The notes under the pieces: model-generated
What the model was told of the DNA's origin: nothing
The model's input: the letters and a program-made list of their open reading frames with translations, nothing else
Databases searched by the model: none
Part shown: positions 1 through 49,823 of the stretch, piece after piece
Layout of the letters: every line of letters begins with the position of its first letter
Position numbering within the stretch: the first letter of the stretch is position 1
Source: Chitinophagaceae bacterium
GTDB lineage: Bacteria; Bacteroidota; Bacteroidia; Chitinophagales; Chitinophagaceae
Length of the DNA stretch: 49,823 nucleotides
Reading direction: 5' to 3'
Assembly: GCA_947447265.1 (NCBI GenBank)
Contig: CANFKC010000036.1
Coordinates: forward strand, 1-49,823
Position numbers and translations under genes: made by a program

Positions 1-86
1 GACTCAAAAACGCCATTCCGCCCCAGGGCGTAATCTCTTTACTGGTATAGCTTATGTCGAATTCCATCGGCTAATTTCTCTATTGC

Positions 87-136
87 TACGCATTAGGATT
101 TGAACCTCAATTTACTCATTTTAATCCTAATGCGTA
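87..136. repeat. Perfect 14-bp inverted repeat
   Basis: The arms TACGCATTAGGATT (87-100) and its exact reverse complement (123-136) are separated by 22 bases. A second short pair, ATTGCTA (82-88) and TAGCAAT (148-154), partly overlaps the arms. The sequence can form a large hairpin or cruciform. It may be part of a small non-autonomous element that reaches past the left window edge. No gene is visible in 1-337, which holds only this repeat, a palindromic dispersed repeat and a terminator. Confidence 0.7.
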
Positions 137-210
137 ATCTGGGATAATAGCAATTAGCGTGCATTTGAAAAGAACAAAGTCAAACCAGGAAACAATAGCA
201 ACTACCAAAA

Positions 211-274
211 CACCTGCGCCACGGCGCAGACCTAAGTGCTCCCTTCTCCTTCGGAGAAGGGCCGGGGGATGAGG
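211..274 (-). repeat. Dispersed palindromic repeat, copy 1 (inverted)
   Basis: Read on the minus strand this copy runs CCTCATCCCC, then a CTTCTCC/GGAGAAG hairpin, then the GCGCCGTGGCGC palindrome and AGGTG. The same order of blocks occurs on the plus strand at 4034-4209 and 4868-5018. Copy 1 carries only the first ~65 bases. The two other copies extend about 85 bases further. Confidence 0.75.
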
Positions 275-283
275 TCCCCACAC

Positions 284-318
284 AAAAAAAGAGCGAAGGC
301 AACGGCCTTCGCTCTTTT
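284..318 (-). terminator. Rho-independent terminator of the M16 operon
   Basis: A perfect 10-bp stem GAGCGAAGGC/GCCTTCGCTC (291-300 and 305-314) with a 4-base loop lies 20 bases past the stop of the 696-residue gene. On the minus strand it is followed by seven T residues (284-290). Confidence 0.85.
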
Positions 319-337
319 CGTATTTAGAGTAAAACGA

Positions 338-2428
338 TTATTTAAAATCTGCGTCGCTTACGCCTTTGTTTACTTCAACTGTTTCTACATTTAAAGGGAA
401 TACCTGGCCAGCTTGTGATTGTTTCACTTTGTAGGCTACTTTGTAACCACCAGTACCCGGCACTTCTTTGTAGTCAGAAAATTCGGTTATCGATTGCTTT
501 TCGCCTTCGCCAGAAATTTTCTTAACGAGTAAGCTACTGGCTACATCGTAATATTCGACCGATTTTTTGCCCTTTCCATTTACCGCTTCCATTACATAAG
601 CATCGCTGCCATTCACTTTTTCAATACCTTTAATGGTGCGCTTAATGCCATATTTATCGCTGTGCATCTCGAATGCGATATCTGCTGATTCCATTACTTC
701 ATCTAGGTCGTCACCTGCCATTGCCGCTTTCTGGCCGCCACCTTCGGTATAACCGCTTTTGCCGTCAAATACTTGCTTTTGTAGCGTTGCGCTTTTGCCA
801 CTCATGTTTGCATCTACTTTCTGCATGTACATGTTTGGCGCTTTTTTCTCTTCAATAATGGTAAGCTGCATGCCTTGCATTTCGCTCTTCGAAGTTGTTT
901 TAATGTCCTTCAGCGCTGCAATAGCTTTTTCGCCGCCAATAGCCGCGATGTACTTACTGTAAATATCGCTTGCTTTAACGTTGGCGCCTACTGCCTTGGT
1001 TTCTGTTGGCACCATTGGCTTACCTACGTTATCGTAGTAGTCAACTTTACCATCAGCCGAATATTTAGCGAGTTTATCAGCAACTTCTTCTTTGCTACCT
1101 GCAACAACTATATTGGCATTGTCAGGGCGAATGTATTTTTTAGAAATATCCATTACGTCGTCGGCTGTTACAGCGCTCAGATTCTTAAGGTAGTTCTGGT
1201 AGAAATCTTTAGGCATGTTGTAACGCTCAATGTTGATGGCGTACTGTGCAACACGCTTAGGATCTTCGAGGCCGATTGCAAAACCACCTGAAAGGTAAGT
1301 GATGGAATTTTGCAGTGTAGAATCACCAACTTTTTCAGTTTGCATAGCACGCATTTCGTCCAGAATAGCACTTACAGCGCTATCAGATACCTTGTTGCGG
1401 CATTTTACAGTTGCGGAGAAATTACCACCCAGTATGTCTTCAGATAATGAAGAATAAGCACCATAAGTCCAGGCGTGTTTTTCACGCAGGTCAAGGAACA
1501 AACGGCCTTGTGAGCCACCACCTAAAATGGTATTGGCAACACGTGCTTTAATTACATCGCTGGTGCCTGGTTTCAGGTCAACAGGGTAGGTAACACTTAC
1601 TACGCTCTGCACTGCAGCAACGCGGGGTGCGAAAGCTACTTTGGTAAGCTTGGTAGTAGTTAAAGCCGGGATACTGTAGTTAGCAACCGGAACATCTTTC
1701 TTTTCCCACTTAGCGAAATACCTTTCAATCAGCGGCTTGATCTCAGCCAGCGTAACATCGCCTACAATAGCCATGTAGCCAACATTAGGGCGGAAGTAAG
1801 TATGGTAGTAGTTGTTACAAGCTTCCAGCGTTATTTTCTGCACGCTTTCTTCGCTGGATACTTCACCGTAAGGGTGGTTGGTACCGAAGTTAACCACTGC
1901 GCTCACGTTGTTAACCATTGCATCAGGGTCGTTCTTCTGTGTTTCCAGTCCGCTGATCGCTTTTTTCTTTTCTGCGTCCAGTTCAGTCTGGGTTATTTGT
2001 GCGTTCATGGCGATATCGCTCATCAGGTCCAATACCTTTTCGGTATATTTCTTCAGACAGCCTGCAGAAATTCCTTCTGAACTTACATTGATGCGAGCGC
2101 CCATGTTGTCTATCTCCGCATTCAGTTTATCCTTAGTGCGGGTAGTAGTACCCGATACCAATAATTCTGATATCATATCGCGGTAGCCTGCCATATCGCC
2201 TTCTAATGCCGGCTTAATATCAAATTGTATGCTGGCAGAAATTACCGGCAGTTTATGATTTTCAACAACGAAAACTTTAAGGCCGTTAGCCAGTACAAAA
2301 CTTTCGGTTTTACCCAATTTAATTTCTGGTGCAGGGCCCGGCTTAGGCTTTATGCTCCTGTCCAGTTTTTGTGCATAAACACCACCGCAAAGAGCGAGAG
2401 CGAATATGGATAATGTTACTTTTTTCAT
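338..2428 (-). CDS. Secreted M16 peptidase-like protein, non-catalytic subunit
   Basis: A 696-residue exported protein with a clear signal peptide ending near A19-Q20. Residues ~40-470 show the two-lobed M16 (insulinase/pitrilysin) fold. The catalytic HxxEH motif is missing: where it should stand, before G93-T94, the residues are D84-x-x-S87-E88, so no zinc site is expected. An R-E-K...T-Y-G pattern near residue 320, usual in the M16 half that supplies the Arg/Tyr pair, is kept. Residues ~475-696 form an extra domain that looks like the LolA/LppX-type lipoprotein-sorting fold (inference). The gene lies 44 bases downstream of the catalytic M16 gene and ends at a strong terminator, so the two probably form a periplasmic heterodimer. 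The substrate is unknown. Confidence 0.85.
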   Translation of the reverse strand: MKKVTLSIFALALCGGVYAQKLDRSIKPKPGPAPEIKLGKTESFVLANGLKVFVVENHKLPVISASIQFDIKPALEGDMAGYRDMISELLVSGTTTRTKDKLNAEIDNMGARINVSSEGISAGCLKKYTEKVLDLMSDIAMNAQITQTELDAEKKKAISGLETQKNDPDAMVNNVSAVVNFGTNHPYGEVSSEESVQKITLEACNNYYHTYFRPNVGYMAIVGDVTLAEIKPLIERYFAKWEKKDVPVANYSIPALTTTKLTKVAFAPRVAAVQSVVSVTYPVDLKPGTSDVIKARVANTILGGGSQGRLFLDLREKHAWTYGAYSSLSEDILGGNFSATVKCRNKVSDSAVSAILDEMRAMQTEKVGDSTLQNSITYLSGGFAIGLEDPKRVAQYAINIERYNMPKDFYQNYLKNLSAVTADDVMDISKKYIRPDNANIVVAGSKEEVADKLAKYSADGKVDYYDNVGKPMVPTETKAVGANVKASDIYSKYIAAIGGEKAIAALKDIKTTSKSEMQGMQLTIIEEKKAPNMYMQKVDANMSGKSATLQKQVFDGKSGYTEGGGQKAAMAGDDLDEVMESADIAFEMHSDKYGIKRTIKGIEKVNGSDAYVMEAVNGKGKKSVEYYDVASSLLVKKISGEGEKQSITEFSDYKEVPGTGGYKVAYKVKQSQAGQVFPLNVETVEVNKGVSDADFK

Positions 2429-2443
2429 TGCAAATATTTTGAA

Positions 2444-2458
2444 CCCGCCTCAGGCGGG
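2444..2458. repeat. Palindrome between the two M16 genes
   Basis: The sequence CCCGCCTCAGGCGGG is a 7-bp perfect stem around one base. It fills most of the 44-base gap between the M16 genes. No T-run follows, so a terminator is unlikely; it could act as an mRNA-stabilising or processing hairpin. Confidence 0.6.
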
Positions 2459-2472
2459 AGGTTAGTAATATT

Positions 2473-3900
2473 TTATTTTTTTGTTGGTGCAGGCTTTGCT
2501 GCTGGTTTAGTGGCAGCTGGTTTAGCAGCGCCCTTTACCGGTGCTTTTGCTTCAACCTTATCTTTACCGCCAGGTTGTTCGCTCTTTGGCAGGTATTGTA
2601 CTACCAGGCGATTTTCTTTAGTGAGGTATTTATTAGCTACGCGCTTAATATCGTCTTTGGTTACTTTGCGGTAACGGTCAATTTCGGTATTAATAAGGTT
2701 AGCATTACCCTGGAAGGTATAATAAGTAGCCAGGTTGGTAGCTACGCCAATGTCTTTAGAATTCTGGCTGATGAAGTCGTTTTCAGCCTGGTTTTGCAGC
2801 TTGGTGAATTCTTCAGCTGTAGCGCCATCTTTCTTTACTTTTTCGATTTCAGCCAACAGCGATTTTTCGAGGTCGTCAGCTTTAACACCAACGTTAGCAA
2901 TGCCCAGCATAATAGCCAGACCCGGTGCTTCATTACCCAGATCGAATGACGCAGCCTGAACCGCTTTTTGTTGCTTATCAACGATCTCTTTTTCAAAGCG
3001 CGAGCTTTTGCCCTGCGATAATAATTGAGTTAATAACTGCACTGCATAATAGTCATCAGTACCTTGTTTAGGTATGTGGTAAGCCAGAATAACACCTGGC
3101 AACTGTACATTGTCGTAGAATTTTACGCGCTTTTCAGTGGTCTGTACCGGCTCAACAACGGTAGGGCGGGGTATAGCCTTAGTACCTTTTGGTATTTCGC
3201 CATAGTATTTGCTGATGAGACCCTTGGTCTGTTCCGGGTTAATGTCACCCGAAATTACCAATACTGCATTATCAGGTACGTAGAATGTTTTGTAGAAGTT
3301 CATGAACTCTTCCAAAGTAGCCTGGTCAATATATTGTTCCTTACCGATCGGGCTCCAGTTGTAAGGGTATTTTACGTAAGCGTTTTCGAAAATAACGTTG
3401 ATGAGCTGGCCATAAGGCGTGTTGTCATAGCGTTGTTTCTTTTCTTCCTTAACTACTTTACGTTGTGTTTCCACACCGATAGCGTCAATTTTAGCATGCG
3501 CCATGCGCTCACTTTCCATCCATAAAGCCATTTCCAGTTGGTTACTTGGCAATACTTCGTAATAGAATGTACGGTCCTGGGTAGTATTTGCGTTCAACTG
3601 GCCGCCGGCGCTTTGGATAAATTTCATGTATTCGCCACGCTTAATGTTGTCGCTGCCTTCAAACAAAAGGTGTTCGAAAAAGTGCGCGAAACCTGTACGC
3701 TGCGGATCTTCGTTCTTAGAACCTACGTGATACATTACCGATACGGCAACAATAGGCGTAGAGTGGTCTTCCTGTAGAATTACGTGCAGGCCGTTAGGCA
3801 ACGTGTATTCCGAAAAAGTGATGGTGGCATTAGCTTGCCCTGCGCCGAGGGAGAGCATAGCAGCACCCAGCAACAGACTTTTAAAAGCTTTTCGCTTCAT
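2473..3900 (-). CDS. Secreted M16 zinc metallopeptidase, catalytic subunit
   Basis: A 475-residue exported protein with a signal peptide of about 25 residues. The zinc motif is H73-F-F-E76-H77, and the third ligand is probably E152 or E153, the usual distance downstream. The second lobe follows at ~190-430. The last ~30 residues are a Lys/Ala/Pro-rich tail resembling a flexible or wall-proximal linker. It is the first gene of a two-gene operon with the inactive M16 partner. Active/inactive M16B pairs are known in other bacteria. The start at 3900 fits a -7 box 20 bases upstream. Substrates are likely peptides in the periplasm or outside the cell (inference). Confidence 0.9.
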   Translation of the reverse strand: MKRKAFKSLLLGAAMLSLGAGQANATITFSEYTLPNGLHVILQEDHSTPIVAVSVMYHVGSKNEDPQRTGFAHFFEHLLFEGSDNIKRGEYMKFIQSAGGQLNANTTQDRTFYYEVLPSNQLEMALWMESERMAHAKIDAIGVETQRKVVKEEKKQRYDNTPYGQLINVIFENAYVKYPYNWSPIGKEQYIDQATLEEFMNFYKTFYVPDNAVLVISGDINPEQTKGLISKYYGEIPKGTKAIPRPTVVEPVQTTEKRVKFYDNVQLPGVILAYHIPKQGTDDYYAVQLLTQLLSQGKSSRFEKEIVDKQQKAVQAASFDLGNEAPGLAIMLGIANVGVKADDLEKSLLAEIEKVKKDGATAEEFTKLQNQAENDFISQNSKDIGVATNLATYYTFQGNANLINTEIDRYRKVTKDDIKRVANKYLTKENRLVVQYLPKSEQPGGKDKVEAKAPVKGAAKPAATKPAAKPAPTKK

Positions 3901-3919
3901 AAATATTGGAAATTTGGCG

Positions 3920-3927
3920 CAAAAGTA
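3920..3927 (-). promoter_or_regulatory. -7 box for the M16 operon
   Basis: TACTTTTG on the minus strand matches the Bacteroidota -7 consensus TAnnTTTG exactly. It implies a leader of roughly 15 bases before the start codon at 3900. No convincing -33 TTTG is seen. Confidence 0.6.
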
Positions 3928-4033
3928 GGTTTTTTAATGGTGAATTTTAACTGATGGATTGTAAAATGTGTCGCCCCGAAAGGGGGATTTTCAATTGTAA
4001 ATGGTGCGTCTGCGTGCTTGCAGGTTGTTTTTG

Positions 4034-4209
4034 CCTCATCCCCAGCCTCCCGCTGAAAAAGCGGGACTGGCTTTCTCCCATAGAGAAGGGAGATTTATGT
4101 CCGCGCCGTGGCGCAGGTGTTACTAAAAAAATAATTGTGTTTAGTGGTAGCAATTAAGACATAGTCTGAACTCCCGCAATTCTGCGGGACAGGTATGATT
4201 TTAGGGTGA
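4034..4209 (+). repeat. Dispersed palindromic repeat, copy 2
   Basis: This copy begins with CCTCATCCCC. It carries an additional hairpin (CCCGCT...AGCGGG) not present in copy 3, then CTCCCATAGAGAAGGGAG, the GCGCCGTGGCGC palindrome, a shared AT-rich segment and a TCCCGCA/TGCGGGA hairpin at 4172-4189. It is nearly identical to 4868-5018 over ~140 bases. Confidence 0.85.
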
Positions 4210-4269
4210 GGGGATAGGTTAAGATGCTGAGTGCATCATATGTTTATCGGAATCGGGTCTGGTTTATCC

Positions 4270-4321
4270 CGAAGGTATTGCATGTATACATATCGGCTTA
4301 CAACAATATGCGATACCTTCG
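4270..4321. repeat. Inverted repeat with 14-base arms
   Basis: CGAAGGTATTGCAT (4270-4283) and ATGCGATACCTTCG (4308-4321) are reverse complements except for one position, with a 24-base spacer. A related GATACCTACGGCAT occurs about 40 bases further on. Confidence 0.55.
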
Positions 4322-4867
4322 GCATCGGTGATATTTATCGTTTTCTGTCTATAGACTTGTGATACCTACGGCATCGATTTCCAACCGTTAGTGAATGTTT
4401 GCTGTAGTAAGCAATCAGGATGTTGTTTTAGCTTTTAAATCTAGGTTGATTTATTAGACAGTAGCTATTACAGAAAGTGAGTTGTTAATTGGTTGTTAGG
4501 AGTGGTCACGCCGAATGAAAAAAAGTTGCCGGGTTGGGGTTGAGCGGGTACAAGTAGTTGTGGTTGATATTAGATGGTTGATTGTTCATTTTGCTTGTAT
4601 TTGGTGTAAAGTTGGGCGTTAGTTGGATATTTAAAAAACTTAAGAAAAATGGTTAGGAGAAAAGTGCAAATGATTTGTAGTTTTCTACGCATGGTTTTTA
4701 TTTTTCCCCGATACGAGCTTTGCTGGTAAAGGTTTTTTAAAATTGCTACCTGCTTTTACCGACTCAACTCTAATTTTGGCTTTTTGCACTCGGGGCGCAC
4801 TTTTAAATCGGGACGTATCCTTTTTATTAGTGTGTAATTTATGGCAGGCACCACTGTAACTATTGGG

Positions 4868-5018
4868 CCTCATCCCCAGCCCTTCTCCCATAGAGAAGGG
4901 AGATTTATTTCTGCGCCGTGGCGCAGGTGCTCTTAAAAAAATAATTGTGTTTAGTGGAGTACTTATTACATAGTCTGAACTCCCGCAATTCTGCGGGACA
5001 GGTATGATTTTAGGGTGA
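4868..5018 (+). repeat. Dispersed palindromic repeat, copy 3
   Basis: It has the same block order as copy 2 without the extra hairpin: CCTCATCCCC, CTCCCATAGAGAAGGGAG, GCGCCGTGGCGC, the AT-rich block, and the TCCCGCA/TGCGGGA hairpin at 4981-4998. Copies 2 and 3 lie 0.83 kb apart in direct orientation. Confidence 0.85.
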
Positions 5019-5142
5019 TTAGGGTGGTTTTTATGAATGTATATTAGAGGCACTTGTTACATAAGCGTAAAGTTTAGTACCTACGAAAAATAAAATGTTT
5101 GTAGTGAATTTTATGTTTATTAGTTGCAATTCTCTTTGAGTA

Positions 5143-5164
5143 GCCGCGGCTTTTAAGCCGTGGG
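5143..5164. repeat. GC-rich hairpin
   Basis: CCGCGGCT and AGCCGTGG can pair (one G-U pair) around a short T-rich loop. A GGCTTCAGCC palindrome follows about 16 bases later. It probably belongs to another interspersed repeat; no terminator tract follows. Confidence 0.4.
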
Positions 5165-5259
5165 ACTAATAAAAATAATGGCTTCAGCCGAAATATAAGG
5201 TTTAGATATTTATTTTTTCGTTATTTATTGATCACTAAATTATTCTTTTGCAAGGCTCT

Positions 5260-6099
5260 TTAAAATCTACAACTTACTCCTAATGTTATTGGAAGTGCAA
5301 GACAGTTTAGATTTTCTAGTGCATATAAGCCCACACGATTGTTTTGTTTTAAATGATAATATCTCGGCGAGAGGTCCAGTATTAAGGCCGTATTTTTAGT
5401 CAAACTATAATATGAGCTAACTGTAATGCCGAATGATACGCCGCTAGTGTTAGCCAATGCGCCTATTTTTTCTTTCCGGTTTAAAGCAAGCAATTTTGCT
5501 TTTTCATCACTTATTATTTTTTGAATTGCTGTCGAGTTGTTTCCAGCAAATTTTATTTCTTGCGATGTTTTATTTTGAATGTCTTGTATGCCTGTCATTT
5601 GCTTATCGAGCTTCTGTCCTTCGGTATAGCCCAAAATAAAACCATAGCCGAAATGTATTTTGCCATTTATTTGGGTGTTTCTTTTAACTTCTCCATATAT
5701 AGTTACTGCAGGGTTGGCAGTAAAATACTTTACATTTATCGAGCCTATGTTATTGCCATTGTTATCTGTTAAACTTTTAGGGAAATATACTGCTAATTGA
5801 GTTGCATCTATCCTTAAGCCTATTTGTAAGGCTTTTCCCAAATTGTATAAACATCCGACTAATATTGTGAAGTTTGGTTTTAGCTTATATTCGTTTATGA
5901 TGTCTCCAGTGATGGTGTTACATGATAGACCGGCTGACAAATTAATTTCCCATTTATGAAGTGTGTCAAATTTGGGTGTTTTTTCTTTTTCTTTATCTTT
6001 TAAAATATACGTTTTTCCATCGATTGTAATTTCATTTTTCTGTCCCAACGAGGTTAATGATGCTGATATTAATATAAAAAACAGAAGTAGTTTATTCAT
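5260..6099 (-). CDS. Hypothetical outer-membrane beta-barrel protein
   Basis: A 279-residue protein with a signal peptide ending near G19-Q20. The body has alternating hydrophobic/polar strands separated by Gly/Asn turns, and it ends in a C-terminal phenylalanine, as outer-membrane barrels do. A helical insert rich in Lys, Glu and Gln occupies ~180-215. No catalytic motif is seen and no family is recognised. It is monocistronic, between two gene-poor stretches, and more AT-rich than its neighbours. A barrel or porin-like role is inferred from pattern only. Confidence 0.7.
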   Translation of the reverse strand: MNKLLLFFILISASLTSLGQKNEITIDGKTYILKDKEKEKTPKFDTLHKWEINLSAGLSCNTITGDIINEYKLKPNFTILVGCLYNLGKALQIGLRIDATQLAVYFPKSLTDNNGNNIGSINVKYFTANPAVTIYGEVKRNTQINGKIHFGYGFILGYTEGQKLDKQMTGIQDIQNKTSQEIKFAGNNSTAIQKIISDEKAKLLALNRKEKIGALANTSGVSFGITVSSYYSLTKNTALILDLSPRYYHLKQNNRVGLYALENLNCLALPITLGVSCRF

Positions 6100-6419
6100 T
6101 TTATTTTTTTTATTGAAAAATTTTGATTTGTGTATAAAATTAGTTTCCCTTTTCGGGTCTATATTTTTTTATTTTGTAATAGTATGGTAAAAGTACAAAA
6201 TCTATTTCCTAATAAATAGATTTTCGATTGCTGGCGTTCACGTAAAAAGGTATTCTGCGGGATTCAGTTTCGTAAAATACTCATTTTTAGGGTTTTGCAT
6301 TCTTTGTAGTGCACTGTATCATTATAACAAACCTATTTCATTATTTATTCCGTTTTATCACGGGTGTTTTGTTTTAATGGAGTAACGAATGTTTTGAAAC
6401 GCACTACGTGGTGCATCAC
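6100..6419. other. 320-base intergenic region, nothing recognised
   Basis: AT-rich sequence between the barrel gene and the double acetyltransferase gene, both on the minus strand. A weak GCAC/GTGC hairpin at ~6401-6414 lies just past the stop of the acetyltransferase gene. No exact -7 box or RNA gene was seen. Confidence 0.5.
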
Positions 6420-7517
6420 CTACAATTCCAGTGCATACAACCAATATTTCTTACCGAGCCGTTCCGGTATTTCTTTTAAAATGGTGAAGCCGATGCTTTC
6501 GTAGATGTGTCGGGCGGCGTCCATGAATTCGGAGGTATGTAGGGTAAGTGTCTTTTCGTTGGTTTGGCGGGCATGGTCTATGCACATTTGGGTGAGTTTG
6601 CGTGCTATGCCCTGGCCCTGGTAAGCCGGGTCTACGCCAACCATGCGCAGGTAGGCCCATTCGGGTTTAAAAACATCCCATGCGTTGCCGCTCGGCACAA
6701 AGTGCGCCATCCCTGCCATTGTATTACCCTTCATAGCCACAAAGCATTTTGATTTGGCCAGCAGGTCTTGCCATGTGCCGTCTTGCTGCAAACGCGTGCT
6801 CATATCGGCGGCGTTTTCGGGTGTAAGTTTATTAAAATGCTGGCCGAATGAAATATTGCCAATGCGTTTTATTGCTGCAAGTGCCGCTTTGGCTTCTTCG
6901 GTGGTCAGCAGGTGATAAGTAATTGGGCTTCTCTCGTTTATTAATTGTTGTAGGTTGCTTTTTACCGCGGGCCATTCGGTATCAATAATACTATACATGG
7001 CGGTATTTCTGGGTTCCCCGTTTCTGAAAGTATAATTGCGCAATTCGCCCTCAAAATGCGCGCCTATCCTAGTAATAGCTTTCCGGGAGCGTACGTTCTT
7101 AGCTGCTGCTACAATTTGTACCCGCTGCGTTTGCAGCGTTTCGAAGCAATACCTAAGCAAGAGCAATTTACAGGCTTCGTTATAGCCTTTGCTCCAATAA
7201 CCGGGCAGGTACCAGGTCCAGCCAATTTCCAGTTTCTTGTGTTCGGGTGTTATTTGCAGAAAGCGGGTGCTGCCTATAATCTTGCCGGTGGCATTTTCAA
7301 TGATCACAAAGGGATATTGCTCTTCTTTTTCACGCAGCGATATTGCCTCTTGCAGCGCCGCTCTTAGCTTGGGTTGGTCGCAGCCGTTAACGGGCATAAA
7401 AGTCCATATAATTTCGTGCTGACTTGCTTCAATCAGTTCATCAAAGTGTTTGGGTTCTAGCGGTTGCAGGGAAACCAGTGGGCCGGTAAGTGTCAGCGGG
7501 TGCTGTATCCAGTTCAT
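6420..7517 (-). CDS. Fused double GNAT N-acetyltransferase
   Basis: Two complete GNAT domains are joined in one chain. The N-terminal domain (~1-180) is RimJ/RimL-like, with W-x-Y-L-P-G-Y-W-S-K-G-Y-N-E-A as its acetyl-CoA loop region and an N-x-x-S-x-x-A segment. The C-terminal domain (~190-360) is a classical Acetyltransf_1 with the Q-G-Q-G-I-A motif A and a final Y-E-S-I-G-F segment. The start at 7517 (MNWIQ) is preferred over an ATG seven codons upstream because RimJ-type domains begin just there. Substrates cannot be inferred; RimJ-like domains modify ribosomal protein N-termini or small amines. It stands alone on this strand. Confidence 0.85.
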   Translation of the reverse strand: MNWIQHPLTLTGPLVSLQPLEPKHFDELIEASQHEIIWTFMPVNGCDQPKLRAALQEAISLREKEEQYPFVIIENATGKIIGSTRFLQITPEHKKLEIGWTWYLPGYWSKGYNEACKLLLLRYCFETLQTQRVQIVAAAKNVRSRKAITRIGAHFEGELRNYTFRNGEPRNTAMYSIIDTEWPAVKSNLQQLINERSPITYHLLTTEEAKAALAAIKRIGNISFGQHFNKLTPENAADMSTRLQQDGTWQDLLAKSKCFVAMKGNTMAGMAHFVPSGNAWDVFKPEWAYLRMVGVDPAYQGQGIARKLTQMCIDHARQTNEKTLTLHTSEFMDAARHIYESIGFTILKEIPERLGKKYWLYALEL

Positions 7518-7628
7518 ATGTAGCTTGTTAAAGAACAAATATCCAAAATAGTCGTATTGCAGTTCAGATACAGAAACCGATATTTTGAGCAGTACAGTTT
7601 TGAGTAGGAAATAAGAAACAACCCGCGG

Positions 7629-9008
7629 CTATTGAAGTATAGGGTAGATATGTAAGTAAAGCTGGCCCGATAAAGGATATTGGCCATAAGTGCCGTTTAA
7701 GGCATTGTCAGCAAGGTGACCCGTAACCTGCGCACCGCCAGCAATCGTGAAGTATTTAATGTATATCAGGTCCAGCGCAGCCCCAACGGTTAGTGCGCTT
7801 ACATTGTACTGTTGTTTGGAGTTAAAACCAATCGGATTAAGGTTGAGGTCGTATGCGGTTTTCTGTGCCCATTCCAGGCGGGAATAGCCGGTTCTGCGTT
7901 TTATTTTTAGTGTGGCTTCGAGTAGGGCCGCATTTGATGGCAAGCCGTTCGTAGGCTCATTTATACCCCATATTAGCGAATACGAAAAGTATTGCCTTGG
8001 GGCTATGGGGCGCACATAGGTTGCCGATGCGGTTGTGCGGGTAATATTTCTGTCTGGCTTATAAACATCGGGGCTTTTGATATAGCCACGGGAAATCTGC
8101 AAAGCCAATCTTGAAGAAGGGTTGAACGACAAGCGGCCACTGAACGAATTGAATAGGGGCAGGTTAAAATCGTAGTTATTTTTATCGGGTGTGCGGCCTG
8201 TAAATGAAGAACCTTCTATTTTGAATTTGCCCTGCCGCATACCCAGTGTACCCACGCCATAAGAAATCTCCGTACCGTCGGTCCAGCGGTGGGTGAGTGG
8301 TGATGTGGCAATAAACGATGCGGAAGGGCGCTTTAAATATGATACCGGGCCGAGGGCAGGCTCAGCGGGGTAGCCACCATAAATGAATATGTCGCCTTTG
8401 TCGGCATAGGTCCAGGCATAGCTTACTGCCAGTTCTGAAAAAATGTTGTTGGGCAGCTGGCGGTTGCCGGTTCTTTTGTTATTCCAGTTATCGCCATCCT
8501 GATAAAACTGTGCGAGGGCATCTGTATTTGCAAAAAGAATATCAGACGAAAAAGCGGCATTAAAGTGCAGTAACCCATCGAGCCCCGATTGCCTTTGACC
8601 GGTTATTACAAACATATTGGTAACATCGTATTGCTCGGTATGTAAGGGGCCTGCTTTTATTGCGTCCTGGTTATTGTAGCGCATAAACATATCGCCATGC
8701 ACCATAAACAGCCATTTATGGGTATAGATGTTGTAAGAATACATAGGGGCTTTGTCAGGGTTCCAGCCTGTGCCGGAGCCATTACGGTTCATGGGTAGTT
8801 CAAGCGAATAGGAATTGCGCATGTCTTTGAGCGACATATGGTCTTTTTCTTCCTCCTCCTCATCGCTGGGTTCGGCATCGTCATCGTTTTCATCATTATT
8901 CTGGGTTTGCTCCGTTTTGTGTTTACGCTTATGCTTTTTACGCGCCTGTAATAATACGGGCTGGGTAAAAATGAGCAATAAAACAACCAAAGCAAATTTC
9001 AGGTTCAT
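7629..9008 (-). CDS. Outer-membrane barrel-like protein of a conserved unknown family
   Basis: A 459-residue protein when started at 9008, where a signal peptide begins; longer frames would run into the divergent gene's promoter. After the signal comes a Lys/His-rich patch (KKHKRKHK), then an acidic stretch (D/E runs, ~35-55), then a long barrel-like body. The body contains Y-G-G-Y-P-A-E-P-A-L-G-P, T-H-R-W-x-D-G-T-E-I and K-I-E-G-S-S-F-x-G-R-x-P-D. I recall closely similar patterns in uncharacterised proteins that often accompany copper-handling genes in Proteobacteria; this is from memory and unverified. No metal gene lies next to it here. It is transcribed divergently from the TMTC-like gene. 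Confidence 0.7.
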   Translation of the reverse strand: MNLKFALVVLLLIFTQPVLLQARKKHKRKHKTEQTQNNDENDDDAEPSDEEEEEKDHMSLKDMRNSYSLELPMNRNGSGTGWNPDKAPMYSYNIYTHKWLFMVHGDMFMRYNNQDAIKAGPLHTEQYDVTNMFVITGQRQSGLDGLLHFNAAFSSDILFANTDALAQFYQDGDNWNNKRTGNRQLPNNIFSELAVSYAWTYADKGDIFIYGGYPAEPALGPVSYLKRPSASFIATSPLTHRWTDGTEISYGVGTLGMRQGKFKIEGSSFTGRTPDKNNYDFNLPLFNSFSGRLSFNPSSRLALQISRGYIKSPDVYKPDRNITRTTASATYVRPIAPRQYFSYSLIWGINEPTNGLPSNAALLEATLKIKRRTGYSRLEWAQKTAYDLNLNPIGFNSKQQYNVSALTVGAALDLIYIKYFTIAGGAQVTGHLADNALNGTYGQYPLSGQLYLHIYPILQ

Positions 9009-9093
9009 GTAATTGAGTTCGTGCAGGCGTAAAAGTAACCAATTGTAATTTAGCAAACACCTGGCAAAACTTGCTGCGGCGGGTATTAATTTA

Positions 9094-9101
9094 TAAATTT
9101 G
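9094..9101 (+). promoter_or_regulatory. -33/-7 promoter of the TMTC-like gene
   Basis: TAAATTTG matches TAnnTTTG. A CTTG element at 9070-9073 stands at the expected ~20-base spacing for a -33 element. Because the box lies inside the longest open frame, it argues for the GTG start at 9128. Confidence 0.65.
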
Positions 9102-9127
9102 GAAGCATTCAACATTCCCGGCAACTC

Positions 9128-10741
9128 GTGAGTACAGGTAGCAAGGCACAACCATCAGCACCCTTAATTATTCCATACCCCTTATTGTGGCTGGTTGCTG
9201 CGGCAATTGTAATGTACCTGCCTTCCGTTTTTTTCGGTATTACGCGCCTCGACGATTATGTATTTATAGTGCGCCTGCAACATTACAACAGCCACCTTTC
9301 GGGTTTATTTACTTCTTTCACACGGGGAGTGTTTGGCTTTAACGATAATTACTACCGGCCCATTTTCCTCGATTCTCTTATTCTTAATGCCCGCTTGTTG
9401 AGTGGTAGTGTAATGAGTTTTCATATCGTGAATGTGCTGCTGCATGCCCTGGCGGTCACTTTATTGTTCAGGCTGTTCCTGCGGCTGCATGTGCTGCAAT
9501 GGCAGGCTTTTGTATTGGGGCTGGTATTTGCGGTGCATCCCGTACTAACGCAAGCAGTAGCCTGGATACCCGGCCGTAACGATACCTTGCTCGCAGTTTT
9601 TGGGTTCTCATTTTTATTACGGGCCATTGCTTACACCGAAACCCATAAAGTTGTGGACCTCGTACTCTCGGTCTTATTTTTCCTGCTAACCCTTTTTACC
9701 AAAGAAAGTGGCATTTTCTTTGCCCCGGTTGCGGTTGTGTTGCTTGTTGGTGTATTGCGTAAAGGTATTGCGAAGCGTAGCAATTTATTGCAGTATACGT
9801 TATGGCTGGTTTGCGGAATTGTCTGGTTTATCATGCGTTCGGCTTCCGGTATAAAGGGTTTGGGCTTGCCACCCAAGGCACTGGCCAGGGAGTTTGTGCA
9901 GAAATTGCCATTACTGCTGCAATATACCGGCAAAATATTTGCGCCGGTAAACCTGAGCGTATTCCCGATGATGCGTGATACCGATAATTTCTGGGGATTT
10001 TTGGCGATAAGCGCCTTGGTTGCCAGCATAATACTGGTAAAACACAAAAATGGGCGTAATCTGGCATGCGGGGTACTGGTATTCTTAATTTTTGTGTTGC
10101 CGGCATTAATGCTACCTAATTATATGAGTCCGCAAGTATTTGAGCACAGGCTTTACCTGCCCATTACTGGTATTTTGTTTTTGTTGCCACAAACCTTCTT
10201 TTTTAAAAATGGTTTGAACGACCGGCAGTTAGCGGGCGGATTTATTGCCATTGCATTTGTTTTGGCTGCGGTAGGTTTCAGGCATCAGCAGCATTTTAAG
10301 AATCCCTACGCTTTTTGGAGCCAGGCGGTGAGTTCTACACCGGGTTCGGGTTATGCGCATATGATGCTGGCCATGCAGGAGCCAGATAAAAACAGATCTG
10401 AAGAGCTGTTTCGGCGCGCATTTCAAATAGCGCCTAAGGAACAGCGCATCAACTATTACAGGGGTATCACCTTGCAGAAGCAGGGTTTTATTTTGGAGTC
10501 TGAAACTTACCTGCTTATTGAAAAGCAACGTTCCAATTTTTATATGTGCGACTTTTACCTGGCGAGGGTAGCGGCCGCAAAAGGCGAGTATGCTCACGCA
10601 CAGCAGCTTTACTTCACCTATCTTGCCCGCGACCCCAACAACGAAGCTACTGACAGAGCGCGAATAATGAACGATCCCGCTTGGCAGCAACCGGAAAGCG
10701 CCAAAGTGCTGCTTGCGAAATTACTGGCACATCAGCCTTAA
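9128..10741 (+). CDS. TMTC-like multi-pass membrane protein with TPR-like tail
   Basis: About 537 residues from a GTG start at 9128, which lies ~26 bases past a good promoter; the ATG at 9071 is upstream of that promoter. The N-terminal two thirds has about ten hydrophobic segments. It carries motifs of GT-C/TMTC (tetratricopeptide O-mannosyltransferase-like) proteins: L-D-D-Y in the first loop, Y-Y-R-P, and H-P-V-x-T-x-A-V-A-W-I-P-G-R-N-D. The last ~120 residues are helical and TPR-like. The family suggests transfer of sugars from a polyprenyl donor to exported proteins; the acceptor is unknown. It has no operon partner. Confidence 0.75.
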   Translation: MSTGSKAQPSAPLIIPYPLLWLVAAAIVMYLPSVFFGITRLDDYVFIVRLQHYNSHLSGLFTSFTRGVFGFNDNYYRPIFLDSLILNARLLSGSVMSFHIVNVLLHALAVTLLFRLFLRLHVLQWQAFVLGLVFAVHPVLTQAVAWIPGRNDTLLAVFGFSFLLRAIAYTETHKVVDLVLSVLFFLLTLFTKESGIFFAPVAVVLLVGVLRKGIAKRSNLLQYTLWLVCGIVWFIMRSASGIKGLGLPPKALAREFVQKLPLLLQYTGKIFAPVNLSVFPMMRDTDNFWGFLAISALVASIILVKHKNGRNLACGVLVFLIFVLPALMLPNYMSPQVFEHRLYLPITGILFLLPQTFFFKNGLNDRQLAGGFIAIAFVLAAVGFRHQQHFKNPYAFWSQAVSSTPGSGYAHMMLAMQEPDKNRSEELFRRAFQIAPKEQRINYYRGITLQKQGFILESETYLLIEKQRSNFYMCDFYLARVAAAKGEYAHAQQLYFTYLARDPNNEATDRARIMNDPAWQQPESAKVLLAKLLAHQP

Positions 10742-10866
10742 TAGGTAAATAGTTTTTAATTTGATTTTGCCGTAAGTGAGTTAGTGTTGTGTTTGTATAG
10801 TATTTTTAATTTATTTGTCCTCTTTTTTTTCTCCCTTACCTAAGATTTTTGCCCATTCCTACGTCT

Positions 10867-10894
10867 TTAATAACATAATCCACAAGGTTATTAA
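10867..10894. repeat. Inverted repeat upstream of gyrA
   Basis: TTAATAAC and GTTATTAA form an 8-bp inverted repeat with a 12-base spacer, about 60 bases upstream of the gyrA -7 box. It is a possible operator or supercoiling-sensitive element; no regulator can be named. Confidence 0.4.
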
Positions 10895-10954
10895 CACTAT
10901 ACCTTTTAACGTTTAGCGAGTTGGTTTTTCAGCGGAAATACAGCCTGAAAACGT

Positions 10955-10962
10955 TATATTTG
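10955..10962 (+). promoter_or_regulatory. -7 box for gyrA
   Basis: TATATTTG is an exact TAnnTTTG match, 49 bases before the gyrA start. It implies a leader of about 40 bases. Confidence 0.65.
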
Positions 10963-11010
10963 CCCATCTTTTGAAAGTTATATATAAAGATTGAATTCTG
11001 AATTTAAAAC

Positions 11011-13752
11011 ATGGATCAAAATAACGATAATTTATTGCCGCCGGAGTCTGAGAATCAGCACGATAAAATTGTGATGGTGAACATTGAGGAACAAATGAAA
11101 ACAGCCTATATAGATTATTCTATGTCTGTTATTGTTGGTCGTGCGCTTCCTGATGTTCGTGATGGATTGAAACCCGTGCACAGGCGTGTTTTATTCGCAA
11201 TGCATGAGTTGGGTAATACGTTTAATAAACCGCATAAAAAATCTGCCCGTATCGTAGGTGAGGTATTGGGTAAGTATCACCCGCACGGCGACGTATCGGT
11301 TTACGATGCTATTGTGCGTATGGCGCAACCTTGGAGTATGCGGTATATGATGGTTGACGGACAAGGTAACTTCGGTTCTGCCGATGGTGACGGTCCGGCT
11401 GCAATGCGTTATACCGAGGTGCGTATGCAGAAGCTGGGTGAGGCAATGATGGATGATATTGAGAAAGAAACAGTCGATTTCAGTCTCAACTTTGACGATT
11501 CGTTGCAGGAACCAACGGTTATGCCAACCCGCATACCGCAATTGCTGGTTAATGGTTCATCTGGTATTGCCGTAGGTATGGCTACCAATATGATGCCGCA
11601 CAATCTTAGCGAGGTGGTAGATGGCTGCCTGGCCTATATTGAAAATAAAGAAATTACTATTGACGAACTGATGAAGTTTGTTAAGGCCCCCGATTTCCCG
11701 ACAGGAGGTATTATATATGGTGTGGAAGGTATTAAGCAAGGTTTCCATACCGGCAGGGGCAGGGTAGTATTAAGGGGTGTGGTTACCGTTGAAGCCATGA
11801 AGGGCGGCAAGGAAATGATCATCATTACCGCAGTGCCTTATCAGGTTAACAGGGATACCCTGACTGAAAAAATCGGGTATCTGGTTAACAATAAAATTAT
11901 AGATGGTATTACGCACGTTGCCAACGAATCAAACAAAGATGGTACACGTATAGTAGTAGAGTTGCGCAGAGATGTGGTAGCTCAGGTTATTATTAACCAG
12001 CTTTATAAATATAGCGAGTTACAAACTTCATACGGTATCAACAATGTGGCGCTGGTTAACGGCCGCCCACGTACGCTGAACCTTAAAGACCTGATTTCAG
12101 AGTTTATCAATTTCCGTCACGAGATTGTTCAGAGGCGCACGGAATATGAATTGCGTGAAGCCAAGAAGAGGGCGCATATACTGGAAGGTTACATCATTGC
12201 CCTCGATCATCTTGACGAAGTAATTAAGCTGATCAGGAATTCAACCAATCCGGAAGCCGCGAAAGATGGCCTTATGACCAGTTTCGGTATGACCGAAATA
12301 CAGGCTAAGGCTGTGTTGGAACTTCGTTTGCAACGTCTTACAGGCATGGAAATTGAGAAGATCCGTGAAGAACATGCTGAATTAATGAAACTCATTGCGC
12401 ACCTGGAAGCTATATTAGGTAATGAAAGCATGCGTTACGATATTATTAAGGAAGAGTTGGCAGATGTGAAGAAGAAATTCGGCGACGAACGTCGTAGCGA
12501 AATTCATTACATGGCTGATGAAATGCGTATTGAAGACCTGATTGAAAAGGAAGATGTAGTCATTACTATTTCTCACCTGGGTTACATCAAGCGTACATCA
12601 TCTGACGAATACCGTTCACAACGCCGTGGTGGCCGTGGTGCCATGGGTGGCAAAACACGTGAAGAAGATTACATTGAGCACCTGTTCATTGCCAGTACGC
12701 ACCATACGCTTATGTTCTTTACTGAAAAAGGACGTTGCTACTGGTTGAAGGTTTACGAAATACCGGAGGGCGATAAGAATGGCAAGGGCCGCGCTATACA
12801 GAACATGATGCAGATACCTGCAGATGATAAGATACGCACCGTAATTGACGTTCCGCACCTGGAAGATGAAGCCTATATTGATAGTCATTTCATCACTTTG
12901 TGTACTAAGAATGGTATCATCAAAAAAACGAAACTTGCTGATTTCAGCAGGCCACGTTCAACGGGTGTTAATGCTATAACAATTGAAGAAGGTGACCGTT
13001 TGCTTGATGTATCGCTTACTAAAACCGGCGATTATATTATGATGGCGGTGAAGAGCGGCAGAGCTATCTGCTTCCCTGAAGACAAGGTTCGTGCAACAGG
13101 CCGTGGTGCAATTGGTGTGTTTGGCATAGAATTAGATGCGAATAACGATGAGGTGATTGGAATGATATGCATACCTGCCGGCGATACTACTAAACAGATA
13201 TTAGTGGTGTCAGAAAAAGGGCTTGGAAAGCGTACACCATTCTTCATAAAAGAGGATGAAGCAACGGAAACTGAAGATGCAGTTGTTGTAGAAGGTGGCG
13301 AAGAAGAGGCTGAGAAAAAATCTGGCAGCATTGTTGATATAACAGATGAAGAAGGTAAAGTTAGCCAGTACAAATTGGCGTACCGTGTTACCAACCGTGG
13401 CGGTAAGGGTGTGAAAACCATTAACATCACAGAGAAGACTGGTTCACTCGTTGGTTTGCTGGTAGTTGAAGAAAGTGACGATGTTATTATTACCTGCGCA
13501 TCAGGTATTACCATCCGCATGAAGGTGTCTCAGATACGCGAAGCGGGTAGGGCAACACAGGGTGTTAAGCTGATAAATATTGACGATAAAGATAAGATAG
13601 CGGCAATAGCCAGCATCAGGGAACAGATAACGAGCGCTGACGATGAAGCGGAAGAAGGAACAGCAGAAGCAGGCGCACCAAATGAAGGTGATGCAGGTGC
13701 CGCTACTGATGTTGCCACCGAGGCTGCACCAGAACCTGACGCGGAGGCTTAA
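11011..13752 (+). CDS. gyrA: DNA gyrase subunit A
   Basis: A 913-residue type IIA topoisomerase subunit that, with GyrB, introduces negative supercoils. The breakage-reunion domain has the catalytic tyrosine Y134 in A-M-R-Y-T-E. The GyrA-box Q-R-R-G-G-R-G near residue 537 separates it from ParC. The C-terminal pinwheel carries an acidic insert around ~750-780 (D/E-rich, between blades), and the protein ends in an Ala/Glu/Asp-rich tail. This makes it longer than the ~875 residues of E. coli GyrA. In the quinolone-resistance region the sequence is H-G-D-V95-S-V-Y-D99, so the position equal to E. coli Ser83 is valine while Asp87 is kept. A TPR gene follows 79 bases later. Confidence 0.97.
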   Translation: MDQNNDNLLPPESENQHDKIVMVNIEEQMKTAYIDYSMSVIVGRALPDVRDGLKPVHRRVLFAMHELGNTFNKPHKKSARIVGEVLGKYHPHGDVSVYDAIVRMAQPWSMRYMMVDGQGNFGSADGDGPAAMRYTEVRMQKLGEAMMDDIEKETVDFSLNFDDSLQEPTVMPTRIPQLLVNGSSGIAVGMATNMMPHNLSEVVDGCLAYIENKEITIDELMKFVKAPDFPTGGIIYGVEGIKQGFHTGRGRVVLRGVVTVEAMKGGKEMIIITAVPYQVNRDTLTEKIGYLVNNKIIDGITHVANESNKDGTRIVVELRRDVVAQVIINQLYKYSELQTSYGINNVALVNGRPRTLNLKDLISEFINFRHEIVQRRTEYELREAKKRAHILEGYIIALDHLDEVIKLIRNSTNPEAAKDGLMTSFGMTEIQAKAVLELRLQRLTGMEIEKIREEHAELMKLIAHLEAILGNESMRYDIIKEELADVKKKFGDERRSEIHYMADEMRIEDLIEKEDVVITISHLGYIKRTSSDEYRSQRRGGRGAMGGKTREEDYIEHLFIASTHHTLMFFTEKGRCYWLKVYEIPEGDKNGKGRAIQNMMQIPADDKIRTVIDVPHLEDEAYIDSHFITLCTKNGIIKKTKLADFSRPRSTGVNAITIEEGDRLLDVSLTKTGDYIMMAVKSGRAICFPEDKVRATGRGAIGVFGIELDANNDEVIGMICIPAGDTTKQILVVSEKGLGKRTPFFIKEDEATETEDAVVVEGGEEEAEKKSGSIVDITDEEGKVSQYKLAYRVTNRGGKGVKTINITEKTGSLVGLLVVEESDDVIITCASGITIRMKVSQIREAGRATQGVKLINIDDKDKIAAIASIREQITSADDEAEEGTAEAGAPNEGDAGAATDVATEAAPEPDAEA

Positions 13753-13831
13753 ATTAAGATAACCACAGCGGTTGTTAGACATAAAAGAGTAAAGCAAGAT
13801 AACAAAATATCAAACCATTAATTTTAGTTCA

Positions 13832-15142
13832 ATGAAAAAAACAGTATTGACTGTAGCGGCAATTGGGTTCACTTTTGCTGGTTTCGCACAAGACAAGTTG
13901 GTGACTTCTGCGGCCACGGCGCTCAGCCAAAGAAATTTAGAAGAAGCGAAAGCTGATATAGATAAAGCAATTGCAAACCCGGAAACGAGCAGTAAGCCAA
14001 AGGCACTGTACGTTAAGGCGCAGGTGTATTTTTCTCTTGCACAAGAGGCTAAATACGCATCTCTGAAGCCGGTTCGTGAGGCAACGCTAAGCCTGATGAA
14101 GCTGGCTGAAGTAAAGCCTGACTATGAAAAGGAAGAGGTTACCAATAACCTATTCATTGGTGCGTGCGATATGTACAATGAAGGTAATGCAGACTTCAAT
14201 GATGCGGATAAATCAAAGCCGGCTGATAAGAAGTTAAGTGATGCAATGGAAAGCTATAAGACCGTGATAAAAATACACGATCTGGGTGGTGGCAAGCGTT
14301 TCGAAAAATACCAAAGGAAACTGAACTTCGACACTATTGCTGCGAATGCATTGGTGAATATGTCGCGTATTGCATATTATCAGAAAAACCAGGAAGAAAT
14401 AATCAGTATTTTAACCAAAGTAAATGTTAACCCTATTACCAAGGCTGCTGATAATTACATAATACTGCTGGAAACTTACGATAAGTACAACACAGCCAAT
14501 GCGAACAAAATGGGCGCTGCCGAAATGCAGTCTATAGCAGATGCAAGAAAGGCTTTCCCGAACGATATTAATATCCGTAACATGGAAATGAACGCTTACC
14601 TGAAAAACGGTAAGATGGCTGAACTTGTAAAGAAAATGGAAGAAGCTGTTGCCGCTGAACCTAACAATGCTGATCTGAATTTTAACCTTGCGCTTTTGTA
14701 TCAGGGCCAGGCTAACCCTAAAGAGGGTGGAAAGCCAGCTAATTCAGCTGAATTGTATAAAAAATCAGAAGATTGCTTTAAAAAGGCAGTTGGCGCATCC
14801 AGCGAGAATGGTAACTATCTCTATAACTTCGGCGCATTGTATTTCATGCAGGGTTATGATGTAAACGACCAGATGAACGCAATTAAGGGTACATCGCCTG
14901 ACGAATTGAAAAAATACGAGGCACTTAAGAAACAGAGGGACGCGTACTTCGAAAGCGCAAAAGCCCAAATGGAAAAAGCTGCAACCCTGCTCGGCACCGG
15001 TACAGTAAAAGAGAGCGATAAGGATGTCTATACTGCAACCCTTGAAGCGCTGAAGCAACTATACCAGGTCGCGGATAACAAGGCAAAGGTTGACGAAATA
15101 AACGGTAAACTGAAGGCACTAAAGGCGCAGGATAAGCAATAA
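13832..15142 (+). CDS. Periplasmic TPR-repeat protein
   Basis: A 436-residue protein with a signal peptide ending near F18-A-Q. The remainder is helical with several TPR-like units, clearest at ~265-300 (A-A-E-P-N-N-A-D-L-N-F-N-L-A-L-L-Y) and ~310-345 (Y-L-Y-N-F-G-A-L-Y). It lies 79 bases downstream of gyrA without a terminator between, and a strong hairpin follows its stop, so the two are probably co-transcribed. Its role is unknown; such proteins usually scaffold envelope complexes. The link to gyrase is positional only. Confidence 0.8.
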   Translation: MKKTVLTVAAIGFTFAGFAQDKLVTSAATALSQRNLEEAKADIDKAIANPETSSKPKALYVKAQVYFSLAQEAKYASLKPVREATLSLMKLAEVKPDYEKEEVTNNLFIGACDMYNEGNADFNDADKSKPADKKLSDAMESYKTVIKIHDLGGGKRFEKYQRKLNFDTIAANALVNMSRIAYYQKNQEEIISILTKVNVNPITKAADNYIILLETYDKYNTANANKMGAAEMQSIADARKAFPNDINIRNMEMNAYLKNGKMAELVKKMEEAVAAEPNNADLNFNLALLYQGQANPKEGGKPANSAELYKKSEDCFKKAVGASSENGNYLYNFGALYFMQGYDVNDQMNAIKGTSPDELKKYEALKKQRDAYFESAKAQMEKAATLLGTGTVKESDKDVYTATLEALKQLYQVADNKAKVDEINGKLKALKAQDKQ

Positions 15143-15164
15143 GGTGATAAAAATCATAGAAAAT

Positions 15165-15200
15165 AAAAAGCTGCTTCATTAATTTTGAAGCAGCTTTTTT
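15165..15200 (+). terminator. Terminator after gyrA-TPR operon
   Basis: The stem GCTGCTTCA/TGAAGCAGC (15170-15178 and 15186-15194) is flanked by A5 and T6 tracts, giving a terminator that could act on both strands. Confidence 0.85.
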
Positions 15201-15258
15201 ACTTAACAAGCTGTTTATATGTTGGAAAAATTAACAGCTACATATGGGCTTTTTACCC

Positions 15259-15266
15259 TACTTTTG
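15259..15266 (+). promoter_or_regulatory. -7 box for the desaturase gene
   Basis: TACTTTTG is an exact TAnnTTTG match 43 bases before the GTG start at 15309. Confidence 0.65.
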
Positions 15267-15308
15267 TATGGATTTTTAATAAAACATTAAGAGTATAAAA
15301 TAAAAAGA

Positions 15309-16406
15309 GTGAGCAAAATAGATATAGTACGTTTCGCACCGAAAAATGGAGAAGGTTTTTACGATACACTTAAAAAAAATATCGACGATTACTTCAAACA
15401 GAATAATCTTTCAGTAGACGGAAGTGGCACAATAATATTGAAGACGGTAGCTATGCTGTCGTTATTCTTTATTCCCGGCATTCTTATTATTGCTGGAGTT
15501 GGTGCATTGCACCCGGTATTGTTTTACTTTTTGTGGTTCCTTATGGGCATGGGTATGATTGGTATCGGTTGCTCGGTGCATCATGATTCCAACCACGGCT
15601 CTTACTCATCAAACAAAACTGTAAATACCATCATTGGCGATATCGTTAATGTTGTTGGTGGTTATGACGTTACCTGGCGTATACAGCATAATATTCTGCA
15701 CCATACTTACACCAACATTGAGGGTCTGGATGAAGATATTGATTCAGGTGGCCTGATGCGTTTTTCGCCTCACAGCAAAAAATCGCCTTTACACAAGTAT
15801 CAGCATATTTACGGCTGGTTCCTGTATTGCCTGCTTACGTTACAGTGGGTAACGTATAAAGACTATCGCTTGCTGGCTATTTACAACAAAAAAGGCTTAC
15901 TGCGTAAAGAAAAAATTACGCTAAGGAAAGCTATTATAGAACTGAGCATTTACAAGGTGATCTATTTTGGTTATGTGCTGGTGTTGCCAATTATGTATTC
16001 AGGCATGTCATGGCAGGCTTGTGTTATGGGCTTTTTGATACTGCACTTTACCGCAGGTTTTGGCTTATCTGCTATCTTCCAGTTAGCTCACGTTATGGAG
16101 TCTTCAGAATTCCCTACACCTGACGATAGCCGTAAAATGAACAACAGCTGGGCAGTGCACCAGATGTTGAACACTTGCAATTTTTCACGCAAGAGCAATA
16201 TCCTGAACTGGTTCATTGGTGGCCTTAACTACCAGATCGAGCATCACTTGTTCCCGCATATTTCTCACGTGCATTACCGCAGTATTTCTGGCATCGTAAA
16301 ATCCACAGCAGAGTCTTATGGTATTCCTTATGTTGAATATCCTAACTTCATAGTTGCGTTAAGAGAGCACGGCAAAATGTTGAAAAAAATGGGCGAGGCC
16401 GCATAA
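15309..16406 (+). CDS. Membrane fatty acid desaturase, front-end type
   Basis: A 365-residue di-iron membrane desaturase starting with GTG. The three histidine boxes are H92-D-S-N-H96, H127-N-I-L-H131-H132 and Q309-I-E-H312-H313. Glutamine at the start of the third box is the hallmark of front-end (Delta-5/6-like, linoleoyl-CoA type) desaturases. No cytochrome b5 domain is fused, so the electron donor must be separate. Hydrophobic segments fall at ~45-85 and ~205-260. It has its own promoter and terminator. A role in keeping membranes fluid, for example in the cold, is inferred; the position of the double bond cannot be read from sequence. Confidence 0.92.
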   Translation: MSKIDIVRFAPKNGEGFYDTLKKNIDDYFKQNNLSVDGSGTIILKTVAMLSLFFIPGILIIAGVGALHPVLFYFLWFLMGMGMIGIGCSVHHDSNHGSYSSNKTVNTIIGDIVNVVGGYDVTWRIQHNILHHTYTNIEGLDEDIDSGGLMRFSPHSKKSPLHKYQHIYGWFLYCLLTLQWVTYKDYRLLAIYNKKGLLRKEKITLRKAIIELSIYKVIYFGYVLVLPIMYSGMSWQACVMGFLILHFTAGFGLSAIFQLAHVMESSEFPTPDDSRKMNNSWAVHQMLNTCNFSRKSNILNWFIGGLNYQIEHHLFPHISHVHYRSISGIVKSTAESYGIPYVEYPNFIVALREHGKMLKKMGEAA

Positions 16407-16427
16407 TCCTTTTCCACTTATTATATT

Positions 16428-16457
16428 GAAAGCGCAACATTTTGTTGCGCTTTTTTT
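16428..16457 (+). terminator. Terminator of the desaturase gene
   Basis: The stem AAGCGCAACA/TGTTGCGCTT with a 2-4 base loop is followed by seven T residues. Confidence 0.9.
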
Positions 16458-16548
16458 GTGAATTTTTCGGTATCGCGAATCTCGAACGGATGATAATAGG
16501 CTGCTATCAATTTTATGAACTTATCCAGCGATTAACAGACGCAAACAT

Positions 16549-16576
16549 GTAGAGACGCAAGATTCTGCGGCTCTAC
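16549..16576. repeat. GTAGAG...CTCTAC palindromic repeat
   Basis: GTAGAGACGCA and TGCGGCTCTAC form an imperfect hairpin. The form GTAGAGACGC is a common intergenic repeat in many bacteria (from memory). It lies downstream of the scpA stop and has no T-run. Confidence 0.5.
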
Positions 16577-16653
16577 GTAAAACGTAAAAAATAATGATAA
16601 TTACGGTTCGTTGTTAACTGTAAGGGGGGATCCTTGATTTATGGATTCAGACG

Positions 16654-17511
16654 CTACTCTTCAACTTCCGTTTCAACCTCGTCAGCGCCAGCTTCTAAAG
16701 CAGCTTCGGCCTCATTGTTAGCTTCAATGGCGGCATCAGAAAGTGGGTCAGCCTGGCCATCGGCTTCAGGGTTGGGGTTCCATTCCAGTATAAAGTTGTT
16801 ACGGCCTACACCGACAAGTATGGCCAGGTATTTTTGCTGAATGAGCTCCAGCATAGCCAGAAAGGTGAAAATAGCGTGTATCCTGTTCTGGCAGGTTTCA
16901 AAAAGCATCTCAAAAGGGATCCGCTTCTGCTCCTTCATATGTTCCTGCAGGAACACGCGCTGCCCTTCAAGGCTGTAATTATATTTAACCACCACGTGCT
17001 GTGGCTTATGCATACGCTCATTGAAGCGCTTAATCACTTTTTCGTAAGCGTTAAGGAGTTTATACATGGTTACCGTCTGTATCTCGGTACCTTCTGAATA
17101 AGATTCTCCTAAGCCATGCATCTCCGTATTAATATTGCCTCGCTTCTGTTGCATTAGCCTGTCGGCTTCCATGCCGGCCATTTCCTGCGACGCTTCTTTA
17201 AAACGCTTGTATTCCAGTATCTTATCAACCAGTTCCTGCCTTGGGTCAATTTCGTTGCCCAGGGCATCTTTTTCACGACGAGGAAGTAACATCCGGGCCT
17301 TGATGCGCATGAGGGTAGAAACGAATAAAATAAACTCGCTGGCCAGTTCGATATTCAATGATTCCAACGCCTTAATATAAATAAGGAACTCACCGGTAAT
17401 GGTGGCAATAGGAATATTGTAAATATCGAGCTCATCCCGCTCAATGAAGAACAGGAGCAGGTCGAACGGACCCTCAAACTGCGGTAATTTTATCTGGTAG
17501 CTGGCTGACAT
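16654..17511 (-). CDS. scpA: Segregation and condensation protein A
   Basis: A 285-residue kleisin that bridges SMC heads in the SMC-ScpA-ScpB condensin. The N-terminus has the family signature F-E-G-P-F-D-L-L-L-F-F-I, followed by I-P-I-A-x-I-T-x-x-F and the S-x-L-M-R-I-K-A-R-M-L-L-P motif. The C-terminal winged-helix part is at ~185-250. It ends in a Glu/Ala-rich acidic tail. No scpB is nearby. The gene is preceded by two -7 boxes and a 5' leader made almost entirely of 12 copies of a 7-base repeat, which is unusual for a core gene. Confidence 0.93.
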   Translation of the reverse strand: MSASYQIKLPQFEGPFDLLLFFIERDELDIYNIPIATITGEFLIYIKALESLNIELASEFILFVSTLMRIKARMLLPRREKDALGNEIDPRQELVDKILEYKRFKEASQEMAGMEADRLMQQKRGNINTEMHGLGESYSEGTEIQTVTMYKLLNAYEKVIKRFNERMHKPQHVVVKYNYSLEGQRVFLQEHMKEQKRIPFEMLFETCQNRIHAIFTFLAMLELIQQKYLAILVGVGRNNFILEWNPNPEADGQADPLSDAAIEANNEAEAALEAGADEVETEVEE

Positions 17512-17520
17512 TTTATTTTA

Positions 17521-17604
17521 AGTCGTAAGTCGTAAGTCGTAAGTCGTAAGTCGTAAGTCGTAAGTCGTAAGTCGTAAGTCGTAAGTCGTAAGTCGTAAGT
17601 CGTA
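17521..17604. repeat. 12-copy heptanucleotide tandem repeat
   Basis: Exactly 84 bases: 12 perfect copies of AGTCGTA on the plus strand (TACGACT in the sense of scpA). It begins 10 bases upstream of the scpA start codon and ends one base from a -7 box. It therefore makes up nearly the whole predicted 5' leader of scpA. Confidence 0.97.
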
Positions 17605-17605
17605 T

Positions 17606-17627
17606 CAAATATAGGGACGCAAAAATA
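17606..17627 (-). promoter_or_regulatory. Two -7 boxes for scpA
   Basis: On the minus strand TATATTTG (17606-17613) and TATTTTTG (17620-17627) both match TAnnTTTG exactly, 14 bases apart. A transcript from the nearer box would begin inside the heptanucleotide repeat; one from the farther box would begin at its edge. Confidence 0.65.
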
Positions 17628-17728
17628 AGCTTTTATTTTATAATGCTTTCGTATCCCCGTGAAGAGTTTCAGTTGTTCAAAGCAATCACAGAAGCATGAA
17701 TTGTTTACACCGGGCACTCACGTTTACC

Positions 17729-17830
17729 GGTCCTTGCGAGGCTCTTCGCCGAAGCAATCTCACAACAACAATGAATCATGTTTGGGCTGCCCACGACCTC
17801 TGAGATTGCTTCACTACATTCGCAAAGACC
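17729..17830. repeat. 102-bp MITE-like palindromic element
   Basis: The ends are imperfect inverted repeats: GGTCCTTGCGA...GAAGCAATCTC at the left and GAGATTGCTTC...TCGCAAAGACC at the right, about 30 bases each, around a ~40-base centre. No open frame is inside. The rest of the 359-base gap between scpA and accC (17512-17870) holds the scpA promoter and tandem repeat and nothing else recognisable. Confidence 0.75.
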
Positions 17831-17870
17831 ATTTTTTCTTTTTCACAGGGTGCTTCCACTTCCCCGACAA

Positions 17871-19349
17871 CTATTTACGGTTCATTCTCCATTTGCTGAT
17901 GGTGCCTCCGCCTAATGCGGTTGGTTCCACCTGTTTTTCCTGCTCCCATACGTAAGCTGATAGCAATGCTGCCACCTGCTCCGCTTCTTTATCGTGGCCG
18001 GCCAGGTATTCAGGCTTGTAGAATTTTTCAATGAACTTCGTATCGAATTTTCCACTTCTGAATGGCTCGGTCTGCACAGCCCATTTGCCAAATTGCAAGG
18101 TATTTTTTACGCCCTTTATATAATACTCGTCAATAGCGCGGCAAAGACGGTCAATAGCTTCATCGCGATCAGCGCCATAGGCAATCAATTTTGCTATCAT
18201 TGGGTCGTAGAAAATCGGTATGGCCATGCCTTCTTCAAAACCATCGTCAACGCGCACGCCGGGGCCTTTTGGTGGCTGGTACATTTCCAGTGTGCCGGTA
18301 TCCGGTAAAAAGTTATTCAGCGGATCTTCGGCGCATACACGCAACTCAATGGCGTGGCCGGTTATCTTAAGGTCATCTTGCGAGAACGACAGTTTGTTGC
18401 CACGTGCAACATTTATTTGTTCTTTTACAAGGTCAATACCTGTTATCATTTCCGATACACAGTGTTCTACCTGTAAACGGGTATTCATTTCCAGGAAGTA
18501 GAAGTTCAGGTTTTCGTCTGCCAGAAATTCTACAGTGCCGGCTCCGTAATAGTTACATGCTTTTGCAACTGCAACTGCGCATTCGCCCATAGCTTTCCTT
18601 ATTTCGGGGGTAAGGCAGCTTGATGGCGCTTCCTCTATCAACTTCTGATGGCGACGTTGTATGGAACATTCGCGCTCAAACAGGTAAGCATAGTTACCGT
18701 GCATGTCGCCAATTAACTGAATTTCGATATGGCGCGGAGCACCTACATATTTTTCAATAAAAACAGCATCATTGCCAAACGCGCTAAGTGCTTCGCTCTT
18801 TGCTGTATTCATCTGCTGTTCCAGTTCCCCATCATTTTCTACTACACGCATACCCTTACCACCGCCACCGGCAGAGGCTTTTATAAGGATAGGGTAGCCA
18901 ATGCGGTTAGCAATAGTCCTGGCTTCGGCAACATCGACCAATGGGTCTTCTGTGCCTGGAACCATAGGGACATTAAATTTTTTAGCGGCTTGTTTGGCAG
19001 AGATCTTATCACCCATCATTTCGATAGAATGCGCGGAAGGGCCAATAAAAATAAGTCCGGAATCCGTAACTGCTTTCGAAAAAGCGGCATTCTCACTTAA
19101 AAAACCATAGCCGGGATGTATTGCATCAGCGCCGGTCGCCTTTGCTGCTTCAATTATTTTTTCAGCCCTCAGGTAGCTCTGGGCCGAAAGTGCCGGACCG
19201 ATACAAATAGCTTCGTCAGCATATCTTACAAAAGGCATATTTCTGTCCGCTTCCGAAAAAACGGCGACTGTTTTTATGCCCATTTCTTTTGCTGTGCGCA
19301 TTACTCTCATGGCTATCTCACCACGATTTGCAACAAGTATTTTTTGCAT
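17871..19349 (-). CDS. accC: Biotin carboxylase subunit of acyl-CoA carboxylase
   Basis: A 492-residue ATP-grasp enzyme that carboxylates biotin on the carrier protein, the first half-reaction of acetyl- or propionyl-CoA carboxylase. The start at 19349 (MQKILVANRGE) is where the family begins; an upstream ATG would add 33 poorly conserved residues. Visible features are the glycine-rich ATP loop G-G-G-G-K-G-M (161-167), H-P-G-Y-G-F-L-S-E-N, and the catalytic E-M-N-T-R-L-Q-V-E-H. About 45 residues beyond the usual ~450 end form a tail typical of multi-subunit acyl-CoA carboxylases. Carrier and carboxyltransferase genes are not in the window, so acetyl-CoA versus propionyl-CoA cannot be decided. 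Confidence 0.93.
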   Translation of the reverse strand: MQKILVANRGEIAMRVMRTAKEMGIKTVAVFSEADRNMPFVRYADEAICIGPALSAQSYLRAEKIIEAAKATGADAIHPGYGFLSENAAFSKAVTDSGLIFIGPSAHSIEMMGDKISAKQAAKKFNVPMVPGTEDPLVDVAEARTIANRIGYPILIKASAGGGGKGMRVVENDGELEQQMNTAKSEALSAFGNDAVFIEKYVGAPRHIEIQLIGDMHGNYAYLFERECSIQRRHQKLIEEAPSSCLTPEIRKAMGECAVAVAKACNYYGAGTVEFLADENLNFYFLEMNTRLQVEHCVSEMITGIDLVKEQINVARGNKLSFSQDDLKITGHAIELRVCAEDPLNNFLPDTGTLEMYQPPKGPGVRVDDGFEEGMAIPIFYDPMIAKLIAYGADRDEAIDRLCRAIDEYYIKGVKNTLQFGKWAVQTEPFRSGKFDTKFIEKFYKPEYLAGHDKEAEQVAALLSAYVWEQEKQVEPTALGGGTISKWRMNRK

Positions 19350-19450
19350 GGGGCTAAGATAAGCTGTAAAGTTGATTTTATGACAAAAAAGCGGCGTTTT
19401 GCGGATAAGCAGCGGAGTGCAGTATAATAGTATGGCAGATAATTTCAATG

Positions 19451-19484
19451 AAAAAGCCGCCCGGTTCTCACGCCGGACGGCTTT
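19451..19484 (-). terminator. Terminator of the small lipoprotein gene
   Basis: The stem AAAGCCGcCCGG/CCGGaCGGCTTT has one mismatch and an 8-base loop. On the minus strand it is followed by five T residues. It lies between the small lipoprotein gene and accC and separates their transcripts. Confidence 0.75.
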
Positions 19485-19559
19485 GTTATTTTCTTCATGG
19501 AAATGAAGTGTAAAACAGGGGTTACAGGTTTAAACTACTCCTCGTACTTTCTTTATGTA

Positions 19560-19889
19560 TTAATAATCAATTACTACGTCGTGGTCAGGAAATGCAATAT
19601 CTATGCAACCCATATCCGGGCATAATTTTATTTTATTGTGGTTGTACAGGTTAGTGAGGCCTTTGTTATCGGTTGCAATGCTAATGTAGCCGCCAGTAAT
19701 AGAAATGCCCCATGCATTTGTTTTGGCGCTGCAGAACCCATTGGGTGCACAATTGCAATTCATAGCCTTTACAACACTACTATCCTTCGCTCCCATGCGG
19801 TTGCAAGATTGTGTTGTGAACAACAGCGCCATTAATGCTAAACAGGTAGTAATTGTTTTGCAGGCGATGTTTATGGAATGTGTTTTCAT
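19560..19889 (-). CDS. Small cysteine-rich lipoprotein, unknown
   Basis: A 109-residue protein with a lipobox F-T-T-Q-S-C29, so it is probably anchored in the outer membrane. The mature part is about 80 residues with Cys at N-C-N-C, F-C-S and L-C-P-D-M-G-C, and might hold disulphides or a metal. No family is recognised. It is followed by its own terminator and probably monocistronic. Confidence 0.65.
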   Translation of the reverse strand: MKTHSINIACKTITTCLALMALLFTTQSCNRMGAKDSSVVKAMNCNCAPNGFCSAKTNAWGISITGGYISIATDNKGLTNLYNHNKIKLCPDMGCIDIAFPDHDVVIDY

Positions 19890-20171
19890 ATCGTGTGGTT
19901 GTGAATGTAAAGGTCGGAAACCTAGCCAGCCATGTTGTTACACGATTCAGCGTTTGATTTATATGATTAAGACCACTTGCCAGTAGGTAGGAAAACTAGA
20001 AACCAGAGTCTAACTTATGAATTCGATAGATTAGACGGCAAATTTTGGCATGCAGATTTTAAACGCAAAGAGCGCGGAGTGTTCGCAAAGAAGGCGCTAA
20101 GTCTATGCGATTTATGCAGGTTTTTTATGCCGAATTGATATCCCTTATATGGCTAATATATCCAGAGCTGG

Positions 20172-20648
20172 TTAATCTGCCTTTACAAAAAGCGGCAAAC
20201 CTTGTTCTTTAGCAACAGATTGTGCAAGCAGTTTCCCTTCTTCGCTGAAGGGCCAATATAACAGGGAAGTGATCGGGTGTTTTTTGCGGATGGCGGTAAT
20301 GGCTTCTGTTGTTGCTTTTTTTGCAAGGCCTTTATTCCTGAACTCTGGCAAAACTGACGCTGAACAGAGATATAGTGCCGTGTACTTTTCGCCAGGCATG
20401 GTTTCCAGAAGGAGTTGCTTTTCTGTTATGTTGCCTGAAATGAACTTGTCTTTAATTTCGTCGGTAGTAGGTATCATCAATATCCACACTATAGGCCCAT
20501 CTTCATTGGCAACTTCTGTGAGGGTATTGTCGTCAATTGCCTCCAGTCGTTCGCGCTGCTCTTCATCTACACTTACCTGGTCCGGGTCGTTCCGGGTGTC
20601 AAATGCTGCGTTGACAACATCGAGCATGCGTTCAAAATTATTGGCCAT
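20172..20648 (-). CDS. GNAT-fold acetyltransferase-like protein
   Basis: A 158-residue cytoplasmic protein. The central segment L-Y-L-C-S-A-S-V-L-P-E-F-R-N-K-G-L-A-K-K-A fits GNAT beta-4 and the pyrophosphate-binding loop (R-x-K-G-x-A). Flanking parts are shorter than in a full GNAT, and the N-terminal ~50 residues are acidic and helical. The substrate is unknown. It is not obviously co-transcribed with neighbours. Confidence 0.65.
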   Translation of the reverse strand: MANNFERMLDVVNAAFDTRNDPDQVSVDEEQRERLEAIDDNTLTEVANEDGPIVWILMIPTTDEIKDKFISGNITEKQLLLETMPGEKYTALYLCSASVLPEFRNKGLAKKATTEAITAIRKKHPITSLLYWPFSEEGKLLAQSVAKEQGLPLFVKAD

Positions 20649-20845
20649 GGTGGTTCATTTAATTTAGGTTGTGCCAATATAGGGGTAACGCAATATACCT
20701 CACTTGCGCAAGCACTAATACTGTAGGCGTTGCCCATCGCTAAGATATTAAGCCCTTTCAGGGCTGCACAAAATTTATTACAATTTGCCGTCTATAGCTA
20801 TGTAGTAAGCTATCAGCAACAAATACGGATGATTTTAAAGCTGTA

Positions 20846-21316
20846 CTAGTACTTCAAATGATCGAACAGAGAGATGTAGGTAAGCTGGTAATCATTGTCA
20901 TACTTTATTTTTACCCTTATCCAGGTGCGGTTATTAGGTAGTTTTTTTTCAGGGGTATCGGTAGTGATGTCCAGCTCATCAGTCGCTGATGTTTTAGTAT
21001 CGGTAATGATCACTTTTTTCCAACGATTGGTGCCGTCCTTACCATCGCTCTTCATTTCTTTGTTATTGTACAGGTCGTAGCCATACTTGGTTTTATACAG
21101 GCTTATGGTCTTCCAATAACCGAGGTCTACATCTTCCAGTACGCGTGTAACCTCTTTGCCTGCTTTATTTGTTCCTTTCAGGGTAACCGTAAAATGCTTT
21201 TCACTGCTGCTTTTCAGGCGAACAGATTGAGCAAAAGCGGGCACCGCACATAGTACGATTAGGCAGGCGAAAATTAGATGCTTTAAAGTTGCAGTAAGTT
21301 GTATGTGTTTTTTCAT
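20846..21316 (-). CDS. Secreted hypothetical protein
   Basis: A 156-residue protein. The start at 21316 (MKKHIQ) is chosen because the signal peptide begins there and ends near A-F-A-Q; an ATG nine codons earlier is possible. The mature part is polar and strand-rich, with many Lys, Asp and Thr, suggesting a small beta domain. No family is recognised. The upstream cytochrome lipoprotein gene ends 53 bases away on the same strand without a terminator, so the two may form an operon. Confidence 0.6.
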   Translation of the reverse strand: MKKHIQLTATLKHLIFACLIVLCAVPAFAQSVRLKSSSEKHFTVTLKGTNKAGKEVTRVLEDVDLGYWKTISLYKTKYGYDLYNNKEMKSDGKDGTNRWKKVIITDTKTSATDELDITTDTPEKKLPNNRTWIRVKIKYDNDYQLTYISLFDHLKY

Positions 21317-21369
21317 GAGTATCATTTTGTAAACTGGTTGCAAAATAATACAATTAATTTAATGAGCGT

Positions 21370-22944
21370 TTACTTCTTCTTGCGTAGCAGAGTTGAAATG
21401 TTTGCGGTATCAGCTAAAGAATCAGAGAACGATGATTCAATCAATCCGCAACCACAACTGAAATCCTTGGGTTGCAGTTGCTCAACCGCTTTTAATTGCT
21501 CATCTACCTCCTTTATACTGCCTGCGTTTTTCGATTGGTCAATCTGAATATTAAAGTCGCTCAGGTTTAGCTTTTCAATGGTCATCTTCATTGTTTCGCT
21601 GCTGGTTGCCGTAATTGTTATTTCAGGGCTTTGCTTGCGGGTGGTAGTGAAGCTGGTAGTTCCGAAATAGAGCTGGCCATTTTCTTCATAGGTTGCAATT
21701 ATAACAGCACGGGTGTTTTGCGGCAGGGGAATTTTGCCGTCGTCGGTATAGAAGCAATATTCGTCAGTTTTACCATTTACCAGGCCTCCGTTGAGCATTA
21801 TATTCTTTTCAGGTAAAAGGCAATACATGGTTACTTCACTTTTATAGGTTCCTATAAGGCGCACCATAAGTTCGCTGTTTTCATAACCCGGAAGGTTTTT
21901 AGTCATGACGTCTATATTGTACCAGCCGAAGGTTTCAATTTTTACTTTATAGTATTCAGATTTTGCGGAAGTTGCCTCGACAAGTGGAATCGGTTGCTGT
22001 GTTGTGGGTGGAACGGACATTGATGTTGCTCGCCCGGGTCCCAGGTTATTGACGGCTTCGGTAAGTTTGCCATTATCGGCTACGAGTTCGGCTCTCTTTG
22101 TTTGCAGTAATTTCAACTGCTTCTCGTAATTTTTGCAGCTATCCATCTTTTTTTTAATATCCGGTATGGAAGTTGGGTCGGTGCCTATTGCCTTATCATC
22201 TACGTATTCAAATATCTGGTGCAATTGTTCCAAAGTAAGCGTAGGGAAGGCTGTCATGGCAGTTTTATTGTAGCGTTCGTATATACAAAGCGCCAACTGG
22301 TCGCCGTTTGCAATCATCTGGGCGGAATTTCGCACATATGCTAACAGCCATTTTTCATCTCTACGTTTATCTACAAAAGCAAGTGCGGGGCCAGTGGCGT
22401 CTTTTACAGGGTTATGGCAACTGGCGCACTCTTTCTCAAATAATACCTTTCCTGCGGTTATTCCGGGAGTTATTTCTTTAGGTTGAAGGGGTAGTGGGTC
22501 GGTCCAGTCAATTGTGCTGTCGCTGTTCCTCACTCCTTTAAAAAGTTTCATGCCGTCCTGCATATTGTCGGTTGGTATGGAAACAGATAGCGGCTTTGCA
22601 ATTTTAACGTCGCTGCCTGCGGCGGCATCAATCAGAATCATGCCGCCGCTGCTCAATATTTCCTTGCCCGATTTGGTTACCAATCCTGCACTTAAAATAT
22701 CAGCCATGCTGTAGGCTTCTTTAATTTCGAGTTTTGCAGTAGCGGTGCTTCCGGTTAACGAGCCTTTGGGGATGTTAATTAGTGCACCCTTTTGCGTGTG
22801 CAAAACAGTATCGCGGTTAATATCGATCTCATAGAACTGAGAGGCAAGATTGCTTTCTTTTAAAACGCTCTTGTTCTTTTTTGTAGTGCATTGCACAAAC
22901 AGGATAGCAAGCATGCCGAGCATGACCAGTATTTTTTTAGGCAT
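21370..22944 (-). CDS. Lipoprotein with ZU5-like domain and monoheme cytochrome c
   Basis: A 524-residue lipoprotein (lipobox L-F-V-Q-C19). Residues ~45-145 resemble the ZU5-like beta domain of Bacteroidota surface proteins (I-N-I-P-K-G-S-L, K-E-A-Y-S-M-A-D-I-L, S-G-G-M-I). Residues ~163-250 are a class I cytochrome c with C173-A-S-C176-H177 and a likely axial M230 before F-P-T-L-T. A ~30-residue coiled-coil segment follows (~265-295), then a ~150-residue region of unknown, probably beta, structure. It is probably an outer-membrane or periplasmic electron carrier or sensor; no redox partner gene is adjacent. The heme domain is clearly related to the monoheme protein at 49043-49522. Confidence 0.8.
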   Translation of the reverse strand: MPKKILVMLGMLAILFVQCTTKKNKSVLKESNLASQFYEIDINRDTVLHTQKGALINIPKGSLTGSTATAKLEIKEAYSMADILSAGLVTKSGKEILSSGGMILIDAAAGSDVKIAKPLSVSIPTDNMQDGMKLFKGVRNSDSTIDWTDPLPLQPKEITPGITAGKVLFEKECASCHNPVKDATGPALAFVDKRRDEKWLLAYVRNSAQMIANGDQLALCIYERYNKTAMTAFPTLTLEQLHQIFEYVDDKAIGTDPTSIPDIKKKMDSCKNYEKQLKLLQTKRAELVADNGKLTEAVNNLGPGRATSMSVPPTTQQPIPLVEATSAKSEYYKVKIETFGWYNIDVMTKNLPGYENSELMVRLIGTYKSEVTMYCLLPEKNIMLNGGLVNGKTDEYCFYTDDGKIPLPQNTRAVIIATYEENGQLYFGTTSFTTTRKQSPEITITATSSETMKMTIEKLNLSDFNIQIDQSKNAGSIKEVDEQLKAVEQLQPKDFSCGCGLIESSFSDSLADTANISTLLRKKK

Positions 22945-23027
22945 AAAAGGTATTTTTATATTAATGCCAGGAATGTGATAAGGTAACCCAAGCAGCGCTA
23001 CAATTTCCCGTGTTTGTTTTGAAACGC

Positions 23028-23035
23028 TATTTTTG
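23028..23035 (+). promoter_or_regulatory. -7 box for the WYL regulator
   Basis: TATTTTTG is an exact TAnnTTTG match, 18 bases before the start codon, implying a leader of only ~10 bases. Confidence 0.6.
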
Positions 23036-23052
23036 CCGGCACAGCAACTGCC

Positions 23053-24006
23053 ATGAACCGAATTGACCGAATATCAGCCATGTTAATACAATTACAGTCG
23101 AAAAAGATTGTAAAAGGACAGGATATGGCCGACAGGTTCGGCATAAGCCTGAGAACAGTTTACCGCGATATAAAAACACTGGAAGAAGCCGGCGTGCTCA
23201 TCGCGGGTGAGCCGGGCTGCGGCTATTCGTTGATGGAAGGGTATAGGTTGCCACCCGTAATGTTTACAAGGGACGAGGCGACCGCCTTTTTAACTGCTGA
23301 AAAGCTGGTGGAAAAATTTACAGACTCTGCTACCTACGAAGTGTACCAGTCAGCATTGTACAAAATAAAAGCGGTGCTGCGCAACGACGAAAAATACCAC
23401 CTGGAAAGTATGAATGATTCCATAGAGGTGGTAGGCAACCCATACCTGCCCAAGGATAATAAGACCAGTAACCATATACAGGTAATACTGAACAGCATAG
23501 CGCAAAAGAAGGTATTGGTGTTAGACTATTTTGCCAACCATTCACAGGAGCAAACCAACCGGAAAATAGAGCCTGTTGGTATTTACCTGAGGCTGAGCCA
23601 CTGGTATGTGATAGGCTATTGTTGGTTGCGGTGCGATTACCGTAGTTTCAGGATAGACAGGATCGCTGCGATTAAATACACGGATACCGCTTTTCAGAAG
23701 GAGCACCCGCCGCTAAAAGCCTACCTGGCCGATATTACACAAGAAAAAAGTGACCTGCATACGGTTGTTATGCTTGTGGATAAAGATGCAGTGCGCTGGC
23801 TGGGAGAACAGAAGTACTATAATGGTTACGTTTCAGAGCGGGAAATGGACGAACAGGTAGAGATGACCTTCCTTACCGCATCTTTAGAAGGTTTTGCGCG
23901 ATGGTACATGATGCTAGGCGACAGCGCCGAAATTGTGAGCCCGGCAATATTAAAACTACGCGTAGCGACTATTGCTAAAGAAATTTTAGAAAAAGTAGCC
24001 CGTTAG
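23053..24006 (+). CDS. YafY-type HTH/WYL transcriptional regulator
   Basis: A 317-residue regulator. Residues ~5-60 are a DeoR-like winged helix-turn-helix (D-R-F-G-I-S-L-R-T-V-Y-R-D-I-K-T-L), followed by the G-Y-R-L-P-P-V-M-F-T linker typical of YafY proteins. The WYL sensor domain spans ~140-215 and shows W-Y-V-I-G-Y-C-W-L-R and F-R-I-D-R-I. The last ~90 residues are the usual WCX extension. WYL domains bind nucleic acid or small ligands; the ligand here is unknown. The DinB-like gene starts 65 bases downstream with its own promoter, and regulator plus DinB neighbour is a recurring arrangement in Bacteroidota (from memory). Confidence 0.9.
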   Translation: MNRIDRISAMLIQLQSKKIVKGQDMADRFGISLRTVYRDIKTLEEAGVLIAGEPGCGYSLMEGYRLPPVMFTRDEATAFLTAEKLVEKFTDSATYEVYQSALYKIKAVLRNDEKYHLESMNDSIEVVGNPYLPKDNKTSNHIQVILNSIAQKKVLVLDYFANHSQEQTNRKIEPVGIYLRLSHWYVIGYCWLRCDYRSFRIDRIAAIKYTDTAFQKEHPPLKAYLADITQEKSDLHTVVMLVDKDAVRWLGEQKYYNGYVSEREMDEQVEMTFLTASLEGFARWYMMLGDSAEIVSPAILKLRVATIAKEILEKVAR

Positions 24007-24043
24007 TTTTTACTGCTGACATACTGTTGTCATACCCGGCCTC

Positions 24044-24051
24044 TACTTTTG
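24044..24051 (+). promoter_or_regulatory. -7 box for the DinB-like gene
   Basis: TACTTTTG matches TAnnTTTG exactly, 28 bases before the ATG at 24072. It lies inside the longest open frame, which argues against starts upstream of it. Confidence 0.6.
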
Positions 24052-24071
24052 AGGAAATTAAAACACACAGT

Positions 24072-24581
24072 ATGATAACATTTATGGAATCGTTCCTGAA
24101 AGAACTGGAACGCGAAAGTATTACAACACGCAAAATGCTGGCACTGGTACCTGCAGACAAGGGCGATTTTAAGCCGCACGAAAAAAGCATGAAGTTAAAG
24201 GACCTGGCAATCCACATTGCCGATCTTCCAGGCTGGATTGCTATGGGTATTAATACAGATGGGCTGGACTTTGCAACTGCACCCTACAATCCGACCAATT
24301 GCGATGGCGGAGAACAGCTGGTTGCCTATTATGACAAGAATGCGGCTGACGCGAAGCAACAGTTGCAGGCAGCGAATGATTCCATCCTGGATGAGATATG
24401 GACCTTACGCAATGGCGATATGGTACTGGCTCAACAAAACAGGCTGGAAACCATCCGTCACGCATATTGCCAGATTGTGCACCATCGTGCACAGCTTGGG
24501 GTATATTTAAGGTTATTAAATATACCTATACCCGGCACCTATGGTCCAAGCGCTGATGACCAGGGCAACATAGGATTATAA
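24072..24581 (+). CDS. DinB-family four-helix protein
   Basis: A 169-residue DinB/YfiT-like protein from ATG 24072, chosen because a -7 box lies just upstream within the longer frame. The metal-site histidines expected for the fold are visible: H48 in A-I-H-I-A-D-L-P and H137-H138 in I-V-H-H-R-A-Q-L. The C-terminal V-Y-L-R-L-L-N-I-P-I-P-G-T-Y-G-P-S-A-D-D is the standard ending of this subfamily. Members are metal-dependent, often thiol-transferases, but most have no proven substrate. It is followed by a strong terminator and may be controlled by the adjacent WYL regulator (inference). Confidence 0.88.
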   Translation: MITFMESFLKELERESITTRKMLALVPADKGDFKPHEKSMKLKDLAIHIADLPGWIAMGINTDGLDFATAPYNPTNCDGGEQLVAYYDKNAADAKQQLQAANDSILDEIWTLRNGDMVLAQQNRLETIRHAYCQIVHHRAQLGVYLRLLNIPIPGTYGPSADDQGNIGL

Positions 24582-24605
24582 TTGCTTATTTTTAATTGCA
24601 CAAAT

Positions 24606-24644
24606 AGCGTTCCCACCACGTTAGGTGGGAACGCTGTTTTTTTT
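24606..24644 (+). terminator. Terminator of the WYL/DinB pair
   Basis: A perfect 12-bp stem AGCGTTCCCACC/GGTGGGAACGCT with a 6-base loop is followed by a run of eight T after one G. Confidence 0.92.
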
Positions 24645-25104
24645 ACATTGTTTTTAGTTTTTCTATAAATGCCATCATCCATTTCCCGTCCGCAGTATCG
24701 CTCACTATATAATCGACGCCGGTTGTGAAATCGTAGAGATTGTAAAATCCGTTTGAATTGGGCAGAATAAAGATCGTCGAGTTGTTGGAATCGACCCTGT
24801 TTGAAAATACGATGTTGCAGGTAGCGGCAACGGCTGGTAATATCCCGAGCCGCGGTGTTCTTTTACTCTGCTTAAAAACCTGTTCAAGACGCAGCCTGGC
24901 TGCGGCATCAATATTAATAATGTCAAATTCCTTATTGATATGATGCCGGGCATAGTATGATGCTCCCAACCCTTCAGTATTGAAGTCGCGGAAAACGTGG
25001 ACGGATTGAATAGTCAATGCTTCCTTTCTGTAGTTTTTAATACTAATGCATGCAGATGCTGTTAGTGGTAAAATGAAAATTACTATTCTTGTAATAATGC
25101 CCAT
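24643..25104 (-). CDS. Small hypothetical lipoprotein
   Basis: A 153-residue protein with signal and lipobox (L-T-A-S-A-C19). The mature domain is mixed alpha/beta without a recognised family. It is convergent with the DinB-like gene, and its 3' end touches that gene's terminator. Nothing indicates function. Confidence 0.6.
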   Translation of the reverse strand: MGIITRIVIFILPLTASACISIKNYRKEALTIQSVHVFRDFNTEGLGASYYARHHINKEFDIINIDAAARLRLEQVFKQSKRTPRLGILPAVAATCNIVFSNRVDSNNSTIFILPNSNGFYNLYDFTTGVDYIVSDTADGKWMMAFIEKLKTM

Positions 25105-25283
25105 AATTACAGCTTGTATTGGGGTAAAAGAACAACCATTCGTTATAAAACGATATAGCTTAACTTATATTGTCAGTGTGATTGGTAAATGAACCTTCTG
25201 TAAACTCCATGTGTGCGGAGCTATGTTATCTAATAAATATTGTGTTGTGTGAATTGTTTCGCACCTGACTGTGACAAATGTTT

Positions 25284-25820
25284 TTATTTTTTTGCATCTT
25301 TCCAGTGCCCCTTCTTGAAGAAGACGTTGCCGAATTTCGGCGAGTGAAAGACATAGTAGAACGACCAGTTGGTTCTAAAGAGTGTGGGCTTGGCTTCGAT
25401 GATATGATGACCAGGAAAGTCAACGTGAATTACCAGTGCTGGGCGGGTATACCCTTCAAGTAGTGATATTTTTCCACGGTATATAGTGGTAACTTTAACT
25501 TTCTCGGTCTTATAAAAAATGAAGTCATTTCCTTTGGTTATCTCAAACCGAAAATGATCGTACTGCCAATCGGCCTGCTTGCCGGGGAACTTTGTCCGGT
25601 CCACAATATATTCTCCGTAAATGTCATTTTTCGTCAATTGCTTTTTTGTAGTAACGATGCTGATAATCGTCACCAATACGCATAGTATGCCGACACCAAG
25701 CCACATGTAGCCAACTGCTTTTCCATAGCTTCTCTTTCTTGTTATGAGCCACGCCAACAGCCCCAAACACGTTAACGGCAGTAAAACAAAAATGAAGAAT
25801 AGCGAAAATCCGAAACCCAT
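25284..25820 (-). CDS. Hypothetical two-helix membrane protein
   Basis: A 178-residue protein with two transmembrane helices (~5-27 and ~36-58) and a ~115-residue soluble domain rich in aromatic and basic residues, ending in K-K-G-H-W-K-D-A-K-K. The domain has strand-like alternation (Y-G-E-Y-I-V-D, F-R-F-E-I, A-L-V-I-H-V-D-F) and is probably a small beta domain on one face of the membrane. No family is recognised and no co-transcribed partner is evident. Confidence 0.6.
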   Translation of the reverse strand: MGFGFSLFFIFVLLPLTCLGLLAWLITRKRSYGKAVGYMWLGVGILCVLVTIISIVTTKKQLTKNDIYGEYIVDRTKFPGKQADWQYDHFRFEITKGNDFIFYKTEKVKVTTIYRGKISLLEGYTRPALVIHVDFPGHHIIEAKPTLFRTNWSFYYVFHSPKFGNVFFKKGHWKDAKK

Positions 25821-25848
25821 GAGATAGTGGTGGTGTTGAGATTTAATA

Positions 25849-25872
25849 AAAACGTCGGCGATTGCCGACGTA
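25849..25872 (-). terminator. Terminator of the PhaB-like gene
   Basis: The stem ACGTCGGC/GCCGACGT (25852-25859 and 25864-25871) has a 4-base loop. On the minus strand it is followed by five T residues. Confidence 0.8.
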
Positions 25873-25902
25873 AATATAATTGTATAGACAATTCAAGTTT
25901 GC

Positions 25903-26649
25903 TTAATACACGTGCTGCCCGCCATTAATACTCATGTTAGCGCCGGTAATAAAATTTGCGTGCTCTGATGCAAGGAACGATACCAGGTAGGCAACTTCTT
26001 CCGTGCCGCCCAATCTACCTATCGGTATCTGGGAGATGATCTGGTTACGAACTTCTTCTTTTACTGCCATTACCATATCAGTGCCGATATAGCCGGGCGA
26101 AATAGTGTTAACAGTTACGCCTTTATTAGCCACTTCCATAGCCAGAGTTTTAGTAAAGCCGTGCATACCTGCCTTTGCAGCAGAATAGTTAGCTTGCCCA
26201 AATTGCCCGCGCTGGCCGTTAACTGACGATATGTTGATGATGCGGCCAAAGCCTTTTTCTATCATGTGGTTAATTACGTGGCGGGTGCAATTGAACACAC
26301 TATCCAGGTTGGTAGCCATAACCGCGCGCCAGTTTTCGTAAGTCATTTTACGGAAAGCGCCATCCTTAGTTATACCTGCATTGTTAACCAATACATCAAC
26401 ATGGCCTATTTCTTCCGCAATTTTCTCTATCATTTTTCCGCACGACTCATAATCAGCAACATCAGCATAATAGATGCGGATATCATAGCCTTCATTGTGC
26501 AGATGCTTTTGCCATTCTATTGCTTTTTCTTCATTACGGTAATTGGCAACTACTACGTAACCATCATCATAGAGTTTTTTGCACATTGCAGTTCCTAGTC
26601 CGCCGGTAGCGCCGGTAACGAGTACGATTCTTTTTTCTGATACTGACAT
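25903..26649 (-). CDS. phaB: Acetoacetyl-CoA reductase (PhaB/FabG-like SDR)
   Basis: A 248-residue short-chain dehydrogenase that reduces a 3-ketoacyl thioester with NADPH. The start at 26649 (MSVSEKR) precedes the nucleotide motif T-G-A-T-G-G-L-G (12-19); the longer frame adds 27 atypical residues. N-N-A-G is at 89-92 and the catalytic triad is S142, Y155 and K159. The stretch S-V-N-G-Q-R-G-Q-F-G-Q-A-N-Y-S-A-A-K-A-G and S-P-G-Y-I-G-T-D-M-V match PhaB more than FabG. No PHA synthase (phaC), thiolase (phaA) or phasin lies nearby, so a PHA role is unproven; it could serve general fatty acid metabolism. Confidence 0.87.
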   Translation of the reverse strand: MSVSEKRIVLVTGATGGLGTAMCKKLYDDGYVVVANYRNEEKAIEWQKHLHNEGYDIRIYYADVADYESCGKMIEKIAEEIGHVDVLVNNAGITKDGAFRKMTYENWRAVMATNLDSVFNCTRHVINHMIEKGFGRIINISSVNGQRGQFGQANYSAAKAGMHGFTKTLAMEVANKGVTVNTISPGYIGTDMVMAVKEEVRNQIISQIPIGRLGGTEEVAYLVSFLASEHANFITGANMSINGGQHVY

Positions 26650-26954
26650 AGTGTATGTTTTAGTACAACAAGTTATATAAATAAACCTGAAAAAGAAATT
26701 GTTTTTACGATTCATAAACTCTGGTCGCAATATGTCGCTATAGCTCTAACCGATACAATTGAAGCAGCATTTACCAGATCCCCCGGTTAGCGGTGTCGTA
26801 GACGGCGCTTGCTTTTTGTATTTAAACTGGCATTGCTTTTGTACTGCTATATTGTGTATTAACATTCTAAAGGGTATGATTTGAGCAGATAGGAATTATA
26901 TTTGTAATTAATTAAAGCAGACGGACTCGCGAACTGAAACGGTTTTTAAAAATA
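26650..26954. other. 305-base divergent intergenic region
   Basis: It lies between the PhaB-like gene (minus) and tamB (plus). It contains the tamB -7 box at 26897-26904. No other repeat or RNA gene is seen. Confidence 0.5.
26897..26904 (+). promoter_or_regulatory. -7 box for tamB
   Basis: TATATTTG is an exact TAnnTTTG match 58 bases upstream of the TTG start codon, implying a ~45-base leader. Confidence 0.6.
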
Positions 26955-29900
26955 TTGCGCAATACGGTCCTCATTATACTTGCGTTAATAGGGCTGATAA
27001 TAATACTGGTGAATCTGACACCGGTACAGAATTTTATTGCCCAGAGAACGACCAAATGGCTTTCTCAAAAACTAAAGACCAATGTTGCTATTAAGCACAT
27101 CAGTATCGATTTTCGTAACCATCTTTCTCTTGAAGGCCTGTTTATTGAAGATCAGTCGCACGATACGTTGTTGTATGCCGGTGTGGCTACCGTAAGGCTA
27201 TCTGATTGGTTTATTTTTAATGATAAGCCAGTACTCCGCTTCCTTTCCTTAGAAAATAGTTACGTGCACCAATACCGCACCCGCAACAGTAATAAATGGA
27301 ATTCTGATTTTATTGAAGAGGCCTTCAGTACCGGTGCATCGCCCAAAAACGATACAACAAAGAGCAAGCCGTTTGAATTTGGGTTAGAAAAGATAGAACT
27401 GTCTAATGTGCGTTTTCACCTTGATGATGCATGGGGTGGACAGGACCTTGATTTTGATGTGGGCAGCCTAAGTCTGAATGCCAATTCGCTCGACTTTAAG
27501 AGAAAGCTAATAGACATTAATAAAATTGCGATCAAAAATTTGTTGGTTGTTGATAATGAGTATACGGGTGGCAAGCCCCCGAGAGATAAGTCGCATGACA
27601 CGGTAGACACTTCGCCTTTTAATGAAGATAAGTGGGAGATAAGGGTAAACAAACTAACGCTGGATAGCTGTGGTTACAACCTTACTATGGATGATAAAGT
27701 GCCTTTGCCCCACTTGTTTGACGAAAACCACTTGAGGATAAAGAACATTACTACTGCTATTAAAGACATCAGCATTATAGGAGATACAATTCGCGGACAA
27801 ACACTGGGTCTGCATGCGGAAGAGCGCTGTGGCATTGTTATTAAAAACCTGACCAGTAAAATAAGCGTATCGCCAGTCGCCAGTATTTGCGCCGACCTTA
27901 ACCTGGAGTTGAACCATAGTAAGATCAATAATTACTATGCCATGCACTATACCAGGTTTCCCTGCTTCCTGGATTATATTGATAGCGTGGAAATGGTGGG
28001 CAGGCTGAACAATGCCACTATAGATACACGTGATATTGAGTTTTTTGCTCCAGAGATGAAGTATATACCTGCCATTGTAAAGCTAACAGGGGAGGGTCAT
28101 GGAACGGTAGCTAACCTTAATGCGAAGCATATTTTAATGTCAGACGGTAATACGGTCGTTAAGGGTAACCTTACCATGAAGGGTTTGCCGGATATTTATA
28201 AAACCTACATTACTTATACTGACGGTGAAATATTTACCAATGGTTCGGCCGCGTTTAAATATGCCGAGGGCTTAAGGAACTCGCCAGATATAAACCTTGC
28301 TGCCCTCACCCATGTTTACTTTAAAGGCCAGTATAAGGGTTATATTGACAATTTTGCGGTGCAGGGCGCTGTTACTACTAACCTCGGTAATTTAACTGCC
28401 GATGTAAAAATGGCCATTCCAAACTTTAAGAGCAGCACGGCCACTTATGCAGGTGCCGTAACTACCGATAATTTGCATTTAGGCATTTTATTCCGTCAGC
28501 CTTACCTGGGCGCGATTACTTGTAATGAAAAAGTAACTGGCAATTCTTTCGACCTGGAGAATGTGGTTGTGAGCCTGGATGGTAACATAAAGGAGCTGGG
28601 AATTAATAATTACAACTACCACAATATTGAAACCAATGGTACGCTTTCAAAGAAGAAGTTTATAGGTAAGCTTTTGGTAGATGACCCTAACCTAGCGTTA
28701 GAGTTTGATGGCGGCCTTGACTATAATGACGTTAAAAATATAAGGCTCAACACAACAGCCCACCTTTTGTATAGTAATTTGAAGGCGCTGAATATTACTA
28801 CGGATAGCGTAACAACATCTGCCGACTTTGATCTGAACTGCATGGGCAGCAATCTTGATAACTTCCTGGGGTATGCGCGGTTGTACAATATTGACCTGAA
28901 ACGTGGTAAACACAAGGTGGCGGTCGACTCAATTTATATGAGCTCGGCTATTGCCGGTAATGGCAAAAAAGAACTTTCTATACTGAGTAATGTGCTTACC
29001 GCCAGCATCAGCGGGCAGTACCAATTGAGTAAGTTGCCAGCTTCGGTACAATACTATCTGTCGAAATACATTCCGAATTATATAAAGCCTCCGCTTACTT
29101 TTCCACCTGATCAGAACATAGAATTTTCAATAAATACGAGGGATATTGACAGCGTGCTTGCTGTAACTTTCCCCTGGATTAAGGGTTTTGGCGGGTCTTC
29201 ATTAACCGGTTCATTTAACACGACTGCCCAGAAGTTGATACTTAATGCCAATGTGCCTTACGGCACAATGGATCGGTTCCATATGCGCAATATTGCTATC
29301 ACAGCAGAGGGTAATCTTGATCATGTTGCGCTCAATACAACAATAGATAATGTTGCAATAGGGGATAGCCTCATTAATAGTTCACTGAGCCTTACTACAA
29401 CTCTTGGCAATGACTCGCTTAATTTTACTGTTGCCACGACTTCGCCGGATACTGCAAGTTCAATAACGCTGAAGGGGCAGATACTTGCGCGTACGGATTC
29501 ATTATTCCTTTCGATTTTCCCCTCGCAGTTCTTCCTGAACCGCACCCGGTGGGATATTGCAGGTGGTAGCACGGTTACCTACAGCAAAAACTTCCTGGAC
29601 GTAGAAAATATTTTCCTTTCGTCTGGCTTGCAAAAGGTGATGGTAAATAGCCGTGTGCGCGACAGCGAGCAGCAATTAATAATTGGCACAGAAGAGCTGG
29701 ACATAGCACAACTTGGTTATTGGGCAGGTATATCTGGCTACCAACCAGATGGCAGGCTTAATGGAACCATAATTGTAGACAAGATATTCAGCAATGTTTC
29801 AGTTTCCGCCAGTATGAAGGCTACCGACGTTAAGTTCGGTACCGATACTATTGGTACGGTAAACCTCGTTGGTTCGTATGATGGTTCCAAAGGTTTGCTG

Positions 29901-31766
29901 AGCTTTGACCCGCAAACGGGTATCTACCGCGACGATGCGTCTATTGTAGCGTCGGGTAATATTTCTTTTGACAGTACAACCAGCATTAAGCTGGATGGCA
30001 ATATTGTGTTTAACAAGGCAAGGGTAGCCTGGGCTTCTCCTTTCCTTATTGGCATATTCAGCCATCTTTCCGGTATTGTAAATGGCAGCGTTAAATTCAG
30101 GGGCACATCTGATGAACCGGTAATAACTGGCACACTGGGGTTGCTGAATGCCGGGTTGCATGTTGATTATATAGGTTGTAATTACACCATTCCGGAAGCT
30201 GAAGTAACCGTAACGAATAAGCGCATAAGCTGGAATAAAACAACGATTTTTGATAGCTATAATAATACCGGCACGGTAGCGGGATATTTTTCTCACAACC
30301 ATTTTGCCGATTTGAATATGCACATCACACTGGCATCCCCCAGGATGGAAGTAATGAAGCTTACGGCTAATGATAACAATCTTTTTTATGGCAACGTTAT
30401 TGCCAGCATGGATTCTTTTACCGTGCGTGGTCCGTTTAATTTCATAAGGCTACATGGTTACAATGTTGCGCCGGCTGACAAGTCGCACATATTTATTCCG
30501 CTTGCTACCGGTGGCGACATCAGCACCTATAGCTATGTTACCTTCAAAAATTATGGCAAGAACCAGGATAAGCCCAAACACATTGCACCTTATAAAATGG
30601 ACATTGGTATAGATGCCAACCTGAACAACCTTGCCGAGATGACCATTGTGTTGGACCCGTCTACAGGCGATGCTATTACAGCCAGAGGAGATGGTAATGT
30701 GCAACTCTCCATCCCGCCAAGTACAGATATGCGCATCAATGGTATTTACCGCATTAATGAAGGTACTTACAACTTCACCTTTAAAAAGCTGGAATATCAC
30801 AGGGAGTTTGTTTTGAATGATGGTGGCGTCATAAGCTTCGTAGGCCCGTTTTCCGCAACAACGCTCGATGTAAATGCAACCTACTCACACAAAGCCAGGT
30901 TGTATGATCTGCTTACGGAAAGTGAAATTGCCAGCGTTGCTTTGCATGATAAGAATGAACTTGCGGAAGATAAACGGCCAATTACCGTTAACATCCTTAT
31001 GAATATGCGCGGACGCATATTTAACCCTGCGCTCACCTTTAATATTGACCTGCCAGATAAAGAAAGGCTGTTAGGTAACTATGCCGCTGCCAAACTGATG
31101 ATGAACATTAATCAGGATGACAGGCAAAAAACTGAGCAGGTAGGTTCCTTTCTGCTGATTAATGCCTTTATTCCATCGGATGGCTTTGGTTCGGTTGCGG
31201 GTAATGTGGCGGTGAATAACATTAGCCAGCTAGTTTCAGGGCAGGCGTCGCAGGGTATAACCAACCTTGTGAATAAGTTGCTGAAAGACGACAAGTTGAA
31301 TATTGACCTTAACTACAACAATTATAATTACAACGACCTGACGCTGGGTACCAATGGCAACTTTAACCGTAACCAGGTAAAGGTTGGTGTGAGCCATCCC
31401 TTCCTGAATGATAAGTTGATAGTAGAGGTCGGGAGTACATCAGATTGGGGCCGCCCGGTAAGCCAGACTACAGCCGCAAACTCTGTTGCCAGCAGTTTTA
31501 ATATTACCGGTGACTTCCGGGTACAATACATACTGAAGCAAGGTACAGGGCTGCGTTTAAATGCATTTCGTACAAGCGATTATGATGTTACGCTCGATAA
31601 GAATATTGCCCGAGGTGGGGTGGGTATCAGCTGGCGCAAATCGTTCGACAACCTTACGGAATTTTTCAGTAGCAGCAGGCGCTATGCAGAAAGGCAGAAA
31701 GAGTTAATAAAGAAAGAAAAATTTATGGAAGATTCCGGTGCTACAAAGCCGGTGGGTACGCAGTAG
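26955..31766 (+). CDS. tamB: TamB / AsmA-like inter-membrane transport protein
   Basis: A 1603-residue protein anchored by one N-terminal helix (~4-22), followed by an AsmA-like start and a very long series of beta strands. This is the elongated groove fold of TamB-type bridge proteins that carry phospholipids or support outer-membrane protein assembly. The C-terminal ~350 residues correspond to the TamB (DUF490) domain (R-G-D-G-N-V-Q-L, R-I-N-G-I-Y-R-I-N-E-G-T-Y-N-F). The start is a TTG; the frame is open upstream only to a stop at 26913, with no ATG or GTG, and a -7 box lies upstream. No BamA/TamA-like partner is adjacent. It converges with the glycosyltransferase gene, 25 bases apart. Confidence 0.9.
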   Translation: MRNTVLIILALIGLIIILVNLTPVQNFIAQRTTKWLSQKLKTNVAIKHISIDFRNHLSLEGLFIEDQSHDTLLYAGVATVRLSDWFIFNDKPVLRFLSLENSYVHQYRTRNSNKWNSDFIEEAFSTGASPKNDTTKSKPFEFGLEKIELSNVRFHLDDAWGGQDLDFDVGSLSLNANSLDFKRKLIDINKIAIKNLLVVDNEYTGGKPPRDKSHDTVDTSPFNEDKWEIRVNKLTLDSCGYNLTMDDKVPLPHLFDENHLRIKNITTAIKDISIIGDTIRGQTLGLHAEERCGIVIKNLTSKISVSPVASICADLNLELNHSKINNYYAMHYTRFPCFLDYIDSVEMVGRLNNATIDTRDIEFFAPEMKYIPAIVKLTGEGHGTVANLNAKHILMSDGNTVVKGNLTMKGLPDIYKTYITYTDGEIFTNGSAAFKYAEGLRNSPDINLAALTHVYFKGQYKGYIDNFAVQGAVTTNLGNLTADVKMAIPNFKSSTATYAGAVTTDNLHLGILFRQPYLGAITCNEKVTGNSFDLENVVVSLDGNIKELGINNYNYHNIETNGTLSKKKFIGKLLVDDPNLALEFDGGLDYNDVKNIRLNTTAHLLYSNLKALNITTDSVTTSADFDLNCMGSNLDNFLGYARLYNIDLKRGKHKVAVDSIYMSSAIAGNGKKELSILSNVLTASISGQYQLSKLPASVQYYLSKYIPNYIKPPLTFPPDQNIEFSINTRDIDSVLAVTFPWIKGFGGSSLTGSFNTTAQKLILNANVPYGTMDRFHMRNIAITAEGNLDHVALNTTIDNVAIGDSLINSSLSLTTTLGNDSLNFTVATTSPDTASSITLKGQILARTDSLFLSIFPSQFFLNRTRWDIAGGSTVTYSKNFLDVENIFLSSGLQKVMVNSRVRDSEQQLIIGTEELDIAQLGYWAGISGYQPDGRLNGTIIVDKIFSNVSVSASMKATDVKFGTDTIGTVNLVGSYDGSKGLLSFDPQTGIYRDDASIVASGNISFDSTTSIKLDGNIVFNKARVAWASPFLIGIFSHLSGIVNGSVKFRGTSDEPVITGTLGLLNAGLHVDYIGCNYTIPEAEVTVTNKRISWNKTTIFDSYNNTGTVAGYFSHNHFADLNMHITLASPRMEVMKLTANDNNLFYGNVIASMDSFTVRGPFNFIRLHGYNVAPADKSHIFIPLATGGDISTYSYVTFKNYGKNQDKPKHIAPYKMDIGIDANLNNLAEMTIVLDPSTGDAITARGDGNVQLSIPPSTDMRINGIYRINEGTYNFTFKKLEYHREFVLNDGGVISFVGPFSATTLDVNATYSHKARLYDLLTESEIASVALHDKNELAEDKRPITVNILMNMRGRIFNPALTFNIDLPDKERLLGNYAAAKLMMNINQDDRQKTEQVGSFLLINAFIPSDGFGSVAGNVAVNNISQLVSGQASQGITNLVNKLLKDDKLNIDLNYNNYNYNDLTLGTNGNFNRNQVKVGVSHPFLNDKLIVEVGSTSDWGRPVSQTTAANSVASSFNITGDFRVQYILKQGTGLRLNAFRTSDYDVTLDKNIARGGVGISWRKSFDNLTEFFSSSRRYAERQKELIKKEKFMEDSGATKPVGTQ

Positions 31767-31791
31767 TATTTCGGCTGAGATTTCTGAAAAT

Positions 31792-32979
31792 TTAGCTTAA
31801 GCCCGCTACTTCCTTACAATACCGTTCCAGCATTTGTGTTACAACGTCCCAGTCAAACTTGGTTTTGATTACCTGCATGCCCGCTTCGCCGGTTTGTTTA
31901 CGCATACTCTCTGACGAAAGGAGATCGATAACTGTATTCGCAAAAGCTTGTGGGTCGGTTTGCATAAAGGCGCCTTCGCCACTGGTAATGCCTAGTCCAC
32001 CAAAGCCGATGTTGGAGCAAACTACCGGTATGCCCATAGCCATGGCTTCGAGTACTTTGTTTTGTGTGCCTGCACCGAAGCGCAATGGGGCAACAACTAC
32101 GCTGGCACTATTATACATAGCCGCAAGGTCTTTAATAAAGCCCGTTACTTTTACGTGGTCGTTAGCCAGTTCAGCAACTTTTGGTACGGGCCGCTGGCCT
32201 GCAATTATAAACTGTACATCCGGGCAATGCTGCCTGATTAGCGGCAGTATGGACGCGGTGAAGTATACAACCGCATCAACATTGGGTGCATAGTCCATAT
32301 TGCCCGTAAAAAGTAGTGTTTTGTTATGGCTGTAGTCGTGGTTCCCCGCAGTAAACGTGGTCATATCTACACCATTGGGTAACAGGCGCAGATTATTTAC
32401 GCCATGTGTTTTCTGAAGGTATTCCAGGTCCTCACGCGAACACACCAGTGATAGATTGTACTCCTTTAATATTTGCTCGTAAGCAAGTACCCGCTTTTGT
32501 TCAATGTTCTCAAATATTGTGGTGAGCAGGCCGCGTTTCACTGTTTTACGGCGCTCCCAATACAGGGAAAACGCATCGGGGAGATCGAGTATACGGGCAT
32601 GGTTTTTCTTCTCAGAAAGGTAGGGCGACATGCGCAGATGCTGCACATGTATAGCATCAAATTTGTGCATACCCAGCAGGTGGTCGAGTTCCCGCTTCAT
32701 GACTCCGGACTTAAAGTATAATACCTGCAGCGGAGCAGTATCCCAGATACCAGAAATACAATTGAGCGCTGACTTCCACTTAGGCAGGTACACAAAATGG
32801 ACCTCTTTGAATATTTTCTCGAGTTCGGTTTTATAAGTGAGGTCTTCTTCGTTCTGTGCAAATGTGAGCAGATACAACTCATGCTTTCCCAGCAATCTTT
32901 TAGCGAGATTGAAAATCTTGAGTTTATCTCCACGATAGGGCGGGTAGGGCACTCTATTTGCCAGGAACAGTATCTTCAA
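31792..32979 (-). CDS. Glycosyltransferase, GT4 type
   Basis: A 395-residue two-domain GT-B glycosyltransferase. The N-terminus M-K-I-L-F-L-A-N-R-V-P-Y-P-P-Y-R-G-D-K and the pattern H-x-Q-H-L-R-M-S resemble the group called sugar transferase associated with PEP-CTERM/EpsH systems (TIGR03087-like, from memory). The C-terminal nucleotide-sugar site is G-A-G-T-Q-N-K-V-L-E-A-M-A-M-G-I-P-V-V. Only 16 bases separate it from ribBA upstream on the same strand, so it is the second gene of that operon, although the pathways have no obvious link. Donor and acceptor are unknown. Confidence 0.88.
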   Translation of the reverse strand: MKILFLANRVPYPPYRGDKLKIFNLAKRLLGKHELYLLTFAQNEEDLTYKTELEKIFKEVHFVYLPKWKSALNCISGIWDTAPLQVLYFKSGVMKRELDHLLGMHKFDAIHVQHLRMSPYLSEKKNHARILDLPDAFSLYWERRKTVKRGLLTTIFENIEQKRVLAYEQILKEYNLSLVCSREDLEYLQKTHGVNNLRLLPNGVDMTTFTAGNHDYSHNKTLLFTGNMDYAPNVDAVVYFTASILPLIRQHCPDVQFIIAGQRPVPKVAELANDHVKVTGFIKDLAAMYNSASVVVAPLRFGAGTQNKVLEAMAMGIPVVCSNIGFGGLGITSGEGAFMQTDPQAFANTVIDLLSSESMRKQTGEAGMQVIKTKFDWDVVTQMLERYCKEVAGLS

Positions 32980-32995
32980 AACAAAATAGCTTTAG

Positions 32996-34207
32996 CTATG
33001 ATTTATGTGACCCCAGTATTTCGTGTCCGAGTTTATCGCGCTTGGTTTCCAGGTAAAATTCGTTGTACTGGTTAGGCTTAATTTCTATCGGCACGTTTTC
33101 AACTATTTCCAGTCCATAACCAGACAGGCCGGCGCGTTTGCGCGGATTGTTGGTCATGAGCTTTAATTTTGAAATGCCGAGATGGCGTAATATTTGTGCG
33201 CCAATACCATAGTCGCGCTGGTCATTTTTAAACCCTAGCGCAAGGTTAGCTTCAACGGTATCTTTACCCTCTTCCTGAAGTTTATAGGCTTTCAGTTTAT
33301 TGAACAGGCCAATGCCGCGGCCTTCCTGATTCATATATAACACAACACCCTTGCCTTCACGCTCTACCATTTCCATAGCAGCTGTAAGCTGGTCGCCGCA
33401 ATCGCAGCGCAGGGAATGAAGGATGTCGCCTGTAAAGCACGAACTGTGTACACGAACTAGTACTGGTTCGCCAGGTTCCCACGTACCTTTTACAAGGGCC
33501 AGGTGTTTTTCGTTGGTATTCGTTTGGGTGAAAGCATACAATTCAAAATCGCCATGCTTGGTAGGCATGTTTACATGTACTTCCTCTTTAATTAAGGTTT
33601 CCATTTTAAGGCGATAAGAAATAAGGTCTTTTATTGAAATGATCTTCAGGTCAAATTTTTTGGCTATTTCCATCAGCTGCGGCAAGCGTGCCATGGTGCC
33701 ATCATCATTCATTATTTCAACCAATACACCGGCTGGTTCAAAACCCGCAAGGCGCGCAAGGTCAACAGTTGCTTCTGTATGGCCTGAGCGGCGTAAAACG
33801 CCTTCAGTTTTTGCCCTTAAAGGGAAAATATGGCCCGGGCGACCGAGGTCTTCTGGTTTAGTATTTGGGTCAATGAGCGCCTGCACGGTTTTCGACCTAT
33901 CCTGGGCAGAAATGCCTGTAGTGCAGCCATTGCCAATAAGATCGACAGAAACAGTAAATGGCGTTTGGTGCAGTACCGTATTGTTTTCCACCATCAGAGT
34001 GAGCCTCAACTCATCGCAGCGCTCTTCAGTGATCGGGGCGCAAATTAACCCCCTGCCGTATTTCGACATGAAATTAATGATCTCCGGGGTTACATTGCGG
34101 GCTGCGGTAACAAAGTCACCTTCATTTTCCCTGTCTTCGTCATCAACAACTATCAGTAATTTACCATTACGCAATTCTTCCAGTGCTGATTCTATAGTAT
34201 CTAACAT
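32996..34207 (-). CDS. ribBA: Bifunctional DHBP synthase / GTP cyclohydrolase II
   Basis: A 403-residue enzyme making both riboflavin precursors. Residues ~1-200 are RibB (3,4-dihydroxy-2-butanone 4-phosphate synthase from ribulose 5-phosphate) with D22-D-E-D-R-E-N-E-G, [10 protein letters not shown] and G-H-T-E-A. Residues ~208-400 are RibA (GTP to diaminopyrimidine) with zinc cysteines C257, C268 and C270 and [11 protein letters not shown]. Start 34207 is chosen because a -7 box at 34229-34236 overlaps the alternative ATG at 34231. The resulting leader of ~15 bases leaves no room for an FMN riboswitch. Confidence 0.95.
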
Positions 34208-34228
34208 ATCTCGCTTTACAAATGGCTG

Positions 34229-34236
34229 CAAAGGTA
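34229..34236 (-). promoter_or_regulatory. -7 box for ribBA
   Basis: On the minus strand TACCTTTG matches TAnnTTTG exactly, 22 bases before the chosen start and overlapping an upstream in-frame ATG. Confidence 0.6.
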
Positions 34237-34376
34237 CTATTATTACAGGTAAAGGCGTGTATTGAGATTGTGAATAATGGTATCTGTATTTTATTTGCTT
34301 ATATGTATATTCAGGCTCAATACCTAAAACGACGCTGCATACATATATTGGGTAAACAATAGATTGGTGAATTTAT

Positions 34377-34384
34377 TACTTTTG
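34377..34384 (+). promoter_or_regulatory. Possible -7 box abutting corA
   Basis: TACTTTTG is an exact match but ends only four bases before the corA ATG, so a transcript from it would be leaderless or nearly so. Confidence 0.4.
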
Positions 34385-34388
34385 GTAT

Positions 34389-35291
34389 ATGCCGGTAACT
34401 GATTTTTCTGCCAATACAGTTGGTTTTACGTGGATTGATATTGAAGCGCCCACCAAGGATGAGCTCTATGCAATCGCCGAAAAATATGGCCTGCACCCGT
34501 ATGCTGTGCGCGACTGCCTGGAGCCGGACCACCTGCCCAAACACGAAGAATTAGGCGGAACAGACTTTATTATTACCCGTATGCTAACGGCACTACCGCA
34601 TGAAAAAATGCAGTCGGTGCAGGAGATCAGTACGAAGGTGGCTATTTTTTATAATGATAAGCTGCTGATTACCATACACCGTTTGCCACACTTGTTTATT
34701 AATGAACTGAAAGAAAAATGCGCCGCAGGCAAGCAGTGCCATAGTACCAGGGAGTTAGTGACTCGCATACTCTGGAATGTGCTGCATAGTTTTGATAAAC
34801 AGGCCATTCACCTATCTAATGAAGTTGATAAGTTTGAAAATAAAATATTTGTACATTCAGATACACCGGTAGCCCTTGAAGACTTGTATTATGTAAGAAG
34901 CAGGGCATCTATTTGTAAAAAGCTGCTGGTGTTTACGGGCGAGGTGATCAATTCCATCCGGAACACGGATAATGATACGGTAGCACTGCAAGACACCCGC
35001 GATCTGCATACCAAAATGATAACCCTTTACGGCCAGGTATATGAAGACGTTACCAATCTGCTGAACATATATCTTTCGTTATCTGCTCAGAAGACTAACG
35101 ATGTGATGAAAGTATTGACCATTTTCTCGGTCTTTTTCATGCCGCTTACGTTTATAGCGGGTATTTATGGTATGAATTTCAAATACATGCCAGAGTTGGA
35201 AGCTAAAATTGGCTATCCTGTTGCGCTGGGCTCCATGCTCACCATCTCAGTTATCATCTATTTCTGGTTTAAGCGCAAAAGGTGGCTGTGA
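34389..35291 (+). CDS. corA: CorA-family magnesium/cobalt transporter
   Basis: A 300-residue divalent cation channel of the CorA family. A large cytoplasmic domain starts at T-W-I-D-I-E-A-P-T and is helical at ~130-250. Two C-terminal transmembrane helices follow, with the selectivity motif Y-G-M-N (near residue 260) just after the first, and a basic end K-R-K-R-W-L. There is no other methionine or plausible start for ~60 codons, so ATG 34389 is kept although a -7 box touches it. It probably imports Mg2+. It is divergent from ribBA. Confidence 0.93.
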   Translation: MPVTDFSANTVGFTWIDIEAPTKDELYAIAEKYGLHPYAVRDCLEPDHLPKHEELGGTDFIITRMLTALPHEKMQSVQEISTKVAIFYNDKLLITIHRLPHLFINELKEKCAAGKQCHSTRELVTRILWNVLHSFDKQAIHLSNEVDKFENKIFVHSDTPVALEDLYYVRSRASICKKLLVFTGEVINSIRNTDNDTVALQDTRDLHTKMITLYGQVYEDVTNLLNIYLSLSAQKTNDVMKVLTIFSVFFMPLTFIAGIYGMNFKYMPELEAKIGYPVALGSMLTISVIIYFWFKRKRWL

Positions 35292-35294
35292 GTA

Positions 35295-35322
35295 ATTATA
35301 AATTATAAATTATAAATTGTAA
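35295..35322. repeat. Four-copy ATTATAA heptanucleotide repeat
   Basis: Three perfect copies of ATTATAA and one variant (ATTGTAA) start three bases after the corA stop. The unit has the same 7-base length as the scpA leader repeat but a different sequence. Confidence 0.85.
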
Positions 35323-35432
35323 ATTGGTTTTTGGATGCTCGTCAGTTAGTTGACGGCTTTGGCCTTTTTACAGATATAGTAAAAATATAGTTAATAAAAA
35401 TGCAAGTGCGGCTATATTCACATATTAATTCG

Positions 35433-35440
35433 TACTTTTG
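35433..35440 (+). promoter_or_regulatory. -7 box for the ABC-F gene
   Basis: TACTTTTG followed by CACC, 47 bases before the ATG, is an exact TAnnTTTG match. The leader would be ~40 bases. Confidence 0.65.
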
Positions 35441-35486
35441 CACCCTCAAAAATCGGATAGGGTAGCCCCTGTTTTCTACTTATACA

Positions 35487-37118
35487 ATGATTTCAGTTAA
35501 TAATTTATCGCTCCGCTACGGTAAGCGGGTATTGTTTGAAGATGTGAACACCCGGTTCACAGAAGGTAATTGTTATGGTGTTATTGGTGCCAATGGTGCC
35601 GGTAAATCAACATTCTTAAAAATTATCTCCGGTGAAATTGACCCTACCACAGGTAAGGTTGAAATTACTAAGGGTCAGCGCATGAGTGTGTTGAAACAGA
35701 ACCACTATGAGTTTGACGAAGTGACAGTATTGGAAACCGTAATACGCGGTAATACTACACTTTATGAAGTGATGAAGCAGAAAGATGCCATCTACGCTAA
35801 AGAAGATTTCAGCGAGGAAGATGGTATTAAAGCAGGTGAGCTAGAAGGATTATTCGCAGAAATGGACGGATGGAATGCCGAAAGTGATGCGGCTACGTTG
35901 CTCAGTAACCTGGGTATTAAAGAAATGTATCACTCCAGGCTATTGAAAGAATTGGATGGTAATCAAAAGGTGAGGGTGCTTTTAGCACAGGCGCTTTTCG
36001 GTAATCCGGATATTCTTTTATTAGATGAGCCTACCAATGACCTTGACCTGGAAACCATAAGCTGGCTGGAAAACTTCCTGGCCGATTATGAGAAGATCGT
36101 ATTGGTTGTATCGCATGATCGTCACTTCCTGGATACGGTTTGTACCCACGTTGCAGATATTGATTTCGGTAAGATAAATGTTTACACAGGTAACTATTCC
36201 TTCTGGTACGAAAGTAGCCAGTTGCTGTTAAAGCAGCGCAGTGATGCCAATAAGAAAGCGGAAGACAAAATAGCGGAATTGAAAGAGTTCATCGCGCGTT
36301 TCTCGGCCAATGCATCTAAATCAAAGCAGGCAACCAGCCGTAAAAAAGCGTTGGATAAAATAAACCTGGTTGACATGAAGGCGTCCAACCGTAAGTATCC
36401 TGCCATCTTGTTTAACAACCAGGTACGCGATGCCGGTGACCAGATCATTGAAGTAAAGGGCCTTGGCAAAACGGTTAACGGCGAAGTATTGTTCAAAGAC
36501 ATTTCTTTCGACCTGAAGCGTGGGCAGAAAGTAGCTGTTTTATCTAACAACTCTTTGGCTACAACAGCGTTCTACGAGATACTTTCCGGCGCTGACACTA
36601 ATTTTGATGGTTCTTTCAAATGGGGGGTTACCATCAACCAGACTTATTTGCCAAACGATAATTCATCTTACTTCAAAGATAATGACGACAACCTTATTGA
36701 TTGGTTGAGGCAGTATTCTGAAGAAAAGGACGAAACATTTATCCGTGGTTTCCTGGGCAGGATGTTATTCTCAGGTGAAGAAACGCTGAAAAAATCATCA
36801 GTATTGAGCGGGGGAGAGAAAATGCGTTGTATGATGAGCCGGATGATGATGTATAAGGGCAATGTATTGTTACTTGACGAACCTACCAATCACCTTGACC
36901 TGGAAAGTATTACAGCGTTGAATAATGGTATGAAGGATTTCAAGGGCACTATTTTATTCACATCGCGTGACCATGAGTTGACCAATACCGTTGCTGACCG
37001 CGTGTTAGAAATTACTCCAAGCGGCCTCATTGACCGTGAAATGAGTTTTGACGAATACATAAACAACGACCGTGTAAAAGCACAACGTTTAGAAATGTAT
37101 AAGGGAGTTATGGCATAA
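35487..37118 (+). CDS. ABC-F ribosome-associated ATPase, YbiT-like
   Basis: A 543-residue soluble protein with two ABC domains and no membrane part. Domain 1 has Walker A G34-A-N-G-A-G-K40-S-T, a signature L-D-G-N-Q-K-V-R in place of LSGGQ, and Walker B I-L-L-L-D-E-P-T-N. A charged helical linker (~245-300, rich in Lys and Ala) separates the domains, as in translation factors that reach toward the peptidyl-transferase centre. Domain 2 keeps L-S-G-G-E-K and L-L-L-D-E-P-T-N-H, but its Walker A reads V-L-S-N-N-S-L-A-T-T-A-F, without the P-loop lysine. Its H-loop is S-R-D rather than S-H-D. The likely role is relieving ribosome stalling. Confidence 0.9.
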   Translation: MISVNNLSLRYGKRVLFEDVNTRFTEGNCYGVIGANGAGKSTFLKIISGEIDPTTGKVEITKGQRMSVLKQNHYEFDEVTVLETVIRGNTTLYEVMKQKDAIYAKEDFSEEDGIKAGELEGLFAEMDGWNAESDAATLLSNLGIKEMYHSRLLKELDGNQKVRVLLAQALFGNPDILLLDEPTNDLDLETISWLENFLADYEKIVLVVSHDRHFLDTVCTHVADIDFGKINVYTGNYSFWYESSQLLLKQRSDANKKAEDKIAELKEFIARFSANASKSKQATSRKKALDKINLVDMKASNRKYPAILFNNQVRDAGDQIIEVKGLGKTVNGEVLFKDISFDLKRGQKVAVLSNNSLATTAFYEILSGADTNFDGSFKWGVTINQTYLPNDNSSYFKDNDDNLIDWLRQYSEEKDETFIRGFLGRMLFSGEETLKKSSVLSGGEKMRCMMSRMMMYKGNVLLLDEPTNHLDLESITALNNGMKDFKGTILFTSRDHELTNTVADRVLEITPSGLIDREMSFDEYINNDRVKAQRLEMYKGVMA

Positions 37119-37134
37119 TAAATTATCCTATAAA

Positions 37135-37163
37135 ATGTCCCACACCTCAAAGGTGTGGGACAT
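37135..37163. terminator. Perfect 13-bp hairpin between ABC-F and YdjM-like genes
   Basis: ATGTCCCACACCT and its reverse complement enclose a 3-base loop. It begins 16 bases after the ABC-F stop and ends 10 bases before the next start codon. No T-run follows, so it is a weak terminator or a translational control hairpin rather than a standard terminator. Confidence 0.6.
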
Positions 37164-37173
37164 TTACTTTATA

Positions 37174-38187
37174 ATGGATTCACTCACACACATAGTACTA
37201 GGTGCCTGCATAGGCGAAGTGGTTGCCGGTAAAAAGCTGGGCAAGAAAGCCATGCTGATAGGCGCTATTGCCAATAGCCTGCCTGATATAGATATACTTG
37301 CTTCGCCGTTTCTTGACCATGCTACAGACCTGCTTTTCCACAGAGGTATTACGCATTCGTTTTTATTCCTGGTGCTGGTAAGTCCGCTGCTGGCTTGGGG
37401 TTCAGGTAAAGTGTTTAAGAAGGCAGAGATAACATTCCGGAATTGGTGGTTTTTCTGGGCGTTGGAAATGTTTGTTCACCTGCTTATCGATTCCTTTACA
37501 GCATACGGTACCGGATGGCTTGAACCATTCAGCCAGGCAAGGGTGTCTTTTAATGCGGTTTTTGTGCTTGACCCATTATATACCATTTGCACGCTGGTTG
37601 CTTTTGTTGTGCTGCTTTTTCTCAAAAAGGAAAATGCCAGGCGCATAAAATGGGCTTGGTTTGGTATCATTCCTTGTGCAGTTTATATTGTTTGCTGCTT
37701 TGTTAACAAAGAGCTTATTGAAAGCAAGGTGCAAGCTGCATTTGCTTCAAACCACATTACCCCTAAAAAGTATTTTACTACACCTACCCCTATCAATAAC
37801 CTGCTGTGGTACGTGGTTGCGGCGACCGATTCCGGGTTTTATGTAGGCTACCGGTCGGTATTAGATAAGACGGACAACATCGCTTTTCGCCGGGTCAATC
37901 AAAACGACACCCTTCTTGCACAGGCTACAGATAAAGAGTCGCTGCAAAAGCTGGTGCGTTTTTCAAAGGGCTATTATTGCGCAGACCTGCAGGGCGATTC
38001 GCTCTATTTCAGCGATATGCGTTTTGGCGAGATAGGCGCCTGGGGTGGCGGTACACCACATTTTGTGTTCAGCTATTGCCTGCAACATCCGGGTGCAAAT
38101 GATAATGTTTTGCAACGCCGCCGCATGGCTATGATGGATAAAAAAGCGCTAACCGCGTTCTGGCACAGGATAATGGGTGAACAGTAG
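37174..38187 (+). CDS. YdjM-like membrane-bound metal-dependent hydrolase
   Basis: A 337-residue membrane protein. Start 37174 (MDSLTH) is the family start; the upstream ATG at 37135 is inside a perfect hairpin. The signature residues are M-D-S-L-T-H, L-P-D-I-D, F-H-R-G-I-T-H-S and H-L-L-I-D, the conserved Asp/His set of the YdjM (DUF457) family, in the first ~125 residues with four or five transmembrane helices. The C-terminal ~150 residues are soluble. The substrate is unknown. Expression may depend on the ABC-F transcript, as only the hairpin separates them. Confidence 0.88.
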   Translation: MDSLTHIVLGACIGEVVAGKKLGKKAMLIGAIANSLPDIDILASPFLDHATDLLFHRGITHSFLFLVLVSPLLAWGSGKVFKKAEITFRNWWFFWALEMFVHLLIDSFTAYGTGWLEPFSQARVSFNAVFVLDPLYTICTLVAFVVLLFLKKENARRIKWAWFGIIPCAVYIVCCFVNKELIESKVQAAFASNHITPKKYFTTPTPINNLLWYVVAATDSGFYVGYRSVLDKTDNIAFRRVNQNDTLLAQATDKESLQKLVRFSKGYYCADLQGDSLYFSDMRFGEIGAWGGGTPHFVFSYCLQHPGANDNVLQRRRMAMMDKKALTAFWHRIMGEQ

Positions 38188-38414
38188 TCATGCCGCAAAG
38201 TACTCAAGTATTATCCTCTCTATGTCCGTCGCAAAGATCACTTTAGGATAAAGATTCTGACAGGCCGACACCACCCACCGACAAAAGCTACCCATCCACC
38301 GAAAATATAATTTTTCCTGCTGCATCAAAACTAATTTCGCGTTTTTAGGGAAGTTATATCGTTATGTAATAACAGCTTTAGACTTTCTACTTACTACTTT
38401 CTACCAAGAAAGAC

Positions 38415-38445
38415 TTACGACTTATCACTTACGACATACGACTAA
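38415..38445 (+). repeat. Degenerate TACGACT repeats before the ABC exporter
   Basis: TTACGACTTATCACTTACGA and CATACGACT contain two exact and one interrupted copy of TACGACT, the same unit and the same orientation relative to the gene as in the scpA leader. They lie 5-30 bases before the start codon. The rest of the 263-base gap shows no exact -7 box; TAATTTCG near 38331 is one base off. Confidence 0.7.
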
Positions 38446-38450
38446 CAAAA

Positions 38451-40256
38451 ATGGCAAGGGGCAGACAAATTATAGGTGAAGAATCACCCAAGGTTAAAAT
38501 AAGTAAGGAATCGGTTAAGGAAGCACTGGTGATATTCCAGTATTTAAAGCCTTACCGCGCTATTTTCATAGCTGGTTTAATATTTATTGCGTTGAGTAGC
38601 GGCACTACCATGGCGTTTCCATTCCTGTTGCAACGGTTGCTGGATAGCGCCCATGGCGATTTGAAAGGTCCGCTTGCATTTTCACCCACAGGGATAGCAT
38701 TGATAATGATAGCAGTATTGAGCCTGCAGATGGTATTTTCATTTTTGCGTATTTACCTGTTTACAACAGTGGGCGAGAATGCGGTTGCCGATATGCGCAA
38801 AGACATCTATCGCAGGCTGATAACCATGCCAATGGACTTTTTTGCTCAGCGCAGGGTTGGGGAACTTTCCAGCAGGATAACTGCGGACATTTCGCAGATA
38901 CAGGATGCTGTAACAACGGTATTGGCGGAGATATTGAGGGGATTACTGACACTGATAATTGGTGTGGGTCTTATTTTATATATAAGCCCTAAAATGACAT
39001 TGCTGATGCTTTCGGTAATTCCTTTCATTATCGTAATTGCACTTATTTTTAGCAAGCGCATACGTAAATTGGCCAAAGACGGGCAAGACCAACTAGCTGA
39101 TTCAGGTACCGTTGTTCAGGAAACATTGCAAGGTATCAGCAATGTAAAAGCCTTTGCCAATGAGTGGTACGAAGTAAAACGTTACAACACCAGCATCAGC
39201 AACCTGGTGAGCCTGGCAATAAAAAATGGTCGGATGCGCGGTTTTTTTGTGTCGTTCCTCTTGTTTAGCGTATTTGGGGCTATAGTGCTGGTTGTTTGGT
39301 ATGGTGCTGGGTTAATGCAGCATGGCTTGCTTTCGTTTGGGCAGCTGACGGCATTTGTAGTGTACACCGCATTTGTAGGTGGCACCATGGCCGGCTTTGC
39401 CGACCTGTATGCACAGCTGCAAAAGACACTCGGCGCAACGCAACGCGTAAGAGAATTGCTGAAAGAGCCAGTTGAAGATGTTTCGATAGAAGCGATGCAA
39501 CTCTTGCCCGAAAATAAATTACACGGACAGGTAAGCCTGCAGCACATTGGGTTTAGTTATCCTTCCCGCCCCGAAATACAGGTGGTGAAGGATGTGAGTC
39601 TGGAAGTGAAGCCGGGGCAGCAAGTTGCAATTGTAGGTCCTAGCGGGGCAGGTAAGAGTACGTTGGCAGCATTATTACTCAGGTTCTACGAGCCAACTAA
39701 AGGACAGGTACTGTTTGATGGCAAGGATGCGACCACTATACCTCTAACCCAACTCAGGAAACAAATGGCACTGGTGCCGCAGGATATACTGCTCTTTGGT
39801 GGAACTATTTTTGAAAATATAGCCTACGGTAAGCCAGATGCCACCAGGGCGGAAGTGGAAGAAGCGGCACGCCAGGCGAATGCATATGACTTTATTAAGA
39901 GCTTTCCCGAAGGATTTGATACGGTGGTAGGGGAGCGTGGCATAAAACTCTCAGGCGGGCAAAGGCAGCGCGTAGCCATCGCCCGTGCTATACTGAAAGA
40001 CCCTGTTATCTTGTTGCTCGATGAAGCCACGTCGTCGCTCGATTCTGAATCGGAAGCTCTGGTGCAGGAAGCATTGAATAACCTTATGCGCAACCGTACC
40101 TCATTTGTTATTGCACACAGGCTCTCCACCATCCGCAATGCCGACCTTATAGTGGTGCTGGAAGACGGCAGGGTGAAAGAAAGCGGCACTCACCAGCAAT
40201 TGGTAGATATTGAAGATGGCCTGTATAAGAATCTGAACAGGTTACAGGTGAATTAA
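38451..40256 (+). CDS. MsbA-like ABC exporter (half transporter)
   Basis: A 601-residue fused membrane/ATPase half-transporter that works as a homodimer. Six transmembrane helices span ~35-320. The ATPase domain has Walker A G-P-S-G-A-G-K-S-T (~residue 396), Q-loop V-P-Q-D, signature L-S-G-G-Q-R-Q-R, Walker B I-L-L-L-D-E-A-T-S and H-loop I-A-H-R-L-S. The sequence fits the lipid A/lipid flippase or multidrug group; the substrate cannot be decided. It has a degenerate TACGACT leader and a strong terminator, so it is monocistronic. Confidence 0.93.
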   Translation: MARGRQIIGEESPKVKISKESVKEALVIFQYLKPYRAIFIAGLIFIALSSGTTMAFPFLLQRLLDSAHGDLKGPLAFSPTGIALIMIAVLSLQMVFSFLRIYLFTTVGENAVADMRKDIYRRLITMPMDFFAQRRVGELSSRITADISQIQDAVTTVLAEILRGLLTLIIGVGLILYISPKMTLLMLSVIPFIIVIALIFSKRIRKLAKDGQDQLADSGTVVQETLQGISNVKAFANEWYEVKRYNTSISNLVSLAIKNGRMRGFFVSFLLFSVFGAIVLVVWYGAGLMQHGLLSFGQLTAFVVYTAFVGGTMAGFADLYAQLQKTLGATQRVRELLKEPVEDVSIEAMQLLPENKLHGQVSLQHIGFSYPSRPEIQVVKDVSLEVKPGQQVAIVGPSGAGKSTLAALLLRFYEPTKGQVLFDGKDATTIPLTQLRKQMALVPQDILLFGGTIFENIAYGKPDATRAEVEEAARQANAYDFIKSFPEGFDTVVGERGIKLSGGQRQRVAIARAILKDPVILLLDEATSSLDSESEALVQEALNNLMRNRTSFVIAHRLSTIRNADLIVVLEDGRVKESGTHQQLVDIEDGLYKNLNRLQVN

Positions 40257-40276
40257 TACTGTAAACACGATTTTTA

Positions 40277-40315
40277 GATTTGGCAACTTTTTAAAAAGTT
40301 GCCAAATCTTTTTCT
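40277..40315 (+). terminator. Terminator of the ABC exporter gene
   Basis: A 16-base arm, GATTTGGCAACTTTTT, is followed directly by its perfect complement and then five T residues. The AT-rich centre forms the loop. Confidence 0.9.
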
Positions 40316-40396
40316 ACACTCTCTGTACATCTAAAAATACTTGCTCACTTTAAAATCTCCCCATAACGGCCTATATTTATGCCAAATTCGCAATTT

Positions 40397-41164
40397 ATGA
40401 GCGTTAAGAAGTTACTGTTATTTTTACTTATAGCCTCGGTATTTACAAGCTGCTCGCGCTTTACACAGGTAGTATATGTTTCGCCAACTACCGAAGATAT
40501 CAAGAGCATCAATCACTTTTACCAGTATGAAAATGATGATGTGAAGGTTGTCTATTGGTTTTGGGCAGACCATGGTGTGATGTCATTCCTGTTCTGGAAC
40601 AAAACTGATATGCCAGTGTATATCGACTGGAAGAAATCAGCAATGATCAATAATGGTAAGCGCCTGAGTTATTATACCAACCAATATGCCAGCAATTATA
40701 AGGCTTATGGTACTGCTTATGGCCTGGAATGGCTGGATGTATTTAATGACTATTATTCCATGTCATCGAGCACTAAACTGAGCCGCGAAAGTCTGGTTAA
40801 GGGAGAAAGGATAACATTTATTCCTCCGAAGTCATACATCACACAGGCATTCTACAACCTTACCGCGAACATTTATTTTGATGTGACCGACCGTAATACC
40901 GAAGAAGAGACCATTAACTTCTGCAAGGTTTATGTAAGCCGCAGCAATAAAGATATTTCGTTCCGCAACTTTGTAACCTATTCTTTTTCTGAAAACTTCA
41001 CTACCGAAAATTACATTGATAACGAGTTTCACCTGAATAAAGTGGTTACGCTGAACAATGCGAACTTCAATTATAAAGATGGCGATGGCTTTAAGGCTAA
41101 CGATTGGGAGCGCCCATCACGCTTCTACATTAAAGAGCTGAAATGGCAGGATGTTTATAAATAG
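40397..41164 (+). CDS. Hypothetical lipoprotein
   Basis: A 255-residue lipoprotein with lipobox V-F-T-S-C19. Start 40397 is chosen over the ATG at 40379 because a near-consensus -7 box (TATATTTA, 40372-40379) overlaps the first ATG. The mature protein is strand-rich and aromatic, with many Tyr, Trp and Asn, and ends with a W-x-x-P-S-R-F-Y-I-K-E-L segment. No family is recognised. It is flanked by terminators on both sides, so it is monocistronic. Confidence 0.7.
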   Translation: MSVKKLLLFLLIASVFTSCSRFTQVVYVSPTTEDIKSINHFYQYENDDVKVVYWFWADHGVMSFLFWNKTDMPVYIDWKKSAMINNGKRLSYYTNQYASNYKAYGTAYGLEWLDVFNDYYSMSSSTKLSRESLVKGERITFIPPKSYITQAFYNLTANIYFDVTDRNTEEETINFCKVYVSRSNKDISFRNFVTYSFSENFTTENYIDNEFHLNKVVTLNNANFNYKDGDGFKANDWERPSRFYIKELKWQDVYK

Positions 41165-41198
41165 CAGTCAGGCTTTTTAAGCCACCTAAATAATACAG

Positions 41199-41242
41199 GC
41201 ACATAATATTGACCCTTGTTGGGAAGTATTATGTGCTTTTTT
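41199..41242 (+). terminator. Terminator of the lipoprotein gene
   Basis: The stem GCACATAATA/TATTATGTGC (41199-41208 and 41227-41236), with an 18-base loop that can pair further, is followed by six T residues. Confidence 0.8.
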
Positions 41243-41365
41243 GTTTGCGGTGACCGGTTACCAGTTGCTACATTCACGGACGAAACATTTTAGTAAATTT
41301 TAAACAGGCGTTTTTGATTTTTGAAATCAATTGTAGTTATATTGCTAAGTTTTTAAAATGTAAGC

Positions 41366-42241
41366 ATGCAGCCGTTCGCTATTATAACCTATATACTGAT
41401 TATCGTTAACGTAATTGTCTCCATTAAAGGGTTCAGGGAATCGTCGTTTTTAGATCGTTATAGTTTCAGGGTTGATGATGTGCTGGTAAAAAAGGAATAC
41501 TACCGCTTGGTTACAGCTGGCTTTTTGCACATCGGGTGGATGCACCTTATTTTAAATATGATTGTCCTTTACCTGTTTAGTGGGGTTTTAAATATGCTAG
41601 TCCTTTATCTGCCGACTATGTCGGTGGATATTTACCTGGGTAGCCTTGCATTCGTCATCATTTACTTTGCGGGGCTTGTTGGCGGTAATTTGCTGGCATT
41701 GTTCATTCACCGCCTTCATGGAGACTATAGTGCGGTAGGTGCTTCGGGCGCAGTATGTGGTATCATATTCGCGTCTATAGCCTTGTTTCCCGGTCTGCAG
41801 GTGGGTTTATTGTTGCTGCCGTTTAAAGTGCCAGGCTGGCTGTTTGGTTTTGTTTATATAGTGTACTCCATCTATGGTATCCGGTCGCAGATAGATAATA
41901 TTGGCCATGAAGCACACCTGGGCGGGGCATTGGTAGGCATGTACACCGCTATTGCATGCTATCCCCATGTGGCGTTGTCTAATTTCGTGACCATTGCGGT
42001 AATAACGGGGCCGGCCATTTTATTTATTTACATTATTGTTACCCGGCCTCACGTGCTGTTTGTCGATAATTTTTATTTTAAACACCACCACAATGCCACC
42101 ATTGATGACCGCTACAACCTCGCAAAACGAACAGAACAAAAAGAGGTCGATGACATACTGGAAAAGATTCATCAAAAGGGCATCAACAGCCTTTCAAAAA
42201 TTGAAAAGGAAAAGTTAGATAATTATTCCAAAGGACGGTAG
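41366..42241 (+). CDS. Rhomboid intramembrane serine protease
   Basis: A 291-residue rhomboid with about six transmembrane helices. The catalytic serine is S127 in G-A-S-G and its partner is H184 in H-E-A-H-L-G-G-A. The N-terminal H-I-G-W-M-H-L-I-L-N-M (L1 loop and helix 2) fits the family. A cytoplasmic C-terminal tail of ~60 residues is charged and helical (K-R-T-E-Q-K-E-V-D-D-I-L-E-K-I-H). It would cleave single-span membrane proteins; the substrate is unknown. It is probably monocistronic. Confidence 0.92.
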   Translation: MQPFAIITYILIIVNVIVSIKGFRESSFLDRYSFRVDDVLVKKEYYRLVTAGFLHIGWMHLILNMIVLYLFSGVLNMLVLYLPTMSVDIYLGSLAFVIIYFAGLVGGNLLALFIHRLHGDYSAVGASGAVCGIIFASIALFPGLQVGLLLLPFKVPGWLFGFVYIVYSIYGIRSQIDNIGHEAHLGGALVGMYTAIACYPHVALSNFVTIAVITGPAILFIYIIVTRPHVLFVDNFYFKHHHNATIDDRYNLAKRTEQKEVDDILEKIHQKGINSLSKIEKEKLDNYSKGR

Positions 42242-42337
42242 TGCACTTCCGGGCGCAGGCCATTTGTTTATATTTACAACATGAATGGGGCAAATAATAA
42301 GCTCGAACTATAGATCATTTACTCTTAAACGAATCAT

Positions 42338-42754
42338 ATGGCTAAGCTGGCAAAAGTTAAGACAACCGAGAATGAAGCAAGCGTTGACGATTTTGTAAAT
42401 GGGGTTGCTGATGATCAAAAGCGTAAGGACACTCTTGTGTTAATGGATATGATGCAAAAAGTAACGAAAGAAAAACCTAAAATGTGGGGTGCTTCGTTAA
42501 TTGGTTTCGGCAATATGGTGTATCAAAGTCCCACTTCGGGCAGGGCAGTAGAATGGTTCAAGATTGGTTTTTCTCCCCGTAAGGCCAATCTATCCATACA
42601 TGTTATGGGCATCGACCCTGCGGAGCGCGAAGCGGTGTTGCAAAAACTGGGTAAGTATAAAACCGATGGTGGCTGCGTTTACATTAACAAGCTGGCAGAT
42701 GTAGACCTGGCTGCACTGGAAGAAATGATTGTCGCTACCGTAAAAGGAAAATGA
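42338..42754 (+). CDS. DUF1801 (YdhG-like) protein
   Basis: A 138-residue cytoplasmic protein of the DUF1801 family: V-D-D-F-V-N-G-V, R-K-D-T-L-V-L-M-D-M-M, M-W-G-A-S-L-I-G-F-G and the C-terminal G-C-V-Y-I-N-K-L-A-D-V-D. The fold is an alpha/beta sandwich with no proven activity. A near -7 box (TATATTTA, 42269-42276) lies upstream. It is convergent with the VOC gene, 19 bases apart. Confidence 0.88.
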   Translation: MAKLAKVKTTENEASVDDFVNGVADDQKRKDTLVLMDMMQKVTKEKPKMWGASLIGFGNMVYQSPTSGRAVEWFKIGFSPRKANLSIHVMGIDPAEREAVLQKLGKYKTDGGCVYINKLADVDLAALEEMIVATVKGK

Positions 42755-42773
42755 TACGAATGCCGAAATCAGC

Positions 42774-43277
42774 TTATTTTGTTACCCCACTATCGCTTGA
42801 TGTAAATCCGCCAATTGGTTCCCACAGTTCTATTTTATTATTTTCCAGGTCCATTATGTGCACGAATTTGCCGTAATCGTAGGTTTCCATGGTATCGGTA
42901 AAGGTGATGCCATCTTTGTGCAGCTGCACAATCAGTTCTTCCAGGTTTTCAACGCGGTAGTTGATCATGAAATCTTTAGTTGATGGGGCAAAGTAGGTGG
43001 TGCGCTCATTGAATGCGCTCCATTGCGTAACGCCCTTTTTAGTACTGTCGCGCGCCTGCCGCCATTCGAAAATGGTGCCATACTGATTGGTATTCAGTCC
43101 AAGGTTTTTAGCATACCATTCCTTTAGCTTCTTAGGGTCGCGGCTCTTAAAAAATATGCCACCGATGCCAGTTACTTTACGGTGTTGTTGCGGCCGCTCC
43201 AGCGTAGTTATTTTACAGAATGCGTAGCCCATTCCGAATGATATTATTATGGTAAGAAGTATAAGTGCTCTTTTCAT
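42774..43277 (-). CDS. Membrane-anchored or exported VOC (glyoxalase-fold) protein
   Basis: A 167-residue protein. Residues ~1-20 form a signal anchor (M-K-R-A-L-I-L-L-T-I-I). The remainder is a VOC-superfamily domain with two beta-alpha-beta-beta-beta modules: G-I-G-G-I-F-F-K-S-R-D-P...W-Y-A-K-N-L-G-L and F-M-I-N-Y-R-V-E-N-L-E-E-L...N-N-K-I-E-L-W-E-P. The glutamate in I-E-L-W is the usual metal ligand of the second module, while the first-module histidine is not evident. Most VOC proteins of this type are cytoplasmic, so the N-terminal anchor is unusual. The reaction is unknown. Confidence 0.82.
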   Translation of the reverse strand: MKRALILLTIIISFGMGYAFCKITTLERPQQHRKVTGIGGIFFKSRDPKKLKEWYAKNLGLNTNQYGTIFEWRQARDSTKKGVTQWSAFNERTTYFAPSTKDFMINYRVENLEELIVQLHKDGITFTDTMETYDYGKFVHIMDLENNKIELWEPIGGFTSSDSGVTK

Positions 43278-43379
43278 TGTAATTGAAGTTTATTAGTGGC
43301 AAGATTGTAAAAATAGGGCGGCCCATGCCAGCAATGGCGCAACGTAAAATAACGGTTGTTTGCCTGCCGGTAGAACCCG

Positions 43380-43721
43380 CTAGATTTTGTCGCTGTTCGT
43401 TTTTGTAATCGTTATCCGTATACCTTCGGGCGTTATGATTTGCTCCACTTCCTGTGCGTCTTGCATGACATATGCAAGGAATTCTGCGTTCATTTCCTCG
43501 TTTTGTTTCTGAAATGCGTCTTTTTGGTCGAGCCATGCGGCAGCGTTCATAACGGTGTCAGCAGCTTCTCCTAAAGAACAATCCTGGCATGCCCTTACAT
43601 AGCCGATACATTCTAGCATCCGCCAGTTCATTGCCCTTAGCTCCCGTAGTTTTTCTTCGAGCTCCTGTGGTGTCTGGTGACCATCTTTTTTTGCTAAAGC
43701 TTTATAGTCTGGTGTAGCCAT
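43380..43721 (-). CDS. Hypothetical small cytoplasmic protein
   Basis: A 113-residue protein, mostly helical, with no signal. The middle holds M-L-E-C-I-G-Y-V-R-A-C-Q-D-C-S, three cysteines within ~13 residues, which could bind metal or form a disulphide. The end I-R-I-T-I-T-K-T is strand-like. No family is recognised. A near -7 box (TACTTTTA on the minus strand, ~43743-43750) supports it as a real gene. Confidence 0.6.
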   Translation of the reverse strand: MATPDYKALAKKDGHQTPQELEEKLRELRAMNWRMLECIGYVRACQDCSLGEAADTVMNAAAWLDQKDAFQKQNEEMNAEFLAYVMQDAQEVEQIITPEGIRITITKTNSDKI

Positions 43722-43857
43722 AGTCGTGTATTATGTGCAGGTAAAAGTAAGCAAGACAGCCGGTTTTAAATTGAAAAGTGAGCTGCTATATTTATCAGGA
43801 CTGGATTTTGCGATGACACTTATGTGTGCTATGAAGCCGTGTTTATCTTCTTGTTCT

Positions 43858-44493
43858 TTAAGCTCTTGTTGATCGGGTGATACGGTTTTTTTTGCCGGTC
43901 TTTATGGAGAAAGAGAACCCCACTGAGCCACCAAGGCCGCCACTAATGGCGCGATTTAACTCGCGTTGTTTGTCGGGGTAGGGCGTACCGGAAACATAAA
44001 TGGCCTCGGCACTTTTGCCAAGCGTAAATCTATAACCCATGCGGATAAATATACTTAGTTTGCCTTGCCTGGTGTAGGTCTCGCGTTCCATAAGCCCAAA
44101 CAGATTTTTTCTCACAACTAAATAAGGAATACAATACTGCCCGCCGGAAATATCGAAGGTTGTTGTTCGTTCTGTACCGTTTTCATGCCATAAAAAGGGG
44201 ATGGTAATGCCTCCAGTGTGCGTAAAGCATATGCCGGCATCAACTTCCAGCAGTTTGCTGTAATAGGCAATGTAGTTTGCGCCCAAACTATAACCAGCGT
44301 CCTGGTATTTATTCAGCACGCATTCTCCCTGAACTACTACTTTCTTAAAGCAATGTTCCAGGTATATGCTGCCATTATTAAAACGGTAGCCAGTAGTCAT
44401 GCCAAATCCTGAACCCGTATAGCGGGCATTACAATAGTTGCCGCAAAACAGGAAACAGAGGATGAAAATAATGTATCTACCTGCCGTAGCCAT
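43858..44493 (-). CDS. Hypothetical exported beta-rich protein
   Basis: A 211-residue protein with a signal peptide ending near N-A (residues 22-23). The mature part is made of alternating strands with aromatic girdles (Y-R-F-N-N-G-S-I-Y-L-E-H, L-G-A-N-Y-I-A-Y-Y), like a small outer-membrane barrel. The final ~15 residues are basic, which is less usual for a barrel end. No family is recognised. The 264 bases upstream hold nothing recognisable. Confidence 0.6.
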   Translation of the reverse strand: MATAGRYIIFILCFLFCGNYCNARYTGSGFGMTTGYRFNNGSIYLEHCFKKVVVQGECVLNKYQDAGYSLGANYIAYYSKLLEVDAGICFTHTGGITIPFLWHENGTERTTTFDISGGQYCIPYLVVRKNLFGLMERETYTRQGKLSIFIRMGYRFTLGKSAEAIYVSGTPYPDKQRELNRAISGGLGGSVGFSFSIKTGKKNRITRSTRA

Positions 44494-44757
44494 ATCAACT
44501 TCTTATTTTACATGCTTGCATTGCTCTATGCTTCTTTAGCTATTTACCATCATGCCTTTATCTTACGTTGTATGAGAGCTGTGATGCTATCTTAAGCAAA
44601 GCGAAACGGTTTCTATGAAGTATGTTGTTCTACTAAACGTCTAAGCCTTAAATTTTCTTGCGTCATCATGTAACAAACGAGTAATTGCTATGATTTGCGC
44701 TTAACGCTGCAAAATAAGTCTGATAGAGCAATTATAGCATTCTACCACCAGCTCAAA

Positions 44758-45459
44758 TCATTTCCAGAATTCCCACCACTTTCTTTTAACAGGTGTGCTG
44801 GCAAGTGGAACTGCTCTTTGCGGAGCGGCTTTAACAGGGATGAGCTTATGATCTTTGGTCCATAATTTATAAGTACTGCCAGTAGGTTGGTATTGGTCAT
44901 CAAGCGGGAAAGTAAGCCCTACCTTTTTCATAAAATCGATAAGCTGCCAATCTTCATTCATATACTCGTCGGTAGTATAGGCTTTCCTGCTTTCTTCCTC
45001 AGGGAGCCACCTCACCAGGTATTTCTGAATAGACTCCGGCTTCAGGCCGGGGATATGTTTTGTGACAATTGAGGCATTTCCGCTCCAGCTAGCTATTTCT
45101 TCTTCACTTATTTCTTCCTCCCAATATTCTGGTATGGGGTTAAACTGGTCAACTATTGCTCCGTTTATAAATAGAAGGTACATCCAAAGATCCCCATCAT
45201 GAATGTGAAAAGAGAAAACAGGCGCGTCCAGTTCTTTAGACAGAAAAGCTGACGATTGATCCCTTTCCAAATAACCGGAAGGGTAGTGCACTACCGTATT
45301 ATTGCCTTCTTCTTTAATTATGCAACAATTCTTGTTTTCCACGGATAGCTCTTCTTGCAGCAAACCGCCGCCATTGTCTTGGCAATACTTCGCAAGGCAG
45401 TCGGCTACTTCCGAATGTGACTTTCCGATTATTCCGGATAAAGAAAGGAATGTTCCCAT
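44758..45459 (-). CDS. Hypothetical soluble protein with aromatic C-terminal tag
   Basis: A 233-residue acidic cytoplasmic protein, no signal or membrane helix. Notable pieces are F-H-I-H-D-G-D-L-W-M-Y-L-L, E-Y-W-E-E-E-I-S-E-E-E-I and a proline-rich linker before the terminal K-R-K-W-W-E-F-W-K. A basic/tryptophan C-terminal tag like this often acts as a membrane- or partner-binding amphipathic tail. The overall look resembles immunity or SMI1-like proteins, but no toxin gene is adjacent and I do not claim this. The promoter box is at 45503-45510. Confidence 0.6.
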   Translation of the reverse strand: MGTFLSLSGIIGKSHSEVADCLAKYCQDNGGGLLQEELSVENKNCCIIKEEGNNTVVHYPSGYLERDQSSAFLSKELDAPVFSFHIHDGDLWMYLLFINGAIVDQFNPIPEYWEEEISEEEIASWSGNASIVTKHIPGLKPESIQKYLVRWLPEEESRKAYTTDEYMNEDWQLIDFMKKVGLTFPLDDQYQPTGSTYKLWTKDHKLIPVKAAPQRAVPLASTPVKRKWWEFWK

Positions 45460-45502
45460 GAGTGCTCTTTTGGATGATGGCTAAATTAGTGTAGCCGATA
45501 AC

Positions 45503-45510
45503 CAAATGTA
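45503..45510 (-). promoter_or_regulatory. -7 box for the 233-residue gene
   Basis: On the minus strand TACATTTG matches TAnnTTTG exactly, 44 bases before the start at 45459. Confidence 0.55.
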
Positions 45511-45521
45511 TTAAAAAAGAA

Positions 45522-45548
45522 ACAAAAAAGCCCTGCTTTCGCAAGGCT
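45522..45548 (-). terminator. Terminator of the dps-region operon
   Basis: AGCCTTGC and GCAGGGCT (one mismatch) form a short stem. On the minus strand it is followed by TTTTTTG. It lies ~75 bases past the stop of the last gene of the cluster. Confidence 0.7.
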
Positions 45549-45624
45549 GATTGATGGTCAAAAATATCTTTTCGTTCGGTGGAACTCGTCAGTCGTTTCC
45601 TTTCGCGCTGAAGCGTTTATGCTG

Positions 45625-45927
45625 CTATTTACTGTTTCTTATTTCTTTATTCTTAGCCCGCTGCTCCGCGTGCTCCTGCCTTTCCTTTTTGTGCATTTTA
45701 CGTTCTTTCTTATCTTTTTTGTCCCTTTTGCGGTCCATTTTATGTTCTTTGTCATTCCGGGCGTGTTCTTCCCTGTTGTCTTTTTTCTGTTCCTTGTCTT
45801 TCTGCATTTGCGCCTTGTCGTCAATCTTCTGCATTTTGTCCTCGCGCTTGGTAGGCACAGCCTGGGCAAATGAGTTGGTATACCCTAGTCCTGCGGCTAG
45901 TATACTAATGATGATGATCTTTTTCAT
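45625..45927 (-). CDS. Highly charged exported helical protein
   Basis: A 100-residue protein with a signal peptide ending near F-A-Q. The mature ~78 residues are almost only Lys, Arg, Glu, Asp, His, Gln and Met, in patterns such as K-D-K-E-Q-K-K-D-N-R-E-E-H. They contain no proline after the first few residues, as expected for a long single helix in the periplasm. No family is recognised. It is the last gene of the dps-region cluster, 52 bases after the membrane-protein gene, and is followed by a terminator. The charge pattern suggests binding of metals, polyanions or cell-wall components (speculative). Confidence 0.7.
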   Translation of the reverse strand: MKKIIIISILAAGLGYTNSFAQAVPTKREDKMQKIDDKAQMQKDKEQKKDNREEHARNDKEHKMDRKRDKKDKKERKMHKKERQEHAEQRAKNKEIRNSK

Positions 45928-45979
45928 GTTGTTCGTTTTAGTTGTTGTTTATTTTTTACGATTGTTTTTGTGTGAGCGG

Positions 45980-46519
45980 CTATTTTTTCTGCACGGGTGT
46001 TGTGGGTAAATTCTTCAGGGTTACAACCTGCACTTTCGTGGGCTCTTTTTCAATGTCAATAAACTTATTGCCGAGGATAAGCATAATAGAGAGTAGTAGC
46101 GCAGTAATAGTTAGGCTTACACCTATCGAATAACGTTTGCTGCCTTTGACTGTCATAAGTTTATTCACGGTATATGCACGCGTATTGGCATCAATTTCGT
46201 ACAGCAGTATTTCCCGGTAGCTTTTGCTTTGAAGGTCTTTATACTTTAGTACGTTAAATGCCTGGTCAAGTGGCTTTGTCCGGAAGAACGTAAGCATTAA
46301 GAGTATAGATGAGATAAAGCATGCCGTTGGTATTATAGAAACGAACTGAATTACCAGCAGCGTATTGTTCAGGCTATCGAGAAAGAACGGTATGTACAGA
46401 GCAGTAGCGCCAATTATGGTGCCGGCATAAGAGTGTTGTTGCCTGTAAGAGTCAACCTGTTTTTCAATAACTTCCTTTGAATTCAATGCCAGGAATTCCA
46501 GCTGTTTGAGGTCCTCCAT
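45980..46519 (-). CDS. Three-helix membrane protein, unknown
   Basis: A 179-residue protein with an N-terminal helical segment, three transmembrane helices (~32-49, 54-77, 131-150), and a ~50-residue soluble helical region between the second and third (L-K-Y-K-D-L-Q-S-K-S-Y-R-E-I-L-L-Y-E-I-D). No family is recognised. The start codon lies 27 bases past the dps stop. Its leader contains TTCAATCTAT, which also occurs before the first gene of the cluster. It is probably in the dps operon. Confidence 0.65.
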   Translation of the reverse strand: MEDLKQLEFLALNSKEVIEKQVDSYRQQHSYAGTIIGATALYIPFFLDSLNNTLLVIQFVSIIPTACFISSILLMLTFFRTKPLDQAFNVLKYKDLQSKSYREILLYEIDANTRAYTVNKLMTVKGSKRYSIGVSLTITALLLSIMLILGNKFIDIEKEPTKVQVVTLKNLPTTPVQKK

Positions 46520-46546
46520 ATCGTCCTTCCGTTATAGATTGAAGCA

Positions 46547-47026
46547 CTAATTTTGGTGGAGATGGGAGCGTAAGAACCAGGCCATTTTTTCGTGTTCCTG
46601 CATCAGGCAGGTTATAAAATCGCTGGTACCAAAATCCTGGTATTCGTTCCCGAAACGATGAATGTTTTCCCTTAAGTGGATGATGATACTTTCGTGGTCT
46701 GATAGTAATTCATTAATATAAGTAGTACTGTTATTGCCATCCTCCGTTATTTCGTCAAGGTGGGTCAATTCCAGGAATTGTTTTAATGAACCTGTAGCAT
46801 AATGCCCTAGTGTGCGTATGCGCTCTGCCACCTTATCAATTATTGCATCTAGCTGGCCGAATTGCGTTTCAAAGAAAATGTGTTTACTGTAAAAGTCTGC
46901 GCCTTCGAGGTTCCAATGCGCTTTTTTTGTTTTCGTGCAGAGCACGTATTCGTCGGCCAGCAATTTAGCCAGTTCAAATGCTACAGCCTTCCGGTTATCA
47001 GTACTGATGCCTATGTTCGTTTCCAT
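46547..47026 (-). CDS. dps: Dps ferritin-like DNA-protection protein
   Basis: A 159-residue Dps monomer that forms a 12-mer, oxidises Fe2+ with hydrogen peroxide and stores iron. The intersubunit ferroxidase ligands are all present with the E. coli spacing: H37, H49, D64 and E68 (A-H-W-N-L, S-K-H, D-K-V-A-E-R). There is no long basic N-terminal tail, so DNA binding may be weak or come from elsewhere. It lies within a co-directional cluster with two His-rich helical proteins upstream and membrane and charged proteins downstream. The 9-base element ACAATTCAA lies 10 bases before its start. Confidence 0.95.
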   Translation of the reverse strand: METNIGISTDNRKAVAFELAKLLADEYVLCTKTKKAHWNLEGADFYSKHIFFETQFGQLDAIIDKVAERIRTLGHYATGSLKQFLELTHLDEITEDGNNSTTYINELLSDHESIIIHLRENIHRFGNEYQDFGTSDFITCLMQEHEKMAWFLRSHLHQN

Positions 47027-47036
47027 TTTTTTTAAG

Positions 47037-47045
47037 TTGAATTGT
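47037..47045 (-). promoter_or_regulatory. Shared leader element before dps
   Basis: ACAATTCAA on the minus strand, 10 bases before the dps start. The same 9-mer occurs at 47398-47406 and 47716-47724, each 9-14 bases before the start codon of the next upstream genes. Confidence 0.55.
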
Positions 47046-47093
47046 AAACTGAATGTTTAGAGCAGGGTAGCAGTGCAACCCTTACTATTGCTT

Positions 47094-47384
47094 TTACTTA
47101 ATTATTCTGTTTTTGGCTGCCTGTACATGCTGCTTATTTATGCTATTAGACAGTTCGCAGGCTATAGCGTGGTGGCCATTGGCAAGTAAGCTGCTTTGTA
47201 AGGCCTTTTTTTCATTGCCTGCTTCATGGTGCCTGGCCGCGTTCAGGTGATGGTTCGATGCTTCTATATAATTGGCAGCCGCCTCTTTATGTTGAGCCGC
47301 TATTTTTTTGGTGGTCTTGTTTACGTTAACCTCAGTTACATTGTCGCTTACTTCGCCTGGATTTTCCGTTTTCGTGTTTTTCAA
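47094..47384 (-). CDS. His/Ala-rich helical protein, paralogue 2
   Basis: About 96 residues from a TTG start at 47384. This start is preferred to the ATG at 47429 because the leader upstream of the TTG aligns with that of the paralogous gene (T-C-A-C-A-A-T-T-C-A-A then ATCA). The body is helical with the pattern H-K-x-A-A-x(5)-A-x(3)-H-x(2)-A-A-R-H-x(3)-G-N-E-x-K-A, shared without gaps with the upstream gene. Regularly spaced histidines suggest metal binding (inference). I recall similar small proteins in Bacteroidota without assigned function. Probably co-transcribed with dps. Confidence 0.7.
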   Translation of the reverse strand: MKNTKTENPGEVSDNVTEVNVNKTTKKIAAQHKEAAANYIEASNHHLNAARHHEAGNEKKALQSSLLANGHHAIACELSNSINKQHVQAAKNRIIK

Positions 47385-47397
47385 AATTGTTGATGAT

Positions 47398-47406
47398 TTG
47401 AATTGT
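47398..47406 (-). promoter_or_regulatory. Shared leader element before paralogue 2
   Basis: ACAATTCAA, 13 bases before the TTG start at 47384. It supports this start over the ATG at 47429, which would place the element inside the coding region. Confidence 0.5.
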
Positions 47407-47439
47407 GACCTTATGTGTGTATAAAGCAACTCCGATTCG

Positions 47440-47706
47440 CTAAATAGTTTTGCTTAGATGAGCGTGATGTTTGGCATCTTCCCTTTGGTATTCACCAGCG
47501 TTAAAATGATCTCTCAGGGCCTTAATTGCGCTAGCACTTGCTTTGTATTCATCTCCATCACCGAGGTGTTTGGCTGCTTCATGGTGGTTTTTAGCGGCAG
47601 ACTCATGGTGCATTGCTGCTGTTTTATGATTTTCAATTGTCTTTTGTGTTATGCTTGCTGCTGCAGCTGCATTTTCTTTGCTGGTTATTGTTGCTTTAAC
47701 TGGCAT
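47440..47706 (-). CDS. His/Ala-rich helical protein, paralogue 1
   Basis: 88 residues from ATG 47706 (MPVKAT), chosen over an ATG 13 codons upstream that lies inside a palindrome. The protein is nearly all helix, rich in Ala, His and Lys: H-K-T-A-A-M-H-H-E-S-A-A-K-N-H-H-E-A-A-K-H, then G-D-E-Y-K-A, and a second part H-F-N-A-G-E-Y-Q-R-E-D-A-K-H-H-A-H. There is no signal peptide. It is the first gene of the dps cluster. No family is firmly recognised; metal or nucleic-acid binding under stress is a reasonable guess only. Confidence 0.7.
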   Translation of the reverse strand: MPVKATITSKENAAAAASITQKTIENHKTAAMHHESAAKNHHEAAKHLGDGDEYKASASAIKALRDHFNAGEYQREDAKHHAHLSKTI

Positions 47707-47715
47707 TTTGATAGA

Positions 47716-47740
47716 TTGAATTGTGAAGGAATTTTCACAA
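47716..47740 (-). promoter_or_regulatory. Operator-like palindrome and shared leader element
   Basis: TTGTGAA (47721-47727) and TTCACAA (47734-47740) form a perfect 7-bp inverted repeat with a 6-base spacer. They overlap the shared element ACAATTCAA (47716-47724), 9 bases before the start. A near -7 box (CACCTTTG, minus strand, 47743-47750) lies directly upstream, so the palindrome would cover the transcription start. Confidence 0.55.
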
Positions 47741-47786
47741 CACAAAGGTGGTAGGTTTCAGTACCTTAATGCTTATACAATCCTGA

Positions 47787-47814
47787 AAACCAATTGCATA
47801 ATTAATTGGTTTTT
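47787..47814. terminator. Bidirectional hairpin before the 195-residue gene's 3' end
   Basis: AAAACCAATT and AATTGGTTTT (47787-47796 and 47805-47814) pair around an 8-base centre, with T-rich ends on both strands. It ends transcription of the minus-strand gene at 47864-48451 and insulates the dps cluster. Confidence 0.65.
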
Positions 47815-47863
47815 AGTGGTGTTACCTTTCAAGGGCTAACTACCCAATAGCTTTTAGTGTATT

Positions 47864-48451
47864 TTATTTATCAATATCTTCAAAAATTAGTGTGTTCTCG
47901 GTTTTCCTTACAGCTATTGTAGTGTACAATGGTGCATATCTCTGTTGCCCGCTTGGATGAAAATGTTCGCTAATGAATACGTCTTCGGTTTCGTAGGCAT
48001 GCTCGACTTTCGGTCCGAAATAATGATTTTCAGGTGAAAGAACTAAGCTATCCATTGAAATTTTTTTAGGATTGAGTTTTGCTGCATTTTTAATTATTTG
48101 TTTTGCCCGATAATCATCACGCGCTGATATTTTTAGGGTAAAAATGTGGTGGTAATTTCCGGGAGAGAAGGATGAACTATTATTAATGATCTCAAATTTG
48201 TCTTGCAGTTTAATAGTATGTGTTTCAACTAGCTCTTTTGCCTCATTTCTAGTAAATAACTGGTCTTCGAATATAAGAAGCAGCGCAACCGTTATTACCG
48301 CAAGGCAATAGGTTAGCAAGAGGTACTTCGCGAGTTTGGGATATCCAAGCTTTTTCGGAATAAAAAATAGTAACCACCCAATGCCGAAGGGTAGCGCTAT
48401 AATGATCACAATGACCAACAATACAACAGTATAAAATAGGAAGCTTTCCAA
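47864..48451 (-). CDS. Hypothetical membrane protein
   Basis: A 195-residue protein with two transmembrane helices (~5-30 and ~42-62) followed by a ~130-residue soluble domain with alpha/beta character (F-T-L-K-I-S-A-R-D-D-Y-R-A-K-Q-I-I and Y-T-T-I-A-V-R-K-T). No family is recognised. The layout (two helices plus small domain) resembles the protein at 25284-25820, without clear sequence similarity. A -7 box on the same strand lies at 48553-48560. Confidence 0.6.
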   Translation of the reverse strand: MESFLFYTVVLLVIVIIIALPFGIGWLLFFIPKKLGYPKLAKYLLLTYCLAVITVALLLIFEDQLFTRNEAKELVETHTIKLQDKFEIINNSSSFSPGNYHHIFTLKISARDDYRAKQIIKNAAKLNPKKISMDSLVLSPENHYFGPKVEHAYETEDVFISEHFHPSGQQRYAPLYTTIAVRKTENTLIFEDIDK

Positions 48452-48552
48452 CTTTTGGCATTTATTTTAGATGTTAGGAAATGTAAATCACTGCAAGATG
48501 TTAGCCTTCAGCATGCCCTTTTTACTTACATGATGTTCAGGCAATTTTTTTT

Positions 48553-48560
48553 CAAAGGTA
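48553..48560 (-). promoter_or_regulatory. -7 box for the 195-residue gene
   Basis: On the minus strand TACCTTTG is an exact TAnnTTTG match, ~100 bases before the start at 48451. It is back-to-back with the plus-strand box at 48574-48581. Confidence 0.5.
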
Positions 48561-48573
48561 TTCATTTTTTAAA

Positions 48574-48581
48574 TAACTTTG
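48574..48581 (+). promoter_or_regulatory. -7 box for the DUF2809 gene
   Basis: TAACTTTG matches TAnnTTTG exactly, 26 bases before ATG 48600 and only 10 bases before the alternative ATG at 48591. Confidence 0.6.
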
Positions 48582-48599
48582 TAAAACAAAGTGCTTTTT

Positions 48600-48995
48600 A
48601 TGTTTCGATTCGATTTTGAATATTTCCTGTGTACTGCTGTATTGTTTGTAGCCGAAGTGCTGATTGCTGCCTTTATGCACGATAACTTTATCCGCCCCAC
48701 TTTTGGCGATTTCCTGGTAGTGCTACTCATGTATTGTGGCTTAAGTACGTTTATCCGTGCGCAATACAGCACCCTGGCAGTTGCAACTTTGGTAATAGCC
48801 TATTGCATAGAGATCTCGCAATATTTCCATCTTATTGTACTTCTCGGGCTAAAGCACTCTAAGCCCGCGCAATGGATACTAGGTAACGGGTTTTCGTGGG
48901 GAGATATGTTGGCGTATACCCTGGGTATCATTCTAGTTTTGATTATTGAAGGTCGACGGGGAAAAAGAGCTCTTGGTGCTGATGCTATTGCCTGA
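48600..48995 (+). CDS. DUF2809 small membrane protein
   Basis: A 131-residue protein from ATG 48600, three codons inside the longest frame. Four hydrophobic helices fill the chain. The family hallmarks are G-D-F-L-V-V-L-L-M-Y near residue 40, E-I-S-Q-Y-F in the third helix and F-S-W-G-D-M-L-A-Y-T-L-G-I in the fourth. DUF2809 proteins have no known function; the conserved Asp and Glu inside helices hint at an ion or proton path. The last residues are basic. Confidence 0.85.
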   Translation: MFRFDFEYFLCTAVLFVAEVLIAAFMHDNFIRPTFGDFLVVLLMYCGLSTFIRAQYSTLAVATLVIAYCIEISQYFHLIVLLGLKHSKPAQWILGNGFSWGDMLAYTLGIILVLIIEGRRGKRALGADAIA

Positions 48996-49042
48996 AACAA
49001 AGAGTGATTGTGCGGGACTTAAATGAGAAAGCAACACGAAAA

Positions 49043-49522
49043 CTAGTGTCGGAAACGACCAATATAGGTCCTGACTGCATGAACGTCTTCACAAGTCAGT
49101 TGTGGAAATTTCATGCACTTTTCACCATAGCTTCTTCGAAGATAAACAGCCTTCTTGTCTTTAGGAATGAACATAGGCTCCGTCAGGAATTTACACATCC
49201 ATTCCTGCGACCGATAAACGCATAGTTCTGAAAGCCTTGGTCCCGCAGCATCTTTTATTGGGTGATGGCAAGAAGCACAGTTATTTTGGAATACTGCTTT
49301 ACCTGCTGTGAAACCGGCATCTTTAAGGCTATCTCCGGTAATTTCCCATGGTGTGTTACCGCAGCAATATACCTTTGGTTCTACAGGAGCATGATTAAAA
49401 GCCATAAATAAAAGCCACGCGCAAATACTTAAAATAAATACCCAACAGCCCGCAAGAATACCATTGATATACTTAAGAAACATAACTAAAGCTACAAAAT
49501 AAATTCCGCAGGTTGTAGCCAT
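49043..49522 (-). CDS. Membrane-anchored monoheme cytochrome c
   Basis: A 159-residue protein with one or two N-terminal transmembrane helices (~3-18, 22-43) and a periplasmic cytochrome c domain: C82-A-S-C85-H86 and a likely axial M137 in C-M-K-F-P-Q-L-T. The pattern T-A-G-K-x-x-F...C-A-S-C-H-x-P-x-K-D-A-x-G-P-x-L...F-P-x-L-T-x-E-x-x-H is shared with the lipoprotein at 21370-22944, so both belong to one subfamily. Extra cysteines (Y-C-C-G, E-K-C, L-T-C) are unusual and could form disulphides. It may pass electrons between membrane and periplasm; the partner is unknown. Confidence 0.83.
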   Translation of the reverse strand: MATTCGIYFVALVMFLKYINGILAGCWVFILSICAWLLFMAFNHAPVEPKVYCCGNTPWEITGDSLKDAGFTAGKAVFQNNCASCHHPIKDAAGPRLSELCVYRSQEWMCKFLTEPMFIPKDKKAVYLRRSYGEKCMKFPQLTCEDVHAVRTYIGRFRH

Positions 49523-49583
49523 GTTTTCATATCAGGTTGCTGCCCGATATTAGTAACTGACTGGCAAGAACCAATTGTTGGGC

Positions 49584-49823
49584 TTAACCATAGTAAAACC
49601 AGGCTGTAGTGGCTCCTCGTTCTTTTGCAAACTTCAAAAAGCGACTAAAATTCCTCAGGTCCTGACCAAAATTATTACCAATATACCCTCGTCCGTTATC
49701 AACTTTAAAATTGGCAAAATATTCCCTGTAGTCGAGGGTATCAAAATCGGTTGGCAACAACAAATCCGGCAGGTTTTCAATTTGAGAGAGTTTTTCTATA
49801 AGCTCTTCAATGACGCGCAAAAC
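49584..49823 (-). CDS. Partial hypothetical protein, cut by the window edge
   Basis: The C-terminal ~80 residues of a protein whose reading frame stays open to the window end, so the N-terminus is missing. A TTG at 49820 could be a start, but truncation is more likely. The visible part is acidic then aromatic (L-L-L-P-T-D-F-D, G-Y-I-G-N-N-F-G-Q-D-L) and ends T-A-W-F-Y-Y-G. No family is recognised. Confidence 0.5.
   Translation of the reverse strand, partial: VLRVIEELIEKLSQIENLPDLLLPTDFDTLDYREYFANFKVDNGRGYIGNNFGQDLRNFSRFLKFAKERGATTAWFYYG

Follow-up and report, generated by a model that had tools for sequence, protein, structure and literature searches.

The question raised by this locus is whether a gene for Dps and four unfamiliar neighbours act as a single regulated stress unit, putatively linking iron or peroxide handling in the cytoplasm to the envelope, as an initial annotation supposed. 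The stretch analysed (49,823 nucleotides, referred to hereafter as the window) corresponds to contig C36 in a Chitinophagaceae genome of 5.06 Mb. We consider it probable that the cluster forms a single operon within a stress regulon of Bacteroidota, with an AraC-type activator, a 5′ RNA hairpin, and metal-buffering and envelope outputs; its membership of the regulon is well supported.

The five genes run on the minus strand in the order A, B, dps, TM and charged (Table 1), separated by 55, 67, 27 and 52 bases, and all are coding according to a home-made hexamer caller (gene calls used a home-made script throughout); the gene B frame would permit a start as far upstream as 47429. Scores and coordinates thus bear out the compact layout initially described. 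A terminator-like stem and T run does follow the last gene, as had been claimed; because terminator-type matches over the whole scanned region numbered 5 against 3.9 in shuffles, the scan by itself is weak evidence. At the other end, the palindrome at 47786–47813 probably acts as terminator of the upstream gene (47864–48451). A DUF2809 gene (Pfam, 6e-25) lies upstream of the cluster on the plus strand, at window positions 48591–48995.

Table 1. Features of the dps cluster and its flanks (window coordinates).
Feature	Position	Strand	Description
Gene A	47440-47706	-	88 aa, His/Ala-rich; coding score
Gene B	47094-47384	-	96 aa, TTG start, paralogue of A; coding score
dps	46547-47026	-	Pfam Ferritin (PF00210), 1.7e-21; coding score
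TM	45980-46519	-	179-aa membrane protein, no named family
Charged exported helix	45625-45927	-	100 aa
Terminator-like hairpin and T run	45529-45548	-	8 pairs, 5 G-C; ~76 nt past last gene
Palindrome AAAACCAATT-N8-AATTGGTTTT	47786-47813	-	From sequence and RNA fold; overlaps promoter repeat 1
Regulon promoter	47743-47798	-	24.0 bits, matrix from 12 sites of other genomes
Leader hairpin TTGTGAA-AATTCC-TTCACAA	47721-47740	-	At or near predicted mRNA 5′ end
ACAATTCAA element	47716-47724	-	9 nt upstream of A start
ACAATTCAA element	47398-47406	-	13 nt upstream of B start
ACAATTCAA element	47037-47045	-	10 nt upstream of dps start

The leader elements described as shared are real: ACAATTCAA precedes the starts of A, B and Dps, the only three of 85 leaders checked in this genome to carry it (6 of 743 over all loci examined, the other three being in other genomes), and the window holds 5 copies against 0.96 in shuffles. 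The gene B leader resembles the 3′ part of the gene A leader, and from the sequences gene B resembles a tandem duplicate of A and part of that leader.

Of the five proteins, Dps alone matches a named family in Pfam and NCBIfam. It has a ferritin-like domain of the Dps type, matches 71 PDB sequences at E 0.001 or better (best 7.8e-27), and scores 2.4e-26 against the NCBIfam Dps model, albeit at 92.8 bits, below the cut-off of 114. The intersubunit ferroxidase ligands can be read from the sequence as H37, H49, E53, D64 and E68; the residue equivalent to D47 of the Listeria protein is Glu here. Across the family, 78 of 117 genomes carry Dps at E 1e-10 (this genome counted).

Proteins A and B are the paralogous His/Ala-rich pair first noticed (29% identical, with one profile recovering both), and their family has no Pfam or NCBIfam match. 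AlphaFold2 models gene A with helices at 7–49 and 53–87 (mean pLDDT 86.8); A and B are predicted to be two-helix hairpins of an unnamed family. With this genome counted throughout, a His/Ala protein was found in 9 of 117 family genomes at E 0.01, and the profile at E 0.001 recovers members in 5 of the 11 genomes of the genus and in 2 of the 395 of the phylum; among the records with related genes are Taibaiella, Flavipsychrobacter and Chitinophagaceae MAGs. A PycTM-family gene (Pfam, 3.2e-27; L094:5120–5701) lies directly upstream of one His/Ala gene.

From composition and a generic fold match, we infer that A and B buffer transition metals or iron. They might instead be structural or desiccation-type helical protectants, a possibility that we rate below metal binding and take seriously: the sequences are of low complexity with Ala stripes in heptads, the hairpin resembles many unrelated proteins, and CsbD and other stress genes are among the neighbours of the family. 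Bulk protectants, however, should need no fixed histidines, and in this family His is invariant or nearly so at positions 27, 33, 41 and 66 (gene A has Asp at 66). We therefore prefer the metal-buffering reading.

The TM protein was initially described as having three membrane helices, two of which are strong in hydropathy (about 54–80 and 130–155); the third, near 31–50, is discerned by eye and falls under the threshold. Its strong matches, over 126 distinct genomes of the family and genus, are confined to this genome, G020 (57%) and G124 (87%), in both of which the gene neighbours differ from those of the window; G427 holds a distant match. The charged protein is as extreme as claimed, with a signal-like N-terminus and 68% K/R/H/D/E beyond residue 22, and a relative at L098:1866–2114 is 42% identical (E 2.7e-12, low-complexity filter off).

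What joins these proteins is a promoter. Its consensus is TGTAAC-N15-TGTAAC-N23-CCTTTG, and most aligned matches carry two TGTAAC-like hexamers 21 bp apart, placed 22–23 bases before the box. The copy at the head of the cluster, scored with a matrix built from 12 His/Ala-gene promoters of other genomes, is degenerate: two weak repeats, TGCAAT (47793–47798) and, 15 nt on, TATAAG (47772–47777), are followed after 23 nt by an intact CCTTTG box (47743–47748). No other site in the window reaches 18 bits. A weaker site of this kind (17.7 bits; 19908–19963, minus strand) precedes a 109-aa lipoprotein-like ORF.

Across 1.30 Mb of the same genome, the matrix found 15 sites of at least 20 bits against 0.33 per shuffle set (first-order Markov resampling, as in all matrix controls), 7 of them in 1.2 Mb of unselected sequence and 8 in four loci chosen for His/Ala or ferritin genes. 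An additional 0.79 Mb yielded 2 more (0.2 in shuffles), bringing the unselected total to 9 sites in 2.0 Mb against about 0.5. Thirteen of the 15 end no more than 160 nt upstream of a called start on either strand, zones that make up 13% of the sequence. A cruder hand-set score used at a low threshold gave 43 matches in 1.20 Mb of this genome and 47 in 1.52 Mb of shuffled sequence, scarcely an enrichment.

Genes downstream of the unselected sites include CsbD, a YflT-like protein (an assignment below the Pfam cut-off) and an ECF sigma factor (named by reading), among others; an AI-2E transporter family gene also stands behind a site in this genome, and in the chosen loci the targets comprise a large catalase, FtnA, an AraC-type regulator and a His/Ala gene. 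In other genomes the promoter precedes Dps (L054, 32.0 bits), an AraC–charged pair (L098, 26.4 bits) and an apparent operon of a TM homologue (L062, 27.2 bits; SOUL-like, small charged, MgtC-like, TM and PPK2-like by reading). Control sequence (121 kb) contained no 18-bit site; it covered the distant TM locus, G101 and six Dps loci of other genomes that have no His/Ala gene nearby, although two of these loci come from genomes that do carry His/Ala genes. Dps is therefore not always a member of the regulon. Promoter-like sites also occur before similar large secreted proteins at L052:3202 (minus), L098:4701 and L058:12343, which on reading look like ice-binding-type adhesins.

The regulator is likely to bind the direct repeat that precedes the leader hairpin, and the activator is most likely a small AraC-type protein (HTH_18, 7.5e-15), a putative binder proposed from linkage. 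Its gene lies beside many regulon members, and four copies in the loci examined carry the same promoter themselves; a single copy at E 1e-10 or better is present here, on contig C22 (66554–67075). Of 28 His/Ala loci, 10 have an AraC-type gene no more than 6 kb away, and 8 have a ferritin-fold gene (Dps in 4, FtnA in 2, and one each that we named from sequence as rubrerythrin-like and DUF892-like). In compiling these loci, duplicate public contig records were merged by hand, as were the near-identical L093 and L095; L052 and L101 (not BLAST-labelled) were added by composition and L106 and L121 by position, and a weak G101 match was left out for its in-frame stops. In genomes with whole-genome counts, 6 of 15 His/Ala loci have an AraC-type gene within 6 kb (0.09 expected, P 6e-10) and 3 of 13 have a PF00210 gene nearby (0.07 expected, P 5e-5), in Poisson tests made post hoc on neighbours already noticed. 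Pfam calls nothing in the N-terminal part of the regulator; a (C/S)xxRC-like motif there (L050:4971–5531, L117, L096, L122) recalls metal-binding HMA domains.

An alternative sigma factor, for instance of the ECF type, could in principle read TGTAAC and CCTTTG in place of an AraC-type activator, since the second TGTAAC sits where a −33 element would and an ECF sigma gene has a promoter site of its own. We think this unlikely: most aligned promoters also retain the first repeat, 21 bp upstream, and it is AraC-type genes that are strongly linked and that in four copies carry the promoter. The AraC-type protein thus remains our candidate.

Past the box lies the palindrome that the initial annotation called operator-like. 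The palindrome itself is exact, with 7-bp arms; its pattern occurs once in the genome (a reversed control pattern twice) and alone defines no regulon. In many His/Ala leaders, a CCTTTG-like box is likewise followed a few bases on by a hairpin. When 13 such leaders (the window's included) are aligned, 93% of cells pair, both-sided changes occur in six of the seven hairpin pairs, and pairing at the five inner positions is intact in all 65 cells, with G-U in some. None of 500 shuffles reached the observed covariation on four of five measures, and 2 did on the fifth; slid registers scored far lower, a control that favours the tested structure since it was read from the same leaders. Folded whole as RNA, the leader is only mildly better than shuffles (z −1.74). 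Since the arms change together around a less variable loop, a conserved leader hairpin is the better interpretation of the palindrome. A DNA operator, at which a dimeric repressor blocks transcription start, would account for exact arms immediately past the box at the expected start site, and yet should conserve its arms rather than its spacer, the reverse of what the leaders display; we regard this reading as distinctly improbable and keep that of a leader hairpin.

The hairpin recurs before other genes. A model of it (R1) run at E 1 over 637 kb of loci gave 27 matches, 15 before His/Ala genes (13 of which are its training set) and 12 elsewhere. Six of the 12 lie within 5 nt of a gene start, the genes being two CsbD, a BON, a DUF326 Cys-rich, an outer-membrane-like and one unnamed protein; the remainder have a later or unclear start. 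It was not found before 13 of the 28 His/Ala loci, and R1 gave a single match (E 3.1) in 1.2 Mb of this genome. A second model (R2), trained on 11 leaders from other genomes only, was run over 1.30 Mb of this genome: its top match is the window leader (49.7 bits, E 2.8e-7), ahead of two sites in L052 (E 0.0036 and 0.041); a further 0.79 Mb gave a best match of only E 0.65. At E 0.05 the hairpin accompanies 3 of the 15 promoter sites, and with so few R2 matches most promoter sites in this genome are without a recognisable hairpin. In a genus relative (L108:7257–7620), a hairpin leader stands before a stretch 5′ of dps in which a BON-like gene appears to have a disrupted start.

The initial annotation had specified in advance that loss of the five-gene order in related genomes would count against a joint unit, and the order was found in none of the other genomes examined (126 distinct family and genus genomes). 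Its single stress unit therefore stands in part: the head promoter is there, and relatives of the genes lie behind like promoters; the arrangement itself was seen, of the genomes examined, in this one alone. Since such relatives occur behind these promoters elsewhere, the parts of the cluster belong to one regulon even though their order is not kept. That the five genes are adjacent by chance, without joint regulation, would fit the missing order but is very improbable given the short gaps, the single head promoter and the separate linkage of His/Ala, Dps, TM and charged types to such a promoter.

We envisage that stress would raise or activate the AraC-type protein, which would bind the TGTAAC direct repeat (in its 21-bp register) just upstream of, or partly replacing, the −33 element and so switch on transcription at the CCTTTG box, starting at or near the short hairpin with its conserved loop. 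The hairpin may act in RNA, either stabilising it or being bound by an RNA-binding factor, and the five genes would be read as one message. Dps would then oxidise and store iron, A and B might serve as buffers for transition metals or iron, and the envelope could be where TM and the charged protein act. A putative link from cytoplasmic iron or peroxide handling to the envelope is plausible.

The regulon most likely concerns iron, metal and peroxide stress. Bacteroidota are not known to have general stress sigma factors of the RpoS and SigB types, which raises the question of how their stress genes are coordinated; a defined promoter, a candidate regulator and a target list make it directly testable. 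We tentatively suggest, at somewhat under even confidence, that environmental Bacteroidota possess their own general stress regulon, with a small AraC-type activator acting on the TGTAAC repeat, a covarying 5′ hairpin on part of its genes, and a new His/Ala metal-buffering family alongside Dps and ferritin. The hairpin offers a possible RNA layer of control, and the neighbours of iron-storage genes include the His/Ala family, which has no name. That the cluster shares its type of promoter and leader hairpin with further stress genes, here and in related bacteria, points to a common stress-response gene set; a literature search (narrow terms, subscription papers mostly missing) found neither the regulon nor a bacterial His/Ala family named.

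How do these components compare with known systems? With Dld1, a DELD protein of Serendipita (Piriformospora) indica (PDB 5los), A and B share a length of about 100 aa, regular His/Ala and two helices around a conserved Gly. PMC3192844 defines DELD proteins as regular His/Ala two-helix proteins with a central Gly, a feature that A and B have; review tables list them under metal homeostasis, antioxidant action and interference with an iron-mediated defence. DELD proteins are secreted and end in RSIDELD, and A and B do neither (by eye, the N-terminus is not hydrophobic). Identity with Dld1 is 14% on a common fold with no sequence match found, a profile search of PDB gave one chain, of another protein (E 0.01), and phmmer with one relative gave no match at E 10.

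For TM, we considered the Pycsar membrane effector PycTM, as its distant relative L105 weakly matches the PADLOC PycTM model (2.4e-4). The window protein has no PADLOC match at E 1 and no Pfam PycTM match at E 10, and profile comparison with one PycTM protein gave a probability of 0.3%. Dps agrees with known Dps proteins (PF00210 Ferritin) in fold family and ligand spacing and is without unusual features, differing in operon partners that lack a named family.

AraC-family regulons with direct-repeat sites exist, and ours resembles them in its direct repeat of 21-bp register by the promoter and in the small AraC-type gene within its loci; it differs in a putative regulator whose N-terminal part has nothing Pfam-named, and in the added leader hairpin. 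The general stress regulons of SigB and RpoS have CsbD, catalase, Dps, YflT-like and BON proteins as targets, similar to those found here, whereas the promoter is unlike those of SigB and RpoS regulons, and control appears to run through a direct-repeat activator.
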